This document shows, one piece after another, positions 1-64,000 of a stretch of DNA of 64,000 nt. The notes under the pieces are model-generated. The model saw only the letters and a list, made by a program, of their open reading frames with translations. It searched no databases and was not told where the DNA came from. This stretch comes from Bryobacterales bacterium (lineage in GTDB: Bacteria > Acidobacteriota > Terriglobia > Bryobacterales > UBA6623): NCBI GenBank assembly GCA_028819235.1, contig JAPPMC010000097.1, positions 8,635 to 72,634 of the forward strand, read 5' to 3'. Position 1 is the first letter of the stretch. Every line of letters starts with the position of its first letter. Position numbers and translations under genes: made by a program.

Positions 1-140
1 TGTTTCTTTGGGTATTAACCAAAATTTCCTGCGCCCCTTCACACCCCCGGCCCCCCCCCGCCCGGGGGGGGCGCAACCCCCCGGGTCCGGGGCGGGGGGG
101 GGGGGGGCCGGCCCACCCGCCCGCCCCCCACCATGACCGG
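1..140. other. G/C homopolymer-rich contig end
   Basis: The stretch from about 45 to 130 consists of long alternating C and G runs (one G run is longer than ten) followed by more C-rich sequence, unlike any other part of the window. No reading frame or structured element is credible. It looks like a low-quality contig terminus rather than biology, so the 3' flank of the adjacent glnE gene should be treated as unreliable. Confidence 0.6.
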
Positions 141-144
141 TCGC

Positions 145-3048
145 TCAGGGTCGCCGGACGTCCGGCACTAGCCTGGCAGCTGTCTTGCTTCCCAGCGCGA
201 TCACCGAAGTGACGCGCTCGACGGCCTCTTGGGCGGACTCCTCACCTGCCCCGATCTGTGGGACTGCGATCCGGGTGGCGATCTGGTCGCCGGAGCGGAC
301 GGGACGCCCTAGAAGCCTCTCCACCGACCGAACCTGCGTTGCGACCACCCAAGCGTCGAGGAGACTCGCGGCCTCGGCAGAGTCGACGCCGTGGCTGTCC
401 CGGATGCCAGCGAGCGCTTTTCGCGGCCCGACCGCCGCCGCGCTGCGACCTCCAATCTCCGATCGGGCCACCAGCGCTTGGCAGGCCTGTGCAATGTGGC
501 CGAGGGCGCTCTCCAGATCCTCCGATGGGGCCTCCGCCGGCAGGACACGCGATAGATCTCTCAAGACCGCCTCTTGTGCCAACACATCCTGCTCATCGTT
601 AGCGGGAGGTGCTCCCTCTGTCGGAACCCGCATCTTGGTGTCCGATGCCTCCCTACCCACGGACGCAACGGCCCGCCAACTGCCAGATCGCGGCCGCGAG
701 CCACTGTGCCGTGACACGCCGCTCGATGCCATCGCCGAGGTAGCTGCCGTCAAAGTCTCCGGAACGCTGAAGAGCAGCCCGTCGGCAGATAGGCGGACCA
801 GATCGGCATGGACCTGCGCAGCCAAGCTGGCGAAGTACTGCGCCGCCGGGACTTGATCCGGCCCGGCCGAGCGGCTGCCGTCGGGTGCTTCGAAGAGCAG
901 ATCCACATCCAGCAGATCGCCGACCGCCAGCTCCCGCCATGCGAAACGCCCGCGGGCCATGATGCGAGCCCGTCCGCCGGGGACCTGGCCATGCTTGAGT
1001 GTCAGATCTTCGTGGCCCGAATTGAGGATGGCCTCTAGCAGGCAGTCGGCAACGTCGCTGACGAGCCGCGGGGCATCCACCGGATCGAGACTGCGATAGA
1101 GCAACTGGGCGGCCAGCCGGAAGCGGGCCCGGTCCGCCCACTCGGCCATTCGGTGCAGCCTGTCCTCAGCACGCCCGATGCCATCGATGGCCTCTGCCAG
1201 CTCCCGCTTCAGCTTCGCGCGGTCAGGGCCCCAAGAATCCATCGCGGGATCCAGCAGCTCCTCCAGCAGCTCGGGCCGTCGCGCCAGGACAGCCCCGACG
1301 GCTGGAGCGGCCACCAAGATTTCGGCCACACTCTCCATCACGTTGAGGTTGGCCTGCAGCAGCGTAAATGCCCGCACACCGTCGTCGATGCCCTGAACCA
1401 GCCCGTCCAAGCGCCGTAGAGCCAGATCCGGATCTTCAGTGCCGCATACCGCAATCACCAGCGACGGAACCAACGACCGCAGGAGCGCCAAAGCCCGCGG
1501 GTCGGAAGCCGACGGGAACGCTCCCTCTCGCCATTTGGTGACGGTCGCCGCCGCACGGGAGGGTCTCTCGAAGCCCATGCGTGCCAAACGCTCGGCGGCC
1601 TCAACTTGTGTGGCCGCCGCAAGCGGCGAGGATTCCCCCGCCACGGCCATTTCCCGGGGGAGTTCAAAGAACGACTCGTACTGCCGCTCCACTTGGCGAA
1701 GCTTCGCCGTGAGGTCAAGGTCGAAGGCCGATCCGTCCCGGTAGCCGAGGAACCGCGCCAGTCCTTCGAATTCGGCCGGGTCGGACGGCAAGGAATGCGT
1801 CTGGTTGTCGGCGACCATCTGAATGCGGTGCTCTACTCGGCGCAGGTAGCGATAAGAATCGATCAGCGCGTCCGTTACGGACTGCGGGACGTGGCCGGAC
1901 GAGGTCAGGGCCCGCAGCGCCTCGCAAGTGGCGATCGTCCGCAAGGACGGCTCATTCCCGCCCCATACGAGCTGGTGCGACTGTGTGAAGAACTCGATCT
2001 CCCGGATGCCTCCGCGCCCAAGCTTGATGTTCTGGCCGCGCGATCCGATGTCGCCGCCTTGGTGTTGCGCATCGATGCGCCGCTTGATGTCGTGGAGTTC
2101 TTGCACGGTTGCAAAGTCAAGGTGCTGACTCCAGACAAACGGCTCAAGCTTGGAGAGGAACGCGTCTCCGGCCTTCCGGTCTGCGGCGACCGGCCGGGCC
2201 TTGATGAGCGCAGCGCGTTCCCATGTCTGCCCGCGCTGCTCGTAGTAGGTTAGGGCGGCCTTGGTCGACAGCACCAAGGGGGTCGACACGGGGTCCGGCC
2301 TCAGGCGGAGGTCCACGCGGAATGCCATCCCGTCGACGGTGGGTTCCGAGAGCAGGCCGATGAAGGACTGGGCGAGCTTCATCAGGAGGAAGGGTGCCTC
2401 GTAGCTGCGCCTCGCGGGGAATTCTTCGGGGTCGTAGAGCAGTATGAGGTCGATGTCGGACGAGAAGTTGAGCTCTCCGCCGCCGAGCTTGCCCATCCCG
2501 AGCGCAATCAGGCCCGAACCAGCCTCGGGATCTTCCTTGTCCGGAAGCAAGAGTGCCCCTCGCTTGGCCAGTCGTGCCAGCAAGATGCGGAATGCCGCCG
2601 AACAGCTGGCCTCCGCTAGGTCGGTCTGGGCCCCCGTCACGGCCTCCAGACCCCAGTGGCCCGAGATGTCGGCGAGCGCGATCGCCAGCGCCACCCTGTG
2701 GCGCGTGGTCCTGAGCAGTCTCGCGGCCGTCCGTTGATCGCACTCCGGGGGTAGCTGCCTAAGCCTCCTGATCTCGCGATCGACACACTCCTCCGGGCCG
2801 CGCTCCCAGACCTTCCTGAAGAAGGGCTGCTCACGGACCATGCACTTGGCCAGAAAGGGGCTCGCCCCGAAGATGCAATCGAAGAGCGCCGATCCGGCCG
2901 GAGTTCGCGGCAATTCCCGGGCGAAGGCGCGATCGCCCTGACCGTCAAGGCGCTCGGCCGCGGCAAGCCACTGATGCCGCCCGAGATCTATGCGCTCGGC
3001 CTTTCCGCTGGCAGGCCACGATCGACGGTCGCGGTACTTGATCTCCAT
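145..3048 (-). CDS. glnE: Bifunctional glutamine synthetase adenylyltransferase/deadenylyltransferase (GlnE), second transferase domain degenerate
   Basis: GlnE attaches AMP to, and removes it from, glutamine synthetase in response to PII and glutamine, in the cytoplasm. The start is the ATG at 3048, giving 967 aa, near the roughly 950 aa family norm; the frame is open further upstream but that part looks non-coding. The first nucleotidyltransferase domain is intact: GMGKLGGGELNFSSDIDLIL at about 184-203 with Asp198 and Asp200, and VDLRLRP at about 245. The linker motif GRGGIREIEFF lies near 344. The second domain is poor: at about 698-717 it reads RGRFAWRELAVGDLLDVDLL instead of GKLGxxELxxxSDLDL, the VD-RLRP segment is replaced by SVPETL near 762, and a low-complexity stretch follows. 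In E. coli the N-terminal domain deadenylylates and the C-terminal one adenylylates, so this protein may be mainly a deadenylylase. It stands alone, divergent from nagA. Confidence 0.9.
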   Translation of the reverse strand: MEIKYRDRRSWPASGKAERIDLGRHQWLAAAERLDGQGDRAFARELPRTPAGSALFDCIFGASPFLAKCMVREQPFFRKVWERGPEECVDREIRRLRQLPPECDQRTAARLLRTTRHRVALAIALADISGHWGLEAVTGAQTDLAEASCSAAFRILLARLAKRGALLLPDKEDPEAGSGLIALGMGKLGGGELNFSSDIDLILLYDPEEFPARRSYEAPFLLMKLAQSFIGLLSEPTVDGMAFRVDLRLRPDPVSTPLVLSTKAALTYYEQRGQTWERAALIKARPVAADRKAGDAFLSKLEPFVWSQHLDFATVQELHDIKRRIDAQHQGGDIGSRGQNIKLGRGGIREIEFFTQSHQLVWGGNEPSLRTIATCEALRALTSSGHVPQSVTDALIDSYRYLRRVEHRIQMVADNQTHSLPSDPAEFEGLARFLGYRDGSAFDLDLTAKLRQVERQYESFFELPREMAVAGESSPLAAATQVEAAERLARMGFERPSRAAATVTKWREGAFPSASDPRALALLRSLVPSLVIAVCGTEDPDLALRRLDGLVQGIDDGVRAFTLLQANLNVMESVAEILVAAPAVGAVLARRPELLEELLDPAMDSWGPDRAKLKRELAEAIDGIGRAEDRLHRMAEWADRARFRLAAQLLYRSLDPVDAPRLVSDVADCLLEAILNSGHEDLTLKHGQVPGGRARIMARGRFAWRELAVGDLLDVDLLFEAPDGSRSAGPDQVPAAQYFASLAAQVHADLVRLSADGLLFSVPETLTAATSAMASSGVSRHSGSRPRSGSWRAVASVGREASDTKMRVPTEGAPPANDEQDVLAQEAVLRDLSRVLPAEAPSEDLESALGHIAQACQALVARSEIGGRSAAAVGPRKALAGIRDSHGVDSAEAASLLDAWVVATQVRSVERLLGRPVRSGDQIATRIAVPQIGAGEESAQEAVERVTSVIALGSKTAARLVPDVRRP

Positions 3049-3287
3049 ATCGGCTAGACCGCGGCGCCCGCCTCCCATCGGGGAAGGACCGGGCGCCGTT
3101 CCGACCCATCGCCGAACCCCGATTGGACGCGAGGCAGCGTGGCGCGGTGCTAGGCTACCACAGCGAATTGGCCGGGCCAGCCCAGCGTCGGCCGTCGTCG
3201 CCGGGAGTAAGAAGGCGTCCGTGCCAAGGGGCCATAATGGGCACTGGCGGACCTTTCGGGGGCGACCGGCAGGGCGAAGACTGGCCC

Positions 3288-3293
3288 GGAGAG
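3288..3293 (+). promoter_or_regulatory. Ribosome-binding site of nagA
   Basis: GGAGAG lies 7 bases before the ATG at 3301 and fixes that start. The 252-base gap between the divergent glnE and nagA starts presumably holds both promoters; no clear -35/-10 pair was recognised. Confidence 0.6.
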
Positions 3294-3300
3294 TGACTAG

Positions 3301-4425
3301 ATGACGGCTTGCGGAATCGATCCCAGAACCGGCCAGACCGTGAGGGTCAGCGTGGCTGAAGGCCAAATCTCGCAGGTCACGGAGTCAACCGAAGATACCG
3401 ACCGCCATATCTCGCCAGGCTGGATGGACCTGCAGGTGAACGGATTCGCCGGGATCGACTACAACGATCCCAGATCGCCGATGGACGAAATCGCCCGGTC
3501 GATCGACGTGCAACGCTCGACCGGCGTGGCCCGGCTCTACCCAACGGTGATCACCGGTTCCGGTCCCGACATGGAGGGATCACTGCGCAATCTCGCCAGA
3601 GCCCGCCGCGTGCTCCCGAACGGAGATGCATTCCTGGGCTTCCACGTCGAGGGACCGTGGATATCCCCACACGACGGCCCGCGCGGGGCGCACCCTAAGC
3701 AGCATGTCCGCGCCCCGAGCATCGAGGAGTTCGAACGCTTCCAAGACGCGGCCGAGGGCCTAGTCCGACTGGTAACGCTCGGCCCCGAGCACGAGCGGGC
3801 GTGCCGTGTAATCGAGCACATGGTCGAACACGGAGTGGTGGTCTCGATCGGCCACACAAACGCGACGGCTGAACAGATCAGCGATGCGGTGCTCGCGGGA
3901 GCGACCATGAGCACGCATCTGGGCAATGGAGCTCACTCCATGGTTCCGCGCCACGACAACTACATCGTTCATCAGCTGGCGGACGACAGGCTCTACGCCG
4001 GTCTCATCGTCGACGGCATCCACCTCCCGCCACCGTTCGCGAAGGTGGCCCTGCGGGCAAAGGGGCCATCGAGAGCGGTCCTCGTGACGGATGCCGTTGC
4101 TCCGGCACACTGTTCGCCCGGCCTCTACATGCTCGGAGAGCAGGAGGTGGAGCTGCTGCCGGAACAGCGAGTTGAGCTCACCAGCAGCCGTAGATTGGCC
4201 GGATCGGCCTTGAGCATGGACAGGGGAGTTGCCAACGCGTGTCGCTTCGGTGGCCTGAGCCTTTTCGATGCCACTCGACTGGCCACGTCGAACGCTGGCG
4301 AAGCCATGGACATCCCTGAACGGTCCGGATACCTGGAGGTCGGCCAAGCCGCGGACTTCACGCTGTTCCGCTGCCAGCCGGACGGCACGCTGGCAGTGGA
4401 CGAGACCTTGACTTGGGCTCACTGA
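3301..4425 (+). CDS. nagA: N-acetylglucosamine-6-phosphate deacetylase
   Basis: A cytoplasmic amidohydrolase-superfamily enzyme that converts GlcNAc-6-phosphate to glucosamine-6-phosphate and acetate, in amino-sugar or cell-wall recycling. The 374 aa match the usual 370-400. Motifs in order: PGWMDLQVNGFAG near 39 (NagA-type N-terminal strand), HVEGPW near 115 (metal-ligand Glu), GHTNAT near 179, HLGNG near 202 (HLYNA in E. coli), DGIHLPP near 233, and TDAVAP near 260 with the catalytic Asp. GSALSMD near 298 is also typical. The gene opens a tight run with tmk and holB: the tmk start overlaps or closely follows its stop. No nagB or PTS gene is in the window, so its link to GlcNAc catabolism is by family only. 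Confidence 0.88.
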   Translation: MTACGIDPRTGQTVRVSVAEGQISQVTESTEDTDRHISPGWMDLQVNGFAGIDYNDPRSPMDEIARSIDVQRSTGVARLYPTVITGSGPDMEGSLRNLARARRVLPNGDAFLGFHVEGPWISPHDGPRGAHPKQHVRAPSIEEFERFQDAAEGLVRLVTLGPEHERACRVIEHMVEHGVVVSIGHTNATAEQISDAVLAGATMSTHLGNGAHSMVPRHDNYIVHQLADDRLYAGLIVDGIHLPPPFAKVALRAKGPSRAVLVTDAVAPAHCSPGLYMLGEQEVELLPEQRVELTSSRRLAGSALSMDRGVANACRFGGLSLFDATRLATSNAGEAMDIPERSGYLEVGQAADFTLFRCQPDGTLAVDETLTWAH

Positions 4426-5114
4426 CCGTGGCGGACGACGGGGCAGCGCCCCTAGGACTCCCGGCCAAGGGGTTCTTTCTGAGCCTTGAGGGGATTGACG
4501 GCTGCGGCAAGACTACGCAGGTCCGGCTGCTGACGGAAAGGCTGTCCCGCGAAGGCCTCGAGCCCCTAATGGCGCGAGAACCGGGCGGCACGCAGGTCGG
4601 TGATCTGGTGCGCGGCGTCCTGCTGGAGGCGCGCCAGCTCCAGATGCAGCCCTTGACGGAACTACTGCTGTTCTTTGCGTCTCGGGCTGAGAACGCGCAG
4701 CAGGTCATTCGGCCGGCGCTGCGGGACGGCCGGATCGTCGTCTGCGACCGCTTCACCGACGCGTCGGTCGCCTATCAGGGACACGGCCGCGGTTTGGGCG
4801 GAAAGTTGGTGGAGAGTCTGAAGACGCTGGTCTTGGGCGATCTCGAGCCGGACTTGACGATCTGGCTGGACATACCGGTGGGCACAGCGCTCGCGAGGGC
4901 TTTCGCACGGCTGGGAGACCAAGATCGCATGGAGTCGCTGGGGCCGGAATTCTTCCGGCGCGTCCGGGGAGGGTATGCCAAGATCGCGGCGGACAACCCC
5001 TCGCGCGTCCTGCGGATAGACGCCTCTGGGACTGCGAGCCACGTTGCCGACCGGGTCTACAAGGCTGTGGCGGCGGCACTGGACGCCCGGAACATGAGCG
5101 CAGCCCGGTCCTGA
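4413..5114 (+). CDS. tmk: Thymidylate kinase (dTMP kinase)
   Basis: Phosphorylates dTMP to dTDP with ATP in dTTP synthesis. The P-loop LEGIDGCGKTTQ lies near residue 24, the DRFTDASVAYQGHGRG segment (DR and substrate-binding region) near 110, and the LID-like DQDRMES near 169; the length of about 230 aa is slightly over the family average. No ATG start is available. Options are TTG at 4413, overlapping nagA by 13 bases and preceded by GGACGAG, or GTG at 4428, two bases after the nagA stop; the TTG version is reported. Its TGA overlaps the holB ATG (TGATG), so the two are probably translationally coupled. tmk-holB adjacency is common in bacteria. Confidence 0.92.
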   Translation: MGSLTVADDGAAPLGLPAKGFFLSLEGIDGCGKTTQVRLLTERLSREGLEPLMAREPGGTQVGDLVRGVLLEARQLQMQPLTELLLFFASRAENAQQVIRPALRDGRIVVCDRFTDASVAYQGHGRGLGGKLVESLKTLVLGDLEPDLTIWLDIPVGTALARAFARLGDQDRMESLGPEFFRRVRGGYAKIAADNPSRVLRIDASGTASHVADRVYKAVAAALDARNMSAARS

Positions 5115-6187
5115 TGCCTACTCCGAAACTGATCGGGCACAAGCGGATCAGACACTCGCTGTGGAGGATGGTCTCTGAGCGCCGCCTGCCCCAGACGCTG
5201 CTCTTCTGCGGTATGCGCGGCATTGGCAAGTGCACGCTGGCCAGGCACTTGGCCGCAGGCATCAATTGCCAATCCGGGCCCGGCCAGCCATGCGGTGACT
5301 GCAGCCCGTGCCGGCGAATCCTAGCGACCGACCCATCCGCCGAGCAATTCCTGAAGCAAATCGAGGAACGCAAGAAACTGACTGCGGCGCAGCGCAAGCA
5401 GATGCCGCTCCTGATCGCGATCCACCCCGACGTGCTCATCTTCCCGCCGGACGGCCCGTCCCAACTGATCGCGATCGACCAGGCCCGCTATCTGCGAGAG
5501 CAGGCCCGTTTGGCGCCTGCCGAGGGCCGTCAGAGGATCTTCATCCTGACCCACGCCGACAGGGCCACTGAACCGGCATCCAATGCGCTTCTGAAGACGC
5601 TCGAGGAGCCCGTTCCGTCCCTGACGCTCGTGCTGACCTCGGAGAATCCGCACCACCTGCTGCCGACCATCCGCTCCCGTGCGATCCCCTTCCACTTCTC
5701 GCCGCTGACCAAGGACCAGATGCGCCGGTTTCTTGCGACATATGGGGACATCCCGCCGGACAGGCGGGACTTGGCGGCATCTTGGTCCGAGGGAAGCCCG
5801 GGCGCGGCGTTGAGGCTGGACATGAACGAGTTCCGGGCTCGGCGCGAAGCGATGCTCGCCGTGATCGAGACCGGCCTTCGGCGGGGACAGTTCGGCAGGC
5901 TGTCGGGCCAGCTCGCCGCGCTTGGGCGGGGCGATGCGAGCAGGATTGAACGGCTGGCAGCGATGCTCTGGTCCCTGCTCCGAGACCTGACGAGAATCCA
6001 GTTCGCGGAGGGGCGGGACATGGTTCACGCGGACATCGCGACCACTCTCGAAACGCTAGCAAAGCAAGTCACCGTGGATTGGCTGCAGCGGGCCGTAGTG
6101 CAGCTGCAGGAGGTTGAGAGCCTTGAGCGCTACAACGTCCAGCGGCAGATTGCGCTGGAAGCCTACGCGCTGGGCCTTCGGACCTGA
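5114..6187 (+). CDS. holB: DNA polymerase III subunit delta'
   Basis: An AAA+ clamp-loader subunit that, with delta and gamma/tau, loads the beta sliding clamp. The N-terminal Walker A-like motif GMRGIGKCT lies near residue 33. It is followed by a zinc-binding cysteine group (INCQSGPGQPCGDCSPC, about 51-67). The sensor-type segment LLKTLEEPVPSLTLVLTSEN near 158 and TIRSRA near 184 are characteristic of DnaX/HolB proteins. The zinc module and the absence of a tau-like extension favour delta' over DnaX. Length is 357 aa. The start overlaps the tmk stop by one base. The region before the next gene (6188-6316) shows no feature other than that gene's RBS. Confidence 0.88.
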   Translation: MPTPKLIGHKRIRHSLWRMVSERRLPQTLLFCGMRGIGKCTLARHLAAGINCQSGPGQPCGDCSPCRRILATDPSAEQFLKQIEERKKLTAAQRKQMPLLIAIHPDVLIFPPDGPSQLIAIDQARYLREQARLAPAEGRQRIFILTHADRATEPASNALLKTLEEPVPSLTLVLTSENPHHLLPTIRSRAIPFHFSPLTKDQMRRFLATYGDIPPDRRDLAASWSEGSPGAALRLDMNEFRARREAMLAVIETGLRRGQFGRLSGQLAALGRGDASRIERLAAMLWSLLRDLTRIQFAEGRDMVHADIATTLETLAKQVTVDWLQRAVVQLQEVESLERYNVQRQIALEAYALGLRT

Positions 6188-6300
6188 CAGCTGCCCAAGA
6201 GTGCGGACTGACGGACTCCCCGTCGCGGCAGGCGGAACGAACACTTGGCGCTGATCGTCCAAAGAATCGGCGACTGGAGCCATCGGCCCGTAGACTGAGA

Positions 6301-6307
6301 GGGGAGG
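6301..6307 (+). promoter_or_regulatory. Ribosome-binding site of acyl-CoA dehydrogenase
   Basis: GGGGAGG sits 9 bases upstream of the ATG at 6317 and supports that start over internal methionines. Confidence 0.6.
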
Positions 6308-6316
6308 CTAACCGCA

Positions 6317-8110
6317 ATGCCAGCAACTGTCGAACATCAACCACGGACAGCGACCCGCGTGCCCGGCGGAAGCTTCCTGCTGCAAGGCGCCAAAGCCAGC
6401 GAGACGTTCACGCCAGAGGACTTCAGCGAATCCCACGCCCAAGTCCGCAGGACGACCAAGCGGTTCTTTACGGAGGAAGTGGCGCCCCGGACGGCCGATA
6501 TGGAGCGCCAGCAAGAGGGGGTGGCGAGGGGGCTGATTTCGCAAGCAGCGGACTTGGGCCTACTGGGCGTGCTGGTGCCGGAGCGCTTCGACGGCCTTGA
6601 GATGGATGTGACCACACAAATGCTTGTGGCCGAAGAGCTTGCCGCGTATGCCTCTTTCTCGACCACTTACGGGGCTCATTCGGGGATCGGCACGCTCCCA
6701 CTGGTCTTCTTTGGCACGCCGGACCAGAAGCAGCGATACCTTCCGCGTCTGGTGAGCGGAGAGATCATGGGCGCGTACTGCCTCAGCGAACCTCAGGCCG
6801 GAAGCGACTCGCTGAACTCCCTGACCCGGGCGGAGCTGTCCGAGGACGGACGGCACTACGTGCTGACTGGCCAGAAGATGTGGATCTCCAACGGCGGGTG
6901 GGCGGACCTATACACGGTTTTCGCGAAGGTGGACGGCGAGAGATTCACGGCATTCCTCGTAGAACGATCCTTCGACGGAGTCCTGCCCGGACCGGAGGAG
7001 CACAAGATGGGGCTGCGCGGCAGTTCGACAACTCCTCTGTTTCTCGATGGTGTGCGGGTGCCCGTGGAGAACGTCCTAGGCGAGGTCGGCCGCGGCCACG
7101 TGATCGCTTTCAACGTGCTCAACATGGGGAGGCTGGAGCTCGCGGCAGCGTGCGTCGGCGGCGCCAAGGACACGATTGCAGAGGCCGCCTCCTACGCGTT
7201 GCAGCGACAGGCCTTCGGCAAGCCCATCGCAAGCTTTGGGGCCATACGCCAGAAGCTTGCGGACATGGCCGTGCTGACGTTCGCGGGAGAGTCGCTCCTG
7301 TACCGCACATCCGGACTGATCGACGCGGCCCTGAAGGGCATCAGCTGGGATGAGCCGGGAGCCCCGGAGCGCATGCTCGCGGTCGTCGAGGACTACGCCA
7401 TCGAGTGCTCGATCGCGAAGGTGCACCTGTCAGAGGCCTTGGACTTTGCCGCAGACGAGGCCGTCCAGATCCACGGAGGCTACGGCTACCACCAGGACTA
7501 TGCCGTCGAGCGAAACTACCGCGACTCGCGGATCAACCGCATATTCGAGGGCACAAACGAGATCAACCGGCTGCTGACGACCGGGATGCTCCTCAAGCGC
7601 GCCGCAAAGCAACGCCTGAAGTTGATGGAAGCGATCGTCGAGTCCTCGGGAAGCCCGATCGGCGACGCTGCCGACGGGCGAGACCCCGGCGGCATCGGCG
7701 AACACCGATCGCTGGTCGGCTCCATGCGACGCGCAACGCTCGAGGCGATCGGAGTGGCGGTCAAGCGGTACGGCCGGTCCATAGAGCAGAGGCAGCAGGT
7801 CATGGCTGCAATCGCGGACATGATGGCGGAGGTCTACGCCGCGGAGTCAGCCTTGCTCAGGACGGAGAAGATCGCCAGCCGGGGCCGGAGCGAACAGGCG
7901 CTCGACCTGCTCGCCGTGCTCACACGACGGTCGCTGGGAATCGTGCGAGATCGCGCGAGGATCGTCATCGGAGCCTGCGCCGAAGGGGCCGCTCTCGCGA
8001 GCCTGTGGGACCGGTGTGACCGGATGACCAGCGCGCTGCCGATAGACCTGCCCGCAGCCCGGGACCGCATTGCCGGGCGGGTACTCGAGGCCACGGGATT
8101 CCGGGTGTGA
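6317..8110 (+). CDS. Acyl-CoA dehydrogenase, VLCAD/FadE-like (597 aa)
   Basis: An FAD enzyme that oxidises acyl-CoA to trans-2-enoyl-CoA and passes electrons to ETF. Residues about 35-430 are a classic ACAD fold: ELAAYASFSTTYGAHSGIG in the N-terminal helical domain, YCLSEPQAGSDS and GQKMWISNGG in the middle beta domain, QRQAFGKPIASF and QIHGGYGY in the C-terminal helices. Catalytic Glu411 is in RIFEGTNEINR. The C-terminal extension of about 170 aa is typical of the long VLCAD-like/Bacillus FadE type rather than the 380 aa short-chain type. The next gene converges from the other strand, so this appears to be a single-gene unit. Exact chain-length preference cannot be told from sequence. Confidence 0.92.
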   Translation: MPATVEHQPRTATRVPGGSFLLQGAKASETFTPEDFSESHAQVRRTTKRFFTEEVAPRTADMERQQEGVARGLISQAADLGLLGVLVPERFDGLEMDVTTQMLVAEELAAYASFSTTYGAHSGIGTLPLVFFGTPDQKQRYLPRLVSGEIMGAYCLSEPQAGSDSLNSLTRAELSEDGRHYVLTGQKMWISNGGWADLYTVFAKVDGERFTAFLVERSFDGVLPGPEEHKMGLRGSSTTPLFLDGVRVPVENVLGEVGRGHVIAFNVLNMGRLELAAACVGGAKDTIAEAASYALQRQAFGKPIASFGAIRQKLADMAVLTFAGESLLYRTSGLIDAALKGISWDEPGAPERMLAVVEDYAIECSIAKVHLSEALDFAADEAVQIHGGYGYHQDYAVERNYRDSRINRIFEGTNEINRLLTTGMLLKRAAKQRLKLMEAIVESSGSPIGDAADGRDPGGIGEHRSLVGSMRRATLEAIGVAVKRYGRSIEQRQQVMAAIADMMAEVYAAESALLRTEKIASRGRSEQALDLLAVLTRRSLGIVRDRARIVIGACAEGAALASLWDRCDRMTSALPIDLPAARDRIAGRVLEATGFRV

Positions 8111-8162
8111 GGCCACCCAGTCGGCAGGTGATCCGACAAGTTCGCCCGCGCCGCTGAGAGGG

Positions 8163-8177
8163 CGGAAGCCGCTTCCG
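8163..8177. terminator. Weak hairpin between convergent genes
   Basis: CGGAAG-CCG-CTTCCG forms a 6-bp stem with a 3-base loop, 53 bases after the acyl-CoA dehydrogenase stop and 170 bases from the converging gene. There is no T-run, so it is only a possible terminator. Confidence 0.25.
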
Positions 8178-8345
8178 GCGGGGGTAGTGGCTCACGCGCA
8201 CGGTGGTCGGGAAGAGATGCCGATGTTGGTGCCTTGCGACCAAGAGGCTCACACGGAAGACAGGCAGACCACGAGCGCTGCAACTGGGGAACTCAGAGGA
8301 CTAGGCTGTCCGTTCCGGGCGGCGATGAGGGCCTCGTGGCGGCCC

Positions 8346-10742
8346 TCATTCCGGCCAATTGTTGAACCTTCGGGCAGACGGACGCCCGAAGAACAGGCGG
8401 TCGCAGAAGTCAAACAGCGCCGACCAGTCCTCCTCGATCTGGCCGTGACCTCCAGGACGCCAGTGAACGGCCTGGTTGTCCGGTACGCCCAGCATTTCGA
8501 ACACCTCTTGGGCAGCCTCGAATGTCCTCCGGGTCCCTACCGGATTCGACAAGCCGTCATGCACGCCCAGCGTGTTGAGCAATCCGCGGGGGGCGACCAG
8601 CGCCTTGGCCGTGTGGCTCCCAAATGGCAATCGGTCCTCTAGGCCGATGAAGTCCCCCAGCCGAGGGGTGAACCAGTGCGGATGCGAGGACACCATGTCC
8701 CGTATGTCCTGCTGACGGCCGCCCGGCGTGAAGACTCGCCAACTCCCCGTGCCCCCAGAACCCGATGCAGAAGGAACACAGGCGGCGATCCGCTCGTCGT
8801 AGATCGCCGCGCAGAGGGCAGTCTTGCCTCCCCGGCTGTGCCCTGTCGCGACGATGCGCTCCGCGTCGACCCAGTCTTGGCCGACGAGATAGTCGATCAG
8901 CGGCTGGTAGAACCATGCCCAAGCGGCGATCGTACCCCAGTCGTACTCGGCCTCAGGGTACAGGGGAAAGACTCCCCCCGAGCGATTGCCCGGCCGATCC
9001 GCCGCGACGTGCTCGCGGTCGAACTTCACTACTGCGTAGCCACGCTCGACCGCTTGCAGATTCACCCAGGCGTCGACGCGGTCGCGGTCCTCTTCTCTGT
9101 ACTGTTCGCGTTTCTTGGGATCTTGGATCTCCTCAATGTGAAAGGTGAACAGGTCGTTCTTGACGACCGTAGGGAAGCGCCCGCCCTTGGCCGGGCGGAC
9201 GATCCCCACCCTCACGCTGGCCGATCGTCCGCTGCGGGTCAGCTTCAGGCGAAATGTCTCGCGCCAAGCGGCACCGCCTTGGGCAGACTCACGTTCGAAA
9301 CCACTGATGTCGAATTGGTCGGGCTTTGGCGGCATTCGGCCGTACTGGTAGTAGGCCATCAGTTCCTTCAGGGGGTTGCGGCCGCGGCTCCAAGCGTCAG
9401 CGGACCCCTTCGCGACGAGCCTTGCAAGTCCGCTGTACGATGGCAGGGCCGCCGGGTGCAGGAAGGGCTGGAGCCATGCGCCGTTCAGCATCACTCTTGA
9501 GACACGGCGTAAGGCGGATATGTCCGCGACGGGATCGCCGTCGAGCAGGACCAGATCTGCAGCGCTGCCGGCCTCGACCGTCCCAAGCCTCCCCCGAACG
9601 CCGAAGAAAGTCGCTGGAACGCTCGTTGCCGCAAGTAGCGCCTCTGAGGACGACAGGCCAGACTCCACCAGCAGTTCCATCTCGCGCCAGATCGCCTCGG
9701 GAGTAGGACCGTGGGAGGACGCCACGATCGGCACGCCCGCTTGAGCGGCCATTCCCGTGAACCGCTTCATCTTGGCGAACCCTGCCAGCTTCTCCTCGGT
9801 GGCGCCGCGCGCGCCGGGGCGGACCTCGAACGGACGGAGAGTGGGCGTTAGGAACACTCGCCGCTCGAGCATGAGCCGCAACAGTTCATCTACCTTGGGG
9901 TTCGCGTCGAGATCGATCTTGCTCCACAGCCGATAACGACCATCTTGGCGATGCGCGTTGTCCTCTCGAACGCCGTGCTCGAACTCCACGGCGTCCGCCT
10001 CGTCGGCCAGCGCCGTCCCCAATGACGTGACGTGTTCGATGCCGTTCAGGCCGGCTCGGATCGCGGCATCGGCTCTTACCAGCTCGAGGTGTGCGGTCAC
10101 CGGCAAGCCGAGCTCAGATGCCTCCTCGCACGTTGCCCGTATCAGGTTGAGAGGGAGCCGATAGTAGATCTTGATCGCCGAGGCACCGTCCTGCTGGAGC
10201 TGCCTTACGAGTCGGCGAGTCTCCGCTTCGGTCTGAAGGTCAACGGCGTTGTGGGGATGGGCGTGGGGAGTTTGGTCGAAGTGAGGACCCGTAAGGAAGG
10301 CCCTGGGCATCGGCCTCGCAGGATCGAGCAGGCGTCGGTAGACCGGGATCGGCCGTCCAGGATCACGAAACGCTGTGAAGCCGCCGGCCAGCAAGCCTTG
10401 CACCCTTCCGGGATCGTTCGTGTGGAAGTGCCCGTCCAACATTCCCGGCAGCAGGAATTTCCCCGACGCGTCGAACACGCGAGCGTCCGGCGGAATCTCG
10501 ACGCGACCGCTCGCTCCGGCATTGACGATCTCTCCAGCCTTCACGACCACCGCGGAATTCGCCAAGGGCAGCCCTTCGAGACCGTCGATCAGGGTGGCTC
10601 CGACAATTGCTATGACCCGGTCTGGATCTGCTGCTGCCGCCGGAGGATTGACCTCCCGCAACCCGGACCATTCCGGATCGGCCGCTGTCAAGAGCGCGGC
10701 CAGCAGATGCAGGCCCAAGAAAACTCCCGTCAGGAATCGCAA
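8346..10742 (-). CDS. Exported fusion: amidohydrolase domain + CE15/glucuronoyl-esterase-like alpha/beta-hydrolase
   Basis: 798 aa with a Sec signal (residues 1-20, ending LLTA-A). Residues about 40-430 are a metal-dependent amidohydrolase of the imidazolonepropionase-like group: PGMLDGHFH with HFH at 105-107, AIKIYY with candidate carboxylated Lys191, TAHLE (His218), GIEHVTS (His237), and the closing strand AGSAADLVLLDGDP. The usual final metal-ligand Asp (GTD) is replaced by IVASSHG at 339-345, so the metal centre is altered. Residues about 455-798 resemble carbohydrate esterase family 15: nucleophile Ser636 in GHSRGGK, SASGSGGTGSWR near 658, and GGHG with His766. CE15 enzymes cleave 4-O-methyl-glucuronoyl esters linking lignin and xylan, but the substrate here is unknown. 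No partner gene is adjacent. Confidence 0.8.
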   Translation of the reverse strand: MRFLTGVFLGLHLLAALLTAADPEWSGLREVNPPAAAADPDRVIAIVGATLIDGLEGLPLANSAVVVKAGEIVNAGASGRVEIPPDARVFDASGKFLLPGMLDGHFHTNDPGRVQGLLAGGFTAFRDPGRPIPVYRRLLDPARPMPRAFLTGPHFDQTPHAHPHNAVDLQTEAETRRLVRQLQQDGASAIKIYYRLPLNLIRATCEEASELGLPVTAHLELVRADAAIRAGLNGIEHVTSLGTALADEADAVEFEHGVREDNAHRQDGRYRLWSKIDLDANPKVDELLRLMLERRVFLTPTLRPFEVRPGARGATEEKLAGFAKMKRFTGMAAQAGVPIVASSHGPTPEAIWREMELLVESGLSSSEALLAATSVPATFFGVRGRLGTVEAGSAADLVLLDGDPVADISALRRVSRVMLNGAWLQPFLHPAALPSYSGLARLVAKGSADAWSRGRNPLKELMAYYQYGRMPPKPDQFDISGFERESAQGGAAWRETFRLKLTRSGRSASVRVGIVRPAKGGRFPTVVKNDLFTFHIEEIQDPKKREQYREEDRDRVDAWVNLQAVERGYAVVKFDREHVAADRPGNRSGGVFPLYPEAEYDWGTIAAWAWFYQPLIDYLVGQDWVDAERIVATGHSRGGKTALCAAIYDERIAACVPSASGSGGTGSWRVFTPGGRQQDIRDMVSSHPHWFTPRLGDFIGLEDRLPFGSHTAKALVAPRGLLNTLGVHDGLSNPVGTRRTFEAAQEVFEMLGVPDNQAVHWRPGGHGQIEEDWSALFDFCDRLFFGRPSARRFNNWPE

Positions 10743-11259
10743 GCCGCCAGTCTACAACCTCGTCAGCCGCCGGAAGGCGGTTGGCACGCGGATCCCGGTC
10801 CTCCGCCTTCGGCAAGCCCCCTTCGCGCATGCACTGTCTGGGCTGCAATGCCAACGGTCGGCAGCCATAACCGCTTCGTCAGGCTCCGACGCAGCCCAAT
10901 TCCAAGGACCCTGCCTTCGTCAGGCCCGCAGGCCAGCATCTCGCCTTGCCCGTGGCGGGTAGCCGGCACGCCCGTAGCGGTCGGTGTCGGAAGACGGAGC
11001 GAAGATGGCATGGCCCAACTCCCGGTCGAGGCCTTGGTCCGGCGTTCGCAAGATCCTCACTGTCCCCGACGGGCGCCGCTTGCAATGTGGCCACTGCAGG
11101 CGATGCTGAAGCGGCCCGCAGACACGCGACGCCCGATCAGCGCTTCCCCGGAACGACTCCAGCGTCCGAACGGCCCAGCGGAGGCGATCACCTACCCGCT
11201 GCAGCCCCATTTGGCCGCTCACGGCCGTCAGCCGCAGGTAGCGACGGTCAGGCCGATCT
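10743..11259. other. Intergenic region, no gene supported
   Basis: 517 bases between two minus-strand genes. Open frames cross it on both strands but none has family motifs, a plausible start signal or a coding pattern distinct from the GC-driven background. It must contain the promoter of the 8346-10742 gene; no convincing promoter or terminator was recognised. Confidence 0.4.
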
Positions 11260-14085
11260 TCAGTCTGTGCCTCCTCCGCCTGAGGTCTCCGCCATCAGCC
11301 GAAATAGTCCCGCCGTCTCACGCATCTGGAAGGGATCCAGCAGACCCTCTGGCATTATCGAGACGTCGGACTCGCGAATGTCGACGATGTCTTCCCGAAG
11401 AATGGAGACCGGGCGTTCAAGATCGGGAATCAGCAGCGTCACGCTCGCCTCGTCTTCCTCCAGGATCATTGCGGAATAGACATCGTCCTTCGTCTCGACG
11501 CGCCACGAACCGTATTGATCCGAGATCTCCCGGGAAGGCCACAGGACAGACTCAAGCATGTCGCGGCGGGTGAAACGATTCCCGAGAGTCGTCAGGTCGG
11601 GGCCGTAGTCCTTCCCCAAGTCTCCGAGGCGATGGCACTTTGCGCAGGCTTCTTCGTAGACCCTCACGCCATCCTCGATTGACGCAACCGTTGTCATGGG
11701 GTCGTACATCATGTACTCGAAGATCTCCTGCTCGCTGTACAGCCTCGTGCCGGTCCTGCGGGCGAACACGTTTGGCTGCACGTGGTCGGACCTCCTCCTC
11801 AGCCGGGCCAGCAGCTCCTCGTCGTCGACCGGCGCGAATTCGGGGATGGCCGCATAGGCAGCCTCCCGCTCCGACTCGTCGAAAAACTCCAGCGAAGACT
11901 CGAAGAGCCGATTGATGAAGCCCGCAAAGCTGGCCCCGCCACGCCAGTGCTGGGCCTTGCGGAACCACTGCAGGAGCCGCTGCTTCTGCTCCGCCGTCCA
12001 GCCTCGCTTGATCTCCCTGAGGCAGTACACGTAGTGGATTTGGAGGGGTTGGCCGTCTTCCCCCGGAGGGATCTGGGAGAGGATGCGCTCGATCGCTTCG
12101 GCCCGTCCCGAGTAGGCCATCGTCACCGCGTACTCGCGATCGAGCATCTCCACCCCGGTCGGAAAACGCGCCGCGACGATCTCGAAGAGCTGGTCGCGCA
12201 GGCTCTGCCGACAGCCCTCATCGACCTCAAGGCAGGCTAGGTGGAAGACACGCAGCAGGTCCGCCTCGACGCCGGCGGAGAGACCGCCGCGTCTCAGCAT
12301 GGAGAGTGCCTTCTCGAATACCGCTTCCAATTGAATCGGCTCCGAAGCGGTGCGGACCAGTGCGAGCATTCCCTCGGCGGCGGAGCGGGGATCGCTGTCA
12401 TCGACAACAATTGACCTCCAGTCATCCCTAGGCGTTTCTTCCAGCGCGACCCGCGCGGCCCAGCGGACAAATCGATCGTCGTCTCCGAGTAGCCCCTGGA
12501 GGACGGACGCTGGAACGAATCCCGGATCGCCCATCCTGACCAGCGCCTCGGCGGCCCGGCGCCGGACGAATGCGTCGGGATCCGAAAGGCCGTCGGCGGC
12601 GATCGCCTTGGCCCTGTCGCTACCGTGCTGCCCGACGACGTAGATCGCGGCTGCCCGCAGCCCCGCATCGGCACTGTCGAACGCCGCGCGGATGAGCGGA
12701 GCGTCCGGCTTCGGACCGTACCGTTGCAGGATGTGGAGGGCCTGCATCCGGTCCCTCGGCTGGCCTATGTCGTCCCGCACCAATGCCTGCAGCTGCGTGG
12801 CCCACTCCTCGCCCATCAGTTCCTTCTGCGACTGGAAGTAGGCATGGCTGAAAGCGGAGAGCGGCTGGGGCTGGCGCACGATCGCGAGGACGCCGGACTC
12901 GGGCCGATGGGCGACGTTCGAGCGGTACCCCTCATAATTGACCCGGTAGAGGCCTCCACGTGTCATCCTTCCGCCCATCGTGAAGTACACCAGCCCGTCC
13001 GGCCCGACCTCGAGATCCGTCACGTTCAGGGGCTCCCCGTAGATGAAGTCAGTCGCCGGCTCGGCCAGCTCGTAGGTCGCACCGCTGCGCCGGAATCGCG
13101 ACAGCACAACCCGCCCTCTGGACCAGTCCCCCTGCAGGAAGGCGTCGAAGTACTCCGCCGGGTAGGCGTAGCTGTGGTAGAAGTCCACGCCCACCGGAGA
13201 GCCCCTTCCCAAGTCGTCCACTGGCGGCAGGGAGTCGATGTAGTAGGCCGGGAACTTCCCGGAACCCGTCCTCCAGCCGAAGTCGGCCGAGGGAATGCCG
13301 TGGACGGAGCGGACCTCGCGGTACCACGGAAGGTTGATGTCCCACTCCATGTCCGAGTCGAACGTAAACGCTTCACCCTCGTAGTTGTAGGCATGGTTGT
13401 ACGGGTTGCGGAATCCACCGAACTGGAGCGAGAACGCCCGGCCGCCCTCGAGCATGCGCAACAACACGCCTCCCGGAGCCTTCCTGCCGACCGCGTGGCC
13501 GCGGGAGTCCATGTAGCGGGCCAGCAGCTGGGATTCTCTGTACCCGCGGAGCGGAGATCGGTCAGCGATCCGGTCCGCCGGGACGAACGTGTGATTCCCC
13601 AGCAAGACAGTGACCGAGGCATCCGGCGCGCGCCGGATGTCATGTGGACCGTGCTCTCCTATGCGACCCGTCCATTGGACCAGACTCTCGCGGCTGTCGG
13701 CGATACCATCGCCGTCGCCGTCGGGCAGCCGGAACAGGTGCGCTGTACCGTCTTCGGGATTCGTGCAGTTGCCGTACAGCGTCGAACCGTCGAACCAGAT
13801 TCCCTGGCAGTTCTCCACCTCATCGCTGATGACCTGCTGCGACTCGGGAGTCCCGTCCATATCGGAATCCAGCAGCCGTACAGGATGCCCACGTTCCTTC
13901 GACACCACGGGCATGCCGTGCGCGTCGAATGTGATCTGGATCAGGGACCCGATCTGACCGTCGTTGGCCAGCTGCTCGACGACAAAGCCGTCCGGGACGT
14001 CGTAGGGACCCTCAAGCTGTGGGTCCTCAATCTGGCAGCCGGGAATCGCGAGCAGAGCCACCGAGAGGGGCAGTGTTCGGAGCAT
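11260..14085 (-). CDS. Lipoprotein with quinoprotein-type beta-propeller, HEAT repeats and C-terminal cytochrome c (PVC-type)
   Basis: 941 aa. The N-terminus LPLSVALLAIPGCQ is a lipobox-type signal with Cys17, so the mature protein is probably membrane-anchored in the periplasm. Residues about 30-390 look like the six-bladed PQQ-dehydrogenase-like propeller of planctomycete/verrucomicrobial membrane-bound dehydrogenases, with several DxDxDG-like calcium sites (DSDMDGT, DGDGDGIAD). Residues about 430-600 carry HEAT-like repeats (RRRAAEALVRMGDPG). Heme attachment is CAKCH at 814-818, followed by the family tail GPDLTTLGNRFTRRDMLESVLWPSREI. The architecture suggests oxidation of a sugar or alcohol coupled to cytochrome reduction; substrate unknown. 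Isolated on the minus strand. Confidence 0.82.
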   Translation of the reverse strand: MLRTLPLSVALLAIPGCQIEDPQLEGPYDVPDGFVVEQLANDGQIGSLIQITFDAHGMPVVSKERGHPVRLLDSDMDGTPESQQVISDEVENCQGIWFDGSTLYGNCTNPEDGTAHLFRLPDGDGDGIADSRESLVQWTGRIGEHGPHDIRRAPDASVTVLLGNHTFVPADRIADRSPLRGYRESQLLARYMDSRGHAVGRKAPGGVLLRMLEGGRAFSLQFGGFRNPYNHAYNYEGEAFTFDSDMEWDINLPWYREVRSVHGIPSADFGWRTGSGKFPAYYIDSLPPVDDLGRGSPVGVDFYHSYAYPAEYFDAFLQGDWSRGRVVLSRFRRSGATYELAEPATDFIYGEPLNVTDLEVGPDGLVYFTMGGRMTRGGLYRVNYEGYRSNVAHRPESGVLAIVRQPQPLSAFSHAYFQSQKELMGEEWATQLQALVRDDIGQPRDRMQALHILQRYGPKPDAPLIRAAFDSADAGLRAAAIYVVGQHGSDRAKAIAADGLSDPDAFVRRRAAEALVRMGDPGFVPASVLQGLLGDDDRFVRWAARVALEETPRDDWRSIVVDDSDPRSAAEGMLALVRTASEPIQLEAVFEKALSMLRRGGLSAGVEADLLRVFHLACLEVDEGCRQSLRDQLFEIVAARFPTGVEMLDREYAVTMAYSGRAEAIERILSQIPPGEDGQPLQIHYVYCLREIKRGWTAEQKQRLLQWFRKAQHWRGGASFAGFINRLFESSLEFFDESEREAAYAAIPEFAPVDDEELLARLRRRSDHVQPNVFARRTGTRLYSEQEIFEYMMYDPMTTVASIEDGVRVYEEACAKCHRLGDLGKDYGPDLTTLGNRFTRRDMLESVLWPSREISDQYGSWRVETKDDVYSAMILEEDEASVTLLIPDLERPVSILREDIVDIRESDVSIMPEGLLDPFQMRETAGLFRLMAETSGGGGTD

Positions 14086-14437
14086 AAGGAACCAAGTTTA
14101 CCGATCCCGGCACAGTCGGCAGCACGGGCCGTGCGAAGGCAGACCCGTTCCCGAAGGCATGGCTAAGGAGGAAGCCACCGCCACCGGTTGTCTGTGGCGC
14201 GCGAGCTCCAGCGCTGCCCTTGGCCCGGGCAACCAATGAGTCGAAGGACCACGGGAGCGGGTCGGGCCCATCGGCCACAGACAAGTCCCAGCGCTTACGG
14301 GCAACCGGACGGCATGGCCCGTGTGCACTCCGAGACCTGAATTGGATCGTCTTCGAGCCATCTGCGCAAGCAGTCGGAGGGCGACAGATTGCCCCGTGCA
14401 GGCTATTGGCCCCGCATACCCGGATACGTGGATCTGC
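14086..14437. other. Intergenic region, no gene supported
   Basis: 352 bases between the propeller-cytochrome gene and ctaA, both on the minus strand. No family-matching frame or RNA gene was seen. The promoter for the 11260-14085 gene should lie here. Confidence 0.4.
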
Positions 14438-15355
14438 TTAGGTGGGAACAGCTCGTCGCTCGGGTGGCGAATCCACGCAGGCCAGCACGAGAGCGATCCA
14501 TACGCACTGCGCCAATAGGAGGTGAACGAGTTGCAGGGGAGCCGGCGCGGACAGCGCGACGTTCGCGAATCCGATCACCACTTGAACTACCACCAGATGC
14601 AGCGCGGCGCGCGCCAGCCTGCTGGTCCCGGCCTCGGACTCGAGCAGCCAAACCAAGTAGGCAGCCGCGGCCACGGCCATTACGGGGTGGATAATCCGCA
14701 GCCGGACCAGAAAATGGCTGGCGGGTGTGAGATCCTCGCGAATCGCCGCGAACAGTCCCGGGGCCAGTTCGACTTCTCGGGGAAACAGCGTATCGCCCAA
14801 GGCCGTTACGGCACCGGTCATTGCCGTGCCGACCAACATGGCCAGGCCAACCGAGAAGGCCGCTCTTCTCCGCGACAGGAAGGCCCCCGCCTCCGGCTGC
14901 GCCGATCGCCAGGCAGCGAGGGACCCGAAAGCTGTCAGTAGAAGGGTGTTCGTCAGATGCAAGGCGATCACGATCGCCCGCTCCGGTGACCGGTCGTCGG
15001 CCACGAGTTCGCCCAGCACTAAGCCGGCGCCTATGGCGCCCTCGAACACTATGAAGAGCAGCGTCAGACCGACCAGTCGTGTCACCGGGCTCCAGCCCGA
15101 GCGCATCCACGACCACGCAAGCAGCGCCAAGCCAAAAACGCCGCAGAGCGCGCTCGTCGCACGGTGGGTGAACTCGATCACGGTAGCGGTGGACGGTGAG
15201 GTTGGCAGCACTTCGCCGTGGCACGTCGGCCAGTTGCTACCACACCCATCCCCGCTGTGCGAGATCCGCACCCAAGCACCGAAGAGGATTACGGCAATCA
15301 GATACGCAAGGAATGCCCACGCGGCCAGCGCAAACCGCGACCCGCCGCGCTTCAC
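14438..15355 (-). CDS. ctaA: Heme A synthase, COX15/CtaA family
   Basis: An integral membrane enzyme that oxidises the C8 methyl of heme O to give heme A for cytochrome c oxidases. 305 aa with about eight hydrophobic segments. Motifs: GAWVRISHSGDGCGSNWPTC near 26-45 (the conserved WVR, SG and two loop cysteines), EFTHR near 61 (heme-ligand His), ALHLTNT near 131, RIIHPVMA near 222 and QLVHLLLAQ near 276, giving the expected paired histidines. The start lies 5 bases after the pyc stop, so it is the distal gene of a pyc-ctaA operon. No ctaB or cytochrome oxidase genes are in the window. Confidence 0.9.
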   Translation of the reverse strand: MKRGGSRFALAAWAFLAYLIAVILFGAWVRISHSGDGCGSNWPTCHGEVLPTSPSTATVIEFTHRATSALCGVFGLALLAWSWMRSGWSPVTRLVGLTLLFIVFEGAIGAGLVLGELVADDRSPERAIVIALHLTNTLLLTAFGSLAAWRSAQPEAGAFLSRRRAAFSVGLAMLVGTAMTGAVTALGDTLFPREVELAPGLFAAIREDLTPASHFLVRLRIIHPVMAVAAAAYLVWLLESEAGTSRLARAALHLVVVQVVIGFANVALSAPAPLQLVHLLLAQCVWIALVLACVDSPPERRAVPT

Positions 15356-15360
15356 CGCTC

Positions 15361-18300
15361 TTAGTCCGCCAGCACGAGCAGGAGGTCCTTCGACTCCACT
15401 TGGTTGCCGGCGCTAACCACGATCTCCTTCACCTTGCCGGCCTTCGGCGCGTAGATCGTGCTCTGCATCTTCATCGCCTCGAGCGTCAGCAGCTTGTCGT
15501 TGGCTTCGACCTCGTCCCCGGGACCGACGAACAGGCCGGTCACCAAGCCAGGCGTGGGGGCGCCCACATGGTCCGAGTTGCCACTGTCCGCCTTGCGCGC
15601 CGCCGGCCTGGCAGCCTGCAGCGAGCGATCGCGCACGCGCACTTCCCGCGGCTGGCCATTGAGCTCGAAGAACACCGTACGCGTGCCGTTGGGCTGCGGG
15701 TCCCCGCAGGTCAGGAACTTGACAATCAGGCGCTTTCCGGTCTCGATGTCGAAGACGCACTCCTCGCCGTCTTCGAGGCCGTAGAAGAACACCGGAGTCG
15801 GCAGCACGCTGACGTCGGCGAACTTGCGCCGCGTGGTCACGTACTTGGCGAAGACATTCGGGTACAGCAGGTGGCTCAGGGCATCGGCGGTCGTGGCCTC
15901 GCGGCCTAGGATCTTTCCGGCCTGGGCCTTGGCGTCGTCGAAGTCGGCGGGCGGGAGGCTATCCCCGGCCCTGCCCTCGATGGGCTCTTTGCGGCACACC
16001 AGGATCTCCCGCACGGCCGGCGGCCAGCCTCCGGGCGGTTCTCCCAAGCTCCCGCGCATCATGTCGACCACGGAGTCCGGGAACCCTACGTTGTGGTGCA
16101 CAGGAAGCTTGCGAACTTCGTCGCAGGTCATCCCTTTGGCCAACAGGAACAGGGCCAAGTCGCCCACGACCTTGCTGGAGGGAGTCACCTTGACTATGTC
16201 CCCCAACAGCTGGTTGACGTCAGCGTACATCTGCTCGACTTCCCTCCAGCGCTGCGCGAGGCCCATCGCTGCAGCCTGCTGCTGCAGATTGGTGAACTGC
16301 CCGCCGGGGATCTCGTGCTTGTAGAGCCTGGCACTGCCGGCTTTGGGAGCGTTGTCGAACGGGAGGTAGTAAGTGCGGACGGTCTCCCAGAACAGCGAGC
16401 AATCGCCTAGCGCCTCGGAGTCGAGGCCTGTGTCTCGATCCGTTCCCCGGAGCGTCCCGACCAGGGTGTTCAGGTTTGGCTGGCTGGTGGATCCCGAGAC
16501 TGCAGCAACGGCCGCATCGACGATGTCGACCCCGGCCTCAGAGGCCTTCAGAATGCTGGCCCCGTTGATGCCGCTGGAGTCGTGCGTGTGAAAGTGCACG
16601 GGAAGGCCGATCTCGGCGCGCAGTACGCGGACCAATTCGTGGGCGGCATACGGGCGGCACAAGCCAGCCATGTCCTTGATCGCAAGGATGTGGGCACCCA
16701 TCCGCTCCAGTTCGCGGGCCAGTTCGACGTAGTAGTTGATGCTGTATTTAGGCCGCCGCGGGTCACGAATGTCGCCGGTGTAGCAGATTGCCGGCTCGCA
16801 GATGGAGGGCGTTTCGCGAACGGCATCCATCGCGACGCCCATGTTGCGCAGGTCGTTTAGCGAGTCGAATATCCGGAATACATCGATCCCTTGGCGCGAG
16901 GACTCGATCGTGAATTCCCGGACGACGTTGTCGGGATAGCTGGTGTACCCGACGGCATTGGAAGCGCGCAGCAGCATCTGGAAACAGATGTTTGGGACAG
17001 CCTTGCGCATGACCCTCAGCCGATCCCAAGGGTCTTCGTACAGGAATCGCATGGCGGAGTCGAACGTCGCGCCGCCCCACATCTCTAGGCTGAACAGCTC
17101 TGGCAGGCGCTGGGCAACGGCCGGGGCCGTCGCCAGCAGGTCGTGGGTCCGGACGCGCGTGGCGAGCAGGGACTGGTGGGCGTCCCGAAATGTCGTGTCC
17201 GTGACCAGTAGCTGCTTCTGGTCCCGGACCCAACTGCAGAATCTCTCAGGCCCAAGATTGAGCAACAGCTGCCGCGTGCCGGAGGCGGGTGCCTGTCCCA
17301 CTTCCATCGGCACTGCCGGCGGTGGCTCGCAACGGACCGGACTCGTCTTCCCGGCCACCGTGGGATTGCCGTTCACGATCGTGTCCCCGATGTAGCTCAT
17401 CAGACGGTTGGCACGGTTCCGCCCACGGCGGAAGCGGAACAGCTCCGGCGTGCTGTCCAAGAATCCGGTGGTCACCTCGCCGTTCAAGAAGAGCGGGTGA
17501 TTGACAACGTTCCGCAGGAACTGGATGTTGGTCTTGACGCCGCGAATCCGGAACTCCTGCAGTGCTCGATCAGCCTTGGCAATGGCCCCGGGCAGATTGG
17601 TGTTCCAAGCCGTGAGCTTGACGAGCAACGAGTCGTAGGACGGGCTCAGGACTGCGCCCGGGTATGCTGCGCCGTCCAGCCGGATGCCGAAGCCCGCTGC
17701 CGAGCGATAGGTCTGCAGCCGCCCGTAATCGGGAGAGAAGCTGTCGGACGGGTCCTCGGTGGTGATGCGGCACTGGATCGCGAAGCCGGTTCGGCTCACG
17801 TCCTCCTGCAAAGGCACCAGCAGCGGCTCATCGTGGAGCTTGCAGCCCTGGGCGATCAGGATTTGGGCCCGCACGATGTCCACTCCCGTGATCATCTCGG
17901 TGACCGTGTGCTCGACCTGGATCCGGGGATTCACCTCGATGAAGTACCACTCGCCAGTGTCCGAGTCGACGAGAAACTCGACCGTTCCGGCGTTGCGATA
18001 GCCGGTCGTGCGAACGACACGGAGGGCGGCCTCGCAGATCTCGTGCCTCAGGCCGTCGTCCAAGTTAAATGCTGGGGCGAGCTCGACCACCTTCTGGTGC
18101 CTGCGCTGAACCGAGCAGTCCCGTTCCCAAAGATGCACAGCATTTCCGTGCTCGTCGGCCAGGATCTGGACCTCGATGTGCCTGGCCCGTGTGATGTAGC
18201 GTTCGAGGAAGACCGAGCCATCGCCGAAGGTCCGCAGTGCTTCGTTGCGCGCCTCCTCCACTCGTTCGACCAGTTCGGAGGGGCCCCGTACGACGCGCAT

Positions 18301-18801
18301 GCCCCGACCCCCGCCCCCAAACGACGCTTTGACGATGAGGGGATACCCGATGGCGTCGCCGGCAGCCTGCACGCGGACCGGATCAGACTCGTTCAGCTCA
18401 CTGCCGGGAATGATCGGCACGCCTGCTTGCTTGGCGATCTTGCGGGCCTCCGTCTTGTCCCCGAGGCGCTCCAGCAATTCGGGGGTCGGGCCTACAAAGG
18501 CGATGCCCGCGTCTTCACAGGCCCGCGCCAGCCGACTGTTTTCGGAGAGAAAGCCGTACCCCGGGTGCACGGCGTCGACGCCGCAGGCCTTCGCGAGGCC
18601 GACGATTCCCGGAATGTCCAGATAAGCCGCGACCGGCCCTTTACCACCGCCGACCTCATAGGCCTCGTCCGCCTTGAAGCGGTGCAGGCTCAGGCGGTCC
18701 TCGTTCGAGTAGATTGTCGCGGTCTTGAGCCCTAGCTCCGTCGCGGCACGCAAGATGCGGATCGCGATCTCGCCGCGGTTGGCCACCAACAGCTTTTCCA
18801 T
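15361..18801 (-). CDS. pyc: Pyruvate carboxylase
   Basis: A biotin enzyme that carboxylates pyruvate to oxaloacetate (anaplerosis), cytoplasmic. The single 1146 aa chain has the full domain order: biotin carboxylase (VANRGEIAIRI at 6-16; glycine-rich KASFGGGGRGMR at about 158-169; NPRIQVEHTVTE at 291-302), carboxyltransferase (TDTTFRDAHQSL at 534-545, MWGGATFD, and AIKDMAGL with the Lys that binds CO2), and a C-terminal biotinyl domain with EAMKMQ and biotinylated Lys1111. The full-length alpha4-type organisation separates it from two-subunit oxaloacetate decarboxylases. ctaA follows 5 bases downstream. The pairing with heme A synthesis is probably just co-transcription. Confidence 0.95.
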   Translation of the reverse strand: MEKLLVANRGEIAIRILRAATELGLKTATIYSNEDRLSLHRFKADEAYEVGGGKGPVAAYLDIPGIVGLAKACGVDAVHPGYGFLSENSRLARACEDAGIAFVGPTPELLERLGDKTEARKIAKQAGVPIIPGSELNESDPVRVQAAGDAIGYPLIVKASFGGGGRGMRVVRGPSELVERVEEARNEALRTFGDGSVFLERYITRARHIEVQILADEHGNAVHLWERDCSVQRRHQKVVELAPAFNLDDGLRHEICEAALRVVRTTGYRNAGTVEFLVDSDTGEWYFIEVNPRIQVEHTVTEMITGVDIVRAQILIAQGCKLHDEPLLVPLQEDVSRTGFAIQCRITTEDPSDSFSPDYGRLQTYRSAAGFGIRLDGAAYPGAVLSPSYDSLLVKLTAWNTNLPGAIAKADRALQEFRIRGVKTNIQFLRNVVNHPLFLNGEVTTGFLDSTPELFRFRRGRNRANRLMSYIGDTIVNGNPTVAGKTSPVRCEPPPAVPMEVGQAPASGTRQLLLNLGPERFCSWVRDQKQLLVTDTTFRDAHQSLLATRVRTHDLLATAPAVAQRLPELFSLEMWGGATFDSAMRFLYEDPWDRLRVMRKAVPNICFQMLLRASNAVGYTSYPDNVVREFTIESSRQGIDVFRIFDSLNDLRNMGVAMDAVRETPSICEPAICYTGDIRDPRRPKYSINYYVELARELERMGAHILAIKDMAGLCRPYAAHELVRVLRAEIGLPVHFHTHDSSGINGASILKASEAGVDIVDAAVAAVSGSTSQPNLNTLVGTLRGTDRDTGLDSEALGDCSLFWETVRTYYLPFDNAPKAGSARLYKHEIPGGQFTNLQQQAAAMGLAQRWREVEQMYADVNQLLGDIVKVTPSSKVVGDLALFLLAKGMTCDEVRKLPVHHNVGFPDSVVDMMRGSLGEPPGGWPPAVREILVCRKEPIEGRAGDSLPPADFDDAKAQAGKILGREATTADALSHLLYPNVFAKYVTTRRKFADVSVLPTPVFFYGLEDGEECVFDIETGKRLIVKFLTCGDPQPNGTRTVFFELNGQPREVRVRDRSLQAARPAARKADSGNSDHVGAPTPGLVTGLFVGPGDEVEANDKLLTLEAMKMQSTIYAPKAGKVKEIVVSAGNQVESKDLLLVLAD

Positions 18802-18993
18802 AAACCCTCTAGACTCCTAGGCTAGCAGCGGGGCAGGAACCCGAATTGACGCACTGCCCGTCGTCGATGGAGACGCGGGAGGCACGGAATTTCCGGCTAG
18901 GCGCGTGCTGCGAGAACAGCCAGAGGCAAGCCCCTTGGACTCAAGCCCCAAAAAGGGTCGGATAGACTTCACATCGGCGGGGATAGCCGAGCG

Positions 18994-20271
18994 ATGACAG
19001 CTGTTGACTACGCAGTGGTGGTGGTCTAGCTCGCCGCAGTGCTCTGGATCGGTGGAAGGTTCGGATCTCGCCAGCGATCTCTCAAGGGCTTCTTCCTCGG
19101 CGGACGCACGATCCCGTGGTGGGCGGCTGCCTGCTCCGGGATCGCCACCATGGTGAGCGCGATCGGCTTCATCGGAGCGCCAAGCCAGGCCTTCGCGTCA
19201 GACTGGACCTATCTGCAGGCGCGGCTGGCGTGGCCTGTAGCCATCCTCATCGCGTGCGTACTCTTTGTCCCATTCTTCCACCGGCTCGAGGTGTACACGG
19301 CTTACGAGTACTTGGAGCGCCGCTTCGACAGCAGGACGCGACTGTTGGCAGCGGGCTTGTTCATCCTGCTCAAGTGCGGGTACACAGCGGTCGCCATCTA
19401 TGCGCCGGCGCTCGTCGTGTCGGAGATGACAGGGCTTCCCGCCGCGTGGGTCTGCATCGGGATCGGAGTCTTTACCACTGCCTATACCTGCGTGGGAGGA
19501 ATGCGGGCCGTGATCTGGACGGACACGGCGCAGTTCCTAGTGCTGTTGGGAGGCCTCCTCGCCGCATTGCACTACTCCGTCTCAAGCGTCGAGGGAGGAT
19601 TCACCGCGATTGTCGCGGAAGGGACCGCCGCTGGCAAGTTTCGGTTCCTAGACCTGTCTACAAGCCTCGAGACCGAGTTCACGGCTTGGGGCGGCCTCGT
19701 TGGAGGGACATTCTTTCTGCTTAGCCAGTACGTGGTGGACCAATCCGAACTGCAGCGGTTCCTGACAACTTCGTCGGTGCGAGGAAGCCGCCGGGCACTG
19801 GTCTCCACGATGGTCTTCACTTCGATCTACGGGCTGGTGGTCTTCTTCATCGGTACGGCGCTCTACGTGCATTACTCCCACCAGCCGTCCCAAGTCGCGT
19901 TCGAGATGGAGCCCGACAGAGTGTTCCCAATGTTCATCCTCGGCACCATGCCCGCGGGATTGCGAGGGCTGCTGCTCGCGGGGATTTTCGCGGCTGCGAT
20001 GTCGACTGTGAGCTCGATTCTCAATTCCCTCGCGACCGTCACGGTTCGCCACATGCTTGGGCCTTTGGCGAGGACCGCGGGATCGGTCCGACTGGCTCGG
20101 TGGGCGACAGTGGCGTTCGGCTGCCTGACCACGGCGCTGTCGCTGAGGGCCGACTTCTTCGGGACCGTACTCATCGCCCAAGGCAAGATCCGCAACTTCT
20201 TCGGCGGCAGCTTGGTCGGCGTGTTCCTGCTGGGAATGCTCAGCCGGCGCGCTCGAGACGGAACAGTATGA
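18994..20271 (+). pseudogene. Sodium:solute symporter (SSS family), broken by an early amber codon and 3'-truncated
   Basis: From the ATG at 18994 the frame reads MTAVDYAVVVV, then TAG at 19027, then continues LAAVLWIGGRFGSRQRS and FFLGGRTIPWWAAACSG in the same frame. That is the normal SSS N-terminus with a conserved Tyr codon changed to TAG by one base. The remaining frame is intact for about 410 codons with many membrane segments (SAIGFIGAPSQAFASDWTYLQ, GMRAVIWTDTAQF, GLLLAGIFAAAMSTVSS). It stops after FFGGSLVGVFLLGMLSRRA, short of the usual ~500 aa. Translation from the GTG at 19039 would give a protein lacking half of the first helix. Family members import sugars, sialic acids or other solutes with Na+. 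A sequencing error at 19027 is the alternative. Confidence 0.75.
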
Positions 20272-20281
20272 GGCCGGCTAG

Positions 20282-20530
20282 GCGAGCGAGGCCAGATGGT
20301 TCGTCCAGATCCTGGACAGGGAGGCCGGGGCGAGCCTTGAGGCCGTTCCGCAGGTCTCGCCTGACGGGACGGTGTGGTGCGACGAGGGCTCTGGCCCCAT
20401 TCGACTAGAGGGCACAGGCATGGCCTCCGCGGGGTTGCAGGGCTTCGGCTCGTGGCTGCGACTGAGTGTTCGTCTGGTGGGAAACAGGAGGCCGGTGACG
20501 GTGCTGATCCACCTCGCGCTCAAGGAGTGA
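20282..20530 (+). pseudogene. Orphan C-terminal fragment of unknown protein
   Basis: An 82-codon open stretch directly after the symporter relic, without a start codon at its head. It reads as ordinary protein (ARWFVQILDREAG, QVSPDGTVWCDEGSG, GFGSWLRLSVRLVG, VLIHLALKE then TGA), with an even amino-acid mix unlike GC-driven noise. Not recognised to family. It looks like the 3' end of a gene whose 5' part was deleted together with the symporter 3' end. Confidence 0.35.
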
Positions 20531-21347
20531 GCCCACGGTGCTGGGGCCCGCGCGCCGTCCGGGTCGTTAAGGACTTCCCCTGATCCACGAAGTGTCCGGC
20601 AACCATTGGACCGCTCGCCAAGCCCAATCGCGATCAAGACTGAATCCATAAGCTGAAAAGTGTTCAACATGGATTCTCTAGCGTGCATATGGCTCGCATA
20701 TCCTTTCGGATGGGGTATGCGTCGGACCGCACATTATAGGAACTGTTGCCTTTCCTTCGTCTTCGACCGGAGAGCGGGACGGCCAACGAGGGAGCTTGAA
20801 GCTCATTCCTGACCTCCGAAGCGTCGTAGAGACATCGAAAGCCATCCCCGGGTCCGGCAACGCGAGAACCCTGGAATCACCAATGGCATTCCTACGGGAT
20901 TCTCATATGCCTAGTGTCGGACGTCGTAGAGGGCCACGGCACAGCTCAACCCGTTGCGTGGATCAGCCGCGCAATCTCACCCTCGGCTTCCCTCCAAGGC
21001 CGCTTCGCCTTCCGTATGGGCCGATCAGTGTCCCCGCAGCTACTAGGCCAGCGGCGAGGCCGAACATCGCTTGCAAGGCAATCCCCATCATTCAAGGACC
21101 CTCGTCGGAAACCGAATTCACGGGCGAACTAGCCATTGGGACCACTCCAGAGAGCTTGCCGCGGCAATGGTGGAGACTTTGTCAGGAGCCCATGCCCACC
21201 GTCCTGTGGCAAGCAGGCCCGTCCGTTTCCGGGTCCCGCAGACACGAGGACAACGGACCACCAGCGCTCATCCCACCGGCTGGCGACTACACTCTCAGAT
21301 GGCCGAGCCCGAAGCGATCACCCCATTGAGATCCCGGCCGAAGACAC
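20531..21347. other. Intergenic region next to relics, no gene supported
   Basis: About 820 bases with somewhat lower GC than the flanks. Frames are short and match no known family. It probably combines decayed sequence with the promoter of the following exported hydrolase gene. Confidence 0.35.
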
Positions 21348-21356
21348 GTGAGTCCA

Positions 21357-23927
21357 ATGAAGAGCACGCATCCCCGACTGACCCTACGTTCCTGGCTGCC
21401 TCGACGCATGCTGCCGGGGTTGGCGGTGGCCTTGGCAACATTGTCAGCGCCGCTGGCTGCCCAAACAGGCCTGTGGGAAACGTATCCCGCAGCCCAGACC
21501 GGCGGCAACTACATGCACAACTACTACTTGCCTCCGTTGGCCAGTACGCCTTGGCGCCCGTGCTTCTCGCCCGACGGCGAATGGATCGCGTTCAGCATGG
21601 CCGGGTCTATTTGGAAGATCCGTGTCGGAGGGGACGTTGCCTATGAGCTTGCGGCCAACCCGACATACGACTCGTCGCCGGCGTGGTCGCCGGACGGCCG
21701 ATGGATCGCCTACACGGCAGACGATGCGTACAGGAGCATTAACCTGATGCTCCTCAACGTCGCCACAGGCGAGAGCACAGCCCTTACCGAGGGCAGTCAT
21801 TTGAACTTGGACCCCGTATGGTCTCCAGACGGCTCCCGGCTGCTGTACGTCTCGACCGAGCCCGACGGCTGGTACAACATCCACTCGCTGCCGATGGAAG
21901 ACGGCGTTGCGGGCGAGGCCGTCCAGCTGACCAGGGACAACGCTTATCCGAATTCCAGACTCTACTTCGGAAGCCAAGACTTGCACATCCAGCCGACTCT
22001 GTCACCCAGCGGGAACGAGATGATCTTTGTCTCCAACCGAGGGATCTCGCTGGGATCGGGGGCCGTTTGGCGAGCACCTGTGGGACCGGACGCAATGTCC
22101 ACGGCCATCCAGATCCATCGCGAGGAAACGCTGTACCGCACCCGCCCGCAGTGGTCGCCCGACGGCACCCGCATCCTGTACAGTTCGCACCGCGGGAGCC
22201 AGTTCAACAACCTCTACGTCCTTCCCGTCAAGGGCGGCGAACCATACCAGCTCACGTTCGGGGAGTGGGACCATTTCGAGCCGCGATGGTCGCCCGACGG
22301 CGAATGGATCGTGTACGTGGCCAACGAGCATGGACCGTCAGAGCTGCGGCTCCTGAAGACATTCGGCGGCGAGGAGCGGCGCATCCGCATTCGCCAGCGC
22401 GTGCACAGAGGCGCTCGGGGCACACTCAGGGTGTCGGTCCTGGACAGTGAGACGGGCCAGACGACCCCTGCCCGCATCACGCTGCGCGCCTCTGACGGCA
22501 AGGCCTACGCCCCGCCCGGGGCTTACCAGCGCGTGGCATCCCGGGCCCTGCACCTAGACTTCTTCCACACAAATGGGGAGTTCTCCGTGAGCCTCCCGCC
22601 GGGAGCAGTGTCCGTGGTTGCGACCAAGGGGCTCGAACGCACGCCAGGTCACGCCACGCCAACAGTCGAGGCGGGCAAGGTGACGCACGTGCGGCTGCCG
22701 CTCGAGCGTTTCACGGACTTTGGTGCCCTGGGATGGTACAGCGGCTCGGACCACGTCCACATGAACTACGGCGGAAACCTCCGCAACACGCCGGAGAACC
22801 TGATGTTCATGGCCGCGGCCGAGGACCTGGACTTGGTGGGCGAGAAGATCGCGAACAAGGACAACCGCATCTTCGACCACCAGTACTACGCGGGCCCTGT
22901 CGACGAGGGCCTCTCGAGCCCCGGCCGGATTTTCTCGTGGGGCCAAGAGTACCGTCCGCCGTTCTACGGCCACATCAACCTCATCAACCTGACAAGGCAC
23001 CTGATCTCGCCGTATACGACCGGCTACGAAGGTACGGCAATCGAGAGCCTTTACCCCAGCAACACAGACATCTTCCGGATGGCCGCCGACCAAGGCGCCT
23101 TGGGCGGCTATGTCCATCCGTACTCGAGAGAGCCATCTTCCGTCGGGTACGGCGGTGCACGCGGATTCCCGGTCGACGTTGCGCTCGGGACGGTGACCTA
23201 TCTGGAAGTGATGACCAGCGCGCGGCAGGCGAGGAACACTACCAAGGTCTGGCACCGGGCCCTCAACTGCGGATTCAGAGTGACAGCCTCAGGAGGCGAG
23301 GACTCGATCACTGACTTGCACCGGACACCGGCGCTCGGCGCGGGCCGAATGTACACCCACCTCGGAGAGTCGCTCTCGTGGGAGGGATGGGTCGAGGCGG
23401 TGCGGACGGGGCGCACTTTCTTCACGAACGGGCCTCTCGTGCAGCTGAGCATCAATGGGGAGATTGCCGGAGGCGAGGTGCGGCTGCCAAGCGGCGGCGG
23501 CAGCATCGAGGTCGATGCCGCGATGGTTTCCGCATTCCCAGTCGATCGCCTAGAACTTGTCCGGAACGCCCGTGTTCTCGAACAAGTCCCGCTCGCCACT
23601 GGCGGCCGATCGGGCGCTCTCCGAAAGCGCATCGAAGTCACGCGCAGCGGTTGGTACACGGTGCGAGCGCTGTCCGACGGGCCTGTCCCACCCGTCGATG
23701 ACACAAACCTGCACGGGGAGACCGGAGCAGTGTTCGTCTACGTAGGGGACGAGCCGATCCGGTCCCTGGAGGATGCAGAGTACTTCATCCGCTGGATTGA
23801 CGACATCTCACGCCAAGCCCGCGAGCATCCGGGATGGCGATCTGAGAGCGAAAAGGAACATGTGCTCTCTCAGTTCCGGGAGGCCCGCGAAGTATTCGAG
23901 CAACGGGCGCGGGAGGCCGACCGCTAA
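21357..23927 (+). CDS. Exported PD40 beta-propeller + CehA/McbA-like metallohydrolase
   Basis: About 856 aa; start ATG 21357, or GTG 21348 three codons earlier. A Sec signal ends near SAPLAAQ. About 70-335 carry TolB/PD40-type propeller repeats, seen as FSPDGEWIAF, WSPDGRWIAYTA, WSPDGSRLLYVS, WSPDGTRILYSS and WSPDGEWIVYVA. About 350-450 look like a carboxypeptidase-regulatory/Ig-like linker. The C-terminal half is PHP-like, as in CehA/McbA (carbaryl hydrolase relatives): SGSDHVHMNY with a His-x-His pair near 466-468, GGYVHPYSRE, and SGGEDSITD, all potential metal ligands. The substrate is unknown; propellers of this kind usually bind peptides or sugars. It is the first gene of a long same-strand run of exported proteins, 200 bases before the DUF1592 gene. 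Confidence 0.75.
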   Translation: MKSTHPRLTLRSWLPRRMLPGLAVALATLSAPLAAQTGLWETYPAAQTGGNYMHNYYLPPLASTPWRPCFSPDGEWIAFSMAGSIWKIRVGGDVAYELAANPTYDSSPAWSPDGRWIAYTADDAYRSINLMLLNVATGESTALTEGSHLNLDPVWSPDGSRLLYVSTEPDGWYNIHSLPMEDGVAGEAVQLTRDNAYPNSRLYFGSQDLHIQPTLSPSGNEMIFVSNRGISLGSGAVWRAPVGPDAMSTAIQIHREETLYRTRPQWSPDGTRILYSSHRGSQFNNLYVLPVKGGEPYQLTFGEWDHFEPRWSPDGEWIVYVANEHGPSELRLLKTFGGEERRIRIRQRVHRGARGTLRVSVLDSETGQTTPARITLRASDGKAYAPPGAYQRVASRALHLDFFHTNGEFSVSLPPGAVSVVATKGLERTPGHATPTVEAGKVTHVRLPLERFTDFGALGWYSGSDHVHMNYGGNLRNTPENLMFMAAAEDLDLVGEKIANKDNRIFDHQYYAGPVDEGLSSPGRIFSWGQEYRPPFYGHINLINLTRHLISPYTTGYEGTAIESLYPSNTDIFRMAADQGALGGYVHPYSREPSSVGYGGARGFPVDVALGTVTYLEVMTSARQARNTTKVWHRALNCGFRVTASGGEDSITDLHRTPALGAGRMYTHLGESLSWEGWVEAVRTGRTFFTNGPLVQLSINGEIAGGEVRLPSGGGSIEVDAAMVSAFPVDRLELVRNARVLEQVPLATGGRSGALRKRIEVTRSGWYTVRALSDGPVPPVDDTNLHGETGAVFVYVGDEPIRSLEDAEYFIRWIDDISRQAREHPGWRSESEKEHVLSQFREAREVFEQRAREADR

Positions 23928-24127
23928 GCGGCGACGACCGCCCTGCTGCATACCGCCGCGATTCTCGTCGCGGGTTTCTGACGGGAACGCCAAGGTCCAC
24001 GTCGCACTGAGCTTTGCTCAGCAATGGGTGCGAACTAACGGACACGCAGAACAGACCTGCGGCATGGATCGCGATTCCCGAACGATTTCCCGACCAAGCG
24101 CACAGCCGCCCGGGACGGGGCAATAAG

Positions 24128-26473
24128 ATGGGGGTGTTGCGCCCCAGAGCGTCAGCCACGATCGCGGCCATCTTCTTGGCGGCCTTGCCTGCGCACGGCG
24201 AGTCTTTCGCGACAGAGATTCGCCCTCTGCTGGAGCAGCATTGCATGGTCTGCCACGGGCCGCAGCTTCAGATGGCTGAGCTCCGGTTCGACCAGTTCTC
24301 CGACGAAGCCGAGGCACTGCGGTACCCGGCCGTGTGGGACGACGTACTGCGGGTGACGCGGGAGGGCAAGATGCCGCCGGCCGGGAGCCCCAAGCCCGAT
24401 CAGGAGCAGCTCGACGCCCTGTCGGCATGGGTTCGCGCGAATCGGCACGCAATGGAGCGGCACCGCTCCCGTACAGTACGGGCGGTCACAGCGCGCAGGC
24501 TGAATCGAGAGGAGTACAACAACACCGTCCGGGACTTACTGGCGGTTGATCTAAGGCCGGCGGACTCGTTTCCCGTCGACGACTCCGGCTATGGCTTCGA
24601 CAACATCGGCGACGTTCTGTCGGTCTCACCGCTGCTGATGGAGAAGTATGTGGACGCAGCCGAGCGTCTGGCCGAAGAGGCGGTCTGGTCCGAGCCGCGC
24701 ACTGTTCGACCGACTCGCTTCCGCATTCAGGCTGCAAGAGATCCCGGCAACTCATCTGGCATCGGACGAGTAGCGCGCTTCACGGTCGACGGGTCGATCC
24801 GGGTGATGTTTGACTTCCGCGCGACGGGTTTCTATGAGCTTGCCTTTGGTGCGGTGGACAGGAGACAGCGGTCCGAGGACAACCAAAGGTACCTCCCCGA
24901 TCTCGACCCGCCGCCACGACTGATGACCCTGCGCATGGATGGCACACGAATGGCAACAAAGGCCGTCGAGGCCGCTCAGTACTTCGACCGGAACGAGCGG
25001 GTAACTCACCGCATCGACGCAGGCAGCCGCGAAATCTGGGTCGGATTCATCGATCACAAGGGCAGTCCGATGAATCCCAACGCGCTGTTCTCGCAACGCA
25101 AGCTGTGGGTGGACTACCTCGAAATCAACGGCCCGTTCGACGCCGAGCCAGTCCCGCTTCCCCTTAGCCACCGCCGGATCATCGCCTGTCTTCCGGACGG
25201 CGAGGAGCCATGGGAGCCCTGTGCGAGGCGCATTATCCGACAGCTGGCGACGCGCGCCTTCCGTCGCCCGGCGACGGCGCAAGAGCTGGCCCGTCTGGAG
25301 CAGCTCGCGACCCTCTCAATGAAGAGTGGGGAGAGCTTTGAGGGCATGGTCCAGACCGTCCTGCAGGCCGTGCTGGTCTCGCCACAGTTCCTGTTCCGCA
25401 TCGAGTCCCAGAGTTCCGGAGAAAGCCCGCGACCGTTGGGCGACTTCGAGCTCGCGTCTCGCCTGTCGTATTTCCTGTGGAGCACCATGCCCGACCAAGA
25501 GCTGTTCGAGGTGGCGGCATCCGGGAATCTGGTCGAGCCCGACGAGCTTGTCCGCCAAGTCCGGAGGATGCTGGCCGACGAGCGGTCTGAAACGCTGGTC
25601 GACAACTTCGGCGGCCAATGGCTGCAACTGCGCAATCTGGCCCACTCCCAGCCGGACGGCGAGCGATTCCCGGAGTTCAACGATGCGCTGCGGAATTCGA
25701 TGCTGCAAGAATCCCGACGGTTCTTCGCTGCCATCCTCCGTGAAGACCGGAGCGTTCTGGACTTCTTGGACGCAGACTTCACCTTCGTCAATGACGTTCT
25801 GGCAAGGCACTACGGGATCGCGGGCGTCGATGGGCCAGAGTTTCGCCGTGTACCCGTCTCCGATGGCCGCCGAGGCAGCTTGCTCGGCCAATCGGCCATC
25901 CTGACACTCTCGTCCTACCCGACGCGGACATCGCCAGTGCAGCGGGGCCTTTGGGTAATGGAGACGATCTTGGGGCAGGCGCCGCCCCCACCGCCGCCGG
26001 ACGTGCCAGAACTGGAGGTTCGCGAGGGCGAGATCCACGGGACACTCCGCGAACAGCTCGAGCTGCACCGGGCGGACCCCGGTTGCATGTCCTGCCACTT
26101 GGTGATGGACGCGCTGGGCTTCGGCCTCGAGAACTACGATGCGGTCGGCAAGTGGCGCACGACCGAAGGTGGCTCGGCCGTCGACGCTTCGGGCGAGCTT
26201 CCAGGGGGCCGATCGTTCGAGTCGCCGGCTGACCTGCGTAGGATGCTGCGCGGCACAGAGTCCCGGTCCTTTGTACGAACCCTGACGAAGAAGCTCCTGA
26301 CCTTCGCCTTGGGCCGCGGCGTGGACCGCCACGACAACCCGGCGATCGATGCCATCGTTGAGCGCTCCGAGGCAGCCGATCACCGCCTCTCGTCAATCAT
26401 TGAGGCGATTGTGACGAGTGACCTGTTCCGGACCACCGGCCCGCAATCCTCAACCGGTCGAAACGCCGACTAG
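24128..26473 (+). CDS. Planctomycete-type cytochrome c / DUF1592 family protein
   Basis: 781 aa with a Sec signal (AAIFLAALPAHGES). Domains follow the standard order: PSCyt1 heme motif CMVCH (39-43), DUF1587 (RLNREEYNNTVRDLLAVD), a carbohydrate-binding-like middle part, DUF1595 (RAFRRPATAQELARL), DUF1592 (SPQFLFRIE and SYFLWSTMPD), DUF1588 (SAILTLSSYPTRTSPVQRG, proline run, CMSCH at 653-657) and DUF1585 (KKLLTFALGRGVDRHD). Exported, probably heme-bearing, function undetermined in the family; usually paired with DUF1552 proteins, but here the neighbours are PPC and DUF1549/DUF1501 proteins. The start at ATG 24128 is chosen because the signal peptide begins there. Confidence 0.82.
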   Translation: MGVLRPRASATIAAIFLAALPAHGESFATEIRPLLEQHCMVCHGPQLQMAELRFDQFSDEAEALRYPAVWDDVLRVTREGKMPPAGSPKPDQEQLDALSAWVRANRHAMERHRSRTVRAVTARRLNREEYNNTVRDLLAVDLRPADSFPVDDSGYGFDNIGDVLSVSPLLMEKYVDAAERLAEEAVWSEPRTVRPTRFRIQAARDPGNSSGIGRVARFTVDGSIRVMFDFRATGFYELAFGAVDRRQRSEDNQRYLPDLDPPPRLMTLRMDGTRMATKAVEAAQYFDRNERVTHRIDAGSREIWVGFIDHKGSPMNPNALFSQRKLWVDYLEINGPFDAEPVPLPLSHRRIIACLPDGEEPWEPCARRIIRQLATRAFRRPATAQELARLEQLATLSMKSGESFEGMVQTVLQAVLVSPQFLFRIESQSSGESPRPLGDFELASRLSYFLWSTMPDQELFEVAASGNLVEPDELVRQVRRMLADERSETLVDNFGGQWLQLRNLAHSQPDGERFPEFNDALRNSMLQESRRFFAAILREDRSVLDFLDADFTFVNDVLARHYGIAGVDGPEFRRVPVSDGRRGSLLGQSAILTLSSYPTRTSPVQRGLWVMETILGQAPPPPPPDVPELEVREGEIHGTLREQLELHRADPGCMSCHLVMDALGFGLENYDAVGKWRTTEGGSAVDASGELPGGRSFESPADLRRMLRGTESRSFVRTLTKKLLTFALGRGVDRHDNPAIDAIVERSEAADHRLSSIIEAIVTSDLFRTTGPQSSTGRNAD

Positions 26474-26485
26474 CGGACGAATGAA

Positions 26486-26504
26486 TGGGGCACGGGAAGC
26501 CCCA
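26486..26504 (+). terminator. Possible terminator hairpin after DUF1592 gene
   Basis: TGGGGC-ACGGGAA-GCCCCA, a 6-bp G/C stem with a 7-base loop, lies 13 bases after the stop codon at 26473. No T-run follows, so it may be an attenuating hairpin or chance. Confidence 0.35.
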
Positions 26505-26603
26505 GCCTGACCCGGCCAAGCAGGGTTCTGCTGTACACTGGCGGCTGCGGGTGCTCGGGACCGCTGTCTCCGCGGACACTGGTGAACGAGCTAAGGCCCG
26601 CGG

Positions 26604-28793
26604 ATGACCATGGTGACATCCGGCCGACGCTGCTTCGGATTGCTGGCCTTCGCGCTGACTGCTGTGTGGACCGCCCCTCCGAGCACAGCCTCGGATGCTC
26701 CGCCGTCGGCGATCACGATCAATGCGCCGAATGTGACTTCGGCGTTTCCGCTGAGCGTTCAGGCGGGAGGGTCGGTCCGAGTCACATTCAGTGGCAACTT
26801 CCTGGACCGTGTTCAGAAGGTCGGCTGCGAATGCAAGGATGTCACTGCAACAATCGTCCGGAGCAGCCCTCTGACGGTTGATGCGATCGTCACGGCCGAC
26901 GATTCTGGGGCTCCTGGGCCGCGCTTCCTCTACATTGAGACACCCAAGGGACCTTCGAATCGCGTACTCTTCCGGGTCACGGCCTGGCAGAGCGTCATCG
27001 AGTCCGAACCGAATGACGGTTCCGGGCAGTCCCAGCCCGTCCAGACCCCGGCCATAGTGGAGGGACGGATCCAGACCGTCCACGACTCGGACATGTTCCG
27101 GTTCAGAGCAGAGGCGGGCGAGCGGCTGGCCTTCAATGTCCTAACCGGCCGGAACAAGGCCCCGGGACATGTGGTCGCCATTGTGATGACCCGGGATGGG
27201 AGGGTCCTGGATCGGAACCTCTCTCACTTTGGAACGGACCCTTACGTAGACTACACGTTCGCAGAGGCCGGGGAGTACGTCCTTACAATCATCCCTCGCC
27301 GCTTCTCCGACTTCTACACGATCCTCTCCGACGACCAAGCCATAAACTGGCAGTACCAAGTGGCGATCGGGCGAAGCCCGATGCTCTGGTCGGTGTTTCC
27401 CGCTGGCGGGCAGCGCGGCACCACCGTCGAGGCGGAACTGCGCGCGGACTTCCTCAACCCAACATCAGTGCCGCGATTCAGCGGACATGGCCTCACGGCT
27501 AAGCTCGAGAGGACCAAGTCGGAGTGCGACTGCCTGTTCCGCCTGAGCGTCTCGATAGCAATCGATGCACCCTTGGGCGTACAGCTGCTGAGCTTTCGGG
27601 ATGATTCGGGGACGCTGGGGCCACTCGCGTTCGCTGTGGGAGAGACGCCCGAGGTCGCCGAGAAAGAGCCCAACGACGCCCTGAACGGTGCGATGCCTGT
27701 GACCGTGCCGGTGGTGGTGAATGGGCGCATCGACGCGCCCGGGGACCGAGACGGCGTACGCTTCACGGTCGACCAGCACGACGAAGTCGCATTCCGTGTC
27801 GACGCCAAGGGCCTCGGGTCCCGTGTCAGCGATCCCAACCTGACCCTAGTCCGACCGGACGGCCAGCTCATAAGCCGCGGGGACGATCGGTGCTCGGACT
27901 GCGGATCCTTCTTCGCCAGTGTGGCAACCAAGGAGGAACTCGATCCGAAGTTCTGGCACTACTTCCAGACCGGGAACCCGAACGATGCCGACGCCGCAGG
28001 CGACTATGTCCTCCAGATTCGTGACAACTCCGCTCTCGGAGGACCGCACCAAACCTATCGGCTGCTACTCAGCCGCAAGGCTCAGGCCTTCCGTCTCGGA
28101 GTTCTGAACAAGAGCATCCGTGGCCCACTCGGTGGAGCAGCCGAAGTTCCGGTGACGATGCATGCGGAGGAGGGTTTCCGTGGACCGGTCGAGGTCACGG
28201 CTCTAGGGCTACCCCACGGTCTGGAGGCGAAGCCCGTGGTCCTTTGGCCAGACGCCCCGTCGGGGACGCTGGAGATCAGGCACGATCCTTCCGTTCTCGC
28301 CGCGTCTCCCGACACGGGTTGGGTCCAGGCGCGCTTCAGAGTCCACGGCACGGCGCGCATCGATGGCAAGGAACTGTCCCGCCAAGCCGAGCTACCGCCC
28401 TTCTACACCGAGGACGGAGCGGGATACAACGAGGCACCTGCTACTGACGTGCTCGTCTCGTTCGTGGAACCACCAAAGTTCGCGATGCGCGTTGAACAAC
28501 CATTCAGGGGCTTCCGGCTGGACCTCAACAGCGGAGGAAGGGTCGACGTGCCCGTTGCAGTCTCTAGGACAGATGGGTTCGACAGTGGCTTGCACCTCGA
28601 GCCGATTGGGTTTCCAATAGGCTTGCGGCTGACCGCCGGAGCCGAGCGAGAGGGCATGATCACCGCAGTTCTGGCGGCCGACCCGAACCAAATCGAGCGC
28701 CGACCGCACCGAGTTGCGATCCGTGCTTCGGCCAACTGGGGCGGTAGGCCGTTGACAGAGGTGACCAGTGGGTTTACGGTGCAGGTGAAATAG
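26604..28793 (+). CDS. Exported protein with two PPC (pre-peptidase C-terminal) domains
   Basis: 729 aa with a Sec signal (LLAFALTAVWTAPPSTASD). Residues about 38-128 look like an IPT/Ig-like domain. Two PPC domains begin at the diagnostic EPND: ESEPNDGSGQSQPVQ near 135 and EKEPNDALNGAMPV near 353, each with the expected VxGxI and DxDxxRF strands. The C-terminal third has more beta-sandwich sequence without a recognised family. Three cysteine pairs (GCECK near 74, ECDCL near 304, CSDC near 432) are unusual and could form disulfides. No catalytic motif is visible, so it is probably a binding or scaffold protein. It sits between the DUF1592 and DUF1549 genes and is likely co-transcribed with the latter. 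Confidence 0.75.
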   Translation: MTMVTSGRRCFGLLAFALTAVWTAPPSTASDAPPSAITINAPNVTSAFPLSVQAGGSVRVTFSGNFLDRVQKVGCECKDVTATIVRSSPLTVDAIVTADDSGAPGPRFLYIETPKGPSNRVLFRVTAWQSVIESEPNDGSGQSQPVQTPAIVEGRIQTVHDSDMFRFRAEAGERLAFNVLTGRNKAPGHVVAIVMTRDGRVLDRNLSHFGTDPYVDYTFAEAGEYVLTIIPRRFSDFYTILSDDQAINWQYQVAIGRSPMLWSVFPAGGQRGTTVEAELRADFLNPTSVPRFSGHGLTAKLERTKSECDCLFRLSVSIAIDAPLGVQLLSFRDDSGTLGPLAFAVGETPEVAEKEPNDALNGAMPVTVPVVVNGRIDAPGDRDGVRFTVDQHDEVAFRVDAKGLGSRVSDPNLTLVRPDGQLISRGDDRCSDCGSFFASVATKEELDPKFWHYFQTGNPNDADAAGDYVLQIRDNSALGGPHQTYRLLLSRKAQAFRLGVLNKSIRGPLGGAAEVPVTMHAEEGFRGPVEVTALGLPHGLEAKPVVLWPDAPSGTLEIRHDPSVLAASPDTGWVQARFRVHGTARIDGKELSRQAELPPFYTEDGAGYNEAPATDVLVSFVEPPKFAMRVEQPFRGFRLDLNSGGRVDVPVAVSRTDGFDSGLHLEPIGFPIGLRLTAGAEREGMITAVLAADPNQIERRPHRVAIRASANWGGRPLTEVTSGFTVQVK

Positions 28794-28905
28794 GGTGCTC
28801 AGGGAACGGGACGGCAGCGTGGCGGGCATGGCGGAAAGCGCGGGAGATCCGGCACACAGCCGTAACGCAAGCTCTGCGGGCACCGAGCGCGCACGATCTG
28901 CCCCA

Positions 28906-31341
28906 ATGCCTCTGCGGAGGGCGGCGGGGCTCGGTTTGCTCACATCGCTTCTTGTCGCGACAGGGCATTCGGCTGCAATCCCAACCGATCCATTCCGGCT
29001 TGTGGTCGAACCGGAGATAGTCTTCATCCGGGGAATCGGCAACACGCACACCGTGCTGTTCACAGCGGTCGGCCCGGACGGCGTCCGGCTCGATGTAAGT
29101 GCTGGGACACGCGTGGCGATCGACGACCCTGATGTCGCGGGCACAGTTGGGCCGGCGGTGTTCGAGGGCTACCGGCATGGCTTCACGAAGGTGACGGCAA
29201 CCTACGGTCGGCACCAAGTGAGCTTTCCCCTGATTGTGCAGCCGAAGCGCAGCCGTCTGACGGATTTCACCACAGATGTGGCACCCATATTCTCGCGACA
29301 CGGCTGCAATGGCACCAACTGCCATGGCGCGCTTAACGGTCAGAACGGCTTCAAGCTGTCCTTGTTCGGGTACGACGTCGATGCAGACTACGAGGCGATT
29401 GTCCGCCACTCGGGCGGGCGCCGCATAAGCCTGAATGCTCCCGAAGAGAGCTTGCTGCTACGAAAGCCGACGCTGGAGGTGGCGCACGGCGGTGGCCGAT
29501 TGTTCGAAACTGGCGGCTCCGAATACAAAACGCTGCTCGACTGGATTCGGGATGGCGCAGGCAAGGACACGGCCGGAACAGCCCGCCTTCGGCGCATGGA
29601 AGTCTACCCCCGCGAGACCACAGTGCTGGCGGACGTGGGCACACGACAGCAGGTCGTTGTGGTCGGACAGTTCAGCGACGGTAGCAAGGAGGGTCTGACC
29701 CGCAAGGTCCGGTACTCAACGCCGGACGATGCGATCCTCGACGTCTCGCCCAGCGGGGTCGTGACGGCGAAAGCGGTCGGCGAGGGCACCGTGCTGGTGC
29801 GCACACTCGGCCACGTGGCGGCCTTGCGCGTGGCCGTCGCGCGACCGGTCACGGATGGAGCCCTACAGCCGGCTCCGGCGAATCTTGTCGACGAACTGGT
29901 CTTTGAGAAATTGTCGAAGCTCAATCTTGACGCCTCGGGTCCGGCTACCGACGGAGAATTCATCCGACGCGCATCCCTAGACACCATAGGCGTAGTACCG
30001 ACCGCGGAAGAGACGAAAGAGTTCCTGGCGAACACCGACGCCGACAAGCGCGCGCGGTTGATCGACCGCCTGCTGGAGCGTCCGGAGTACGCAGAATTCT
30101 GGGCCGCGAAGTGGGGAGACCTGTTCGCGAACTCCGTACTCACGTCAAGCGACGGCACGGCCTACTTGCAGGAGTGGTTGCGCAGCGCGTTCCGGGCCAA
30201 CACGCCATACGGCGAGTTCGTGAAGGAGGTCCTGACGGCGACCGGAAGCACTTGGGAAGTCGGAGCGGTGAATTTCTTCTCCCGCCCTATAGAAGACATC
30301 ACAACGTTGGTGGCGCAGGCGTTCCTCGGTGTGAGCATCGAGTGCGCCCGCTGCCATGATCACCCTTCGGCCAAGTGGAAGCGCGAAGACTTCCTATCGA
30401 TGACCGCGTTCTTCTCGCAGCTGGCTGCCAAGGGCCGTCGGCCGCCCCCCGTGGAATCGATTCGGTACATCGAGTTTGACAAGGAATTTCGCCATCCAGA
30501 AACCAAGCAGGTCGTGCGCCCACGCTTCCTAGACGGCTCGGAACCGCTGATACGGCCGCTCCAAGACCGGCGGGAGGTACTCGCGAAGTGGATCACGGCC
30601 GGGGACAACCCGTGGTTCGCCCGCGCGACGGTGAACCGGATCTGGAACCAGTTCATGGGACGTCCTCTCGTCGATCCCGTCGATGACTTCCGTCCGAGCA
30701 ATCCTCCTTCGAATCGACGCTTGCTTGAGCGGCTCGCGAAGGATTTCGTCGCCAGCGGTTACGACCTCCACCACCTTATGCGAACGATCTTGAGTTCCAG
30801 GACTTACCAGCTCTCATCCGTTCCGCGGGCGACTAGCCGTGATGACGAAACGAACTTCTCCCGGTACTACCTCAAGCGGTTGACCGCAGAACAGCTGGCC
30901 GATTCGATCGTGCTCATCACGGGTGTGCCCCAAGACTACCTCGGCTACTATCCTGGTGTCCGTGCGGTCAACCTTGCCGACCCTGGAATCCCTTCGCCGT
31001 TCCTCGACATGTTCGACAGACCAAAGCGGGACGCGGCCAAGTGCGAGAGGAGCGAGAGCGTTTCCCTGCGCCAGTCGATGCACATGCTGGTGGGCGACAC
31101 GGTGAACGCGAAGGTCCGGGCCAGTGCCGAGTCCGGTTCCCTGGCACGATTGCTGGAACGCGGAATGACGGACTCCGAGATCATCGAGCACCTCTACCTA
31201 GCGAGCCTCTCGCGGCACCCCGACGCCGAGGAACTGGACTACTGCCAAACAGCCCTAGGCCGAGCGGACGGTCGGTCGGAGGGATTGCAGAACATCCTAT
31301 GGGCGCTCCTGAACACGAATGAGTTCCTGTACAATCACTAG
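28906..31341 (+). CDS. DUF1549/DUF1553 planctomycete-type cytochrome protein with Big_2 domain
   Basis: 811 aa from ATG 28906, chosen because a Sec signal (MPLRRAAGLGLLTSLLVATG) starts there; the frame is open from GTG 28795, two bases after the upstream stop, so a longer form is possible. Order: Ig-like region, PSCyt1-type heme segment CNGTNCHG (134-141) with GFKLSLFGYD, a bacterial Ig-like Big_2 domain (TTVLADVGTRQQVVV to VLVRTLG), DUF1549 with CARCHDHP (480-487), and DUF1553 (NRIWNQFMGRPLVDPVDDFR, SFEL-type C-terminus ending ALLNTNEFLYNH). Probably periplasmic and heme-binding; function not established for the family. DUF1501 follows 65 bases later, the standard neighbour. Confidence 0.85.
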   Translation: MPLRRAAGLGLLTSLLVATGHSAAIPTDPFRLVVEPEIVFIRGIGNTHTVLFTAVGPDGVRLDVSAGTRVAIDDPDVAGTVGPAVFEGYRHGFTKVTATYGRHQVSFPLIVQPKRSRLTDFTTDVAPIFSRHGCNGTNCHGALNGQNGFKLSLFGYDVDADYEAIVRHSGGRRISLNAPEESLLLRKPTLEVAHGGGRLFETGGSEYKTLLDWIRDGAGKDTAGTARLRRMEVYPRETTVLADVGTRQQVVVVGQFSDGSKEGLTRKVRYSTPDDAILDVSPSGVVTAKAVGEGTVLVRTLGHVAALRVAVARPVTDGALQPAPANLVDELVFEKLSKLNLDASGPATDGEFIRRASLDTIGVVPTAEETKEFLANTDADKRARLIDRLLERPEYAEFWAAKWGDLFANSVLTSSDGTAYLQEWLRSAFRANTPYGEFVKEVLTATGSTWEVGAVNFFSRPIEDITTLVAQAFLGVSIECARCHDHPSAKWKREDFLSMTAFFSQLAAKGRRPPPVESIRYIEFDKEFRHPETKQVVRPRFLDGSEPLIRPLQDRREVLAKWITAGDNPWFARATVNRIWNQFMGRPLVDPVDDFRPSNPPSNRRLLERLAKDFVASGYDLHHLMRTILSSRTYQLSSVPRATSRDDETNFSRYYLKRLTAEQLADSIVLITGVPQDYLGYYPGVRAVNLADPGIPSPFLDMFDRPKRDAAKCERSESVSLRQSMHMLVGDTVNAKVRASAESGSLARLLERGMTDSEIIEHLYLASLSRHPDAEELDYCQTALGRADGRSEGLQNILWALLNTNEFLYNH

Positions 31342-31406
31342 CGCGCGATAGGCTCGGACCGGTCGCTGCCCCCAAGGGAGGCATCGGTCCCCTAAGCGGT
31401 GCGGAA

Positions 31407-32720
31407 ATGCGCGGAAGAGGATACTACGGAGCGACACCCGCCAGCATTTGGGGCCGCCGAGAGTTCCTGCGGGTCGGAACGCTAGGCCCGCTCGGCCTCA
31501 GCTTGGGGGACTACCTTAAGCTCGGTGCCAGCCAAGAGCGCCCAGCGGCGGACAGGTCCTGCATCATGATCGTGCTTGACGGCGGCGCGCCGCAGCACGA
31601 GACATTCGATATGAAGCCGGAGGCTCCCTCCGACGTGGCGGGCTCATTTCAGCCGATACCGACCAACGTGTCCGGCATCCAGATCTGCGAGCACCTGCCG
31701 CTGACCGCACAGCAGGCAGACAAGTACGCGATCTTGCGTTCTGTGTACGGAGACACGGCGATTCATTTCACCGGCGTGTACTACCTGATGACGGGATTCA
31801 TGCCCCTCCAATCTGTCGACTTTCCGAGTCGCGGCTCGGTCGTGGCGAAGGAACTGGGTGCTCGCAACGGACTGCCTCCCTATGTCTTGAACGCTACGCT
31901 CGACCATGCAGCCGGCCCTGGCTTCCTCGGCAGCGGCTACTCGCCATTCTGGGTGCGGGGCGACCCGAGTTCGCCCGGCTTCACGATTGAAGACCTGGAA
32001 GTACCTGTGGACATGGACTGGAGCCAGATCTCCGATCGCCGTTGGCTGGTCAAGCAGCTTGACGCCAAGTTCCGAGAACGCGATACGCGAGGCCTGTTCG
32101 CCGACCGCGAGCGGTTCTTCCAAGAGGCTGAGGACATCATCCGGTCACCGACGGTCAAGAGTGCATTCGATATCGGGTCCGAACCCGAGCCCCTGCGGAA
32201 TCAGTACGGACGCACACCAATCGGCCAGGGCTGCCTGCTGGCCCGCCGACTGGTAGAGAGCGGCGTGCGCTTCGTCACCGTGAACGCCGCCCGGGCGATC
32301 TGGGACACACATTCCGACAACTTCAACCGCTGCAAGGACGTGCTGTTGCCGGAGTTCGACGCGGCGTTCGCAACGCTGATGGAGGACCTCCACCAGCGAG
32401 GCATTCTGGAGTCAACGCTCGTCGTTGTCTCAGGAGAGTTCGGCAGGACCCCAAAGGTCAACCCCAACGCGGGCCGCGATCACTGGCCGAGCGTCTTCTC
32501 GGTCGTGCTCGCTGGGGCCGGCGTTCAGGGTGGCCAGGCCTATGGCTCTTCCGACGCCGCGGGTGGGGAGCCGAAAGACAACCCGGTGTCGATGGAAGAT
32601 CTCTCGGCCACCATCTACGACCGCCTTGGCATTGACCCTGACAAGGAATACTACACCGCGTCCAATAGGCCTGTCCGGCTCGCAAACCGCGGCACGCCTG
32701 TAAGGGCGCCTCTTGTCTGA
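31407..32720 (+). CDS. DUF1501 family protein (sulfatase/alkaline-phosphatase fold), Tat-type signal
   Basis: 437 aa. The N-terminus has GRREFLRVGTLGPLGLSLGD, a twin-arginine motif followed by a hydrophobic stretch. Family hallmarks: MIVLDGGAPQHETFDMKPEA near 52, SVYGDTAIHFTGVYYLMTG near 112, GQGCLLARRLVESGVRFV near 277, WDTHSDNF near 299, VSGEFGRTPKVN near 342 with GRDHWP following, and DLSATIYDRLGIDP at the end. DUF1501 proteins have an alkaline-phosphatase-like fold but no proven reaction. In Planctomycetes, Acidobacteria and relatives they are encoded next to DUF1549/DUF1553 proteins, as here. Last gene of the 21-33 kb + strand run. Confidence 0.87.
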   Translation: MRGRGYYGATPASIWGRREFLRVGTLGPLGLSLGDYLKLGASQERPAADRSCIMIVLDGGAPQHETFDMKPEAPSDVAGSFQPIPTNVSGIQICEHLPLTAQQADKYAILRSVYGDTAIHFTGVYYLMTGFMPLQSVDFPSRGSVVAKELGARNGLPPYVLNATLDHAAGPGFLGSGYSPFWVRGDPSSPGFTIEDLEVPVDMDWSQISDRRWLVKQLDAKFRERDTRGLFADRERFFQEAEDIIRSPTVKSAFDIGSEPEPLRNQYGRTPIGQGCLLARRLVESGVRFVTVNAARAIWDTHSDNFNRCKDVLLPEFDAAFATLMEDLHQRGILESTLVVVSGEFGRTPKVNPNAGRDHWPSVFSVVLAGAGVQGGQAYGSSDAAGGEPKDNPVSMEDLSATIYDRLGIDPDKEYYTASNRPVRLANRGTPVRAPLV

Positions 32721-33101
32721 CTCCCGAAGCACACGCCGGGCGCCCATGCTCGGCTGAGCCGGGACGGGAACCTGCGACGGGCTTGTATGAACGGGCAGGC
32801 AGGGGCAACCGTGTCTTGCCGGCGGGCAATGTCGGGTTTGGGGCACGACAGGCACTCCCAGAAAGTCGCAATGGCTGGTGCGGACTCGCGTACGACCATG
32901 CCCTGAGGGTTACCCATTCGCTGCCGTGCAACGAGGTCATCAGAGGGAGTTTCGGGGTACGCCCACGAGCAGAATGCCGCCGGGCCGCGAATAGACCGGG
33001 ACCGCTCGTCTCGCTGATCCTACGGAAGTCAGATTGCGCGATCAGGCCCGCCCGGCGGCTCCGGACCTGTCACGAGAGAGGAAGAGCCGCGCCGACCGGC
33101 A
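32721..33101. other. Convergent intergenic region, nothing recognised
   Basis: 381 bases between the convergent DUF1501 and TPR genes. An imperfect inverted repeat (GGGCGCC ... GGCGCCC, about 30 bases apart) follows the DUF1501 stop but is too loose to call a terminator. No gene is supported. Confidence 0.35.
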
Positions 33102-34685
33102 TCAATCGCGCTGAAGCCTCTGAAACTCAGCCAGCGCCCGGGCCGATTCCTCGGGCTTGCCAAGCCTGCGATACACACTCACCATGCGGTAGTGCGGAGT
33201 GGGGTCAGCCGGATCCAGTTGGGCCGCCTGCTTCAAGTGGCGAAGGCCCTCAGCAAACTGGCCCTGAGCAAAGTAGATCCGTTCGATGGCCAAGTGCGCC
33301 TCGACCATTTCCGGGGCGACGCGAATGGCCTCCAAAAGGTGCGCCCGTGCCTCGTCCGGCCGGTCGAAGTTGACCAGGATATCCGCAATCTCGAAATGCG
33401 CTTCCGGGTGATTCGGGTTGACCTCAAGCTCCGCCCGGAGTTCGGGGAGGGCCTCGTCCAGCCGAGATACGGACCACAGAAGGGTGCCGATGGCGAAGTG
33501 AACCTCACGGAGGTCGGGCTTGGCCCGCAGAGCCGCCCGGTAGGCGCTTACGGCCTCATCAATCTCGCCGCGCGCCTCATGGAGTTGCGCCCGCAACTGG
33601 TGCGCCCGATAAGAGCCGGGGTCATTCTCGGCGATCCATCGTGCCGTAAGGTACGACGCGACTTGATACGCCTCCGCGCGCCTGTAGATCGCTTCCGGCC
33701 CTGTCCCTCCCGTCATGTTTCCGGCGAGACGCCTGCCGGCTGCTTCCAATAGTGGCTGGATGGCCCGTCCCGCAGGCGGATCGTACAGCAGGCCGAGAAG
33801 CGATGGCCGAGCTTCGGGCAAGGGAGGCCTGGCGACGGAAAAGGGGCCGCCGTGCCGCATGTGGCCAATCCATGCCAATCTGTCCGCCAGTCCTTCCGCC
33901 TCCGGACGAACGGCCTGAGCTGCCAAGTATGCACTCTCAGCCTGCCGCCAATCCTCGCGACCCTCGTGGAAGCGCCCGAGAGACAGCTTCAAGAAAAAGG
34001 AGTTCGGGTGCTCGGCACCAAGGCGCTCGAGGGAGCCTTCCGCCAGCTTGGTGTACGCCCGGTTAAGGAAGTAGTAGGCGTCGGCCCGGTACTCCGAAGT
34101 CCGGGAAGCCTTCCAGAATTCTGTGGCTGCTGCGAGGTGTCGGCCTGTCGCGTAGTAGGCCTCACCCAAGTAGATGGGAACGATCGGATTGGTCGGGTCC
34201 AGCCGAGAGCATGCCTCAAGATGGCGAGATGCTCTCTCATAGTCCTGCCGCCGGCCCGCGATCATTCCTAGAAAAAAATGAGGAGCAGCCAACTCGGGCT
34301 TCAGCTCGATTGCTTTCTCTAGGCTCTTGGCGGCGCCGCTGTCATCACCGAGTCGGAAATAGATCGAACCCAGATTGGCATGGGCTTCGGCCATGTCCGG
34401 GAGAAGCCGTATGATCTGCTCGTAGTTGTCGGCCGCGCGGCGCAGATCTCCCTGCGCTTCTGCCGACTGCGCACTGCCGTAGAGGCGGCGGAGAGCCTCA
34501 TCCTGTGCCAGCGAGACGCCCGCGGGTTGCAGGGAGGTCAGCAGCAAGACGGCCGCAATCCTCGCGTGTCGGCTCACCGTCCCGGACACAGTCAAGTTCG
34601 GGTGGGATGCCCAATCCGAGTCACCGAGGCAGCGGGAACCGACACTGGGAACTCCCGAGTCCCGAGCCGTCCCCGGAACCAGCAT
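33102..34685 (-). CDS. Exported tetratricopeptide-repeat protein
   Basis: 527 aa as drawn from ATG 34685. The likely signal peptide (ARIAAVLLLTSLQPAGVSLAQ) begins near residue 41, so GTG 34577 is a probable real start, giving about 490 aa. Roughly ten TPR units follow, e.g. AEAHANLGSIYFRLGDDSGA, APHFFLGMIAGRRQDYERA, AYRAALRAKPDLREVHFAIG, PEAHFEIADILVNFDRPDEA and PTPHYRMVSVYRRLGKPEES. TPR arrays mediate protein-protein contacts; this one would act in the periplasm. It is divergent from another TPR gene that is fused in an operon with a CRTAC1 gene, and the promoters may be shared. Confidence 0.78.
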   Translation of the reverse strand: MLVPGTARDSGVPSVGSRCLGDSDWASHPNLTVSGTVSRHARIAAVLLLTSLQPAGVSLAQDEALRRLYGSAQSAEAQGDLRRAADNYEQIIRLLPDMAEAHANLGSIYFRLGDDSGAAKSLEKAIELKPELAAPHFFLGMIAGRRQDYERASRHLEACSRLDPTNPIVPIYLGEAYYATGRHLAAATEFWKASRTSEYRADAYYFLNRAYTKLAEGSLERLGAEHPNSFFLKLSLGRFHEGREDWRQAESAYLAAQAVRPEAEGLADRLAWIGHMRHGGPFSVARPPLPEARPSLLGLLYDPPAGRAIQPLLEAAGRRLAGNMTGGTGPEAIYRRAEAYQVASYLTARWIAENDPGSYRAHQLRAQLHEARGEIDEAVSAYRAALRAKPDLREVHFAIGTLLWSVSRLDEALPELRAELEVNPNHPEAHFEIADILVNFDRPDEARAHLLEAIRVAPEMVEAHLAIERIYFAQGQFAEGLRHLKQAAQLDPADPTPHYRMVSVYRRLGKPEESARALAEFQRLQRD

Positions 34686-34826
34686 CTCGCCCGCTATGAT
34701 AGCCTACGCTTGGCCCGCTCGACCGCTTCAATTGCCCCGCCCCGGCTGGAGGTGGTGCCCGCGTCGACAGGGGCACATCCGACCCGAGCGACCCGCTGGA
34801 TCACGAAGTTCCCAGCACGTCTGGTC

Positions 34827-35858
34827 ATGGGCCTGCCCGGCGTATCGCGAAGCACTCTTGGTCTCTTTCTCGGCATCGTCCTGACGGTCTCTTGGTGGCC
34901 CTCGCGATCAGGCGGCTGGACATCGCAGGGTGTCCAGCTAGTAGCGGCACAATCCATGATCCAAGAGGGCAAGTTCGCGGACGCAAAGCGGATTCTCGAG
35001 TCCATGCTGCGTCAGCCGGCACGTCCGCCGAACGATGTGTACTACCACATTGCGGTTTGCCAAGCCCGATTGGGCGAGCCCGAGGCGGCGATGCGCAATC
35101 TGGATCTCGTGCTGCAGTCCGGTCGCATACACCTGCCGGCCCTGCACCTGAAGGCCTACCTGCACTTCTCGCAGGGGGACTATGAAGATGCGCTCAGGCT
35201 GGCAACCGCATTCTTGGACATCCGACCGGACGGCGGGGAAACCTGGAAGATCGCCGGCCTTGCGCGATTCATGCTGGGAGACAAGCCCGGGGCCGAGCGG
35301 GACCTGCGAACTGCCGCCGAAGAACTTCCGGGTGACTTCGACGCGCAGTACTATCTTGGCCGCGTCTACTTTGAACAGGGCAAGCTAGCTCGCGCCCTTG
35401 AGGTTCTTGGTCGAGCGATAGCCGTGAACCCGGAAAGCGTGAAGGCACACAACCACGCAGGGCAAGCCCTAGAGGGCCTTGGGCGTTTCGATGACGCTGT
35501 CTCCGCTTACCGCACAGCGATCGAGATCGAGCGGAACGGAGACCAGCGTTCGGAGTGGCCCTACTACAACCTCGGTGCCCTAGTGCTGGCAGAAGGAAAC
35601 GCAACCGAGGCGGTCGATCTCCTGAAGGAGGCGCTGACGCGCGACCGCTTGTCGGTTCAGACCAAGATCAAACTTGGGGCCGCCCTCAGTGCAGCGTCCA
35701 GACTTGACGAAGCCCAAGCACAGTTGCGAGAAGCAGTGGCGGCCGAACCAGACAACGCGGATGCCCACTACCAGCTGGGGCGGCTACTGATGAAGATGGG
35801 CGAACCGAAGGCAGGGCGACACCACCTAGCAGAATTCGAAAGGCTCAGGGATCCGTGA
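34827..35858 (+). CDS. Exported tetratricopeptide-repeat protein upstream of CRTAC1
   Basis: 343 aa from ATG 34827; the same frame runs open far upstream but only non-coding-like sequence is there, and the signal/anchor STLGLFLGIVLTVSWWPSRS starts at residue 9. TPR repeats fill the rest: NDVYYHIAVCQARLGEPEAA, LHLKAYLHFSQGDYEDALRL, DAQYYLGRVYFEQGKLARAL, VKAHNHAGQALEGLGRFDDA and DAHYQLGRLLMKMGEPKAGR. The stop overlaps the CRTAC1 start by four bases (GTGA), so the two are translationally coupled and probably act together in the periplasm or at the surface. Confidence 0.8.
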   Translation: MGLPGVSRSTLGLFLGIVLTVSWWPSRSGGWTSQGVQLVAAQSMIQEGKFADAKRILESMLRQPARPPNDVYYHIAVCQARLGEPEAAMRNLDLVLQSGRIHLPALHLKAYLHFSQGDYEDALRLATAFLDIRPDGGETWKIAGLARFMLGDKPGAERDLRTAAEELPGDFDAQYYLGRVYFEQGKLARALEVLGRAIAVNPESVKAHNHAGQALEGLGRFDDAVSAYRTAIEIERNGDQRSEWPYYNLGALVLAEGNATEAVDLLKEALTRDRLSVQTKIKLGAALSAASRLDEAQAQLREAVAAEPDNADAHYQLGRLLMKMGEPKAGRHHLAEFERLRDP

Positions 35859-37543
35859 AGCCACCGGCACGGGGATTGACAATCCTTCTTGCCGGCCTTC
35901 ACTGGGCCTCATCGCCGCGAGCACTGGTGTCCGAGCACGGCGTGCCATCGATCCAGTTTTCGAACATCGCGGCGAAGGCCGGCATCGAGGCCCGGATTTC
36001 TAATGGCGGCGCCGCGAAACGGTGGATCGCAGAGGCGAATGGGGGTGGCGTCGCGGTGCTGGACTACGACCTGGACGGCTGGATGGACGTCGTACTGGTC
36101 AGTGGCGCGTCGATGCAGGACCTAGGGAAGATAGCCGGAGGCGGGACTCCGGACCCCTCTGAGCAGCGAATCTACCTGTACCGCAACCGCAACGGTCTTC
36201 GGTTCGAGGACACGACGGCGGAATCGGGTCTGTCGTCGCCATACTGGGCCACCGGAATAAGCGCGTCGGATTACGACAACGACGGGGATGTCGACCTATT
36301 GATCACGGCCATAGGGTTGGACCTCCTGTTCAGGAATGAAGGTGAGGGGAGGTTTACCGAGGTAGGTGCGCAGGCGGGGATTGCCCGAGATCCGTCATGG
36401 CATACGGGCAGTAGCTTCGGCGACATCGATGCAGACGGCGATCTCGACCTATTTGTCGCCGGATACCTCGACTTGGGAGCCCTAGAAGTCAGCGGCGAGG
36501 CTCCGGTGTGCGACTACCGTGGGCTCGAAGTGTTCTGCGGCCCCATGGGCCTGGCACCCGCCCCAGACACTCTCTACCGGAACAACGGTGATGGAACCTT
36601 CACGGACGTTTCCGACGATGCCGGGGTCCTCGACGCGCCGGCGGGGTACGGCTTCACGGCGATCATCGAGGACTTCAACCAAGACCTCGCCCCGGACATT
36701 CTGGTTGCCAACGATTCGTCTCCAAACTTCTTGTTCTTGAATCGAGGTTCCGGAGGGTTTGCCGAAGACGGCCTAGCTGCGGGTCTGGCCTACAACGCCG
36801 ACGGGAGGAGCCAGGCCGACATGGGTGCCTGCATGGGAGACTACGACTCCGACGGAGACCTTGACCTCCTGACCACTACGTTTTCGGAAGACTACTTCCC
36901 CCTGTTCCGCCAAGAGGCACCAGGACTGTACGAGGACGCGTCTGCGTCCGCCGGCCTGAAGCGCCAAACCACGCCGTACCTAGGCTGGGCCTGTGGTTTC
37001 GCAGACCTGGACAACGACGGGGACCGAGACATTTGGCTGGCCAATGGCCACGTGTACCCAAGGGCGGCACAGCTCGGTACTACTAGCTACGAACAGCCAG
37101 TTGTGATACTCGAGAACCGGTCTGGAAGATTTCGTGCCGTCCAGAATGCGACAGATTCGGCGCCGCGAAACTCCTATCGTGGCGCGGCCAGCGCTGACTT
37201 CGACAATGACGGGCGCGTGGACTTGGTCGTCGTGCCGATCGACGGGGCACCACTGCTCCTACACAACCGCAGCACTGGAACAGGATCGTGGACCGGGGTC
37301 GCGCCCCGCTTCTCGGTAGGCAACACTGAGGGCATCGGATCCCGGGTGGAAATCGAGCAATGCGGGAATCGGCAGGTGGAGACAATCCGAAGCGGCGACG
37401 GCTACGCTTCTCGGAGCGACCCGCGGGTGCACTTCGGAATCGGAGAGTGCAAGACTGTCGAACGCATGGTGGTCACCGGACCACTTGGGCGAGAGTTTGT
37501 GTATTCCAACATCCCGGCCAACCAGTGGGTGGTCCTGCCCTAG
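35855..37543 (+). CDS. CRTAC1 family protein (FG-GAP repeats + ASPIC/UnbV)
   Basis: 562 aa, GTG start inside the upstream TPR stop. A short signal-like N-terminus (LTILLAGLHWASSPRALV) is followed by seven integrin-type FG-GAP/VCBS repeats with calcium-loop sequences: DYDLDGWMDVV, DYDNDGDVDLL, DIDADGDLDLF, DFNQDLAPDIL, DYDSDGDLDLL, DLDNDGDRDIW and DFDNDGRVDLV, which make a beta-propeller. The C-terminus is the UnbV/ASPIC domain (GIGSRVEIE, IRSGDGYASRSDPRVHFGIG). Such proteins are exported and thought to bind calcium and glycans or proteins; a precise role is unknown. Pairing with TPR proteins and TonB receptors is recurrent in Acidobacteriota, and a TonB receptor lies next door. Confidence 0.87.
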   Translation: MKPPARGLTILLAGLHWASSPRALVSEHGVPSIQFSNIAAKAGIEARISNGGAAKRWIAEANGGGVAVLDYDLDGWMDVVLVSGASMQDLGKIAGGGTPDPSEQRIYLYRNRNGLRFEDTTAESGLSSPYWATGISASDYDNDGDVDLLITAIGLDLLFRNEGEGRFTEVGAQAGIARDPSWHTGSSFGDIDADGDLDLFVAGYLDLGALEVSGEAPVCDYRGLEVFCGPMGLAPAPDTLYRNNGDGTFTDVSDDAGVLDAPAGYGFTAIIEDFNQDLAPDILVANDSSPNFLFLNRGSGGFAEDGLAAGLAYNADGRSQADMGACMGDYDSDGDLDLLTTTFSEDYFPLFRQEAPGLYEDASASAGLKRQTTPYLGWACGFADLDNDGDRDIWLANGHVYPRAAQLGTTSYEQPVVILENRSGRFRAVQNATDSAPRNSYRGAASADFDNDGRVDLVVVPIDGAPLLLHNRSTGTGSWTGVAPRFSVGNTEGIGSRVEIEQCGNRQVETIRSGDGYASRSDPRVHFGIGECKTVERMVVTGPLGREFVYSNIPANQWVVLP

Positions 37544-38057
37544 CGACTTCGGGCAATTACGCTTGGGGCCATGTTCGATGCAGCCCTCAATGCCCTACCG
37601 AGTCCAGGCGCGCAGGCGGTAGCATGCCGAGCCGCAATCCTGCAGCACACCGACCGCGACATGATGCCTTGACGAGTCGCGCCATTCCAGCGGGCCACAT
37701 CGAAGCGATTCCACCTTCAGCGTGTCCGCCCGACCTCCGCCACTGAAGGCGAGATCGTTCGAAGGGGCCCAACCGAACAGAGCCTGTGCGCGACAGTTCC
37801 GGGCAATCCCTAGACGCCAAGAAGCAATGGACTGCTTTGGCTATGGGGGACATCGCCCTAAGCTGCTCACGGACTTGACGCTTGCAGGCGTCGGTCTGCA
37901 CTACCTGCCGCATCCGGTCTCTTAGCGTCAGCCGTCGCGAACGATTCGAAGGAGCTTCGACTCGTTCCGGATCTCAGGATCGGAGCCACACCAAGGCAGT
38001 GGAGTCCCACTAAGGCCCGTCCAGGCCGCGCCGCCCGCGTCGAATCCAACGACCCTG
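37544..38057. other. Convergent intergenic region, nothing recognised
   Basis: About 510 bases between the CRTAC1 stop and the TonB-receptor terminator. Short frames only, without family motifs; no RNA gene was seen. Confidence 0.35.
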
Positions 38058-38086
38058 CCGCCCCAGAATCCCGGATTCTGGGGCGG
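38058..38086 (-). terminator. Strong terminator hairpin of TonB-dependent receptor gene
   Basis: A perfect 14-base inverted repeat (CCGCCCCAGAATCC and its complement) with one central base, i.e. a 13-bp stem with a 3-base loop. It starts 22 bases beyond the receptor stop at 38108. There is no T-run on the transcript side, so termination may need Rho or the hairpin may protect the 3' end. Confidence 0.6.
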
Positions 38087-38107
38087 ACGGGCCGCGAGGA
38101 CCGCCGT

Positions 38108-41100
38108 TCAGAAACTGATCTTCAATCCGAACTGGCCCTGCCGGGGCTGGTTTGCCTGACTGCCGACCGTGCCGAATCCGGCCGGATTGCTGACATTCGC
38201 CGCTGGATTGCCGAAAATGACACGATTGAAGGCATTGAAGACTTCGAATCTGAATTCGACATTCACATCTTCGTTGAAAAAGATGCGTTTCATCAGACCG
38301 AAATCCTCGTTGAATGTGCTGAAATTTCGGGCGTTGGGAAGCACTGCCCCTGCGTTTCCGAAGTCAAAGGACCCCGTTTCGTCAAATGCGGCCAGATTGA
38401 GCGCCTTGTCGGCCGCTCCCGGATCGAAACCGCCCCTATCCCGTTCCGGGGATGCTCCAGACACGGCGTTCGGCATCTGCTTGCTCACGAAGAGCGGTGA
38501 AGTGTTGTTCTGGCTGACCACGACCGGCGTTCCGCCCTGATAGGACACGATTGCGTTGAGCTGCCATCCGCCGATGATCTTCTGGAGGATGCCGCCTGCG
38601 CTGCCTCCGATGGCCTTTCCGTTGCCGAACGGAAGCTCGTAGTTGAATGCCGCGACGACGCGCTGTGGCACGTCAAAGATGGCCAATCCCTTCTCCAAAC
38701 TCCTGTTGTACTCATCCCTCGCGCTGGACCCGAAGAAATTCCCCAGACTGGAAGAAGAGTCCGTGAGAGTCTTCTGCCATGTATAGGACGAGAGCAGCCA
38801 AAGGCCCTCGGTGAACTCCTTCTCCACCTTCACCTGCAACGCATGGTACGTTGAGTTTCCGTAAGCGGGCCAAGTGCCCCAGTGCGCCGTTCCTGCAAAT
38901 TGAGGGAACAGCCGAAGCGACTGCGCAACAGTGCCTCCAAAACTCGCGTACGGCTTAGCGATCCCCGCCGCTGCAACCCGCGGGTCATTGATGTTCGCGC
39001 GAAGCAGATCGCCGAGCGCAAGGTGTCTGGGATGGACCTGCATGACGTTGGTCACACCAGACGAGAGGCGGGTGGCCTTGTTGGCGACCCAAGCCACGTC
39101 GAGCAGCCATGTGGGAGCAAGCTGGTACTGGAATCCGGCGTTGTAGCTCTGGGTGTACTGTGGGCGATTCGCTCCCGGGAACCAGAACGATGGGGACTGG
39201 CCGTTTGCAAAGCTGGGGTCCCTAAGGGGCGGACGCTGAAAGTCTTGAGGGAACCCGTCTTCCCAGCTGAAGCCGGGCGTGAAGCCTCCGTCCTCAGACT
39301 GGAAAGTTCCAGTGCTGGAGAATCCCAGTGACGGGGCCTTGACATTACCTCCGCCCTGCCCGCCCGTTGGGAAGAAGCTGATGGCATAGGCAGACCGGAA
39401 GACGAGCTTGTTGCTGATCGAGTACGCGAGGCCGAAGCGTGGACCGAAGTTCTTGGGATAGATGGAATCGTTACCGGTGAGCCTGCTCCGTCCCGTGCAC
39501 ACATCGCAATCCCCGGCAAACTCGAGCGCTCCCGGATAGCCGTCCGCTCTCGGATTCGGCAAGGTCGGATTCATCATGGAATGGTTGTCGTTGACCTCTG
39601 TCAGGGGCGTGAAGATGTCGTACCGCAGCCCCAGATTCAACGTAAGGTTCGGTCGGACCTTGAAGTCGTCCTGAACGTAGAACGCGTAATAGGAATGCCG
39701 CGTGCCAGTGACCGGCGGGATGTTGAGAGTGCCCCGGTTCACCAGACCAAGCAAGTAGCTCGCCAAGACATTCCCCGTTCCTGTCTCACCCGGCAGCGCA
39801 GTTGCATTCCGGCTGAAACTAAAGCTCCCGCTGTCGGGGCCCAACGTGAAGTTGTTCTGCAACTTTCGGATCTCAGCACCGAACTTCAGGCTGTGCCGAC
39901 CCTTGGTCCAAGAGAGACTGGGCGAATACAGGAACGTCGTCGAGATCGTCGGCAGCTTGCGCTGGTGCCTGGCGTAGCTGTTCCACGGATCAACGAGCAC
40001 AACCGGGAACGGGCCATTGTGCGTACCTCTGATACCCAGCTGTTCCGCCCAGCCTGCTCCCTCCGTCTCCAAGTTGACTAGCAGCTGATCCTGGCGGCTG
40101 ATGCCCGCAGCCCCGTGGAACAGCATCGTCGGGCTGATGATCCAGTCATAGTTGATCCGTCCGTTATTAGCTACTGGCCCCCGCGCACCGGATCGCGCAT
40201 CGGTCACGGGCTGAGGCAGAACGGCGAACGGGCCGTTGTCGGTGTTCTGCCCGAAGGTGTACATCGTGCTCAGGCGGTGTGCGGAAGTGAGGTTGTAGTC
40301 TAGCTTGATGGTGTTGTTTCGGTTGTTGTTCTGTTGGTTGCCTTGGGCAAATATGTTGTTGAAGATGCCGTCACTGTCAGGAAGTGGAACGAGATCCCAG
40401 ATGCGATTGGAGATCGCGCTGTGGCGGGAAGCCGGAACGCTGTTTTGCGAGAATGGGTCTCGGACGGTCGCGCCTCCTACCCTGCGCTCGGTGAGCGGGT
40501 CATAGATCACCCCTTCTCCAGCCGGGATCAGCTCACTGAAGTCGCCACTCCGCATCTGCGGAGTGGGCACAGACCCTGTCGCGTTGAGGGCACCTCCACG
40601 AAACTTGTACCAATGCCAATTCGTGAAGAAGAATGCCCGATTCCTCTTGATGGGCCCGCCAATGCTGGCTCCGTACTCGTTCCTCCTCTGCACGGGGCGC
40701 GTGGCGGCGAAGAAGCCGCTGGCATCCAGCTTGTCGTTCCGGACGAACCAGTAGGCGTTTCCGTGAAAGTCGTTGGTTCCGGACCGAACCACAAGCCTTT
40801 CGATGCCACCCCCGGTGTTGCCATACTCCGCCGAGAAGTTATTCGTGACCAACGAGAACTCCTGCACGGCTTCTGGAGGGAGGAGAATCACGCGCGGGTC
40901 GCCTCCGACCTCCGCGGTTGACATGCTCAGCCCATCCATCTGAATCTCCTTGGAGAGCGTCTGGCTGCCGTTGATGTGGGCATTGAACGTGTCTCCGGTC
41001 GTTCCAGGCGCCAAGAAGATGAATGACTCGACCGCACGGCCGCTGCCACCGACAACTTGAAGGGGCAATTCCACATAAGACTTTGGGTTGACCTCAGTGC

Positions 41101-41503
41101 TGACTTCAGTGCTCTCAGTCTTGAGTGTGATCGCCGTCGCCGACACGGTCACGTTCTCGGTCACCGCGCCGACTTCCATTACAAGCTCCAGCGGGACGAT
41201 AGCCGCGGTGGCGACTCGGACGTTCTCGCGCACGAACCTCTTGAACCCCGCAAACTCCGCCTCAACGGTGTACGTGCCCGGCCGTACCTGGGGTATCTGA
41301 TAGACCCCCGCCGGTGTCGAGATGGTCTCGGTCACAACACCGGTGTCCACATGCGTCGCGGTGACGGTGACGTCTCCAATGGCAGCGCCGCTCGTATCGA
41401 GGACGATTCCCCGAATGGTTCCGCGCTCGGTCTGGCCGAACGCTGCGCTAGCGAAGACTAGGACCACGCACACTCCCGTCGCAAATTTCTGAACAGCCGT
41501 CAT
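38108..41503 (-). CDS. TonB-dependent receptor, Oar-like with carboxypeptidase-regulatory domain
   Basis: An outer-membrane receptor, probably importing a large organic ligand with TonB energy. The start is ATG 41503, set by a GGAGGG site; the upstream open frame is dismissed. 1131 aa with signal MTAVQKFATGVCVVLVFASA. A CarboxypepD_reg domain (TIRGIVLDTSGAAIGDVTVT to FAGFKRFVRENVRV) leads into the plug (VGGSGRAVESFIFLAPGT, QMDGLSMSTAEVGG, NNFSAEYGNTGGGIERLVVR, SGTNDFHG). The barrel follows with strands such as YAFYVQDDFKVRPNLTLNLGLRYD, and the chain ends QFGLKISF with terminal Phe, the outer-membrane barrel signal. Downstream is a strong hairpin; TPR/CRTAC1 genes converge from the left. Confidence 0.9.
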   Translation of the reverse strand: MTAVQKFATGVCVVLVFASAAFGQTERGTIRGIVLDTSGAAIGDVTVTATHVDTGVVTETISTPAGVYQIPQVRPGTYTVEAEFAGFKRFVRENVRVATAAIVPLELVMEVGAVTENVTVSATAITLKTESTEVSTEVNPKSYVELPLQVVGGSGRAVESFIFLAPGTTGDTFNAHINGSQTLSKEIQMDGLSMSTAEVGGDPRVILLPPEAVQEFSLVTNNFSAEYGNTGGGIERLVVRSGTNDFHGNAYWFVRNDKLDASGFFAATRPVQRRNEYGASIGGPIKRNRAFFFTNWHWYKFRGGALNATGSVPTPQMRSGDFSELIPAGEGVIYDPLTERRVGGATVRDPFSQNSVPASRHSAISNRIWDLVPLPDSDGIFNNIFAQGNQQNNNRNNTIKLDYNLTSAHRLSTMYTFGQNTDNGPFAVLPQPVTDARSGARGPVANNGRINYDWIISPTMLFHGAAGISRQDQLLVNLETEGAGWAEQLGIRGTHNGPFPVVLVDPWNSYARHQRKLPTISTTFLYSPSLSWTKGRHSLKFGAEIRKLQNNFTLGPDSGSFSFSRNATALPGETGTGNVLASYLLGLVNRGTLNIPPVTGTRHSYYAFYVQDDFKVRPNLTLNLGLRYDIFTPLTEVNDNHSMMNPTLPNPRADGYPGALEFAGDCDVCTGRSRLTGNDSIYPKNFGPRFGLAYSISNKLVFRSAYAISFFPTGGQGGGNVKAPSLGFSSTGTFQSEDGGFTPGFSWEDGFPQDFQRPPLRDPSFANGQSPSFWFPGANRPQYTQSYNAGFQYQLAPTWLLDVAWVANKATRLSSGVTNVMQVHPRHLALGDLLRANINDPRVAAAGIAKPYASFGGTVAQSLRLFPQFAGTAHWGTWPAYGNSTYHALQVKVEKEFTEGLWLLSSYTWQKTLTDSSSSLGNFFGSSARDEYNRSLEKGLAIFDVPQRVVAAFNYELPFGNGKAIGGSAGGILQKIIGGWQLNAIVSYQGGTPVVVSQNNTSPLFVSKQMPNAVSGASPERDRGGFDPGAADKALNLAAFDETGSFDFGNAGAVLPNARNFSTFNEDFGLMKRIFFNEDVNVEFRFEVFNAFNRVIFGNPAANVSNPAGFGTVGSQANQPRQGQFGLKISF

Positions 41504-41507
41504 AATT

Positions 41508-41513
41508 CCCTCC
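41508..41513 (-). promoter_or_regulatory. Ribosome-binding site deciding the TonB receptor start
   Basis: GGAGGG on the minus strand lies four bases before ATG 41503. It decides this start over the in-frame ATG 183 bases upstream. Confidence 0.7.
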
Positions 41514-42242
41514 AGCAATCTCCCATCCGACATCGGACGGAAGCACACCATTATGGGCACGAGATAGGCGCATGTCAATGGGGTCAATGGGAACGTGGCC
41601 GTCGTTCGGGAATATAGGCCAAGGGCGTGAACATCGGGGATCCGCAATTGGGGTATCGGCGACACAGGCCGGCAGGCGACCCCCACATTCGAGAGTGCTG
41701 CCCGAGGAATCCTCTCCCGCTGGGCCGCCGTGCGCCCCGGTCTATGCGGGCCTACCGCCGGAAGCAGTAGGCGACGACGTCACGATCCTGGTCGCTACCG
41801 TGATACTTGGCCTACCCCCGAGAGCGAACCAAGTGGCCATTCCGCGTTGCGCTGCAGCGTCGATGATTGACCGTAGGCGTTGTCTGCAAGATCCAGCACC
41901 AACGCGACCCAGTTCAAAGCCCAACGTTTCGCGGCCCGGCAGCGGCGACGGCTTCGGAGGGAATGCGGGGGACGACCAAGAGGAAGTGCGTCGGCCCCAG
42001 CGTACGTCTCACGAACCCCGACCCCTCGGCTGGACAACTAGGACGCCCGTTTGGTCGCTCTCAGGTCAGATCGCGCATGCGAGAGGGCGGCGTCTGAATC
42101 CCCCGGCTCGTCCCACCACCCGTCTTCGCGGAACGATTCCCATCGGGCCCCTTAGTCCACTAAGGCGTCGCAAGCCCTGCGCTGAATTGCTTCGGAGGCA
42201 CCTTCTCGCCGACTTTGGCACATGTAGGCAACTGCGGCGCCG
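41514..42242. other. Intergenic region upstream of TonB receptor, no gene supported
   Basis: About 730 bases between two minus-strand outer-membrane genes. A minus-strand frame at 41795-42037 has a mildly protein-like stretch (WALNWVALVLDLADNAYGQS) but no start signal, family match or neighbour support. It holds the promoter of the 38108-41503 gene; its length suggests a regulated promoter or decayed sequence. Confidence 0.35.
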
Positions 42243-44963
42243 CTACCAGAGATACTTCAGCTGGAAGCGGAACGTGCGTCCATCGTTCAGGGTGTTGTTG
42301 ATCTGGCCAAAGTTTGGCGCAGAGAGGGTCTTACCCGGCTCTGCGAACTGAGGCGTGTTAAAGAAGTTGATGGACTCCGCCCGGAACTCCAGACCGCGGT
42401 CCCCTCCCAGCGCAAAGCGTCTGGTCAATGACGCGTTCACATTGGCAATCTTTCCCTTCCTGAATGTATTGCGCCCCAAGTTCCCTGCCTGCTCCGCAGG
42501 GGCGGTGATGTACCGAAAGGCACTCGCCGGCAGGAGTAACTCGGAACTGTCCGGAGAACCGACAACGCGACCCAGAACGGAGGGGTCGAGGACGATTGGC
42601 CGGTCCCCTGAGCGGCCGTCCACGTTCCCGAACCCGGGACCGTCCGAGCCGGAGTCCACAGTGAACGGAGTGCCAGACTTCAGGAGCCCCACCGCCGAGA
42701 CGCTCCAGCCACCAAAGAGCCTTCCGGCCCACCCCGAGCGCGGCGCCGGAAAGGAATAGCTGCCCTGGGCCAGCAGTGCGTGCGGCTGGTCGAAATCGCT
42801 CAGGCCCTTGAGGTCGCGGTGGGAATCGCCCTCCGTTTGGGCGAGCGCCACCCTGGCGTCAGGCCCGGAAGCTGTGTTCGTGTAGGAACCGCCAATGTCA
42901 AGCGACTTGCTGAACCAGTACGAGGCGTTCAGCGTGAGGCCGCGCCACCCCGGGCTGGTCAGCGTGATGCGCCCTGCGTCGAAATAGGCGCGCGAGCCGT
43001 TATGGATGAACAGGTGCTCGAAGATCGACTGGTCTGGGCGTCTGTCGTTGATGTTGGGCACGGTCGAGACGACGCCAGGAACCTCATGACCGCGATTCAG
43101 GAAGTAGGTGATGATCAGCTTGTGCGCGCGGCTTCCCACGTAGCCGAGCTGCAGCCTCCAGTCCTGGCCCAAGCCTCTCTCCCAGCTGATGCTGTACTGG
43201 TGCGTGTAAGGGACGGCGAGGTCCGGGCCGACCTCGATGTGGCTGGAGCGGGCCCCGGGGTCGCGCTTTGAGTGGTCGAGCAGCGATCGATACGTGGCCA
43301 GGTCGGGAGCCTGATTGATCGACGTTACCGTGTGCGGCGGGTTGAGGCGGTCTTGCCCGTACGTCACCGGGAAGATCTCCCCATAGTGTGCTCCGTAAGA
43401 GCCGCGTAGCACGCCAGTCTCCCTAGGAAGCCGGTAGGCGAAGCCGAACGAACCCGCAAAGTTGTTCAAGTCGGAGTCCATCGCCAAGTCGCTGCGACCA
43501 GTCGCATCGAGAGGCCGGGTGAACGGCTCGTAGCGGACCCCGAAGTGCAGCGTCAGGCGCTGGCTCGCCCTCCAAGAGTCACCGACGAAGAACGAGTTGT
43601 GCCAATTGCGGAATCCGCGGTAGGTGGAACCTAGTGAAGCGATGAGGAGGCTCGGAAGACCCAGCCGCACGTTGGTGATGGCATCGTTCCCGAAGTTTGG
43701 CCGGAAAACGAGAATCCCGCGGGCCCCGTCCGGCTCCTCGCCGTTGTACTGTAGCCGCGTCAGCGCGAATCCCGCCGTGATCTCGTGCCTCCCACGAGTG
43801 TGGCGTAAGGTGGACGCGTATCGGAATCGGTTCTGGGCCCGGTCGATCGGGATGATCGGGAATGGTCCCAGATTGGTGAGCGCCCGACCGATCATGATCG
43901 GCCCCAATGCCCCCTCAGCGGGCAGAAGCAGGGACCCGAGGCGATCGAAACCCGCCGTAATCTGGGCGGTCGTGGCCGGCGAGAACGAGCGGCTCCAAGT
44001 CATCCGAGCGGAGTGGGACCGGTTGTCGGTGTCCGGATTCTGCCCTACCACCAGCTGGAATGCGTCCACGTTCTGCGCTGTCCACGCGTGGCGCAGGGCC
44101 AGCCGGCCGCCGAGCGGCCCGGCCCTATCGAGTTGCACACGCGTCGAGTCCGTGTTGATTCGCTGAATGCTGTTGGTATTCAGTGCCCGCGTGGCGATGT
44201 CAGGTCGGTTCGGGGGCTCCTCGGGATAGGCTCCGAGGATCCGTTCGACGACCGCGCGGGTCGCCGGGTCGCGGGTGAGAGGCGTCCGCTCCGCGGGCAC
44301 CGGAACCAGCACGTTGCCATTGACGTTCCCGCGGATCTTGTTCTGGGAGGCTGAAATCGTGAGCCCTCCGAGCGGCCCCGCGGGCGCGCTTGCGTTCACC
44401 CCGTAGAAGTTCTCCCGCGCCGGGCGGACCGGCCCGACCTGAAAGAAGGACCTCGCTGAGAACACGCTGTTGTTGTGCCGCAGAAACGCGTCCCCGTGAA
44501 ACTTCGAGGCAGGCCTGGAAGGTACATGCAATGGAGGTGTGGGAGGCTTGCCGTACTCGGAGCCGAAGTATCCGCGGTCCACGGCAAATTCGCTGACGAT
44601 GGTCGCGGTGGTACCGAGACGTATGTTCAGCTCCTTGAGTGCATTGTTGTCGACAAGGTTGAATTGGACATTCTCGTTGCGGCGGCTCTCCCCAGATTCC
44701 GACGAGGTCTCGCCGAGCAGGTTGATATCCGTGCGGCTCGCTTGGGCATCCGCCGGTTGCGCGGCTTCTGTGCTTTCGGCGTCGCTCTGTGCCTCTGACG
44801 AGCTCGTGGGAGGCGGTTGTCCACCCTGATCCTGGGCCGATGCCGCAACGGTCAGGCCAATCGCGGCTACTGCACACGCTGGCGCGCGCCAATCGAGCAC
44901 CACAGCTTTCAATGCTATCAGCGCGTCGCGCCTGACGGGTCCATCCGGGCGGCCTGTCCCCAC
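42243..44963 (-). CDS. TonB-receptor-like outer-membrane barrel lacking the carboxypeptidase-regulatory domain
   Basis: 906 aa from GTG 44963 (TTG 44912 is an alternative). The signal is CAVAAIGLTVAASAQDQ. A low-complexity linker (PPPTSSSEAQSDAESTEAAQ) comes next, then a distinctive N-terminal segment: INLLGET, SGESRRNENVQFNLVDNNAL, RLGTTATIVSEFAVDRGYFG. It replaces both CarboxypepD_reg and a canonical plug start. The rest is Oar-like barrel: KFHGDAFLRHNNSVFSARSF, FFVGDSWRASQRLTLHFGVRYE, GSYGAHYGEIFPVTYGQ, and the terminal FRFQLKYLW with aromatic C-terminal residue. It is probably an outer-membrane channel or receptor; TonB box and ligand are not identifiable. Same strand as the preceding Slam-like gene. 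Confidence 0.75.
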   Translation of the reverse strand: MGTGRPDGPVRRDALIALKAVVLDWRAPACAVAAIGLTVAASAQDQGGQPPPTSSSEAQSDAESTEAAQPADAQASRTDINLLGETSSESGESRRNENVQFNLVDNNALKELNIRLGTTATIVSEFAVDRGYFGSEYGKPPTPPLHVPSRPASKFHGDAFLRHNNSVFSARSFFQVGPVRPARENFYGVNASAPAGPLGGLTISASQNKIRGNVNGNVLVPVPAERTPLTRDPATRAVVERILGAYPEEPPNRPDIATRALNTNSIQRINTDSTRVQLDRAGPLGGRLALRHAWTAQNVDAFQLVVGQNPDTDNRSHSARMTWSRSFSPATTAQITAGFDRLGSLLLPAEGALGPIMIGRALTNLGPFPIIPIDRAQNRFRYASTLRHTRGRHEITAGFALTRLQYNGEEPDGARGILVFRPNFGNDAITNVRLGLPSLLIASLGSTYRGFRNWHNSFFVGDSWRASQRLTLHFGVRYEPFTRPLDATGRSDLAMDSDLNNFAGSFGFAYRLPRETGVLRGSYGAHYGEIFPVTYGQDRLNPPHTVTSINQAPDLATYRSLLDHSKRDPGARSSHIEVGPDLAVPYTHQYSISWERGLGQDWRLQLGYVGSRAHKLIITYFLNRGHEVPGVVSTVPNINDRRPDQSIFEHLFIHNGSRAYFDAGRITLTSPGWRGLTLNASYWFSKSLDIGGSYTNTASGPDARVALAQTEGDSHRDLKGLSDFDQPHALLAQGSYSFPAPRSGWAGRLFGGWSVSAVGLLKSGTPFTVDSGSDGPGFGNVDGRSGDRPIVLDPSVLGRVVGSPDSSELLLPASAFRYITAPAEQAGNLGRNTFRKGKIANVNASLTRRFALGGDRGLEFRAESINFFNTPQFAEPGKTLSAPNFGQINNTLNDGRTFRFQLKYLW

Positions 44964-45253
44964 AGCAGCCGAAGCGTCCCAAATGGCACAGAACTTCCTG
45001 CCGGAGGTTGCTGCTGGACCAGGTCAGACGAGCTGTCGACGCGCTCTTCACGGCCACGGGCCGACGGGCATGCCATCGGCCAACCTAGCCAGGCGGCCCA
45101 CCGTCGGTTCGCTCCGCAGCAAGACAAACGCGGGCCGCGACTTAGGAAGATTGCTGCGATGTCATTCGGCTGCGGCATCTCGCCTGAGGCCGCACGTTGG
45201 CCGATCGGGAAGACTTCGGGACCTGTTCCGGAACGGAAGCCGTCGTGTGTGCC

Positions 45254-46798
45254 TCAGAAGACTCGCACCACGCCACCCTCAGCCCGGTAGCGCTCGTACT
45301 GGTACAAGGTCAAGTTAGAGTCCCGCTTCTCACGGATCAGTGAGATCGAAGGAGAGAAGCCCCCAAACCGGATCTTGCGGTTGAACAGGGCGAGCCTTGA
45401 GAACCACAGCTTCGTCTCCGGCGGATTGGGGCTGAAGAGGTAGTTCGGCTGTTCGAAATCTGTGAAGAATAACTGCTGGGCCAGCGTCATTGAGAATCCG
45501 AGCGGCAGGTCGTACGTGCCCATCACTCCGACCCACTTCGACCGGTGCCGAGTGGCCAGGCGGTCCGTGTTCTCGTGACCGGCCCCGCCCATGAATCTTA
45601 CGTTCAGCGATGGCAGCACGGAATACGACGCGAATGACTGGCCATTCCAGCTATTCCCCGGTTTGCCTATCGGTCCTTCCACGCTTGTTGCGGTCTGCCG
45701 GGATCCCTCAAGGCTTCCCCCGACCCAAAGCTTGCGCGTCACGAGCCGGACGCCCTCAAGCCGCAGGCCGTACTGCCGGCTGTACGGTCGGCCATTCACA
45801 GCCCGACTGTCGGCTTGGAACAGAATGCTCCACTGGCCCTTGCTGCTGATGAAACGGGGACCTGCATATGTGCTGTAGTTGTGATCGTCCCAATCGCCTC
45901 CGGAATACTCTCGACGGAACAAGATCCCGCCCACCCGCAACCGCACGGCAGAGGCCGGAATCCACTTGAACTTCGGGAGCGGCCTTTGGATCTCGGCGCC
46001 TAGCGAGGCAACCACTCCGATGCCGCTCGTGGCGCGGGCCTCGTCGGTGAGCTGGAACGGCAAGCCGAAAATGTTGACAGTCTGGGCCGAGGTGGACGTG
46101 TTGACATTCGAGTCCGGAGCGAGCGCTAGGGTTAGGCTGCCGTTGGCCCGCTTGCGCGCCCGGCAGACTTGGATGTACCTCCTCACGTTGAGCGCCACCT
46201 GAGGGGGCACGTTCGAGCCAAGCACACGCAAGAAGTGCTGCTCAGCTGCCCAGCAATCGTCGCCCAGAATGTGCTTGATGAGGTTTGCCGGCGGCGAGAG
46301 GCACCTGCCGCGGGAAAACAGCGCGCGAGCTAGTTCCAGCCGCACCCGCAGCAACGAGGGATCCTTGACCAGCATTCCTCGAAAGGCGCGAATGGAAATA
46401 TTGTAGAGCTCGCGGGGCTCTCGCCCCTGAGTTTGCGCTCCGCTGGCCGCCGCCGCGTCCGCCGCTGCTAGAGCGGCCAGACCTAACGCAAACGTGGCCT
46501 GATTCGAGTCCGGCCTCGCCTCCGCGATCGGTCGGATTCCTTCGTACGCTTCGCCGACCCGCCCCATATTGAGGAGCCTGTCAGAGGCCGCCACAGCGGC
46601 GGCCACCTGCTCATCGGTGGGAGCGTTTGGGTCGGCCGCCGAACTCGGCTCACTCGCCAAGCCCAGCAGGGCCAACGACAGCGCCCAGAGCGCGACTCCT
46701 CGCGCTCGTCCAAGTCGTCCCGGAGGCGCGCCGACACCGGCCCCCGGGCCCGGGCAGGGCCCGGTATCTGATCGAAAAATCAAGGTCCTTCTCCTCAC
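45254..46798 (-). CDS. Slam-like protein: TPR region + DUF560-type outer-membrane beta-barrel
   Basis: 514 aa from GTG 46798; a TTG at 46783 preceded by AGGAG is an alternative start. The signal is VALWALSLALLGLASEPSSAAD. Residues about 60-210 have TPR-like helices (NQATFALGLAALAAADAAAA, SLLRVRLELARALFSRGRC). From about 224 a barrel begins with LTLALAPDSNVNTSTS, the PDSN signature of the surface lipoprotein assembly modulator (Slam, PF04575) family, and continues with alternating strands (VRLRVGGILFRREY, YSTYAGPRFISSKGQWSILF, LPLGFSMTLAQQLFFTDFEQ) to a terminal Phe. Slam proteins move lipoproteins or soluble hemophores across the outer membrane. No obvious lipoprotein client is adjacent. Family assignment is moderate; function is inferred. 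Confidence 0.68.
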   Translation of the reverse strand: MRRRTLIFRSDTGPCPGPGAGVGAPPGRLGRARGVALWALSLALLGLASEPSSAADPNAPTDEQVAAAVAASDRLLNMGRVGEAYEGIRPIAEARPDSNQATFALGLAALAAADAAAASGAQTQGREPRELYNISIRAFRGMLVKDPSLLRVRLELARALFSRGRCLSPPANLIKHILGDDCWAAEQHFLRVLGSNVPPQVALNVRRYIQVCRARKRANGSLTLALAPDSNVNTSTSAQTVNIFGLPFQLTDEARATSGIGVVASLGAEIQRPLPKFKWIPASAVRLRVGGILFRREYSGGDWDDHNYSTYAGPRFISSKGQWSILFQADSRAVNGRPYSRQYGLRLEGVRLVTRKLWVGGSLEGSRQTATSVEGPIGKPGNSWNGQSFASYSVLPSLNVRFMGGAGHENTDRLATRHRSKWVGVMGTYDLPLGFSMTLAQQLFFTDFEQPNYLFSPNPPETKLWFSRLALFNRKIRFGGFSPSISLIREKRDSNLTLYQYERYRAEGGVVRVF

Positions 46799-47586
46799 GG
46801 CCTAACACAAGCATGCCTGAAATCGTCAATCGGCATACATCCTGTAGGGCCTTTCCTCGCTGACAACTACAAGTATCGCCCGAAATGCGCGTGGCGCGCG
46901 CTCCACGACAATCCAGAGCACGCGACTGCGCCCAGCTTGGCTGGTTGACACCGCCAGCCGAGACCGGCAGCGCCCCAGCCAGCTCGCTGACATGTGCTGG
47001 CTGGGGACAGGCGAATCACTAATTGTTTCGACGTGCCGGGCTGCTCATCCGTCACGTGACGACCGGAGTACAGTTGCACGAATGTACCGGCAACGCCGGA
47101 TGACCGAGCCTGCGCCACGACAGTTCCCGTGCCGGCGAACCGCTGCGGCGGAAGCGGTCGAACGGAAAGCTGAGATAACGATAGGTACGGGTCCGGAGGG
47201 GTGTGTCGATGGGCATCGAGAATGGCACACGGCGCCCCGGTCCCCGTGGAGGGAGCCGCATTGCGACAACGTCTGAGACGAAGGACAGGTCCGCGATTCT
47301 GGTTGGGCCGAGGTTTGGGTCACATGTCACCGGCAAACACGCGTACACTCATGAGGGCTTCGGTTGCTTGGCTTCCTGCAGGACAGTCGGCCTCCGGCGC
47401 CCCACTACGGAACCGTGCGGGGAAACGGGGAAACGCGGACGAGGGTGGGGATGCGCCGTCGCCGCAAGACGCAGCCGATTCCGGGTTCCGGAGGCCACAA
47501 GGAGAGCCCCCAAGCCTCGGCCTTATCCGCGACCCTAACCCGCGCCAATGGCACGATCCGGGCATCGGATCGCCTTGTTGACCAAT
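46799..47586. other. Long divergent intergenic region with a 12-bp palindrome
   Basis: About 790 bases between the divergent Slam-like gene and the enolase pair. No gene is supported. It contains the perfect palindrome CGTCACGTGACG at 47050-47061, a possible regulator-binding site, but it is 250 bases from one gene and 540 from the other. Confidence 0.35.
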
Positions 47587-47593
47587 AAAGGAG
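47587..47593 (+). promoter_or_regulatory. Ribosome-binding site of the first enolase-superfamily gene
   Basis: AAAGGAG lies 6 bases before ATG 47600 and confirms that the twin-arginine leader is part of the protein. Confidence 0.7.
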
Positions 47594-47599
47594 AAAACT

Positions 47600-48844
47600 A
47601 TGGACCGACGCACCATTCTCAAGCTTGCCCCTTGCGCAGCGGCGGCACAGCTGCTGACCCGAGCCGCTCCCCTTGTCGAAGATGACTTGACGATTACGGG
47701 TGTGCGGCTCGTCACGATGCGGCCCAAGAGGCCCGTGCCGCGATACGAACCAGCCCCGGGCTCTTGGTCCACCGGAGGTGTCGAAGTCGCAAATCCGGTC
47801 TCGATCTATCCCAAGTACAAGCCCATGCGCAGCCTGTTCCGAGCTGACGGTCCCCGCACTGGTAGCTTCTGGGTCGAGATCAGCACCAACAAGGGCGTGA
47901 AGGGATACGGCCCTGGGGGACCCGGCGGAGGCGTGATCGTCGAGGATCACCTGACCAAACTGCTGATCGGCGAGAACCCGCTCGACATCCAGCGCTTGTG
48001 GGACATCATGTGGCGCTCCACGATGTCCTACGGTCGCAAGGGCGTCACTGTCAATGCCATCTCCGGCGTTGACGTCGCACTCTGGGACTTGGCCGGCAAG
48101 GTCTGGAATGTCCCTGTCTGGCGACTATTGGGAGGCAGGATCCATGAGAGGATCCCCTGCTATTGCACCGGCAACGACATCGAGCAGCACGTTGAGTTCG
48201 GTTACACGCGGCTGAAGCTGGCCCTGCCCTACGGGCCGGCGGACGGACGGGAGGGCATTCGCAAGAATGTCGAACTCGTCAAGCGGGCGCGGGCGGCCGT
48301 CGGCCCGGACGGCGACGTTCTGATGGACTGTTGGATGGCGCTGACGGAGCGGTACACGCTGGAACTTGCCGAAGCCTTTGAGCCCTACAACGTCTACTGG
48401 ATCGAAGAGGCCCTCCCGCCCGACGATTTCGAGGGATTCGGGCGGTTGCGACAGAAGATCACCTCAACGCGCATCGTGACCGGCGAACATGTTTACACCC
48501 GCTACGGCTTCCGCCAACTGCTGCGTGTGAACGGAGCCGAGATTTGGCAGCCCGACATCCACTGGTGCGGCGGCATGAGCGAACTCGTCAAGATTGCCCA
48601 CATGGCGGCCGCTCACGACATCCCTGTGATTCCCCACGCGGGAGGCCAACGCGACGCCGTGCACTTCATTTATGCAACTCCCAACTCGCCTTGGGCGGAG
48701 ATGTTCATGCCGGCGCCGGGCGGTCCGGACGTCGTCTACGAGCGCTACGAAGAGGACAACAACCTCACCCGAGGACCCGAGGGCATCTACACCCGGCCCT
48801 CCGACGGGCCGGGCTTTGGATGGGACGTGGAGCCGGAGGCCTGA
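47600..48844 (+). CDS. Enolase-superfamily sugar-acid dehydratase, L-rhamnonate-dehydratase-like, Tat-exported
   Basis: 414 aa. The leader MDRRTILKLAPCAAAAQLL matches the twin-arginine consensus, so the enzyme is predicted in the periplasm. The enolase-superfamily barrel shows metal ligands in VLMDCWMAL, WIEEALPPDDFEGF and TGEHVYTRYGF, then IWQPDIHWCGGM and the general-base region IPHAGGQ. The KLALPYGPADGREGIRKNVE segment and the TGEH-YSRYGF, QPD-W-GG and PHA pattern follow L-rhamnonate dehydratase (RhmD), which removes water from a sugar acid to give a 2-keto-3-deoxy acid. Exact substrate is not determined. Its stop overlaps the next gene's ATG (TGATG), so the two are translationally coupled. 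Confidence 0.82.
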   Translation: MDRRTILKLAPCAAAAQLLTRAAPLVEDDLTITGVRLVTMRPKRPVPRYEPAPGSWSTGGVEVANPVSIYPKYKPMRSLFRADGPRTGSFWVEISTNKGVKGYGPGGPGGGVIVEDHLTKLLIGENPLDIQRLWDIMWRSTMSYGRKGVTVNAISGVDVALWDLAGKVWNVPVWRLLGGRIHERIPCYCTGNDIEQHVEFGYTRLKLALPYGPADGREGIRKNVELVKRARAAVGPDGDVLMDCWMALTERYTLELAEAFEPYNVYWIEEALPPDDFEGFGRLRQKITSTRIVTGEHVYTRYGFRQLLRVNGAEIWQPDIHWCGGMSELVKIAHMAAAHDIPVIPHAGGQRDAVHFIYATPNSPWAEMFMPAPGGPDVVYERYEEDNNLTRGPEGIYTRPSDGPGFGWDVEPEA

Positions 48845-50085
48845 TGGGCGTGGACCGGACAACCCGACGCCAGGCTATGGCACGAATGGCCACTGCGCTG
48901 GCGGTCGGCTCGAATCTCCCACAGTTCCTCAAGGCCCAACAGGGGAATCGCGTCTCCCAGGTCCGCATGACGCGGATCGAGACCTTTCGGATCCGGATTC
49001 CCTCACCAGACGGGCGAGAGTCGGACCCCTATCGCATCTACGGCTACCAAGTCAATCGGGTTCACACAGACGCCGGCATCGTGGGTACCTCCTTCGTACG
49101 AGGCGATGTGGCCCTGATCGAGAGGTGGGCAAGGCCGACGCTGGAGGGTGAGGATCTGTTCGCGATCGACCGGCACCTGCAGCGGCTGCAGATGCAGCGC
49201 GGGGAGTCGGGAGTCCAGGGCTGGTCTGGCGTCGAGCACGCGATTTGGGACGCAATCGGGCGTGCGGCCGGGCTCCCGGTTGCTCGGCTGCTCGGTGGCT
49301 ACCGCGACCGTCTGAAGGTCTACCGCACGTGTGTCTTCCCCGGCAAGCCCGACCAGTCGGACGTCCCATTCGAGACTCAGGCCCAATACGCGGCACACCT
49401 AAAGGACGCTGGCTACCACGCTATGAAGGTGCGCGCATGGCGGCCGCGTCCGATGGACGACGTGGAGATGCTGGCGTTGGCGCGAAGGACGGTAGGTGAC
49501 GACTTCGAGATCATGTTTGACCGGACAGCGGTCCGTCCCGGCTGGGTCTGGGACTACGACACAGCGCTCCAGGTCGCCCGCGGTCTCGAGCGCCACAACG
49601 CGCGTTGGCTTGAGGAGCCCTTCGATGGGCACGACCTTGAAGGCCCCGCACGGCTCGCAGCCGAGGTGGATATTCCGATCACTGGTGGCGAACTGGGCAA
49701 GTCCATCCACCAGTTCCTCGCGTTCCTCACCCATCGCACCTATGACGTGCTGCAGCCGGACACGCGGATCTGTGGGGGGATCCTCAACGCGCGCAAGATC
49801 AGTGTGCTTGCGGAGGCCTTCAACGTCCCGTGTATCCAGCACGGCACGGCTGGACTCTCGTTGGCGGGATACATCCAAGCCGGCTGCGCCATGCCGAACT
49901 GCGAGTACCAGGAGATCATCGGGCAGCCCAACCTCCCGCAGGAGCAGTGGTCTCCCGGGCTCAGGGTGCTCCGGACGCCACAAGTGTTTGAGATCGAGGA
50001 CGGCTTCGTGAAGCTCCCTGATTTGCCAGGCTTGGGACTGGACGTGGACCAAGACGCCATTGAAGAATTCCGCGTTCGGGCCTGA
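48844..50085 (+). CDS. Second enolase-superfamily (mandelate racemase/muconate lactonizing type) enzyme, Tat-like signal
   Basis: 413 aa, start ATG 48844 overlapping the upstream stop. The leader TTRRQAMARMATALAVGSNL looks like a twin-arginine signal. The N-terminal capping domain is followed by the barrel: GYHAMKVRAWRP (KxR acid/base-type strand), IMFDRTAVRPG (first metal Asp), RWLEEPFDGHDLEG (Glu), PITGGELGKS (Glu), DVLQPDTRICGGI (Asp) and IQHGTAG (His). It belongs to the MR subgroup; reaction probably dehydration or epimerisation of an acid sugar. It is a diverged paralogue of the first gene, and the coupling suggests successive or complementary substrates. Confidence 0.8.
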   Translation: MGVDRTTRRQAMARMATALAVGSNLPQFLKAQQGNRVSQVRMTRIETFRIRIPSPDGRESDPYRIYGYQVNRVHTDAGIVGTSFVRGDVALIERWARPTLEGEDLFAIDRHLQRLQMQRGESGVQGWSGVEHAIWDAIGRAAGLPVARLLGGYRDRLKVYRTCVFPGKPDQSDVPFETQAQYAAHLKDAGYHAMKVRAWRPRPMDDVEMLALARRTVGDDFEIMFDRTAVRPGWVWDYDTALQVARGLERHNARWLEEPFDGHDLEGPARLAAEVDIPITGGELGKSIHQFLAFLTHRTYDVLQPDTRICGGILNARKISVLAEAFNVPCIQHGTAGLSLAGYIQAGCAMPNCEYQEIIGQPNLPQEQWSPGLRVLRTPQVFEIEDGFVKLPDLPGLGLDVDQDAIEEFRVRA

Positions 50086-50225
50086 CCATCGCAGAACAAT
50101 AGCGATCGCGCTAGGGGAACAAGTCACGGCCCGTCCACCGAAGGCCCATTCCTCAGGCCAAGCCGTTGTCTTTGGTGGCGATAGTGGCATCCGACCTCGC
50201 GCGATGCTCTGGCGGTTTGGTCTCT

Positions 50226-50655
50226 GCGCGGGAGCCACTCGTAGAGTGTTGAGACGTGGATGTCGATGATCTGGGCGATCTCGCCACCGGGGCATCTTCT
50301 TATCGCGCAGAATGGCCTGCAACTCTGGACGTGCCCGGGATCTAAGGAACGGCGACCCGTCCCCCCAGCTTCCCCGGAGATGTTGCGCGGTGAGCTTGGT
50401 GCGCTCCCGTTCCACATCCAATGGCATTCGTTTAGGGATGGAAGTGAGTTCGGTTAAGCGCCGCCGGATGGCGTCAAGACGGGGCGCGATTCAGTCCGCG
50501 ATCGGGGGATCTGTGGGCTTGCGATTCCTCCGTATCGTGCTCCGGCGGCGGGCCCGGCGCGGGTAGGACCGGTCAGGCCGCTCCAGGACGCGGATTTGGG
50601 CCTCGGGGTTCTGGTCGACCGTGCTCACGTGCGCGTATCCAACCTCGCTTCGCCA
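50226..50655 (-). pseudogene. Serine resolvase/invertase relic
   Basis: Reading on the minus strand from about 50646, EVGYAHVSTVDQNPEAQIRVLE matches the resolvase N-terminus (GYARVSTxDQNxxxQ) with the catalytic-serine strand. After a stop (near 50491) the same frame gives RMPLDVERERTKLTAQHLRG, similar to the recombinase end of the catalytic domain (ERTKxG). A frameshift then leads to PGGEIAQIIDIHVSTLYEWL, the C-terminal helix-turn-helix. Most of the catalytic core is missing, so the gene is dead. It marks an old mobile-element insertion next to the two-gene accessory module. Confidence 0.6.
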
Positions 50656-50816
50656 GTATTGCCCCCTCCCCGAAGGATAGGTGCGCACCGGCGGCAAGGC
50701 GATCGGCAATGTCAATGGGCCCGCCCTAGATCGGCTTGTGGGCACGCCCAGGACCGTGGCCGAGAGGGCCCATTCGGACGCGGTGCTGTTGGCGGGAGCG
50801 AATTACAATCCAGTCA

Positions 50817-51482
50817 GTGGAAGCCATTCGACAGTCCCAATACGGGCAAGGCCATCGCGGTTCACGCTTTGAACGTCCTAAAATCGTGCTGGCCGCCATG
50901 GCCGCCGGCGGGAAAGCAGCGCGGTTCAGCGACGTTCAAATCGAGAACCTCCTGCTACTGGCTGACCGCGAGGCAGCGGACGGGACGGGCGGGCCGCACT
51001 TCGCATTCCAGCCTGGCCCTCACGGGCCATCCGACCCTGCGGTCCTAGAGACCGTCAAGGCACTGGCCGCCGAAGGTTGGGCAGTCATCGATGACGCGGG
51101 GCCGCACTGGGTGTGCTTCGCAAGTCGGGAGGGCTTTGCAAGTGGTGCGAAGACGCTTGCGCGGATGAAACGCGCTGCGCGGCGCTACCTGGCAAGGGCG
51201 GCCCGGTGGATCCTGACCCAGCCGCATGGGGCGATCATGGCGGGAATCTTAGGACGCTACCCAGACTTGGCGGTCAACAATCGGATCCCCCGGGCTGCGC
51301 TGCAGGATCCGGGGAGCGGCAGGATGCACCACCTTCTACGGGGCATAGCCAGCCTGGCAGGGATTCTGGCCGGCCAAGACCCCCGATCAGACTTGGAGGC
51401 TATGGAGAGCGATTGGTGGGCCTTTGGCAACGACATCAGGTGGGCCATCGAACACGCGAGCGTGGCTGACGGGCCACGATGA
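50817..51482 (+). CDS. Predicted winged-helix protein (SocA/Panacea-like pattern), first gene of accessory pair
   Basis: 221 aa from GTG 50817, kept because RPKIVLAAMAAGGKA looks like true N-terminal sequence; ATG 50898 would cut into it. The pattern SDVQIENLLLLADREA, HFAFQPGPHGPSDPAVLETV and LAAEGWAVID resembles the winged-helix-like fold of DUF4065/SocA (Panacea) and related proteins, where a helix, an aromatic GP turn and a following helix-strand are diagnostic. The C-terminal WILTQPHGAIMAGILGRYPDLAVN resembles a tail seen in uncharacterised relatives. This assignment is by eye and uncertain. Overlaps the following DUF2335 gene by 4 bases (ATGA). Confidence 0.5.
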   Translation: MEAIRQSQYGQGHRGSRFERPKIVLAAMAAGGKAARFSDVQIENLLLLADREAADGTGGPHFAFQPGPHGPSDPAVLETVKALAAEGWAVIDDAGPHWVCFASREGFASGAKTLARMKRAARRYLARAARWILTQPHGAIMAGILGRYPDLAVNNRIPRAALQDPGSGRMHHLLRGIASLAGILAGQDPRSDLEAMESDWWAFGNDIRWAIEHASVADGPR

Positions 51483-51952
51483 CCGGCGATGAGGTGCCAG
51501 CTGAAGGGGCGACCGAGCGCGATGGTGGCGGCGAACTGGAAGCTCGGGGACAGCCATCCAAGCCGGAGGCCGCCGAAGTCTTGGCGGTGCGAAGGGCTGC
51601 GTACCACGTCCAAGGGCCACTCCCGCCACCCTCCGTGCTGCGCGGGTACGACCAAGTTGTCAAAGGCGGGGTCGAGCGAATCTTCGCAATGGCAGAGCGC
51701 CAGGCAGCCCACCGCCAGCAGATCGAGTCCCGTGGGCAGATCGTGGGGTTCAGCCTCGCCGCTACCTCGCCAGCCGGAGCCTTTCTGGCAGTCGCGGTCG
51801 GCGTGCCGCTTGCCGGCGTGTCCGGAGTGATCCTCGCGATTGCGACCTTGAGCGGATTCTTCATCTGGGGCAAGGCGGGCCGCGCGAAGGGCATTCCGGC
51901 TGGCCGAATTGCGAGCAAGGACTCAACACCGCGCGGTCGGTTTGACGGCTAG
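51479..51952 (+). CDS. DUF2335 family small membrane protein
   Basis: 157 aa. A variable N-terminal tail is followed by the DUF2335 core: VQGPLPPPSVLRGYDQVVKG, ERIFAMAERQAAHRQQIES, then two hydrophobic segments (VGFSLAATSPAGAFLAVAVG and GVSGVILAIATLSGFFIW) separated by a short turn, and a basic cytoplasmic end. DUF2335 proteins are small two-helix inner-membrane proteins of unknown role, often in phage or plasmid contexts. Start ATG 51479 lies inside the upstream stop, so translation is coupled to the winged-helix-like gene. The pairing of a putative DNA-binding protein with a small membrane protein is compatible with a toxin-antitoxin or stress unit, which is inference. Confidence 0.7.
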   Translation: MTGDEVPAEGATERDGGGELEARGQPSKPEAAEVLAVRRAAYHVQGPLPPPSVLRGYDQVVKGGVERIFAMAERQAAHRQQIESRGQIVGFSLAATSPAGAFLAVAVGVPLAGVSGVILAIATLSGFFIWGKAGRAKGIPAGRIASKDSTPRGRFDG

Positions 51953-52440
51953 GCCAGTTGCCAAGAGGCCCACCTTCGGGACGGTCCCCGGCGCGGTCTG
52001 TCCAGTGCATTGAGGCATGCACGGTCAGGCACAGCGATGAGGGAAGCAGACCGCTGCGGGGAGTCTCCGAAGTAGTGCTGAACGATGTTCGGCTGGCCCC
52101 CGACAAGGCCGAGCCAATCTGTGAAGAGCCTCAAGGATGTGGACCGCCAGTACGATCGCACAATGTCCGCAAGACGATCTGGCGGGGCCGGTGTGATGAG
52201 GACTATGGGAGCTCAGGAGCCAGACTTGTTTGAGCGCTCAGCGAGCCGCTCTACAGGACTGAATGCCACCGAGTGGGTTCCCGCCATCTTGGTGGAGCCT
52301 AGTGAACTTCGGTCACCGATGGGTCCCAAGATTCGGGGCGATCCAGAGCAACCTACCAAGGTGCTGGCCCTCGGGCTGACCCTCGAGCCACAGAAAACGC
52401 GTGGGCCAGCGCGAGCGGTGAAGAGGATCGCAGAGCGTCG
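51953..52440. other. Intergenic region, no gene supported
   Basis: 488 bases between the DUF2335 gene and the converging quinoprotein gene. An open + strand frame (from 52085) crosses into the quinoprotein antisense and is not credible. No terminator or RNA feature recognised. Confidence 0.35.
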
Positions 52441-54036
52441 TCAGGGCCGATTCGGCGGAGAGTGCAGGCCAAAGGCGAAGATACCGTTCTTGGAGGCGAT
52501 CGCGACGAACTGCCGACCACCGTGCGCGAATGTCATGGGCGAAGCGCGAATCGTGCCCCCCGTGTTGAAGTGCCACAGAACGGCTCCCGTGCCCGCGTCC
52601 GCGGCCACGAAATTCCCAACCCTGCTGGAGAAGAACACTAGCCCTCCCGCGGTGGTCATCGTGCCGGCGTGGCTGATCTCTTGGGCCTCGTCCCCCAAGA
52701 ACGGAATTTCCCAGCGCAGCGAGCCGTCCCGGTAGTCAATTGCCCGGACGAACTGCCTAGCCCCACCGGCAAGGTCGTGATCGATGCTGTGGCCGGTGCG
52801 GTAGTAAATCCCACAACTGTCCCGGGCAACGACATAGAAGAGACCGGAGGGTGGATTGAACGACGGAGCGTGCCAATTCGTTCCTCCATGGATGTCCGGG
52901 CAAGCATGGGCTCCTTGGAGGGACGGTGCTGCTTCGGGGATCAGGATTGGCCTTCCGTCTCGAGAGATGCGCTCCGCCCAGGTCTGCTTGGCGAAGGGCT
53001 CGCCGAGTAGGAACTCGCCGGTGACGCGGTCGAGCACGTAGAAGAACGCGTTCCGGTTGGCCTGCAGCAGAAGCTTCCTCGGCTGGCCTCTCCACGCGGC
53101 GTCCACTAGCACTGGAGTCTCGTTGGCGTCCCAGTCGTGCTCGTCGTGCGGTGTGAACTGGTAGTGCCAGACGAGTTTGCCATCGTCCGGGCGCAGGGCA
53201 ATCACGGACGCCGAATAGAGATTGTCGCCCTCTCGGTCGCGGCCATCGAAGTCCTTGGGCCCGGGATTCCCGGTCGGCCAATAGATCAGGTCCAGTTCGG
53301 GGTCATACGTACCCGTGATCCACGTCGCCGCTCCCCCGCCCTTCCAAACGTCCGTGTCTGGCCAAGTCTCAGATCCGGGCTCGCCAGGGCCAGGGACGGT
53401 ATAGAATCTCCATGCCCGCTGGCCCGTCTCTGAATCGAAGGCGTCAAGAAACCCCCGCAGACGCCCGCTGTCGCCCCCGCGGACACCAATCAAGACCCTA
53501 TTGCGGACCACTAGCGGAGCCGACGTGGCCCCGAAGCAAGGCTGGCTCACAGTAATCGCAGACTTCCACAAGAAGGCGCCTGTCCGAGCGTCCAAGGACA
53601 GCAGATGGCAGTCGACCGTGCCCATGTACAGCCGCTGCCCGGAGATAGCGAAACCGCGGTTCCAGTTTGGAGGCCGCCTGTCCCCGGGGCCCTCGAACGG
53701 GTAGTCGAAACGCCAGAGAGCCCGGCCAGTCGTGGCATCGATCGCGACGGCCATCGTCCCCCCGGCAGTCGCGTACATCACACCGTCCCTGACAAGCGGG
53801 GTGACCTCGGAGCGGAGGGGAACTGGATGAAACTGGTGAACCCATTTGACGACCAGATCTCCGATGTTCTTGGCGTTGATCTGGTCGAGAGGGCTGTAGC
53901 GCTGTCCGGTGTTGTCGCGATCGTAGCTCAGCCAGTTGTGCGCTGACTTGTGACGGTCCTCTCGAACCGCGCCATCGAAGCCGTCCGCGACGACCGGAGC
54001 AGCCGCTATCAAGACCGCGGCCAACGATGTTCGCAT
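52441..54036 (-). CDS. PQQ-dependent alcohol-dehydrogenase-type quinoprotein
   Basis: 531 aa from ATG 54036, where a Sec signal begins (MRTSLAAVLIAAAPVVADG). A longer form could start at ATG 54297, which overlaps the cytochrome stop (TGATG), but its first 87 residues look non-coding. It has the eight-bladed PQQ propeller: WLSYDRDNTGQRYSPLDQI, repeated tryptophan-docking motifs (AIDATTGRALWRFDYP, SLDARTGAFLWKS, AFDSETGQRAWRFYTVPG), APLVVRNRVLIGVRGGDSG, YWPTGNPGPKDFDG, LVWHYQFTPHDEHDWDANET and HGGTNWHAPSFNPPSG. Oxidises an alcohol or related substrate in the periplasm, passing electrons to the cytochrome encoded just upstream. Confidence 0.87.
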   Translation of the reverse strand: MRTSLAAVLIAAAPVVADGFDGAVREDRHKSAHNWLSYDRDNTGQRYSPLDQINAKNIGDLVVKWVHQFHPVPLRSEVTPLVRDGVMYATAGGTMAVAIDATTGRALWRFDYPFEGPGDRRPPNWNRGFAISGQRLYMGTVDCHLLSLDARTGAFLWKSAITVSQPCFGATSAPLVVRNRVLIGVRGGDSGRLRGFLDAFDSETGQRAWRFYTVPGPGEPGSETWPDTDVWKGGGAATWITGTYDPELDLIYWPTGNPGPKDFDGRDREGDNLYSASVIALRPDDGKLVWHYQFTPHDEHDWDANETPVLVDAAWRGQPRKLLLQANRNAFFYVLDRVTGEFLLGEPFAKQTWAERISRDGRPILIPEAAPSLQGAHACPDIHGGTNWHAPSFNPPSGLFYVVARDSCGIYYRTGHSIDHDLAGGARQFVRAIDYRDGSLRWEIPFLGDEAQEISHAGTMTTAGGLVFFSSRVGNFVAADAGTGAVLWHFNTGGTIRASPMTFAHGGRQFVAIASKNGIFAFGLHSPPNRP

Positions 54037-54296
54037 CAGGAATGACCGGGCGGCGGCGGTGCGGTCGCCCGTGCCGTCTTGGGCAGTTGGCTCGACCGCC
54101 AGCTTCGCGCCCCCTTCAGTTCCTCCATCAGACCTAGACGGATCATTCGGCGAAGCGGCGCTGCCTTGCCAGCATGGGCCTACCAGCGGGGCGGCCGCGT
54201 TGGACTCGAGATGAGCTCCTGTGGAGAGTGACCCCTGAGCGGGCTGCCACGAATGCCTCATGCTCATGCCAAGGGATTCGGTCCAAAGTTTGGCCA

Positions 54297-55004
54297 TCAG
54301 TAGTTCTGGAATCCTCGTTCGTATGGAACGAACGGGTCGCGCTGGCGGTCCAAGAACGCGAACAGGTCCTGCATCTCCTCGGAATCGAGCCGTTCGCCGT
54401 AGTCTAAAGGCATCGGTGAATCAAGGCTGATCCTGATCTGCCGGATGTCCTCCCGCGATAGCAAGCTGAAGGATCCGTCGCGCATCAGGACTTGCACCGA
54501 GAATGTGTCCTGATTCTTGAGCAGCCCCTCTAAGATGTCGCCGGCCTTCGTGTCCACGACGACCTGGCGATAGCCTTCCGCCACCTGTCTTCCGGGCTCC
54601 AGGACGTCCATTCGAATCTCGTCGGCCTTCTTGCGAGCGGCAATGGAGTCAAGCGGTGGGCCCCAGAATCCTCCCTCGCCGTCAATCCGGTGGCACTCCG
54701 AGCAACCTGCAGTCCTAAACACGTACCGTCCAGCGTCGGGGTTGCCGGGCACGGGTGGCTGCAACCCCGGGCGCCCAAGGCTGTGAAGGTACGAGACTAC
54801 TTGCCAAACCTGATCCTCTCCCAGGTCCGGCTGCGGCGGCATCTCCGTGCCCGGGATGCCTCTCACGATAATCTCGTACAGCCCTCGATCGGGCCCTCTC
54901 GCCACAAAGCGGCTGCGGACAAGATTGGCGGCCATGCTGCCACGGGCAGCTTGGCCGTGGCAAACAGCACACCGCTGCAGATAGATCTGGCGGCCAGCGA
55001 ACAC
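54297..55004 (-). CDS. Diheme c-type cytochrome, electron acceptor of the quinoprotein
   Basis: 235 aa from GTG 55004 with two heme sites, CAVCH (12-16) and CSECH (101-105), and a methionine-rich loop GIPGTEMPPQPD as axial-ligand region. The reported start is probably too far downstream: the same frame continues upstream through a clear secretion leader (PALLAALLIVGVGTLALPSS ending VSAQ) to a stop at 55182, yet that part contains no ATG, GTG or TTG. A CTG at 55169, or a frameshift in the leader, are the possibilities. Mature protein is periplasmic. The quinoprotein follows on the same strand, forming a typical PQQ-dehydrogenase/cytochrome pair. Confidence 0.82.
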   Translation of the reverse strand: MFAGRQIYLQRCAVCHGQAARGSMAANLVRSRFVARGPDRGLYEIIVRGIPGTEMPPQPDLGEDQVWQVVSYLHSLGRPGLQPPVPGNPDAGRYVFRTAGCSECHRIDGEGGFWGPPLDSIAARKKADEIRMDVLEPGRQVAEGYRQVVVDTKAGDILEGLLKNQDTFSVQVLMRDGSFSLLSREDIRQIRISLDSPMPLDYGERLDSEEMQDLFAFLDRQRDPFVPYERGFQNY

Positions 55005-55181
55005 GGCGGCCGGCTCTCTCGAGAACGGATTCTTGCTGGCCGGGCCCGGATTGCTGGAGTCTTGGGCACTTACTGACGACGGTAGTGCTAGAGTTCCGAC
55101 GCCGACGATCAGAAGCGCCGCGAGGAGAGCCGGACCGAGAAGGCATGGAATTGGGCACGGATACCGCAGGACTTCGCCATT

Positions 55182-55921
55182 CTAGACTGCTGGTCCAGCG
55201 TTTGCAGGTCTTGCCGGCCCGGCCCTACCCGGCAGGAATGGTTTGACGAACTTCCAATGGCCCTTCTAAGAGAGGGTTGCCTAGACCCGCCCCGATCCGA
55301 TTCACAGAAGCATGTCGCGAGTCGCCCCGCCATCCGCTTCCGACCACAGCCCTTTGGCCTGGACCGTGAAGTCAGGGCGGCCTCAGACGGATTTTAGAGC
55401 GGCAGCAGCGCCGCCCCGTTTAGCCAAGTGCCCGCCGCTTCTTCGCTGATCTTGCGCTCGTCCGGACGTGTTGCGTGGCGCATCCAGGGCGCCGCAATCG
55501 GCCCAGCTCAGGCCTACAACGGACAATCGCGCCCATCCATCGCTCGATGCGTCCTGCCGCCGGGGCTTTCGACGCGTTCGGCGACGCTTCAGGAGGTCGG
55601 CCTGCGGGACGGTGGAAGCCAAGTCAAGTGCCCACTCCGGGCGCGAGACAAGCAGCGCGGCCCCCGAACGCGCCCCAAGGTCGAGCGGCATTGGCCGAGA
55701 TGTCCATCTGAGTGAGTCGTGGCCGCGCTCTACGAGACATCGGTCAACGACGGTCCTGGCCTCGAGTGCAATTCGTAGCTGTTGCAGTCTCAAGTTGCCG
55801 GCCGGCAATCCTCGATTCCACGGGGCCGGCCACACCGTGTGTTTGGTGGGAAACCGTCGCAATGCTCCCCGCGGGCTCGCAACTGGCCCAGCGACCGGGG
55901 GCCCGGTCAATCCGGTGGTCC
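55182..55921. other. Intergenic region, no gene supported
   Basis: About 740 bases. Several frames are open on both strands because of high GC, the longest being minus-strand 55383-55910, but none shows motifs or a start signal. Should contain the promoter of the cytochrome-quinoprotein pair. Confidence 0.35.
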
Positions 55922-56926
55922 CTACGCTGACTCCGGCGATGTCTCAAGCTTGCGGAAGAAGTCGTCAAATACCGCACTCGCCGATATCCGGGTCGCCACG
56001 TCTACGGTGTGCCTGCCTGAGTCGATACTCCACCGGAGGTCGGGGCCCAAGATTGGGCTTGGGGCGGACTGGAATTCGACAAAGCCGGGAGCGACAACCG
56101 CCGCAATCGCAGCCATGTCCCAGATCGCCAAGGGCACGGGCGATCCGACTTCGCCTCCGTGTACCGGAGCATGCCTCTTTACCCTCGACAGCAGGAAATC
56201 GGCGATGGGGGACCGCCCAGCTAGGCGGCGCTCAAGATCCGGGAGAGTGACGCTGAGCTTCTCGGCGATCCCTTGGGCGGGCACGTGGAGGAGGCGGACA
56301 CCTGAGTCGAGCAGCACACGTGCAGCGTGCACATCCTGGCGCAGGTTGTATTCGCTGGCCGTCGGAAACTGATGCGGTGTGCCGCCAAGCCAGACGACCG
56401 TAATGCGTCCAGCCAACGCTGGATCCATTAACAGCGCACTTGCTGCGTTGGTCGCCGGACCAATTGAGACCAGAATGCAATCGGCGGGACGGGCATTCGC
56501 CGCCTGCTGAACGATGTCTTCCGCGGCCGGGCTCGGAACGGCTTGCCCGGGAGCCGGGATCACCCGGTCGGCACCTCTCCTAATCCGCACGTCAACCTCA
56601 ACGCCCGTCGCTTCGAGCACTGAACCGATCTCCTCGAAACTCAGCTGCATGCCCTGTGCCGGGTCGCTCACGCGGGAGTTGGTGAAGGGTGCGGCGTAGA
56701 CGGCCTCTAGCCTGAGCTCCGCACCAGAAGTCGCGGCGTACGCGAGCGCGAACTGGTCGTCGAAGTAGTTCGCCGCGTCGGTGTCAATCAGCACCCTTGG
56801 GAGACGCTGCCCGGGCGACCGGCCCGGTGACGAAAGGAGCGCCAGCAACCCCGCGAGTTTGCGACGCGTCAAGCCGTGCGACAGGCGGAGGGAGGTGGAT
56901 GTGCGGTCGCCCTTTGTTGACGCCAT
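55922..56926 (-). CDS. Nucleoside hydrolase (inosine-uridine preferring type), exported
   Basis: 334 aa. A Tat/Sec-like leader (TRRKLAGLLALLSSPG) precedes LIDTDAANYFDDQFALAYA at 46-64, the calcium-binding N-terminal Asp cluster in the DTD-xx-DD variant with NYFDDQ. ILVSIGPATNAASALL near 151, EYNLRQDVHAARVLL near 191 and IWDMAAIAAV near 268 (last Asp ligand) complete the active site. Members hydrolyse the N-glycosidic bond of ribonucleosides to ribose and base. Export suggests salvage of environmental nucleosides. It lies downstream of a broken sulfatase on the same strand, with 200 bases between. Confidence 0.87.
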   Translation of the reverse strand: MASTKGDRTSTSLRLSHGLTRRKLAGLLALLSSPGRSPGQRLPRVLIDTDAANYFDDQFALAYAATSGAELRLEAVYAAPFTNSRVSDPAQGMQLSFEEIGSVLEATGVEVDVRIRRGADRVIPAPGQAVPSPAAEDIVQQAANARPADCILVSIGPATNAASALLMDPALAGRITVVWLGGTPHQFPTASEYNLRQDVHAARVLLDSGVRLLHVPAQGIAEKLSVTLPDLERRLAGRSPIADFLLSRVKRHAPVHGGEVGSPVPLAIWDMAAIAAVVAPGFVEFQSAPSPILGPDLRWSIDSGRHTVDVATRISASAVFDDFFRKLETSPESA

Positions 56927-57126
56927 GCGTCAAGAGGGTAGCACCAAGGTCTGCGGACTAGGTCCCAGCCGGATGCCCGCCTCTCTTGCCGGAAGACCGC
57001 TCGACGAGCCCTGCCTGACGAGGCGGGCTAGCACTGGTCTTGACAATCGGTCGAGACCCGATTCGTGTTCAACGGCGGCCAGCTCCAGGCGCCGCTTTCA
57101 TTGGCATGCGGAGCCTCGTTGTATGT

Positions 57127-57601
57127 CTACCTCCAAATCGCCTCGATGGGCTCAGCGTTGACCGTTAGCAGCAGAGCCCGCAGGCGGCGTGTCATGTCTT
57201 CGTACCCCGGCAGCGGAGCGAGATTGCGCCACTCGTGCGGGTCCTCCCGGTGGTCATAGATCTCCTCCCCGCCGTCGCTGTAGCGAATGTACCGGTAGTG
57301 ACGGGTCCTGACGGAGTGGTTCCCGAATCGGTAGGTCGTGACGGCCTGGTGATGCCACTCGGCCGTGGGATCCTCAAGCAGAGGTCGTAGGCTGTGCCCC
57401 TCCAAGTGGCCGGGCTGGCTAAGTCCGGCCAAGTCTGCCAAAGTCGGATAGATGTCCAGTGTGGACACAGGCTCGGATGATCGGCTTCCAGGTGTGGTCA
57501 CTCCCGGTGCGACGACTAGCAAGGGCACGTGAGTGGCGTCTTCCCACAGCGTGTATTTGCGCCACTGGCCCTTCTCGCCCAAGGTATTCTCGCCCAAGGT
57601 A
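57127..57601 (-). pseudogene. 3' remnant of a sulfatase gene
   Basis: The minus-strand frame from 57601 to the stop at 57127 encodes the C-terminal part of a type I sulfatase: LGEKGQWRKYTLWEDATHVP, VAPGVTTPG, PVSTLDIYPTLADLAGLSQP, EGHSLRPLLEDP, RTRHYRYIRYSDGGEEIYDH, DPHEWRNL. This corresponds to the last 155 residues of choline-sulfatase/iduronate-sulfatase-like enzymes. The catalytic CxPxR segment and all of the N-terminal 300 residues are absent; the frame continues upstream only into unrelated sequence. The break lies at a 15-base tandem duplication. Clearly nonfunctional. Confidence 0.75.
57572..57601. repeat. 15-base tandem duplication at the sulfatase break
   Basis: TTCTCGCCCAAGGTA occurs twice in direct succession (57572-57586 and 57587-57601). 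It gives TLGENTLGEK in the sulfatase frame, duplicating part of the conserved HLGEKG motif, and coincides with the point where homology ends. Confidence 0.7.
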
Positions 57602-57792
57602 TACTGTGCGCGTGAAGAATCACTCTGAGGGCGCGACGCTAGAGGCTCTAGCCAAAGCGCTTCTGCGTCCTCTACGCAAAACGCGCAAGCAGGGGCCCCG
57701 GCACGTCTAGGCCAAGCCTCGCGTGGTGACATCCTAGCGGTCGGCGAGTCGATCGAATCGGGGCCGCTTGGAAAGTCAGCGATGTAATTCCC

Positions 57793-57799
57793 AAAGGAG
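57793..57799 (+). promoter_or_regulatory. Ribosome-binding site of TonB receptor
   Basis: AAAGGAG lies 5 bases before ATG 57805 and supports that start. Confidence 0.7.
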
Positions 57800-57804
57800 T
57801 CGAC

Positions 57805-60800
57805 ATGAATAGCGATCCATTCAGTTCCGGCACACGCACATCGCGTGTCCTGCGCACAGCGGCACTGCTGTGCTGCATGCTTGCCGTCTTTGCCGGCTCG
57901 GCGTTTGGCCAGGCTTCGAGTTCCGCAGTCAATGGCACCATCTCCGACCAACAGGGCGCGGTGGTGCCCGGCACGAACGTGGTCCTTACGAGCGTCGAGA
58001 CGGGAATCGAGCACCGATCCGAGGCCAACGCGGTCGGCAACTACGTTTTCGTGAACATCCCGCCTGGCTTCTACACTATCGAGGCATCCGCCGAGGGTTT
58101 CCGGACGTCGGCTATCGAGCCGTTCGTGCTCGTGGTGAACCAGACCGCGACGTTCGACATCGTGCTCGAAGTCGGCGCTGTGACTGAGTCGGTCACGGTC
58201 GAGGCGGTTGGTGCCCAGGTCCAGTCGTCCTCGTCCGAACTTGGGACGGCAATGACCGAGCAGCAGGTCTTGGACTTGCCGCTCAACGGTCGGAACTTTA
58301 CCCAGTTGCTCATGCTCACTCCGGGTGCTTCCCCGGTGAACGTAGCGCAGAGCAGGGGCGGCTTCGGTAGCACCTCGGTCGGGACATTCAGCTTCCCTTC
58401 GATTAATGGCCAGAACAACCGAAACAACCTGTTCCTGACCGACGGCGTGAACAACCAGGGCACGATGACCAGCACCTACGCCGTGCCGCCGATCATCGAC
58501 GCGATCCAGGAGTTCAAGGTCCAATCGCACAACGATCTGGCCGAGTTCGGCGGCGTCACGGGCGGCGTCGTGAACGTGGTGACGAAGGCCGGAACCAATG
58601 CTACGAAGGGCAGCCTGTGGTCTTTCCTCAGGAACGACAACCTGGACGCCCGCAACACGTTCCTGCGGGAGAAGGCGGCCCTCGCCCAGAACATGTTCGG
58701 CGCGACGATCGGCGGGCCGATAGTCAAGAACAGGACTTTCTACTACGCCGCCTTCCAGGGGTTCACCAATCGTGCCCCGGCGAACCGGAACTACCGCTCG
58801 CCGACCGCGATGAATCGGACGGGCGACATCAGCGATTCGAACCGCGAGATCTACGACCCCTATTCCACCCGGACCGGGCCCGACGGCAGTGCGGTCCGCG
58901 ATCCGTTCCCGGGCAACGTCATCCCGCAGAGCCGGCTTGACCCGGGGTTCGTGTATTACCTCGAGCAGACCGTCCCACTTCCGATCGACCTCGGCACGGA
59001 CTTGGGCAACCTCAACCAGAGGGACACGACCGGCACGAAGCTCGACCAGTACGAGTATTCAGGCCGGGTCGATCACCGTTTCAGCGATGCGGACATGGCC
59101 TACGTTCGGTGGAGCGCGCAGACCAACGAACGGACGGGCACGGCCGGCCGGCAGAACTTTACCAGCTTCATCGACATCGAGAATCTCAATGTCGCGGCGA
59201 ACTGGGTCCATACGTTTGACCCGACCAGCATCCTGCAAGTGTCCTTCGCCCGTACCGATGTCAAGCGCGACACCGGCAACTCGTTCACGAGCCTTCCGGA
59301 CGGGTTCATTTCCACCGTGGGCTGGAATCCGGACTATGCCGGCGGCTTCCGCAGCGGCCAGACATTCGTTCCTAATGTCAGTGTCGCCCAACACTTCGGG
59401 GGCGGCGAGCGGACCGGATTCACCCGCACGAGCGATACGTGGCAATACAAGGGCACCTACACCAAGATCTCGGGTGCACACACGCTGAAATTCGGAGCCG
59501 AGTACAACATCGTTGGCCACTTCGGAACGACCAACGACCACAGCAACAGTTTCACCACGGTCGGCACGGCCAGCCCGGCCAGCCCGGGCAGCACCGGGCA
59601 CCCGCTGGCGTCGTTCCTGCTCAATGTGCCGAACGCCTGGTCACGGCGCGACTTCCATAAGCGTGCCAGGGGAGGGGCACTGTATTCTTTCTTCGCCCAG
59701 GACCAGTGGAAGGCCACGCAGAAGCTGACGATCAACTTCGGACTGCGGATGGACCACACCGTGCTGCCCCAGTTCGGCAACGCCGAAGAGAACACGGTCG
59801 AGTTCGGCAACATCGATTACAACGAGGGTGTCTTCTGGATCACCGCTGCGCCGCCAACGTGCGAGGTCAAGCGTGTCGCACCTTGCCTCCCGGATCCCAG
59901 TGGTGCCCTCCCGGACCGGGTCCAGATTGCACCGAGCGGCTACGTCCAAGATCCGTGGCCGCTCAGCTGGCAGCCCCGTCTCGGTTTCGCGTACCGGCTG
60001 AACGAAAGAACCGCAATCCGGTTCTCGAGCGGAGTTTACTTCGACAATTTCGCCGGCATAACCCAGAACACCCAGAACCTAGGCCATACATGGCCCGACG
60101 TCGGTCGCAAGCTAGCGAACGGTCAGAACCCAGTCGATTCCGTTCCGAGCGTTTCCGCGAAGAATCCCGCACCGACGGGAATTCTCCCGACTGCAACTCC
60201 GTATAACCAGGGAGCGTGGTATTCCGACCCGCGGATGAAGAATGGCTACTCGATGCAGTGGAACTTCGGTATCCAGCGGCAGCTCGACGAGGCTACGGTT
60301 CTCGAGGTCAACTACGTCGGGTCCGGCAGCCGGAGGCTTCCCCTCGGTACCTTCTACAACGTGGCGGTCACTCCCGGGAAGCGCTCCGAGTTCCGCCAGC
60401 GCGCTCTGTACCCGCTCTTCCGGCCCAACAATTACCAGACTTCCTGGGGACGCAGCAACTATCACTCGCTGCAGACACAGTACAACCGCCGTTTTTCGAA
60501 GGGCTTGTCGTTCATGGTCAACTACACTTGGGGCAAGGTGATTGATATTGGATGCACGGGTTGGTTTCGCGAGGGCTGCTCGCAGCAGAATCCGTACAAC
60601 TTCAACATCGACCGCAGTGTCTCCGCGATCGACCTGACCCACAACCTGAATTTCAACTGGGTCTACGAGATTCCGGTCAAGTTCCAGAATCGCGTCGCCC
60701 AAGCGGTACTTGGCGGCTGGCGGTTCAACGGCTTGGCCCTGTTCACATCCGGACAGCCGTACTCCCTTCTTGTGAACGGCGACATCGCTGGCACAGGAAT

Positions 60801-61155
60801 GGCCAATGGTCGGTACAGGCCGGACCTGGTCGGGAATCCCGTCCTTTCGAATCCAACGCCTGCTGCTTGGATCAACACCGCCGCGTTCGCCGTGCCCCAG
60901 ACCGGGACGTTCGGAAACGCCGGTCGGAACATCCTCCGTGCGGACGGGATCAACAACGTCGATTTTTCGTTCTTCAAGACCGTAGACGCCACCGAGTCGG
61001 TACGCGTCGAATACAGGGTCGAGTTCTTCAACGGCTTCAACACCCCTCAGTACGCTGCACCAAACCGCAACCGCTCTCACAGGAACTTCGGCCGCGTGCT
61101 AGGGACCGCGAATCGGGCACGCCAGATCCAAATGGGTCTGAAGATCTACTTCTGA
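57805..61155 (+). CDS. TonB-dependent receptor, Oar-like with carboxypeptidase-regulatory domain
   Basis: 1116 aa. The signal RVLRTAALLCCMLAVFAGSA is followed by CarboxypepD_reg (AVNGTISDQQGAVVPGTNVV to EGFRTSAIEPFVLVV) and plug (VLDLPLNGRNFTQLLMLTPG, NGQNNRNNLFLTDGVNNQGT, NDLAEFGGVTGGVVNVVTKA). The barrel contains SLWSFLRNDNLDARNTFLRE, FFAQDQWKATQKLTINFGLR, YSMQWNFGIQRQLDEATVLE and FMVNYTWGKVIDIG; the chain ends QIQMGLKIYF, terminal Phe as expected for an outer-membrane barrel. It probably imports an organic ligand; no specificity is visible. A perfect palindromic terminator follows, then a TPR protein, repeating the receptor-plus-TPR arrangement at 33-41 kb. Confidence 0.92.
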   Translation: MNSDPFSSGTRTSRVLRTAALLCCMLAVFAGSAFGQASSSAVNGTISDQQGAVVPGTNVVLTSVETGIEHRSEANAVGNYVFVNIPPGFYTIEASAEGFRTSAIEPFVLVVNQTATFDIVLEVGAVTESVTVEAVGAQVQSSSSELGTAMTEQQVLDLPLNGRNFTQLLMLTPGASPVNVAQSRGGFGSTSVGTFSFPSINGQNNRNNLFLTDGVNNQGTMTSTYAVPPIIDAIQEFKVQSHNDLAEFGGVTGGVVNVVTKAGTNATKGSLWSFLRNDNLDARNTFLREKAALAQNMFGATIGGPIVKNRTFYYAAFQGFTNRAPANRNYRSPTAMNRTGDISDSNREIYDPYSTRTGPDGSAVRDPFPGNVIPQSRLDPGFVYYLEQTVPLPIDLGTDLGNLNQRDTTGTKLDQYEYSGRVDHRFSDADMAYVRWSAQTNERTGTAGRQNFTSFIDIENLNVAANWVHTFDPTSILQVSFARTDVKRDTGNSFTSLPDGFISTVGWNPDYAGGFRSGQTFVPNVSVAQHFGGGERTGFTRTSDTWQYKGTYTKISGAHTLKFGAEYNIVGHFGTTNDHSNSFTTVGTASPASPGSTGHPLASFLLNVPNAWSRRDFHKRARGGALYSFFAQDQWKATQKLTINFGLRMDHTVLPQFGNAEENTVEFGNIDYNEGVFWITAAPPTCEVKRVAPCLPDPSGALPDRVQIAPSGYVQDPWPLSWQPRLGFAYRLNERTAIRFSSGVYFDNFAGITQNTQNLGHTWPDVGRKLANGQNPVDSVPSVSAKNPAPTGILPTATPYNQGAWYSDPRMKNGYSMQWNFGIQRQLDEATVLEVNYVGSGSRRLPLGTFYNVAVTPGKRSEFRQRALYPLFRPNNYQTSWGRSNYHSLQTQYNRRFSKGLSFMVNYTWGKVIDIGCTGWFREGCSQQNPYNFNIDRSVSAIDLTHNLNFNWVYEIPVKFQNRVAQAVLGGWRFNGLALFTSGQPYSLLVNGDIAGTGMANGRYRPDLVGNPVLSNPTPAAWINTAAFAVPQTGTFGNAGRNILRADGINNVDFSFFKTVDATESVRVEYRVEFFNGFNTPQYAAPNRNRSHRNFGRVLGTANRARQIQMGLKIYF

Positions 61156-61160
61156 TTCCC

Positions 61161-61184
61161 GGGACTGCCCGATCGGGCAGTCCC
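61161..61184 (+). terminator. Perfect 24-base palindrome after TonB receptor
   Basis: GGGACTGCCCGATCGGGCAGTCCC is its own reverse complement (stem up to 11-12 bp). It begins 6 bases after the stop codon. No T-run follows. Termination or mRNA 3'-end protection is likely, partly insulating the TPR gene. Confidence 0.6.
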
Positions 61185-61341
61185 CATGGCGTGTCGACAT
61201 GGTCGCCAGGGTTTCCTCGCCGGAGACCTTGGCGGCTGGCTCCTGATCTTCGTAAGCTACAGGGCAGCGGTTGCTGTGTCTTCCGAGTTGATGAGTCCGT
61301 TCTCCGGATCGCGGGCGAGAAGCTGGTCATCTGGTCCGGGC

Positions 61342-63243
61342 ATGCTGCGGTTCTCTCGGTTCTTGGCGGCAGCCTTTGGCGGGTTGCTGATCCACGCTTT
61401 GCTAGCTCAGTCTCCGGAGGCCGCGCTCTACGAAGCGCAGCAGTACCGGCACACTGGCAACCGGGGCGAGGCTCTCGCGATCCTTGAGCGGGCAGCACGA
61501 GAGTTCCCGAGCAATTCCCTGGTCCGATTCAACCTTGGCTCGTTGCTCGGAGAACTGGGGCGGCATGACGAGGCCGCCAACGCACTCCGCGCTGGCCTCG
61601 AATTGGAACCGAACCACGCCGAAGCACGCCTAACGCTGGCGAAGGTGTTGGTCCAGAGCCACCAGTACGCGGCAGGGCTATCGGAGATCGACCGCTACGC
61701 CAACCTCGTCGGCAACCTGTTCCAGGGTTTCGAGGGCCACTATGTGCGGGGTCTGGCGCTGCGCCGGCTCGACCGGCCCGCTGAGGCCGAGAAGGAACTG
61801 CGGCGCGCCGTTGAGATTGATCCGGGCCACGTCGACACGCTGTTCAATCTAGGGGCATTACTGGAGCAGGCAGGCGCGACTCAGGAAGCGGCAGCCTACT
61901 TGCGAAAGGCCGCCGACCTCGAGCCGGAGAATCCGGACATCCGGTACCGGCTCGGGAAGCTTCTGCTGAAGCTCGGCGAGTCCGACGCCGGCGGTGCCGA
62001 GTTGGCAGCGTTCCAGCAGTTCAGAGAGCGTGCTCAGCAGCAGTCCCGTCTCTCTGTCCTGATGCGGCAGGCTGCGCAGCACATGAACACAGGGGATCCC
62101 GAGCAGGCCAAGGACCTCTATCAGGAGGTGATCCGACTGGACCCTGATCACGCCGAGGCGCATGCAAATCTCGGAGTCGCTTACGAAGCGCTCGGACAGG
62201 GCCCGTCGGCGCAGGCCATGTTCCGAAAAGCGACTGAAATCCGGCCGGACTACGCCGAGGCGCATCTCAATCTCGGGCTCAAACTGGCTGAGAACGAGCA
62301 GTTTGAAGACGCCTTGTGGAGCATTTCAGAAGCGGTCCGTTTGGCTCCTGACCACATCACTGCGAGACAGGGGCTGGCGATGGTTCTGACTAGGCTGGAC
62401 CGGCCCCACGAGGCGATTTCGCATTTCGAGAGGATCATCCGGGACCATCCCTCGTCGGCCGAGGCTCGGCTCAATCTCGGTATTGCCCTGGCGGAAGCGG
62501 CCCGGACCGAGGAAGCCTTGGCGGAATTCGACGTGGCCGTCCGCCTTGCGCCGGATTCCTTCGAGACCCACTACAACCGGGGGCGCGCGTTGAACGACCT
62601 CAGCCGCATGTCCGAGGCCCGCGAGGCCCTCGACCGCGCAACTGAGCTCAACGGGCAGCATGCACCGTCATTGCAGTTGCTGGGGTTGATCGAACGCGCA
62701 TCCGGAAACGACGAGAGTGCTGTCGACCTGCTTCGGCGGGCGGTCGAGCTAGACCCCGGCGATCCCCTTGTTCACTATGACCTTGGCGTGGCGGTTGCCC
62801 AAGCTGGCCGCCTTCAGGAGGCAATCGCCCATTGGGAGAAGGTGCTCTCGCTGGATCCCCGTCATAAGGAGGCGATCTACAACCTCGCGCAGGCCCTGCA
62901 AGAAGTCGATCCGGCGAGGGCGCGGGAATACTTGCAGCGGTTCGCAACGCTCAAGACCGAGGAGCAGGACACCGACAGGGCGGGGACCCTATGGAACTTC
63001 GCTCTGGCCGAGGCAGACAAGAAGCGGTGGGACCGCGCATTCGACTTGTTCCGCCAAGCACTCGAAGCCTGTGGAGACTGTCCCGCGAGAGGGCAGATTC
63101 ACAAGAACTTCGGTCTGGTCTACGGCCATTCCGGCGACTACGGCAAGGCTGCAGAACAGCTCTCTAAAGCCCTCGAACTCCACCCGGACGATGAGGAGAT
63201 CGTGAGGGCGCTCAGAATCGTCCAGTCGTCCGGGAATCCGTAG
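61342..63243 (+). CDS. Exported tetratricopeptide-repeat protein
   Basis: 633 aa from ATG 61342, chosen because the signal FLAAAFGGLLIHALLAQSPE directly follows; the frame is open from 61186 but that part lacks coding character. About 13 TPR repeats run through the protein (VRFNLGSLLGELGRHDEAAN, VDTLFNLGALLEQAGATQEA, AEAHANLGVAYEALGQGPSA, AEARLNLGIALAEAARTEEA, PLVHYDLGVAVAQAGRLQEA, KNFGLVYGHSGDYGKAAEQL). A cysteine pair (ACGDC) lies near 590. No catalytic domain is seen. Located 186 bases after a TonB receptor, it probably serves as a periplasmic partner for it. Confidence 0.8.
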   Translation: MLRFSRFLAAAFGGLLIHALLAQSPEAALYEAQQYRHTGNRGEALAILERAAREFPSNSLVRFNLGSLLGELGRHDEAANALRAGLELEPNHAEARLTLAKVLVQSHQYAAGLSEIDRYANLVGNLFQGFEGHYVRGLALRRLDRPAEAEKELRRAVEIDPGHVDTLFNLGALLEQAGATQEAAAYLRKAADLEPENPDIRYRLGKLLLKLGESDAGGAELAAFQQFRERAQQQSRLSVLMRQAAQHMNTGDPEQAKDLYQEVIRLDPDHAEAHANLGVAYEALGQGPSAQAMFRKATEIRPDYAEAHLNLGLKLAENEQFEDALWSISEAVRLAPDHITARQGLAMVLTRLDRPHEAISHFERIIRDHPSSAEARLNLGIALAEAARTEEALAEFDVAVRLAPDSFETHYNRGRALNDLSRMSEAREALDRATELNGQHAPSLQLLGLIERASGNDESAVDLLRRAVELDPGDPLVHYDLGVAVAQAGRLQEAIAHWEKVLSLDPRHKEAIYNLAQALQEVDPARAREYLQRFATLKTEEQDTDRAGTLWNFALAEADKKRWDRAFDLFRQALEACGDCPARGQIHKNFGLVYGHSGDYGKAAEQLSKALELHPDDEEIVRALRIVQSSGNP

Positions 63244-63567
63244 AATGGCGAGGCAACCCGGATCCAACGCCAATCAACTACGCGGAGACTTGACTTGGAC
63301 GAGGCTTGGCTTCAGAACGGTGCTGCGAATTGGGACTACCCATCGACTGCTTCAAGTGGAGCGCGGCGACGGGTGTTTGCGAAGTGCAGGAACACGCTGA
63401 AGAACGAATAAATCGCGCTAAAGGTAGATTTGTTTAGATAAAACGACGTTGAGTGGGACTGGGAACCCGTGCAGACAGGCGTTGCGGTTAGTTCGTTACC
63501 CACGAGCCCTTGATTTGCGTCCGTTGTCGGCGATCAGGGACTTGTACATCAACCGCTTGCCGATCAG
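63244..63567. other. AT-richer flank of the IS element, no gene supported
   Basis: 324 bases between the TPR stop and the transposase stop. GC falls clearly near 63400-63450. A short + strand reading (63295-63411, WLQNGAANWDYPSTASSGAR) looks mildly protein-like but is too short to call. The left end of the IS element should be here; a terminal inverted repeat could not be confirmed because the other end is outside the window. Confidence 0.3.
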
Positions 63568-64000
63568 TCAGGCCACCCACTCCCGAATCTGGACGACCGT
63601 GTCATGATTGCGGATATTGTTCCGCCCCGTGAACTCGTCCACGTACCGATGCAGGTGCTTGGGAGACATCTTGTGATAAGTGCCGCAAGAGCCCCTCTTG
63701 AACAGGGACCAGAACGACTCGATCCCGTTGGTACGGAAATCGCCATTCACGTACTGTCCGGCTGAGTGGTTCACGGACTTGCGGTTCGGTATGTCGGCAT
63801 GGATCGGGCTGTAGTCGGTATAGACAGGGGCTTGCAGAGCGACGTGGTCCTCGCAGGCTTTCATTGCCTCGAACTTGGTGGAGCTCTCCACGACCCGTGC
63901 CGAGACCTGCTTGGTGCCGCGATCCTTGACGCCAATCACGGGAGCCTTGCCCCCGGATCCGCCACCTACCTTCCCGCGCTTGCTGGCATGCTTGGTGCGT
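63568..64000 (-). mobile_element. IS1595-family (ISXO2-like) transposase, cut by window edge
   Basis: The frame is open from the window end to TGA at 63568, about 143 codons without a start. It covers the catalytic half of a DDE transposase: GKVGGGSGGKAPVIGVKDRG, VYTDYSPIH (second Asp), VNHSAGQYVNGDFRTNGIES (with the NGIESFWSLFKR motif typical of the family) and HLHRYVDEFTGRNNIRNHDT. The N-terminal zinc-ribbon part lies beyond 64000. The visible part appears intact, so the element may be active. Confidence 0.8.

Follow-up and report, generated by a model that had tools for sequence, protein, structure and literature searches.

What does a winged-helix protein do beside a small membrane protein of the family DUF2335, when both are encoded by overlapping genes next to the remains of a recombinase? 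Such a pair lies in the window analysed here, a stretch of 64,000 nucleotides from the genome of a Bryobacterales bacterium (G000, 7.2 Mb). A sequence-only reading had proposed a toxin-antitoxin or phage-defence unit, with a Panacea-like first protein. We found a conserved two-gene arrangement with a modular tail, a winged-helix domain that swaps partners, spread between phyla and an empty site in a same-genus genome.

Gene structure and domain assignment

Gene 1 (50817..51482, plus strand) encoded a protein of 221 amino acids (aa), as supported by its reading frame, its relatives, a codon-position test and a structure model. Gene 2 (51479..51952, plus strand) encoded a DUF2335 (PF10097) membrane protein of 157 aa, assigned from Pfam, PHROG and a model. 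The genes were joined by an ATGA overlap, with the gene 2 start (ATG 51479) just before the end of gene 1 at 51482; in an ORF check, the coordinates and the overlap first proposed for the pair were correct. The start of gene 1 was uncertain: since the aligned start of its relatives fell on a TTT codon, either GTG 50817 or ATG 50898 must serve. In comparison with the nearest relative, differences by codon position were 0.39/0.35/0.58 for gene 1 and 0.27/0.25/0.51 for gene 2. This excess at the third position, which was absent in a shifted frame, indicated that both ORFs are real, selected coding sequences. An inverted repeat of 33 nt was located at 50859-50949, within the coding frame of gene 1.

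The single ORF of gene 1 combined a SocA/Panacea-like winged-helix domain (residues 20-155; 50874..51281, plus strand) with a C-terminal DUF2335-partner tail (residues 169-221, ending ..SDWWAFGNDIRWAI..; 51321..51479, plus strand), which occurs elsewhere as a free protein of about 70 aa. The domain was delimited by pLDDT, Foldseek and a match to the SocA_Panacea profile. Its AlphaFold2 model was confident (pLDDT mostly >90 over residues 20-150) and confirmed the winged-helix protein seen in the sequence-only reading; the tail was modelled as two helices, with uncertainty.

The relation to Panacea was more distant than that reading had suggested. A direct search of the gene 1 protein against Pfam, NCBIfam and PADLOC gave no match. 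At its curated cut-off, PF13274 (SocA_Panacea) matched neither the window protein nor anything else in the whole source genome. It was matched weakly by 20 of 35 gene 1 relatives, the best with an E value of 5.6e-5, below the Pfam cut-off. Profile-profile alignment (hhalign) of the gene 1 family with 18 true Panacea domains gave a probability of 91.5% (E 8.6e-7, 99 columns). The label "Panacea-like" probably holds as a distant relationship and fails as membership by the Pfam cut-off.

The structure comparison likewise returned the expected winged helix, with DarG rather than Panacea as its best match in the PDB. Foldseek placed two DarG chains from the M. tuberculosis DarTG complex at the top (E 2.4e-3, the C-terminal domain in 7yk3, and 3.0e-3; probability 1.00), followed mostly by generic winged helices. 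A search with the gene 1 sequence profile against the whole PDB ranked the same DarG chain second, at a non-significant E of 0.06, and the alignment spanned the same QKL...F.P..YGP region. The matched DarG domain has an antitoxin function: it blocks and neutralises its toxin (Deep et al. 2023, as listed in PMC12170906). We read the gene 1 domain as a distant relative of the Panacea and DarG antitoxin domains and a member of neither.

The assignment of gene 2 as a two-helix DUF2335 membrane protein stood. It matched PF10097 with E 2.3e-13 and 50 bits (cut-off 25), and PHROG 3996, a "moron" membrane protein, with E 2e-14. Alignment of the family revealed a conserved soluble motif, GPLPPPxxLxxYxxxxxGxxERIxxMAExQxxHRxxxE (51605..51730, plus strand). 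It is followed by a transmembrane helical hairpin (51734..51886, plus strand), predicted from hydropathy and AlphaFold2; the model contained two long helices (64-106 and 110-136) with two hydrophobic stretches. No structural match to the DUF2335 model was obtained in the PDB, which counts against a toxin-antitoxin-like reading. None of the PADLOC-DB 2.0.0 families (0) was matched by either protein of the pair.

Partners of the winged-helix domain and of the tail

A scan of GTDB species genomes yielded 42 relatives of gene 1, from Acidobacteriota, Gemmatimonadota, Bacteroidota, Rhodothermota, Pseudomonadota, Chloroflexota and other phyla. The source genome had two further relatives, and few of the same-genus genomes had any. 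Gene 1 as a query found no match among viral and plasmid sequences. Several relatives were binned metagenome contigs, so single phylum placements may be binning errors.

The relatives fell into two architectures. Fourteen carried the tail, as in the window, and in 13 of these DUF2335 was the next gene; in the exception (L061), only the first codons of a DUF2335-like ORF preceded a stop. The recurrence of the linkage, which the sequence-only reading had proposed to survey, argues that the window pair did not arise by chance and defines a conserved two-gene unit. The other 28 relatives consisted of the winged-helix domain alone (~143 aa). In 21 of them an intact proteasome-like hydrolase gene followed at a spacing of -4 to +10 nt; PF00227 was matched with E 4.7e-10 by one hydrolase tested, and another scored just under the cut-off. 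The remainder comprised one gene followed by a membrane protein (L101) and six that were frameshifted, cut or unresolved. The winged-helix domain therefore swaps its partner together with the tail: DUF2335 with it, the hydrolase without it. It is the C-terminal tail, overlooked in the sequence-only reading, that tracks DUF2335, rather than the winged-helix domain.

A maximum-likelihood tree restricted to the domain placed the window and the 13 tail-bearing relatives included in one clade (support 98/96) that spanned five phyla. Since the tail-bearing forms are a single clade, the fusion to the tail probably arose once and then crossed phyla.

The tail itself had a far wider distribution. A class-wide profile search returned whole relatives and, apart from these, only ORFs of 72-90 aa, which resembled gene 1 in its 50 C-terminal residues and each lay directly upstream of DUF2335. 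Conversely, the ORFs 5' of DUF2335 genes found with Pfam in genomes of the class encoded the same small protein nearly everywhere. One such free-standing partner was tested against Pfam and had no match. A profile trained on 26 tails was then applied to loci outside the training set. It matched the ORF immediately preceding DUF2335, in some cases weakly, in 16 of 19 phage and plasmid loci (from Leptospira, Pseudomonas, Klebsiella, Escherichia, Enterobacter, Rahnella, Azospirillum, Staphylococcus, Lacticaseibacillus, Alteromonas and others). The three misses were Streptococcus and Lactococcus phages, in which a small overlapping ORF was also present at that position. Among 44 viral contigs, the directly upstream ORF was matched in 38 and two more were in-frame fusions. 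Off-target matches (E <0.1) were essentially absent among 11,050 and 3,914 ORFs. With profiles extended to phage tails, the partner was found upstream or fused in frame for 89 of 100 distinct DUF2335 sequences from all sources.

Exceptions occurred on both sides. When 399 genomes were searched with only the tail as query, 26 matches were obtained, 21 of them with DUF2335 next (one, L211, doubtful). Of the other five, two looked damaged and three looked like intact orphans. These three (L207, L210 and L216, at about 1500-1700; genomes G008 and G014) had no DUF2335 downstream, and are possibly orphan antitoxins or cases of loss of the membrane gene. Some DUF2335 genes were without a recognisable tail. 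Orphan tails and tail-less DUF2335 genes count against a toxin-antitoxin-like reading. In genome G007, two DUF2335 genes close to that of the window (L046, L052) stood behind unrelated membrane-protein ORFs, with no tail.

On two viral contigs (L152 and L154, 2680-3375), partner and DUF2335 formed one reading frame of 232 aa. The near-identical contigs L153 and L155-L158 had 32 nt fewer and encoded two proteins, so that the continuous frame results from this difference. The fusion only hints at contact between partner and DUF2335. The divergence of tail and DUF2335 was correlated (Mantel r 0.52, 75 pairs), as shared descent alone could make it; this agrees with a toxin-antitoxin-like unit, with co-evolution not separable from common descent. 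A profile comparison found no homology between tail and DUF2335, which ruled out the tail as a duplicated piece of the latter.

Several other arrangements were observed in the course of the survey. Many phyla had a ~143-aa SocA/Panacea-like winged-helix gene in tight coupling with a gene for a proteasome-like protein (Ntn hydrolase) (L070, L073, L075, L078, L081, L082, L084-L093, L095-L098 and L100; at about 5000-6200 in most). In a 2021 survey of newly found proteasome homologues, genomic context was reported to be uninformative (PMC8665760), so this pair may be a new lead. In L011, L014 and L021 (about 1000-2400), a related winged-helix domain was fused to a DUF488-looking region (IGYEGR...LCDVRRNAISRKYGF). 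Directly after other winged-helix genes of this type came genes for unrelated membrane proteins, some 195-205 aa long, in L012 (632-1788, minus strand), L017 (575-1700, minus strand) and L101 (4959-6061). The source genome carried the pair a second time (L002, 377-3563, minus strand), with an intact gene 1 and a DUF2335 gene broken by a stop or frameshift; an XRE plus ImmA/IrrE-like gene lay upstream.

Mobility and genomic setting

The recombinase relic noted next to the pair proved real. It was a frameshifted serine recombinase (resolvase) at 50200..50745 on the minus strand, divergent from gene 1, with an N-terminal piece (GYAHVSTVDQNPEAQIRVLE) and a helix-turn-helix (HTH) piece in different minus-strand frames. 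L003 and L005 had similar recombinase pieces next to their gene 1 relatives, as did L052 close to its DUF2335 copy.

Comparison of flanking genes with the same-genus genome G008 revealed an empty site. The two flanking genes were approximately 50 bp apart in G008, and in the window they enclosed about 2,370 bp with the relic and the pair (50092..52461 missing from G008). Given the recombinase relic, gain in the window is likelier than loss in G008, although loss is possible. The empty site, the five-phylum clade and the plasmid and phage copies together bear out the mobility of the pair.

The neighbours of the pair in the window were metabolic genes, with no defence island, which counts against a toxin-antitoxin-like or abortive-infection reading. 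In a scan without a fair control, some restriction-modification and other defence genes were found in the flanks of 13 relatives and hardly any in the window. That restriction-modification genes lie near only some relatives also counts against a toxin-antitoxin-like reading. Restriction-modification-like genes were present within 5 kb of two pair relatives (L064, 94-4943; L065, 3-1607). By size and motifs only, their ORFs were assigned as type IIG-like, type III methyltransferase-like and possibly DUF5131.

Readings of the pair and comparison with known systems

Partner-first overlapping order, near-obligate linkage, natural fusion, mobility and a fused domain of antitoxin type led us to favour a toxin-antitoxin-like unit; the placement of phage copies among accessory genes also speaks for it. 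With an evenly balanced chance of being right, we propose that the pair is a mobile unit of this kind (abortive-infection-like) in which the tail restrains DUF2335; its toxicity, binding, sensing and phage defence are presumed. DUF2335 would be the effector, with a conserved soluble helix preceding a membrane hairpin, and if unrestrained it may harm the inner membrane or depolarise it. Its short partner, represented in the window by the ~55 C-terminal residues of gene 1, would bind and restrain it, and translational coupling would ensure that the two are co-produced. The fused SocA/Panacea/DarG-CTD-like domain would most likely add sensing or stability control. This winged-helix domain is best viewed as an optional add-on that may detect a trigger, a role put forward for Panacea (PMC10440598).

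The wider proposal, which we consider to have about equal prospects of holding and failing, is that DUF2335 and its ~70-aa partner are a new, widespread family of phage- and plasmid-borne toxin-antitoxin or abortive-infection systems. The window would then contain a sensor-fused variant, with a SocA/DarG-type domain grafted onto the partner.

Three other explanations were weighed. The strongest of them, which we nevertheless consider rather unlikely, is that the pair acts as a superinfection-exclusion or moron membrane unit: DUF2335 would block the entry of other phages while remaining harmless to the host, with the tail serving as its chaperone or subunit. Two observations speak for it: PHROG 3996 is classified as a moron, and temperate phages infecting Leptospira, Pseudomonas, Staphylococcus, Streptococcus and Lactococcus carry the pair at accessory-gene positions. 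Those of Streptococcus and Lactococcus have it downstream of the lysin, whereas Pseudomonas phage MD8 and Staphylococcus phage IME-SA4 have it next to the integrase. However, the pair also occurs on plasmids and on chromosomes without an obvious prophage, the window included, and the partner-first overlap and the fusion to an antitoxin-type domain fit a toxin-antitoxin system better.

It is improbable that DUF2335 serves as a membrane anchor which, via the tail, tethers a DNA-binding winged-helix protein to control transcription, with neither protein a toxin. The winged-helix fold of gene 1 and the tail that tracks DUF2335 would suit such a regulator, but most partners are the tail only, without a DNA-binding domain, and elsewhere the winged-helix domain is paired with a proteasome-like hydrolase. 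A holin-like or pinholin-like lysis accessory, with the tail as antiholin, has very little likelihood: the two-helix hairpin, the faint similarity of one phage copy to holins (E 0.003, short of the cut-off) and the position downstream of the lysin in Firmicutes phages speak for it, whereas those phages carry their own annotated holins, copies in other phages are found next to the integrase or ahead of the tape-measure gene, and the pair is widespread in non-phage loci.

DUF2335 (PF10097, PHROG 3996), of which gene 2 is a clear member, is a family without a described function. It was essentially absent from the literature covered by a full-text search, which found no study of its function. A table of PMC6267618 lists a DUF2335 "phospholipase", probably in error for DUF2235. 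For a family that ranges from Leptospira to Lactococcus phages, a near-obligate small partner means that the orphan membrane protein can be tested as one half of a two-gene unit.

The pair shares with type II toxin-antitoxin systems two small overlapping genes in a conserved arrangement and horizontal mobility. RosmerTA and other membrane-depolarising toxin-antitoxin systems likewise have a small membrane protein beside an antitoxin gene, in phages, but belong to different protein families. The staphylococcal prophage protein PdpSau, although at a similar phage position, is a different protein with a single helix. DarG antitoxins have a macrodomain and a C-terminal DarT-binding domain and are encoded beside DarT. 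The DarG C-terminal domain was the best structural match of gene 1, which has only this fold, without the macrodomain, and whose partner is DUF2335 and not the DarT ADP-ribosyltransferase.

The Panacea/SocA antitoxins (PF13274; PanAT, PMC8832971; NetFlax, PMC10440598) resemble the pair in a related domain profile and an overlapping two-gene unit, and in a single domain with changing partners, some of them membrane-active. In the passages covered, the main texts on PanAT and NetFlax contained no sign of the DUF2335 pair. Experimental precedent is reported within PMC8832971 for Panacea antitoxins that neutralise membrane-depolarising toxins. Unlike these, the gene 1 family scores below the Pfam cut-off, and its pairing is accompanied by an extra tail, which also occurs as a protein of its own. 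The fused variant suggests that an antitoxin-type domain changes partner by taking on, as its tail, the partner that the new effector already had. Such acquisition of a tail, instead of a re-evolved surface, is a testable route to the partner promiscuity of Panacea-type antitoxins.
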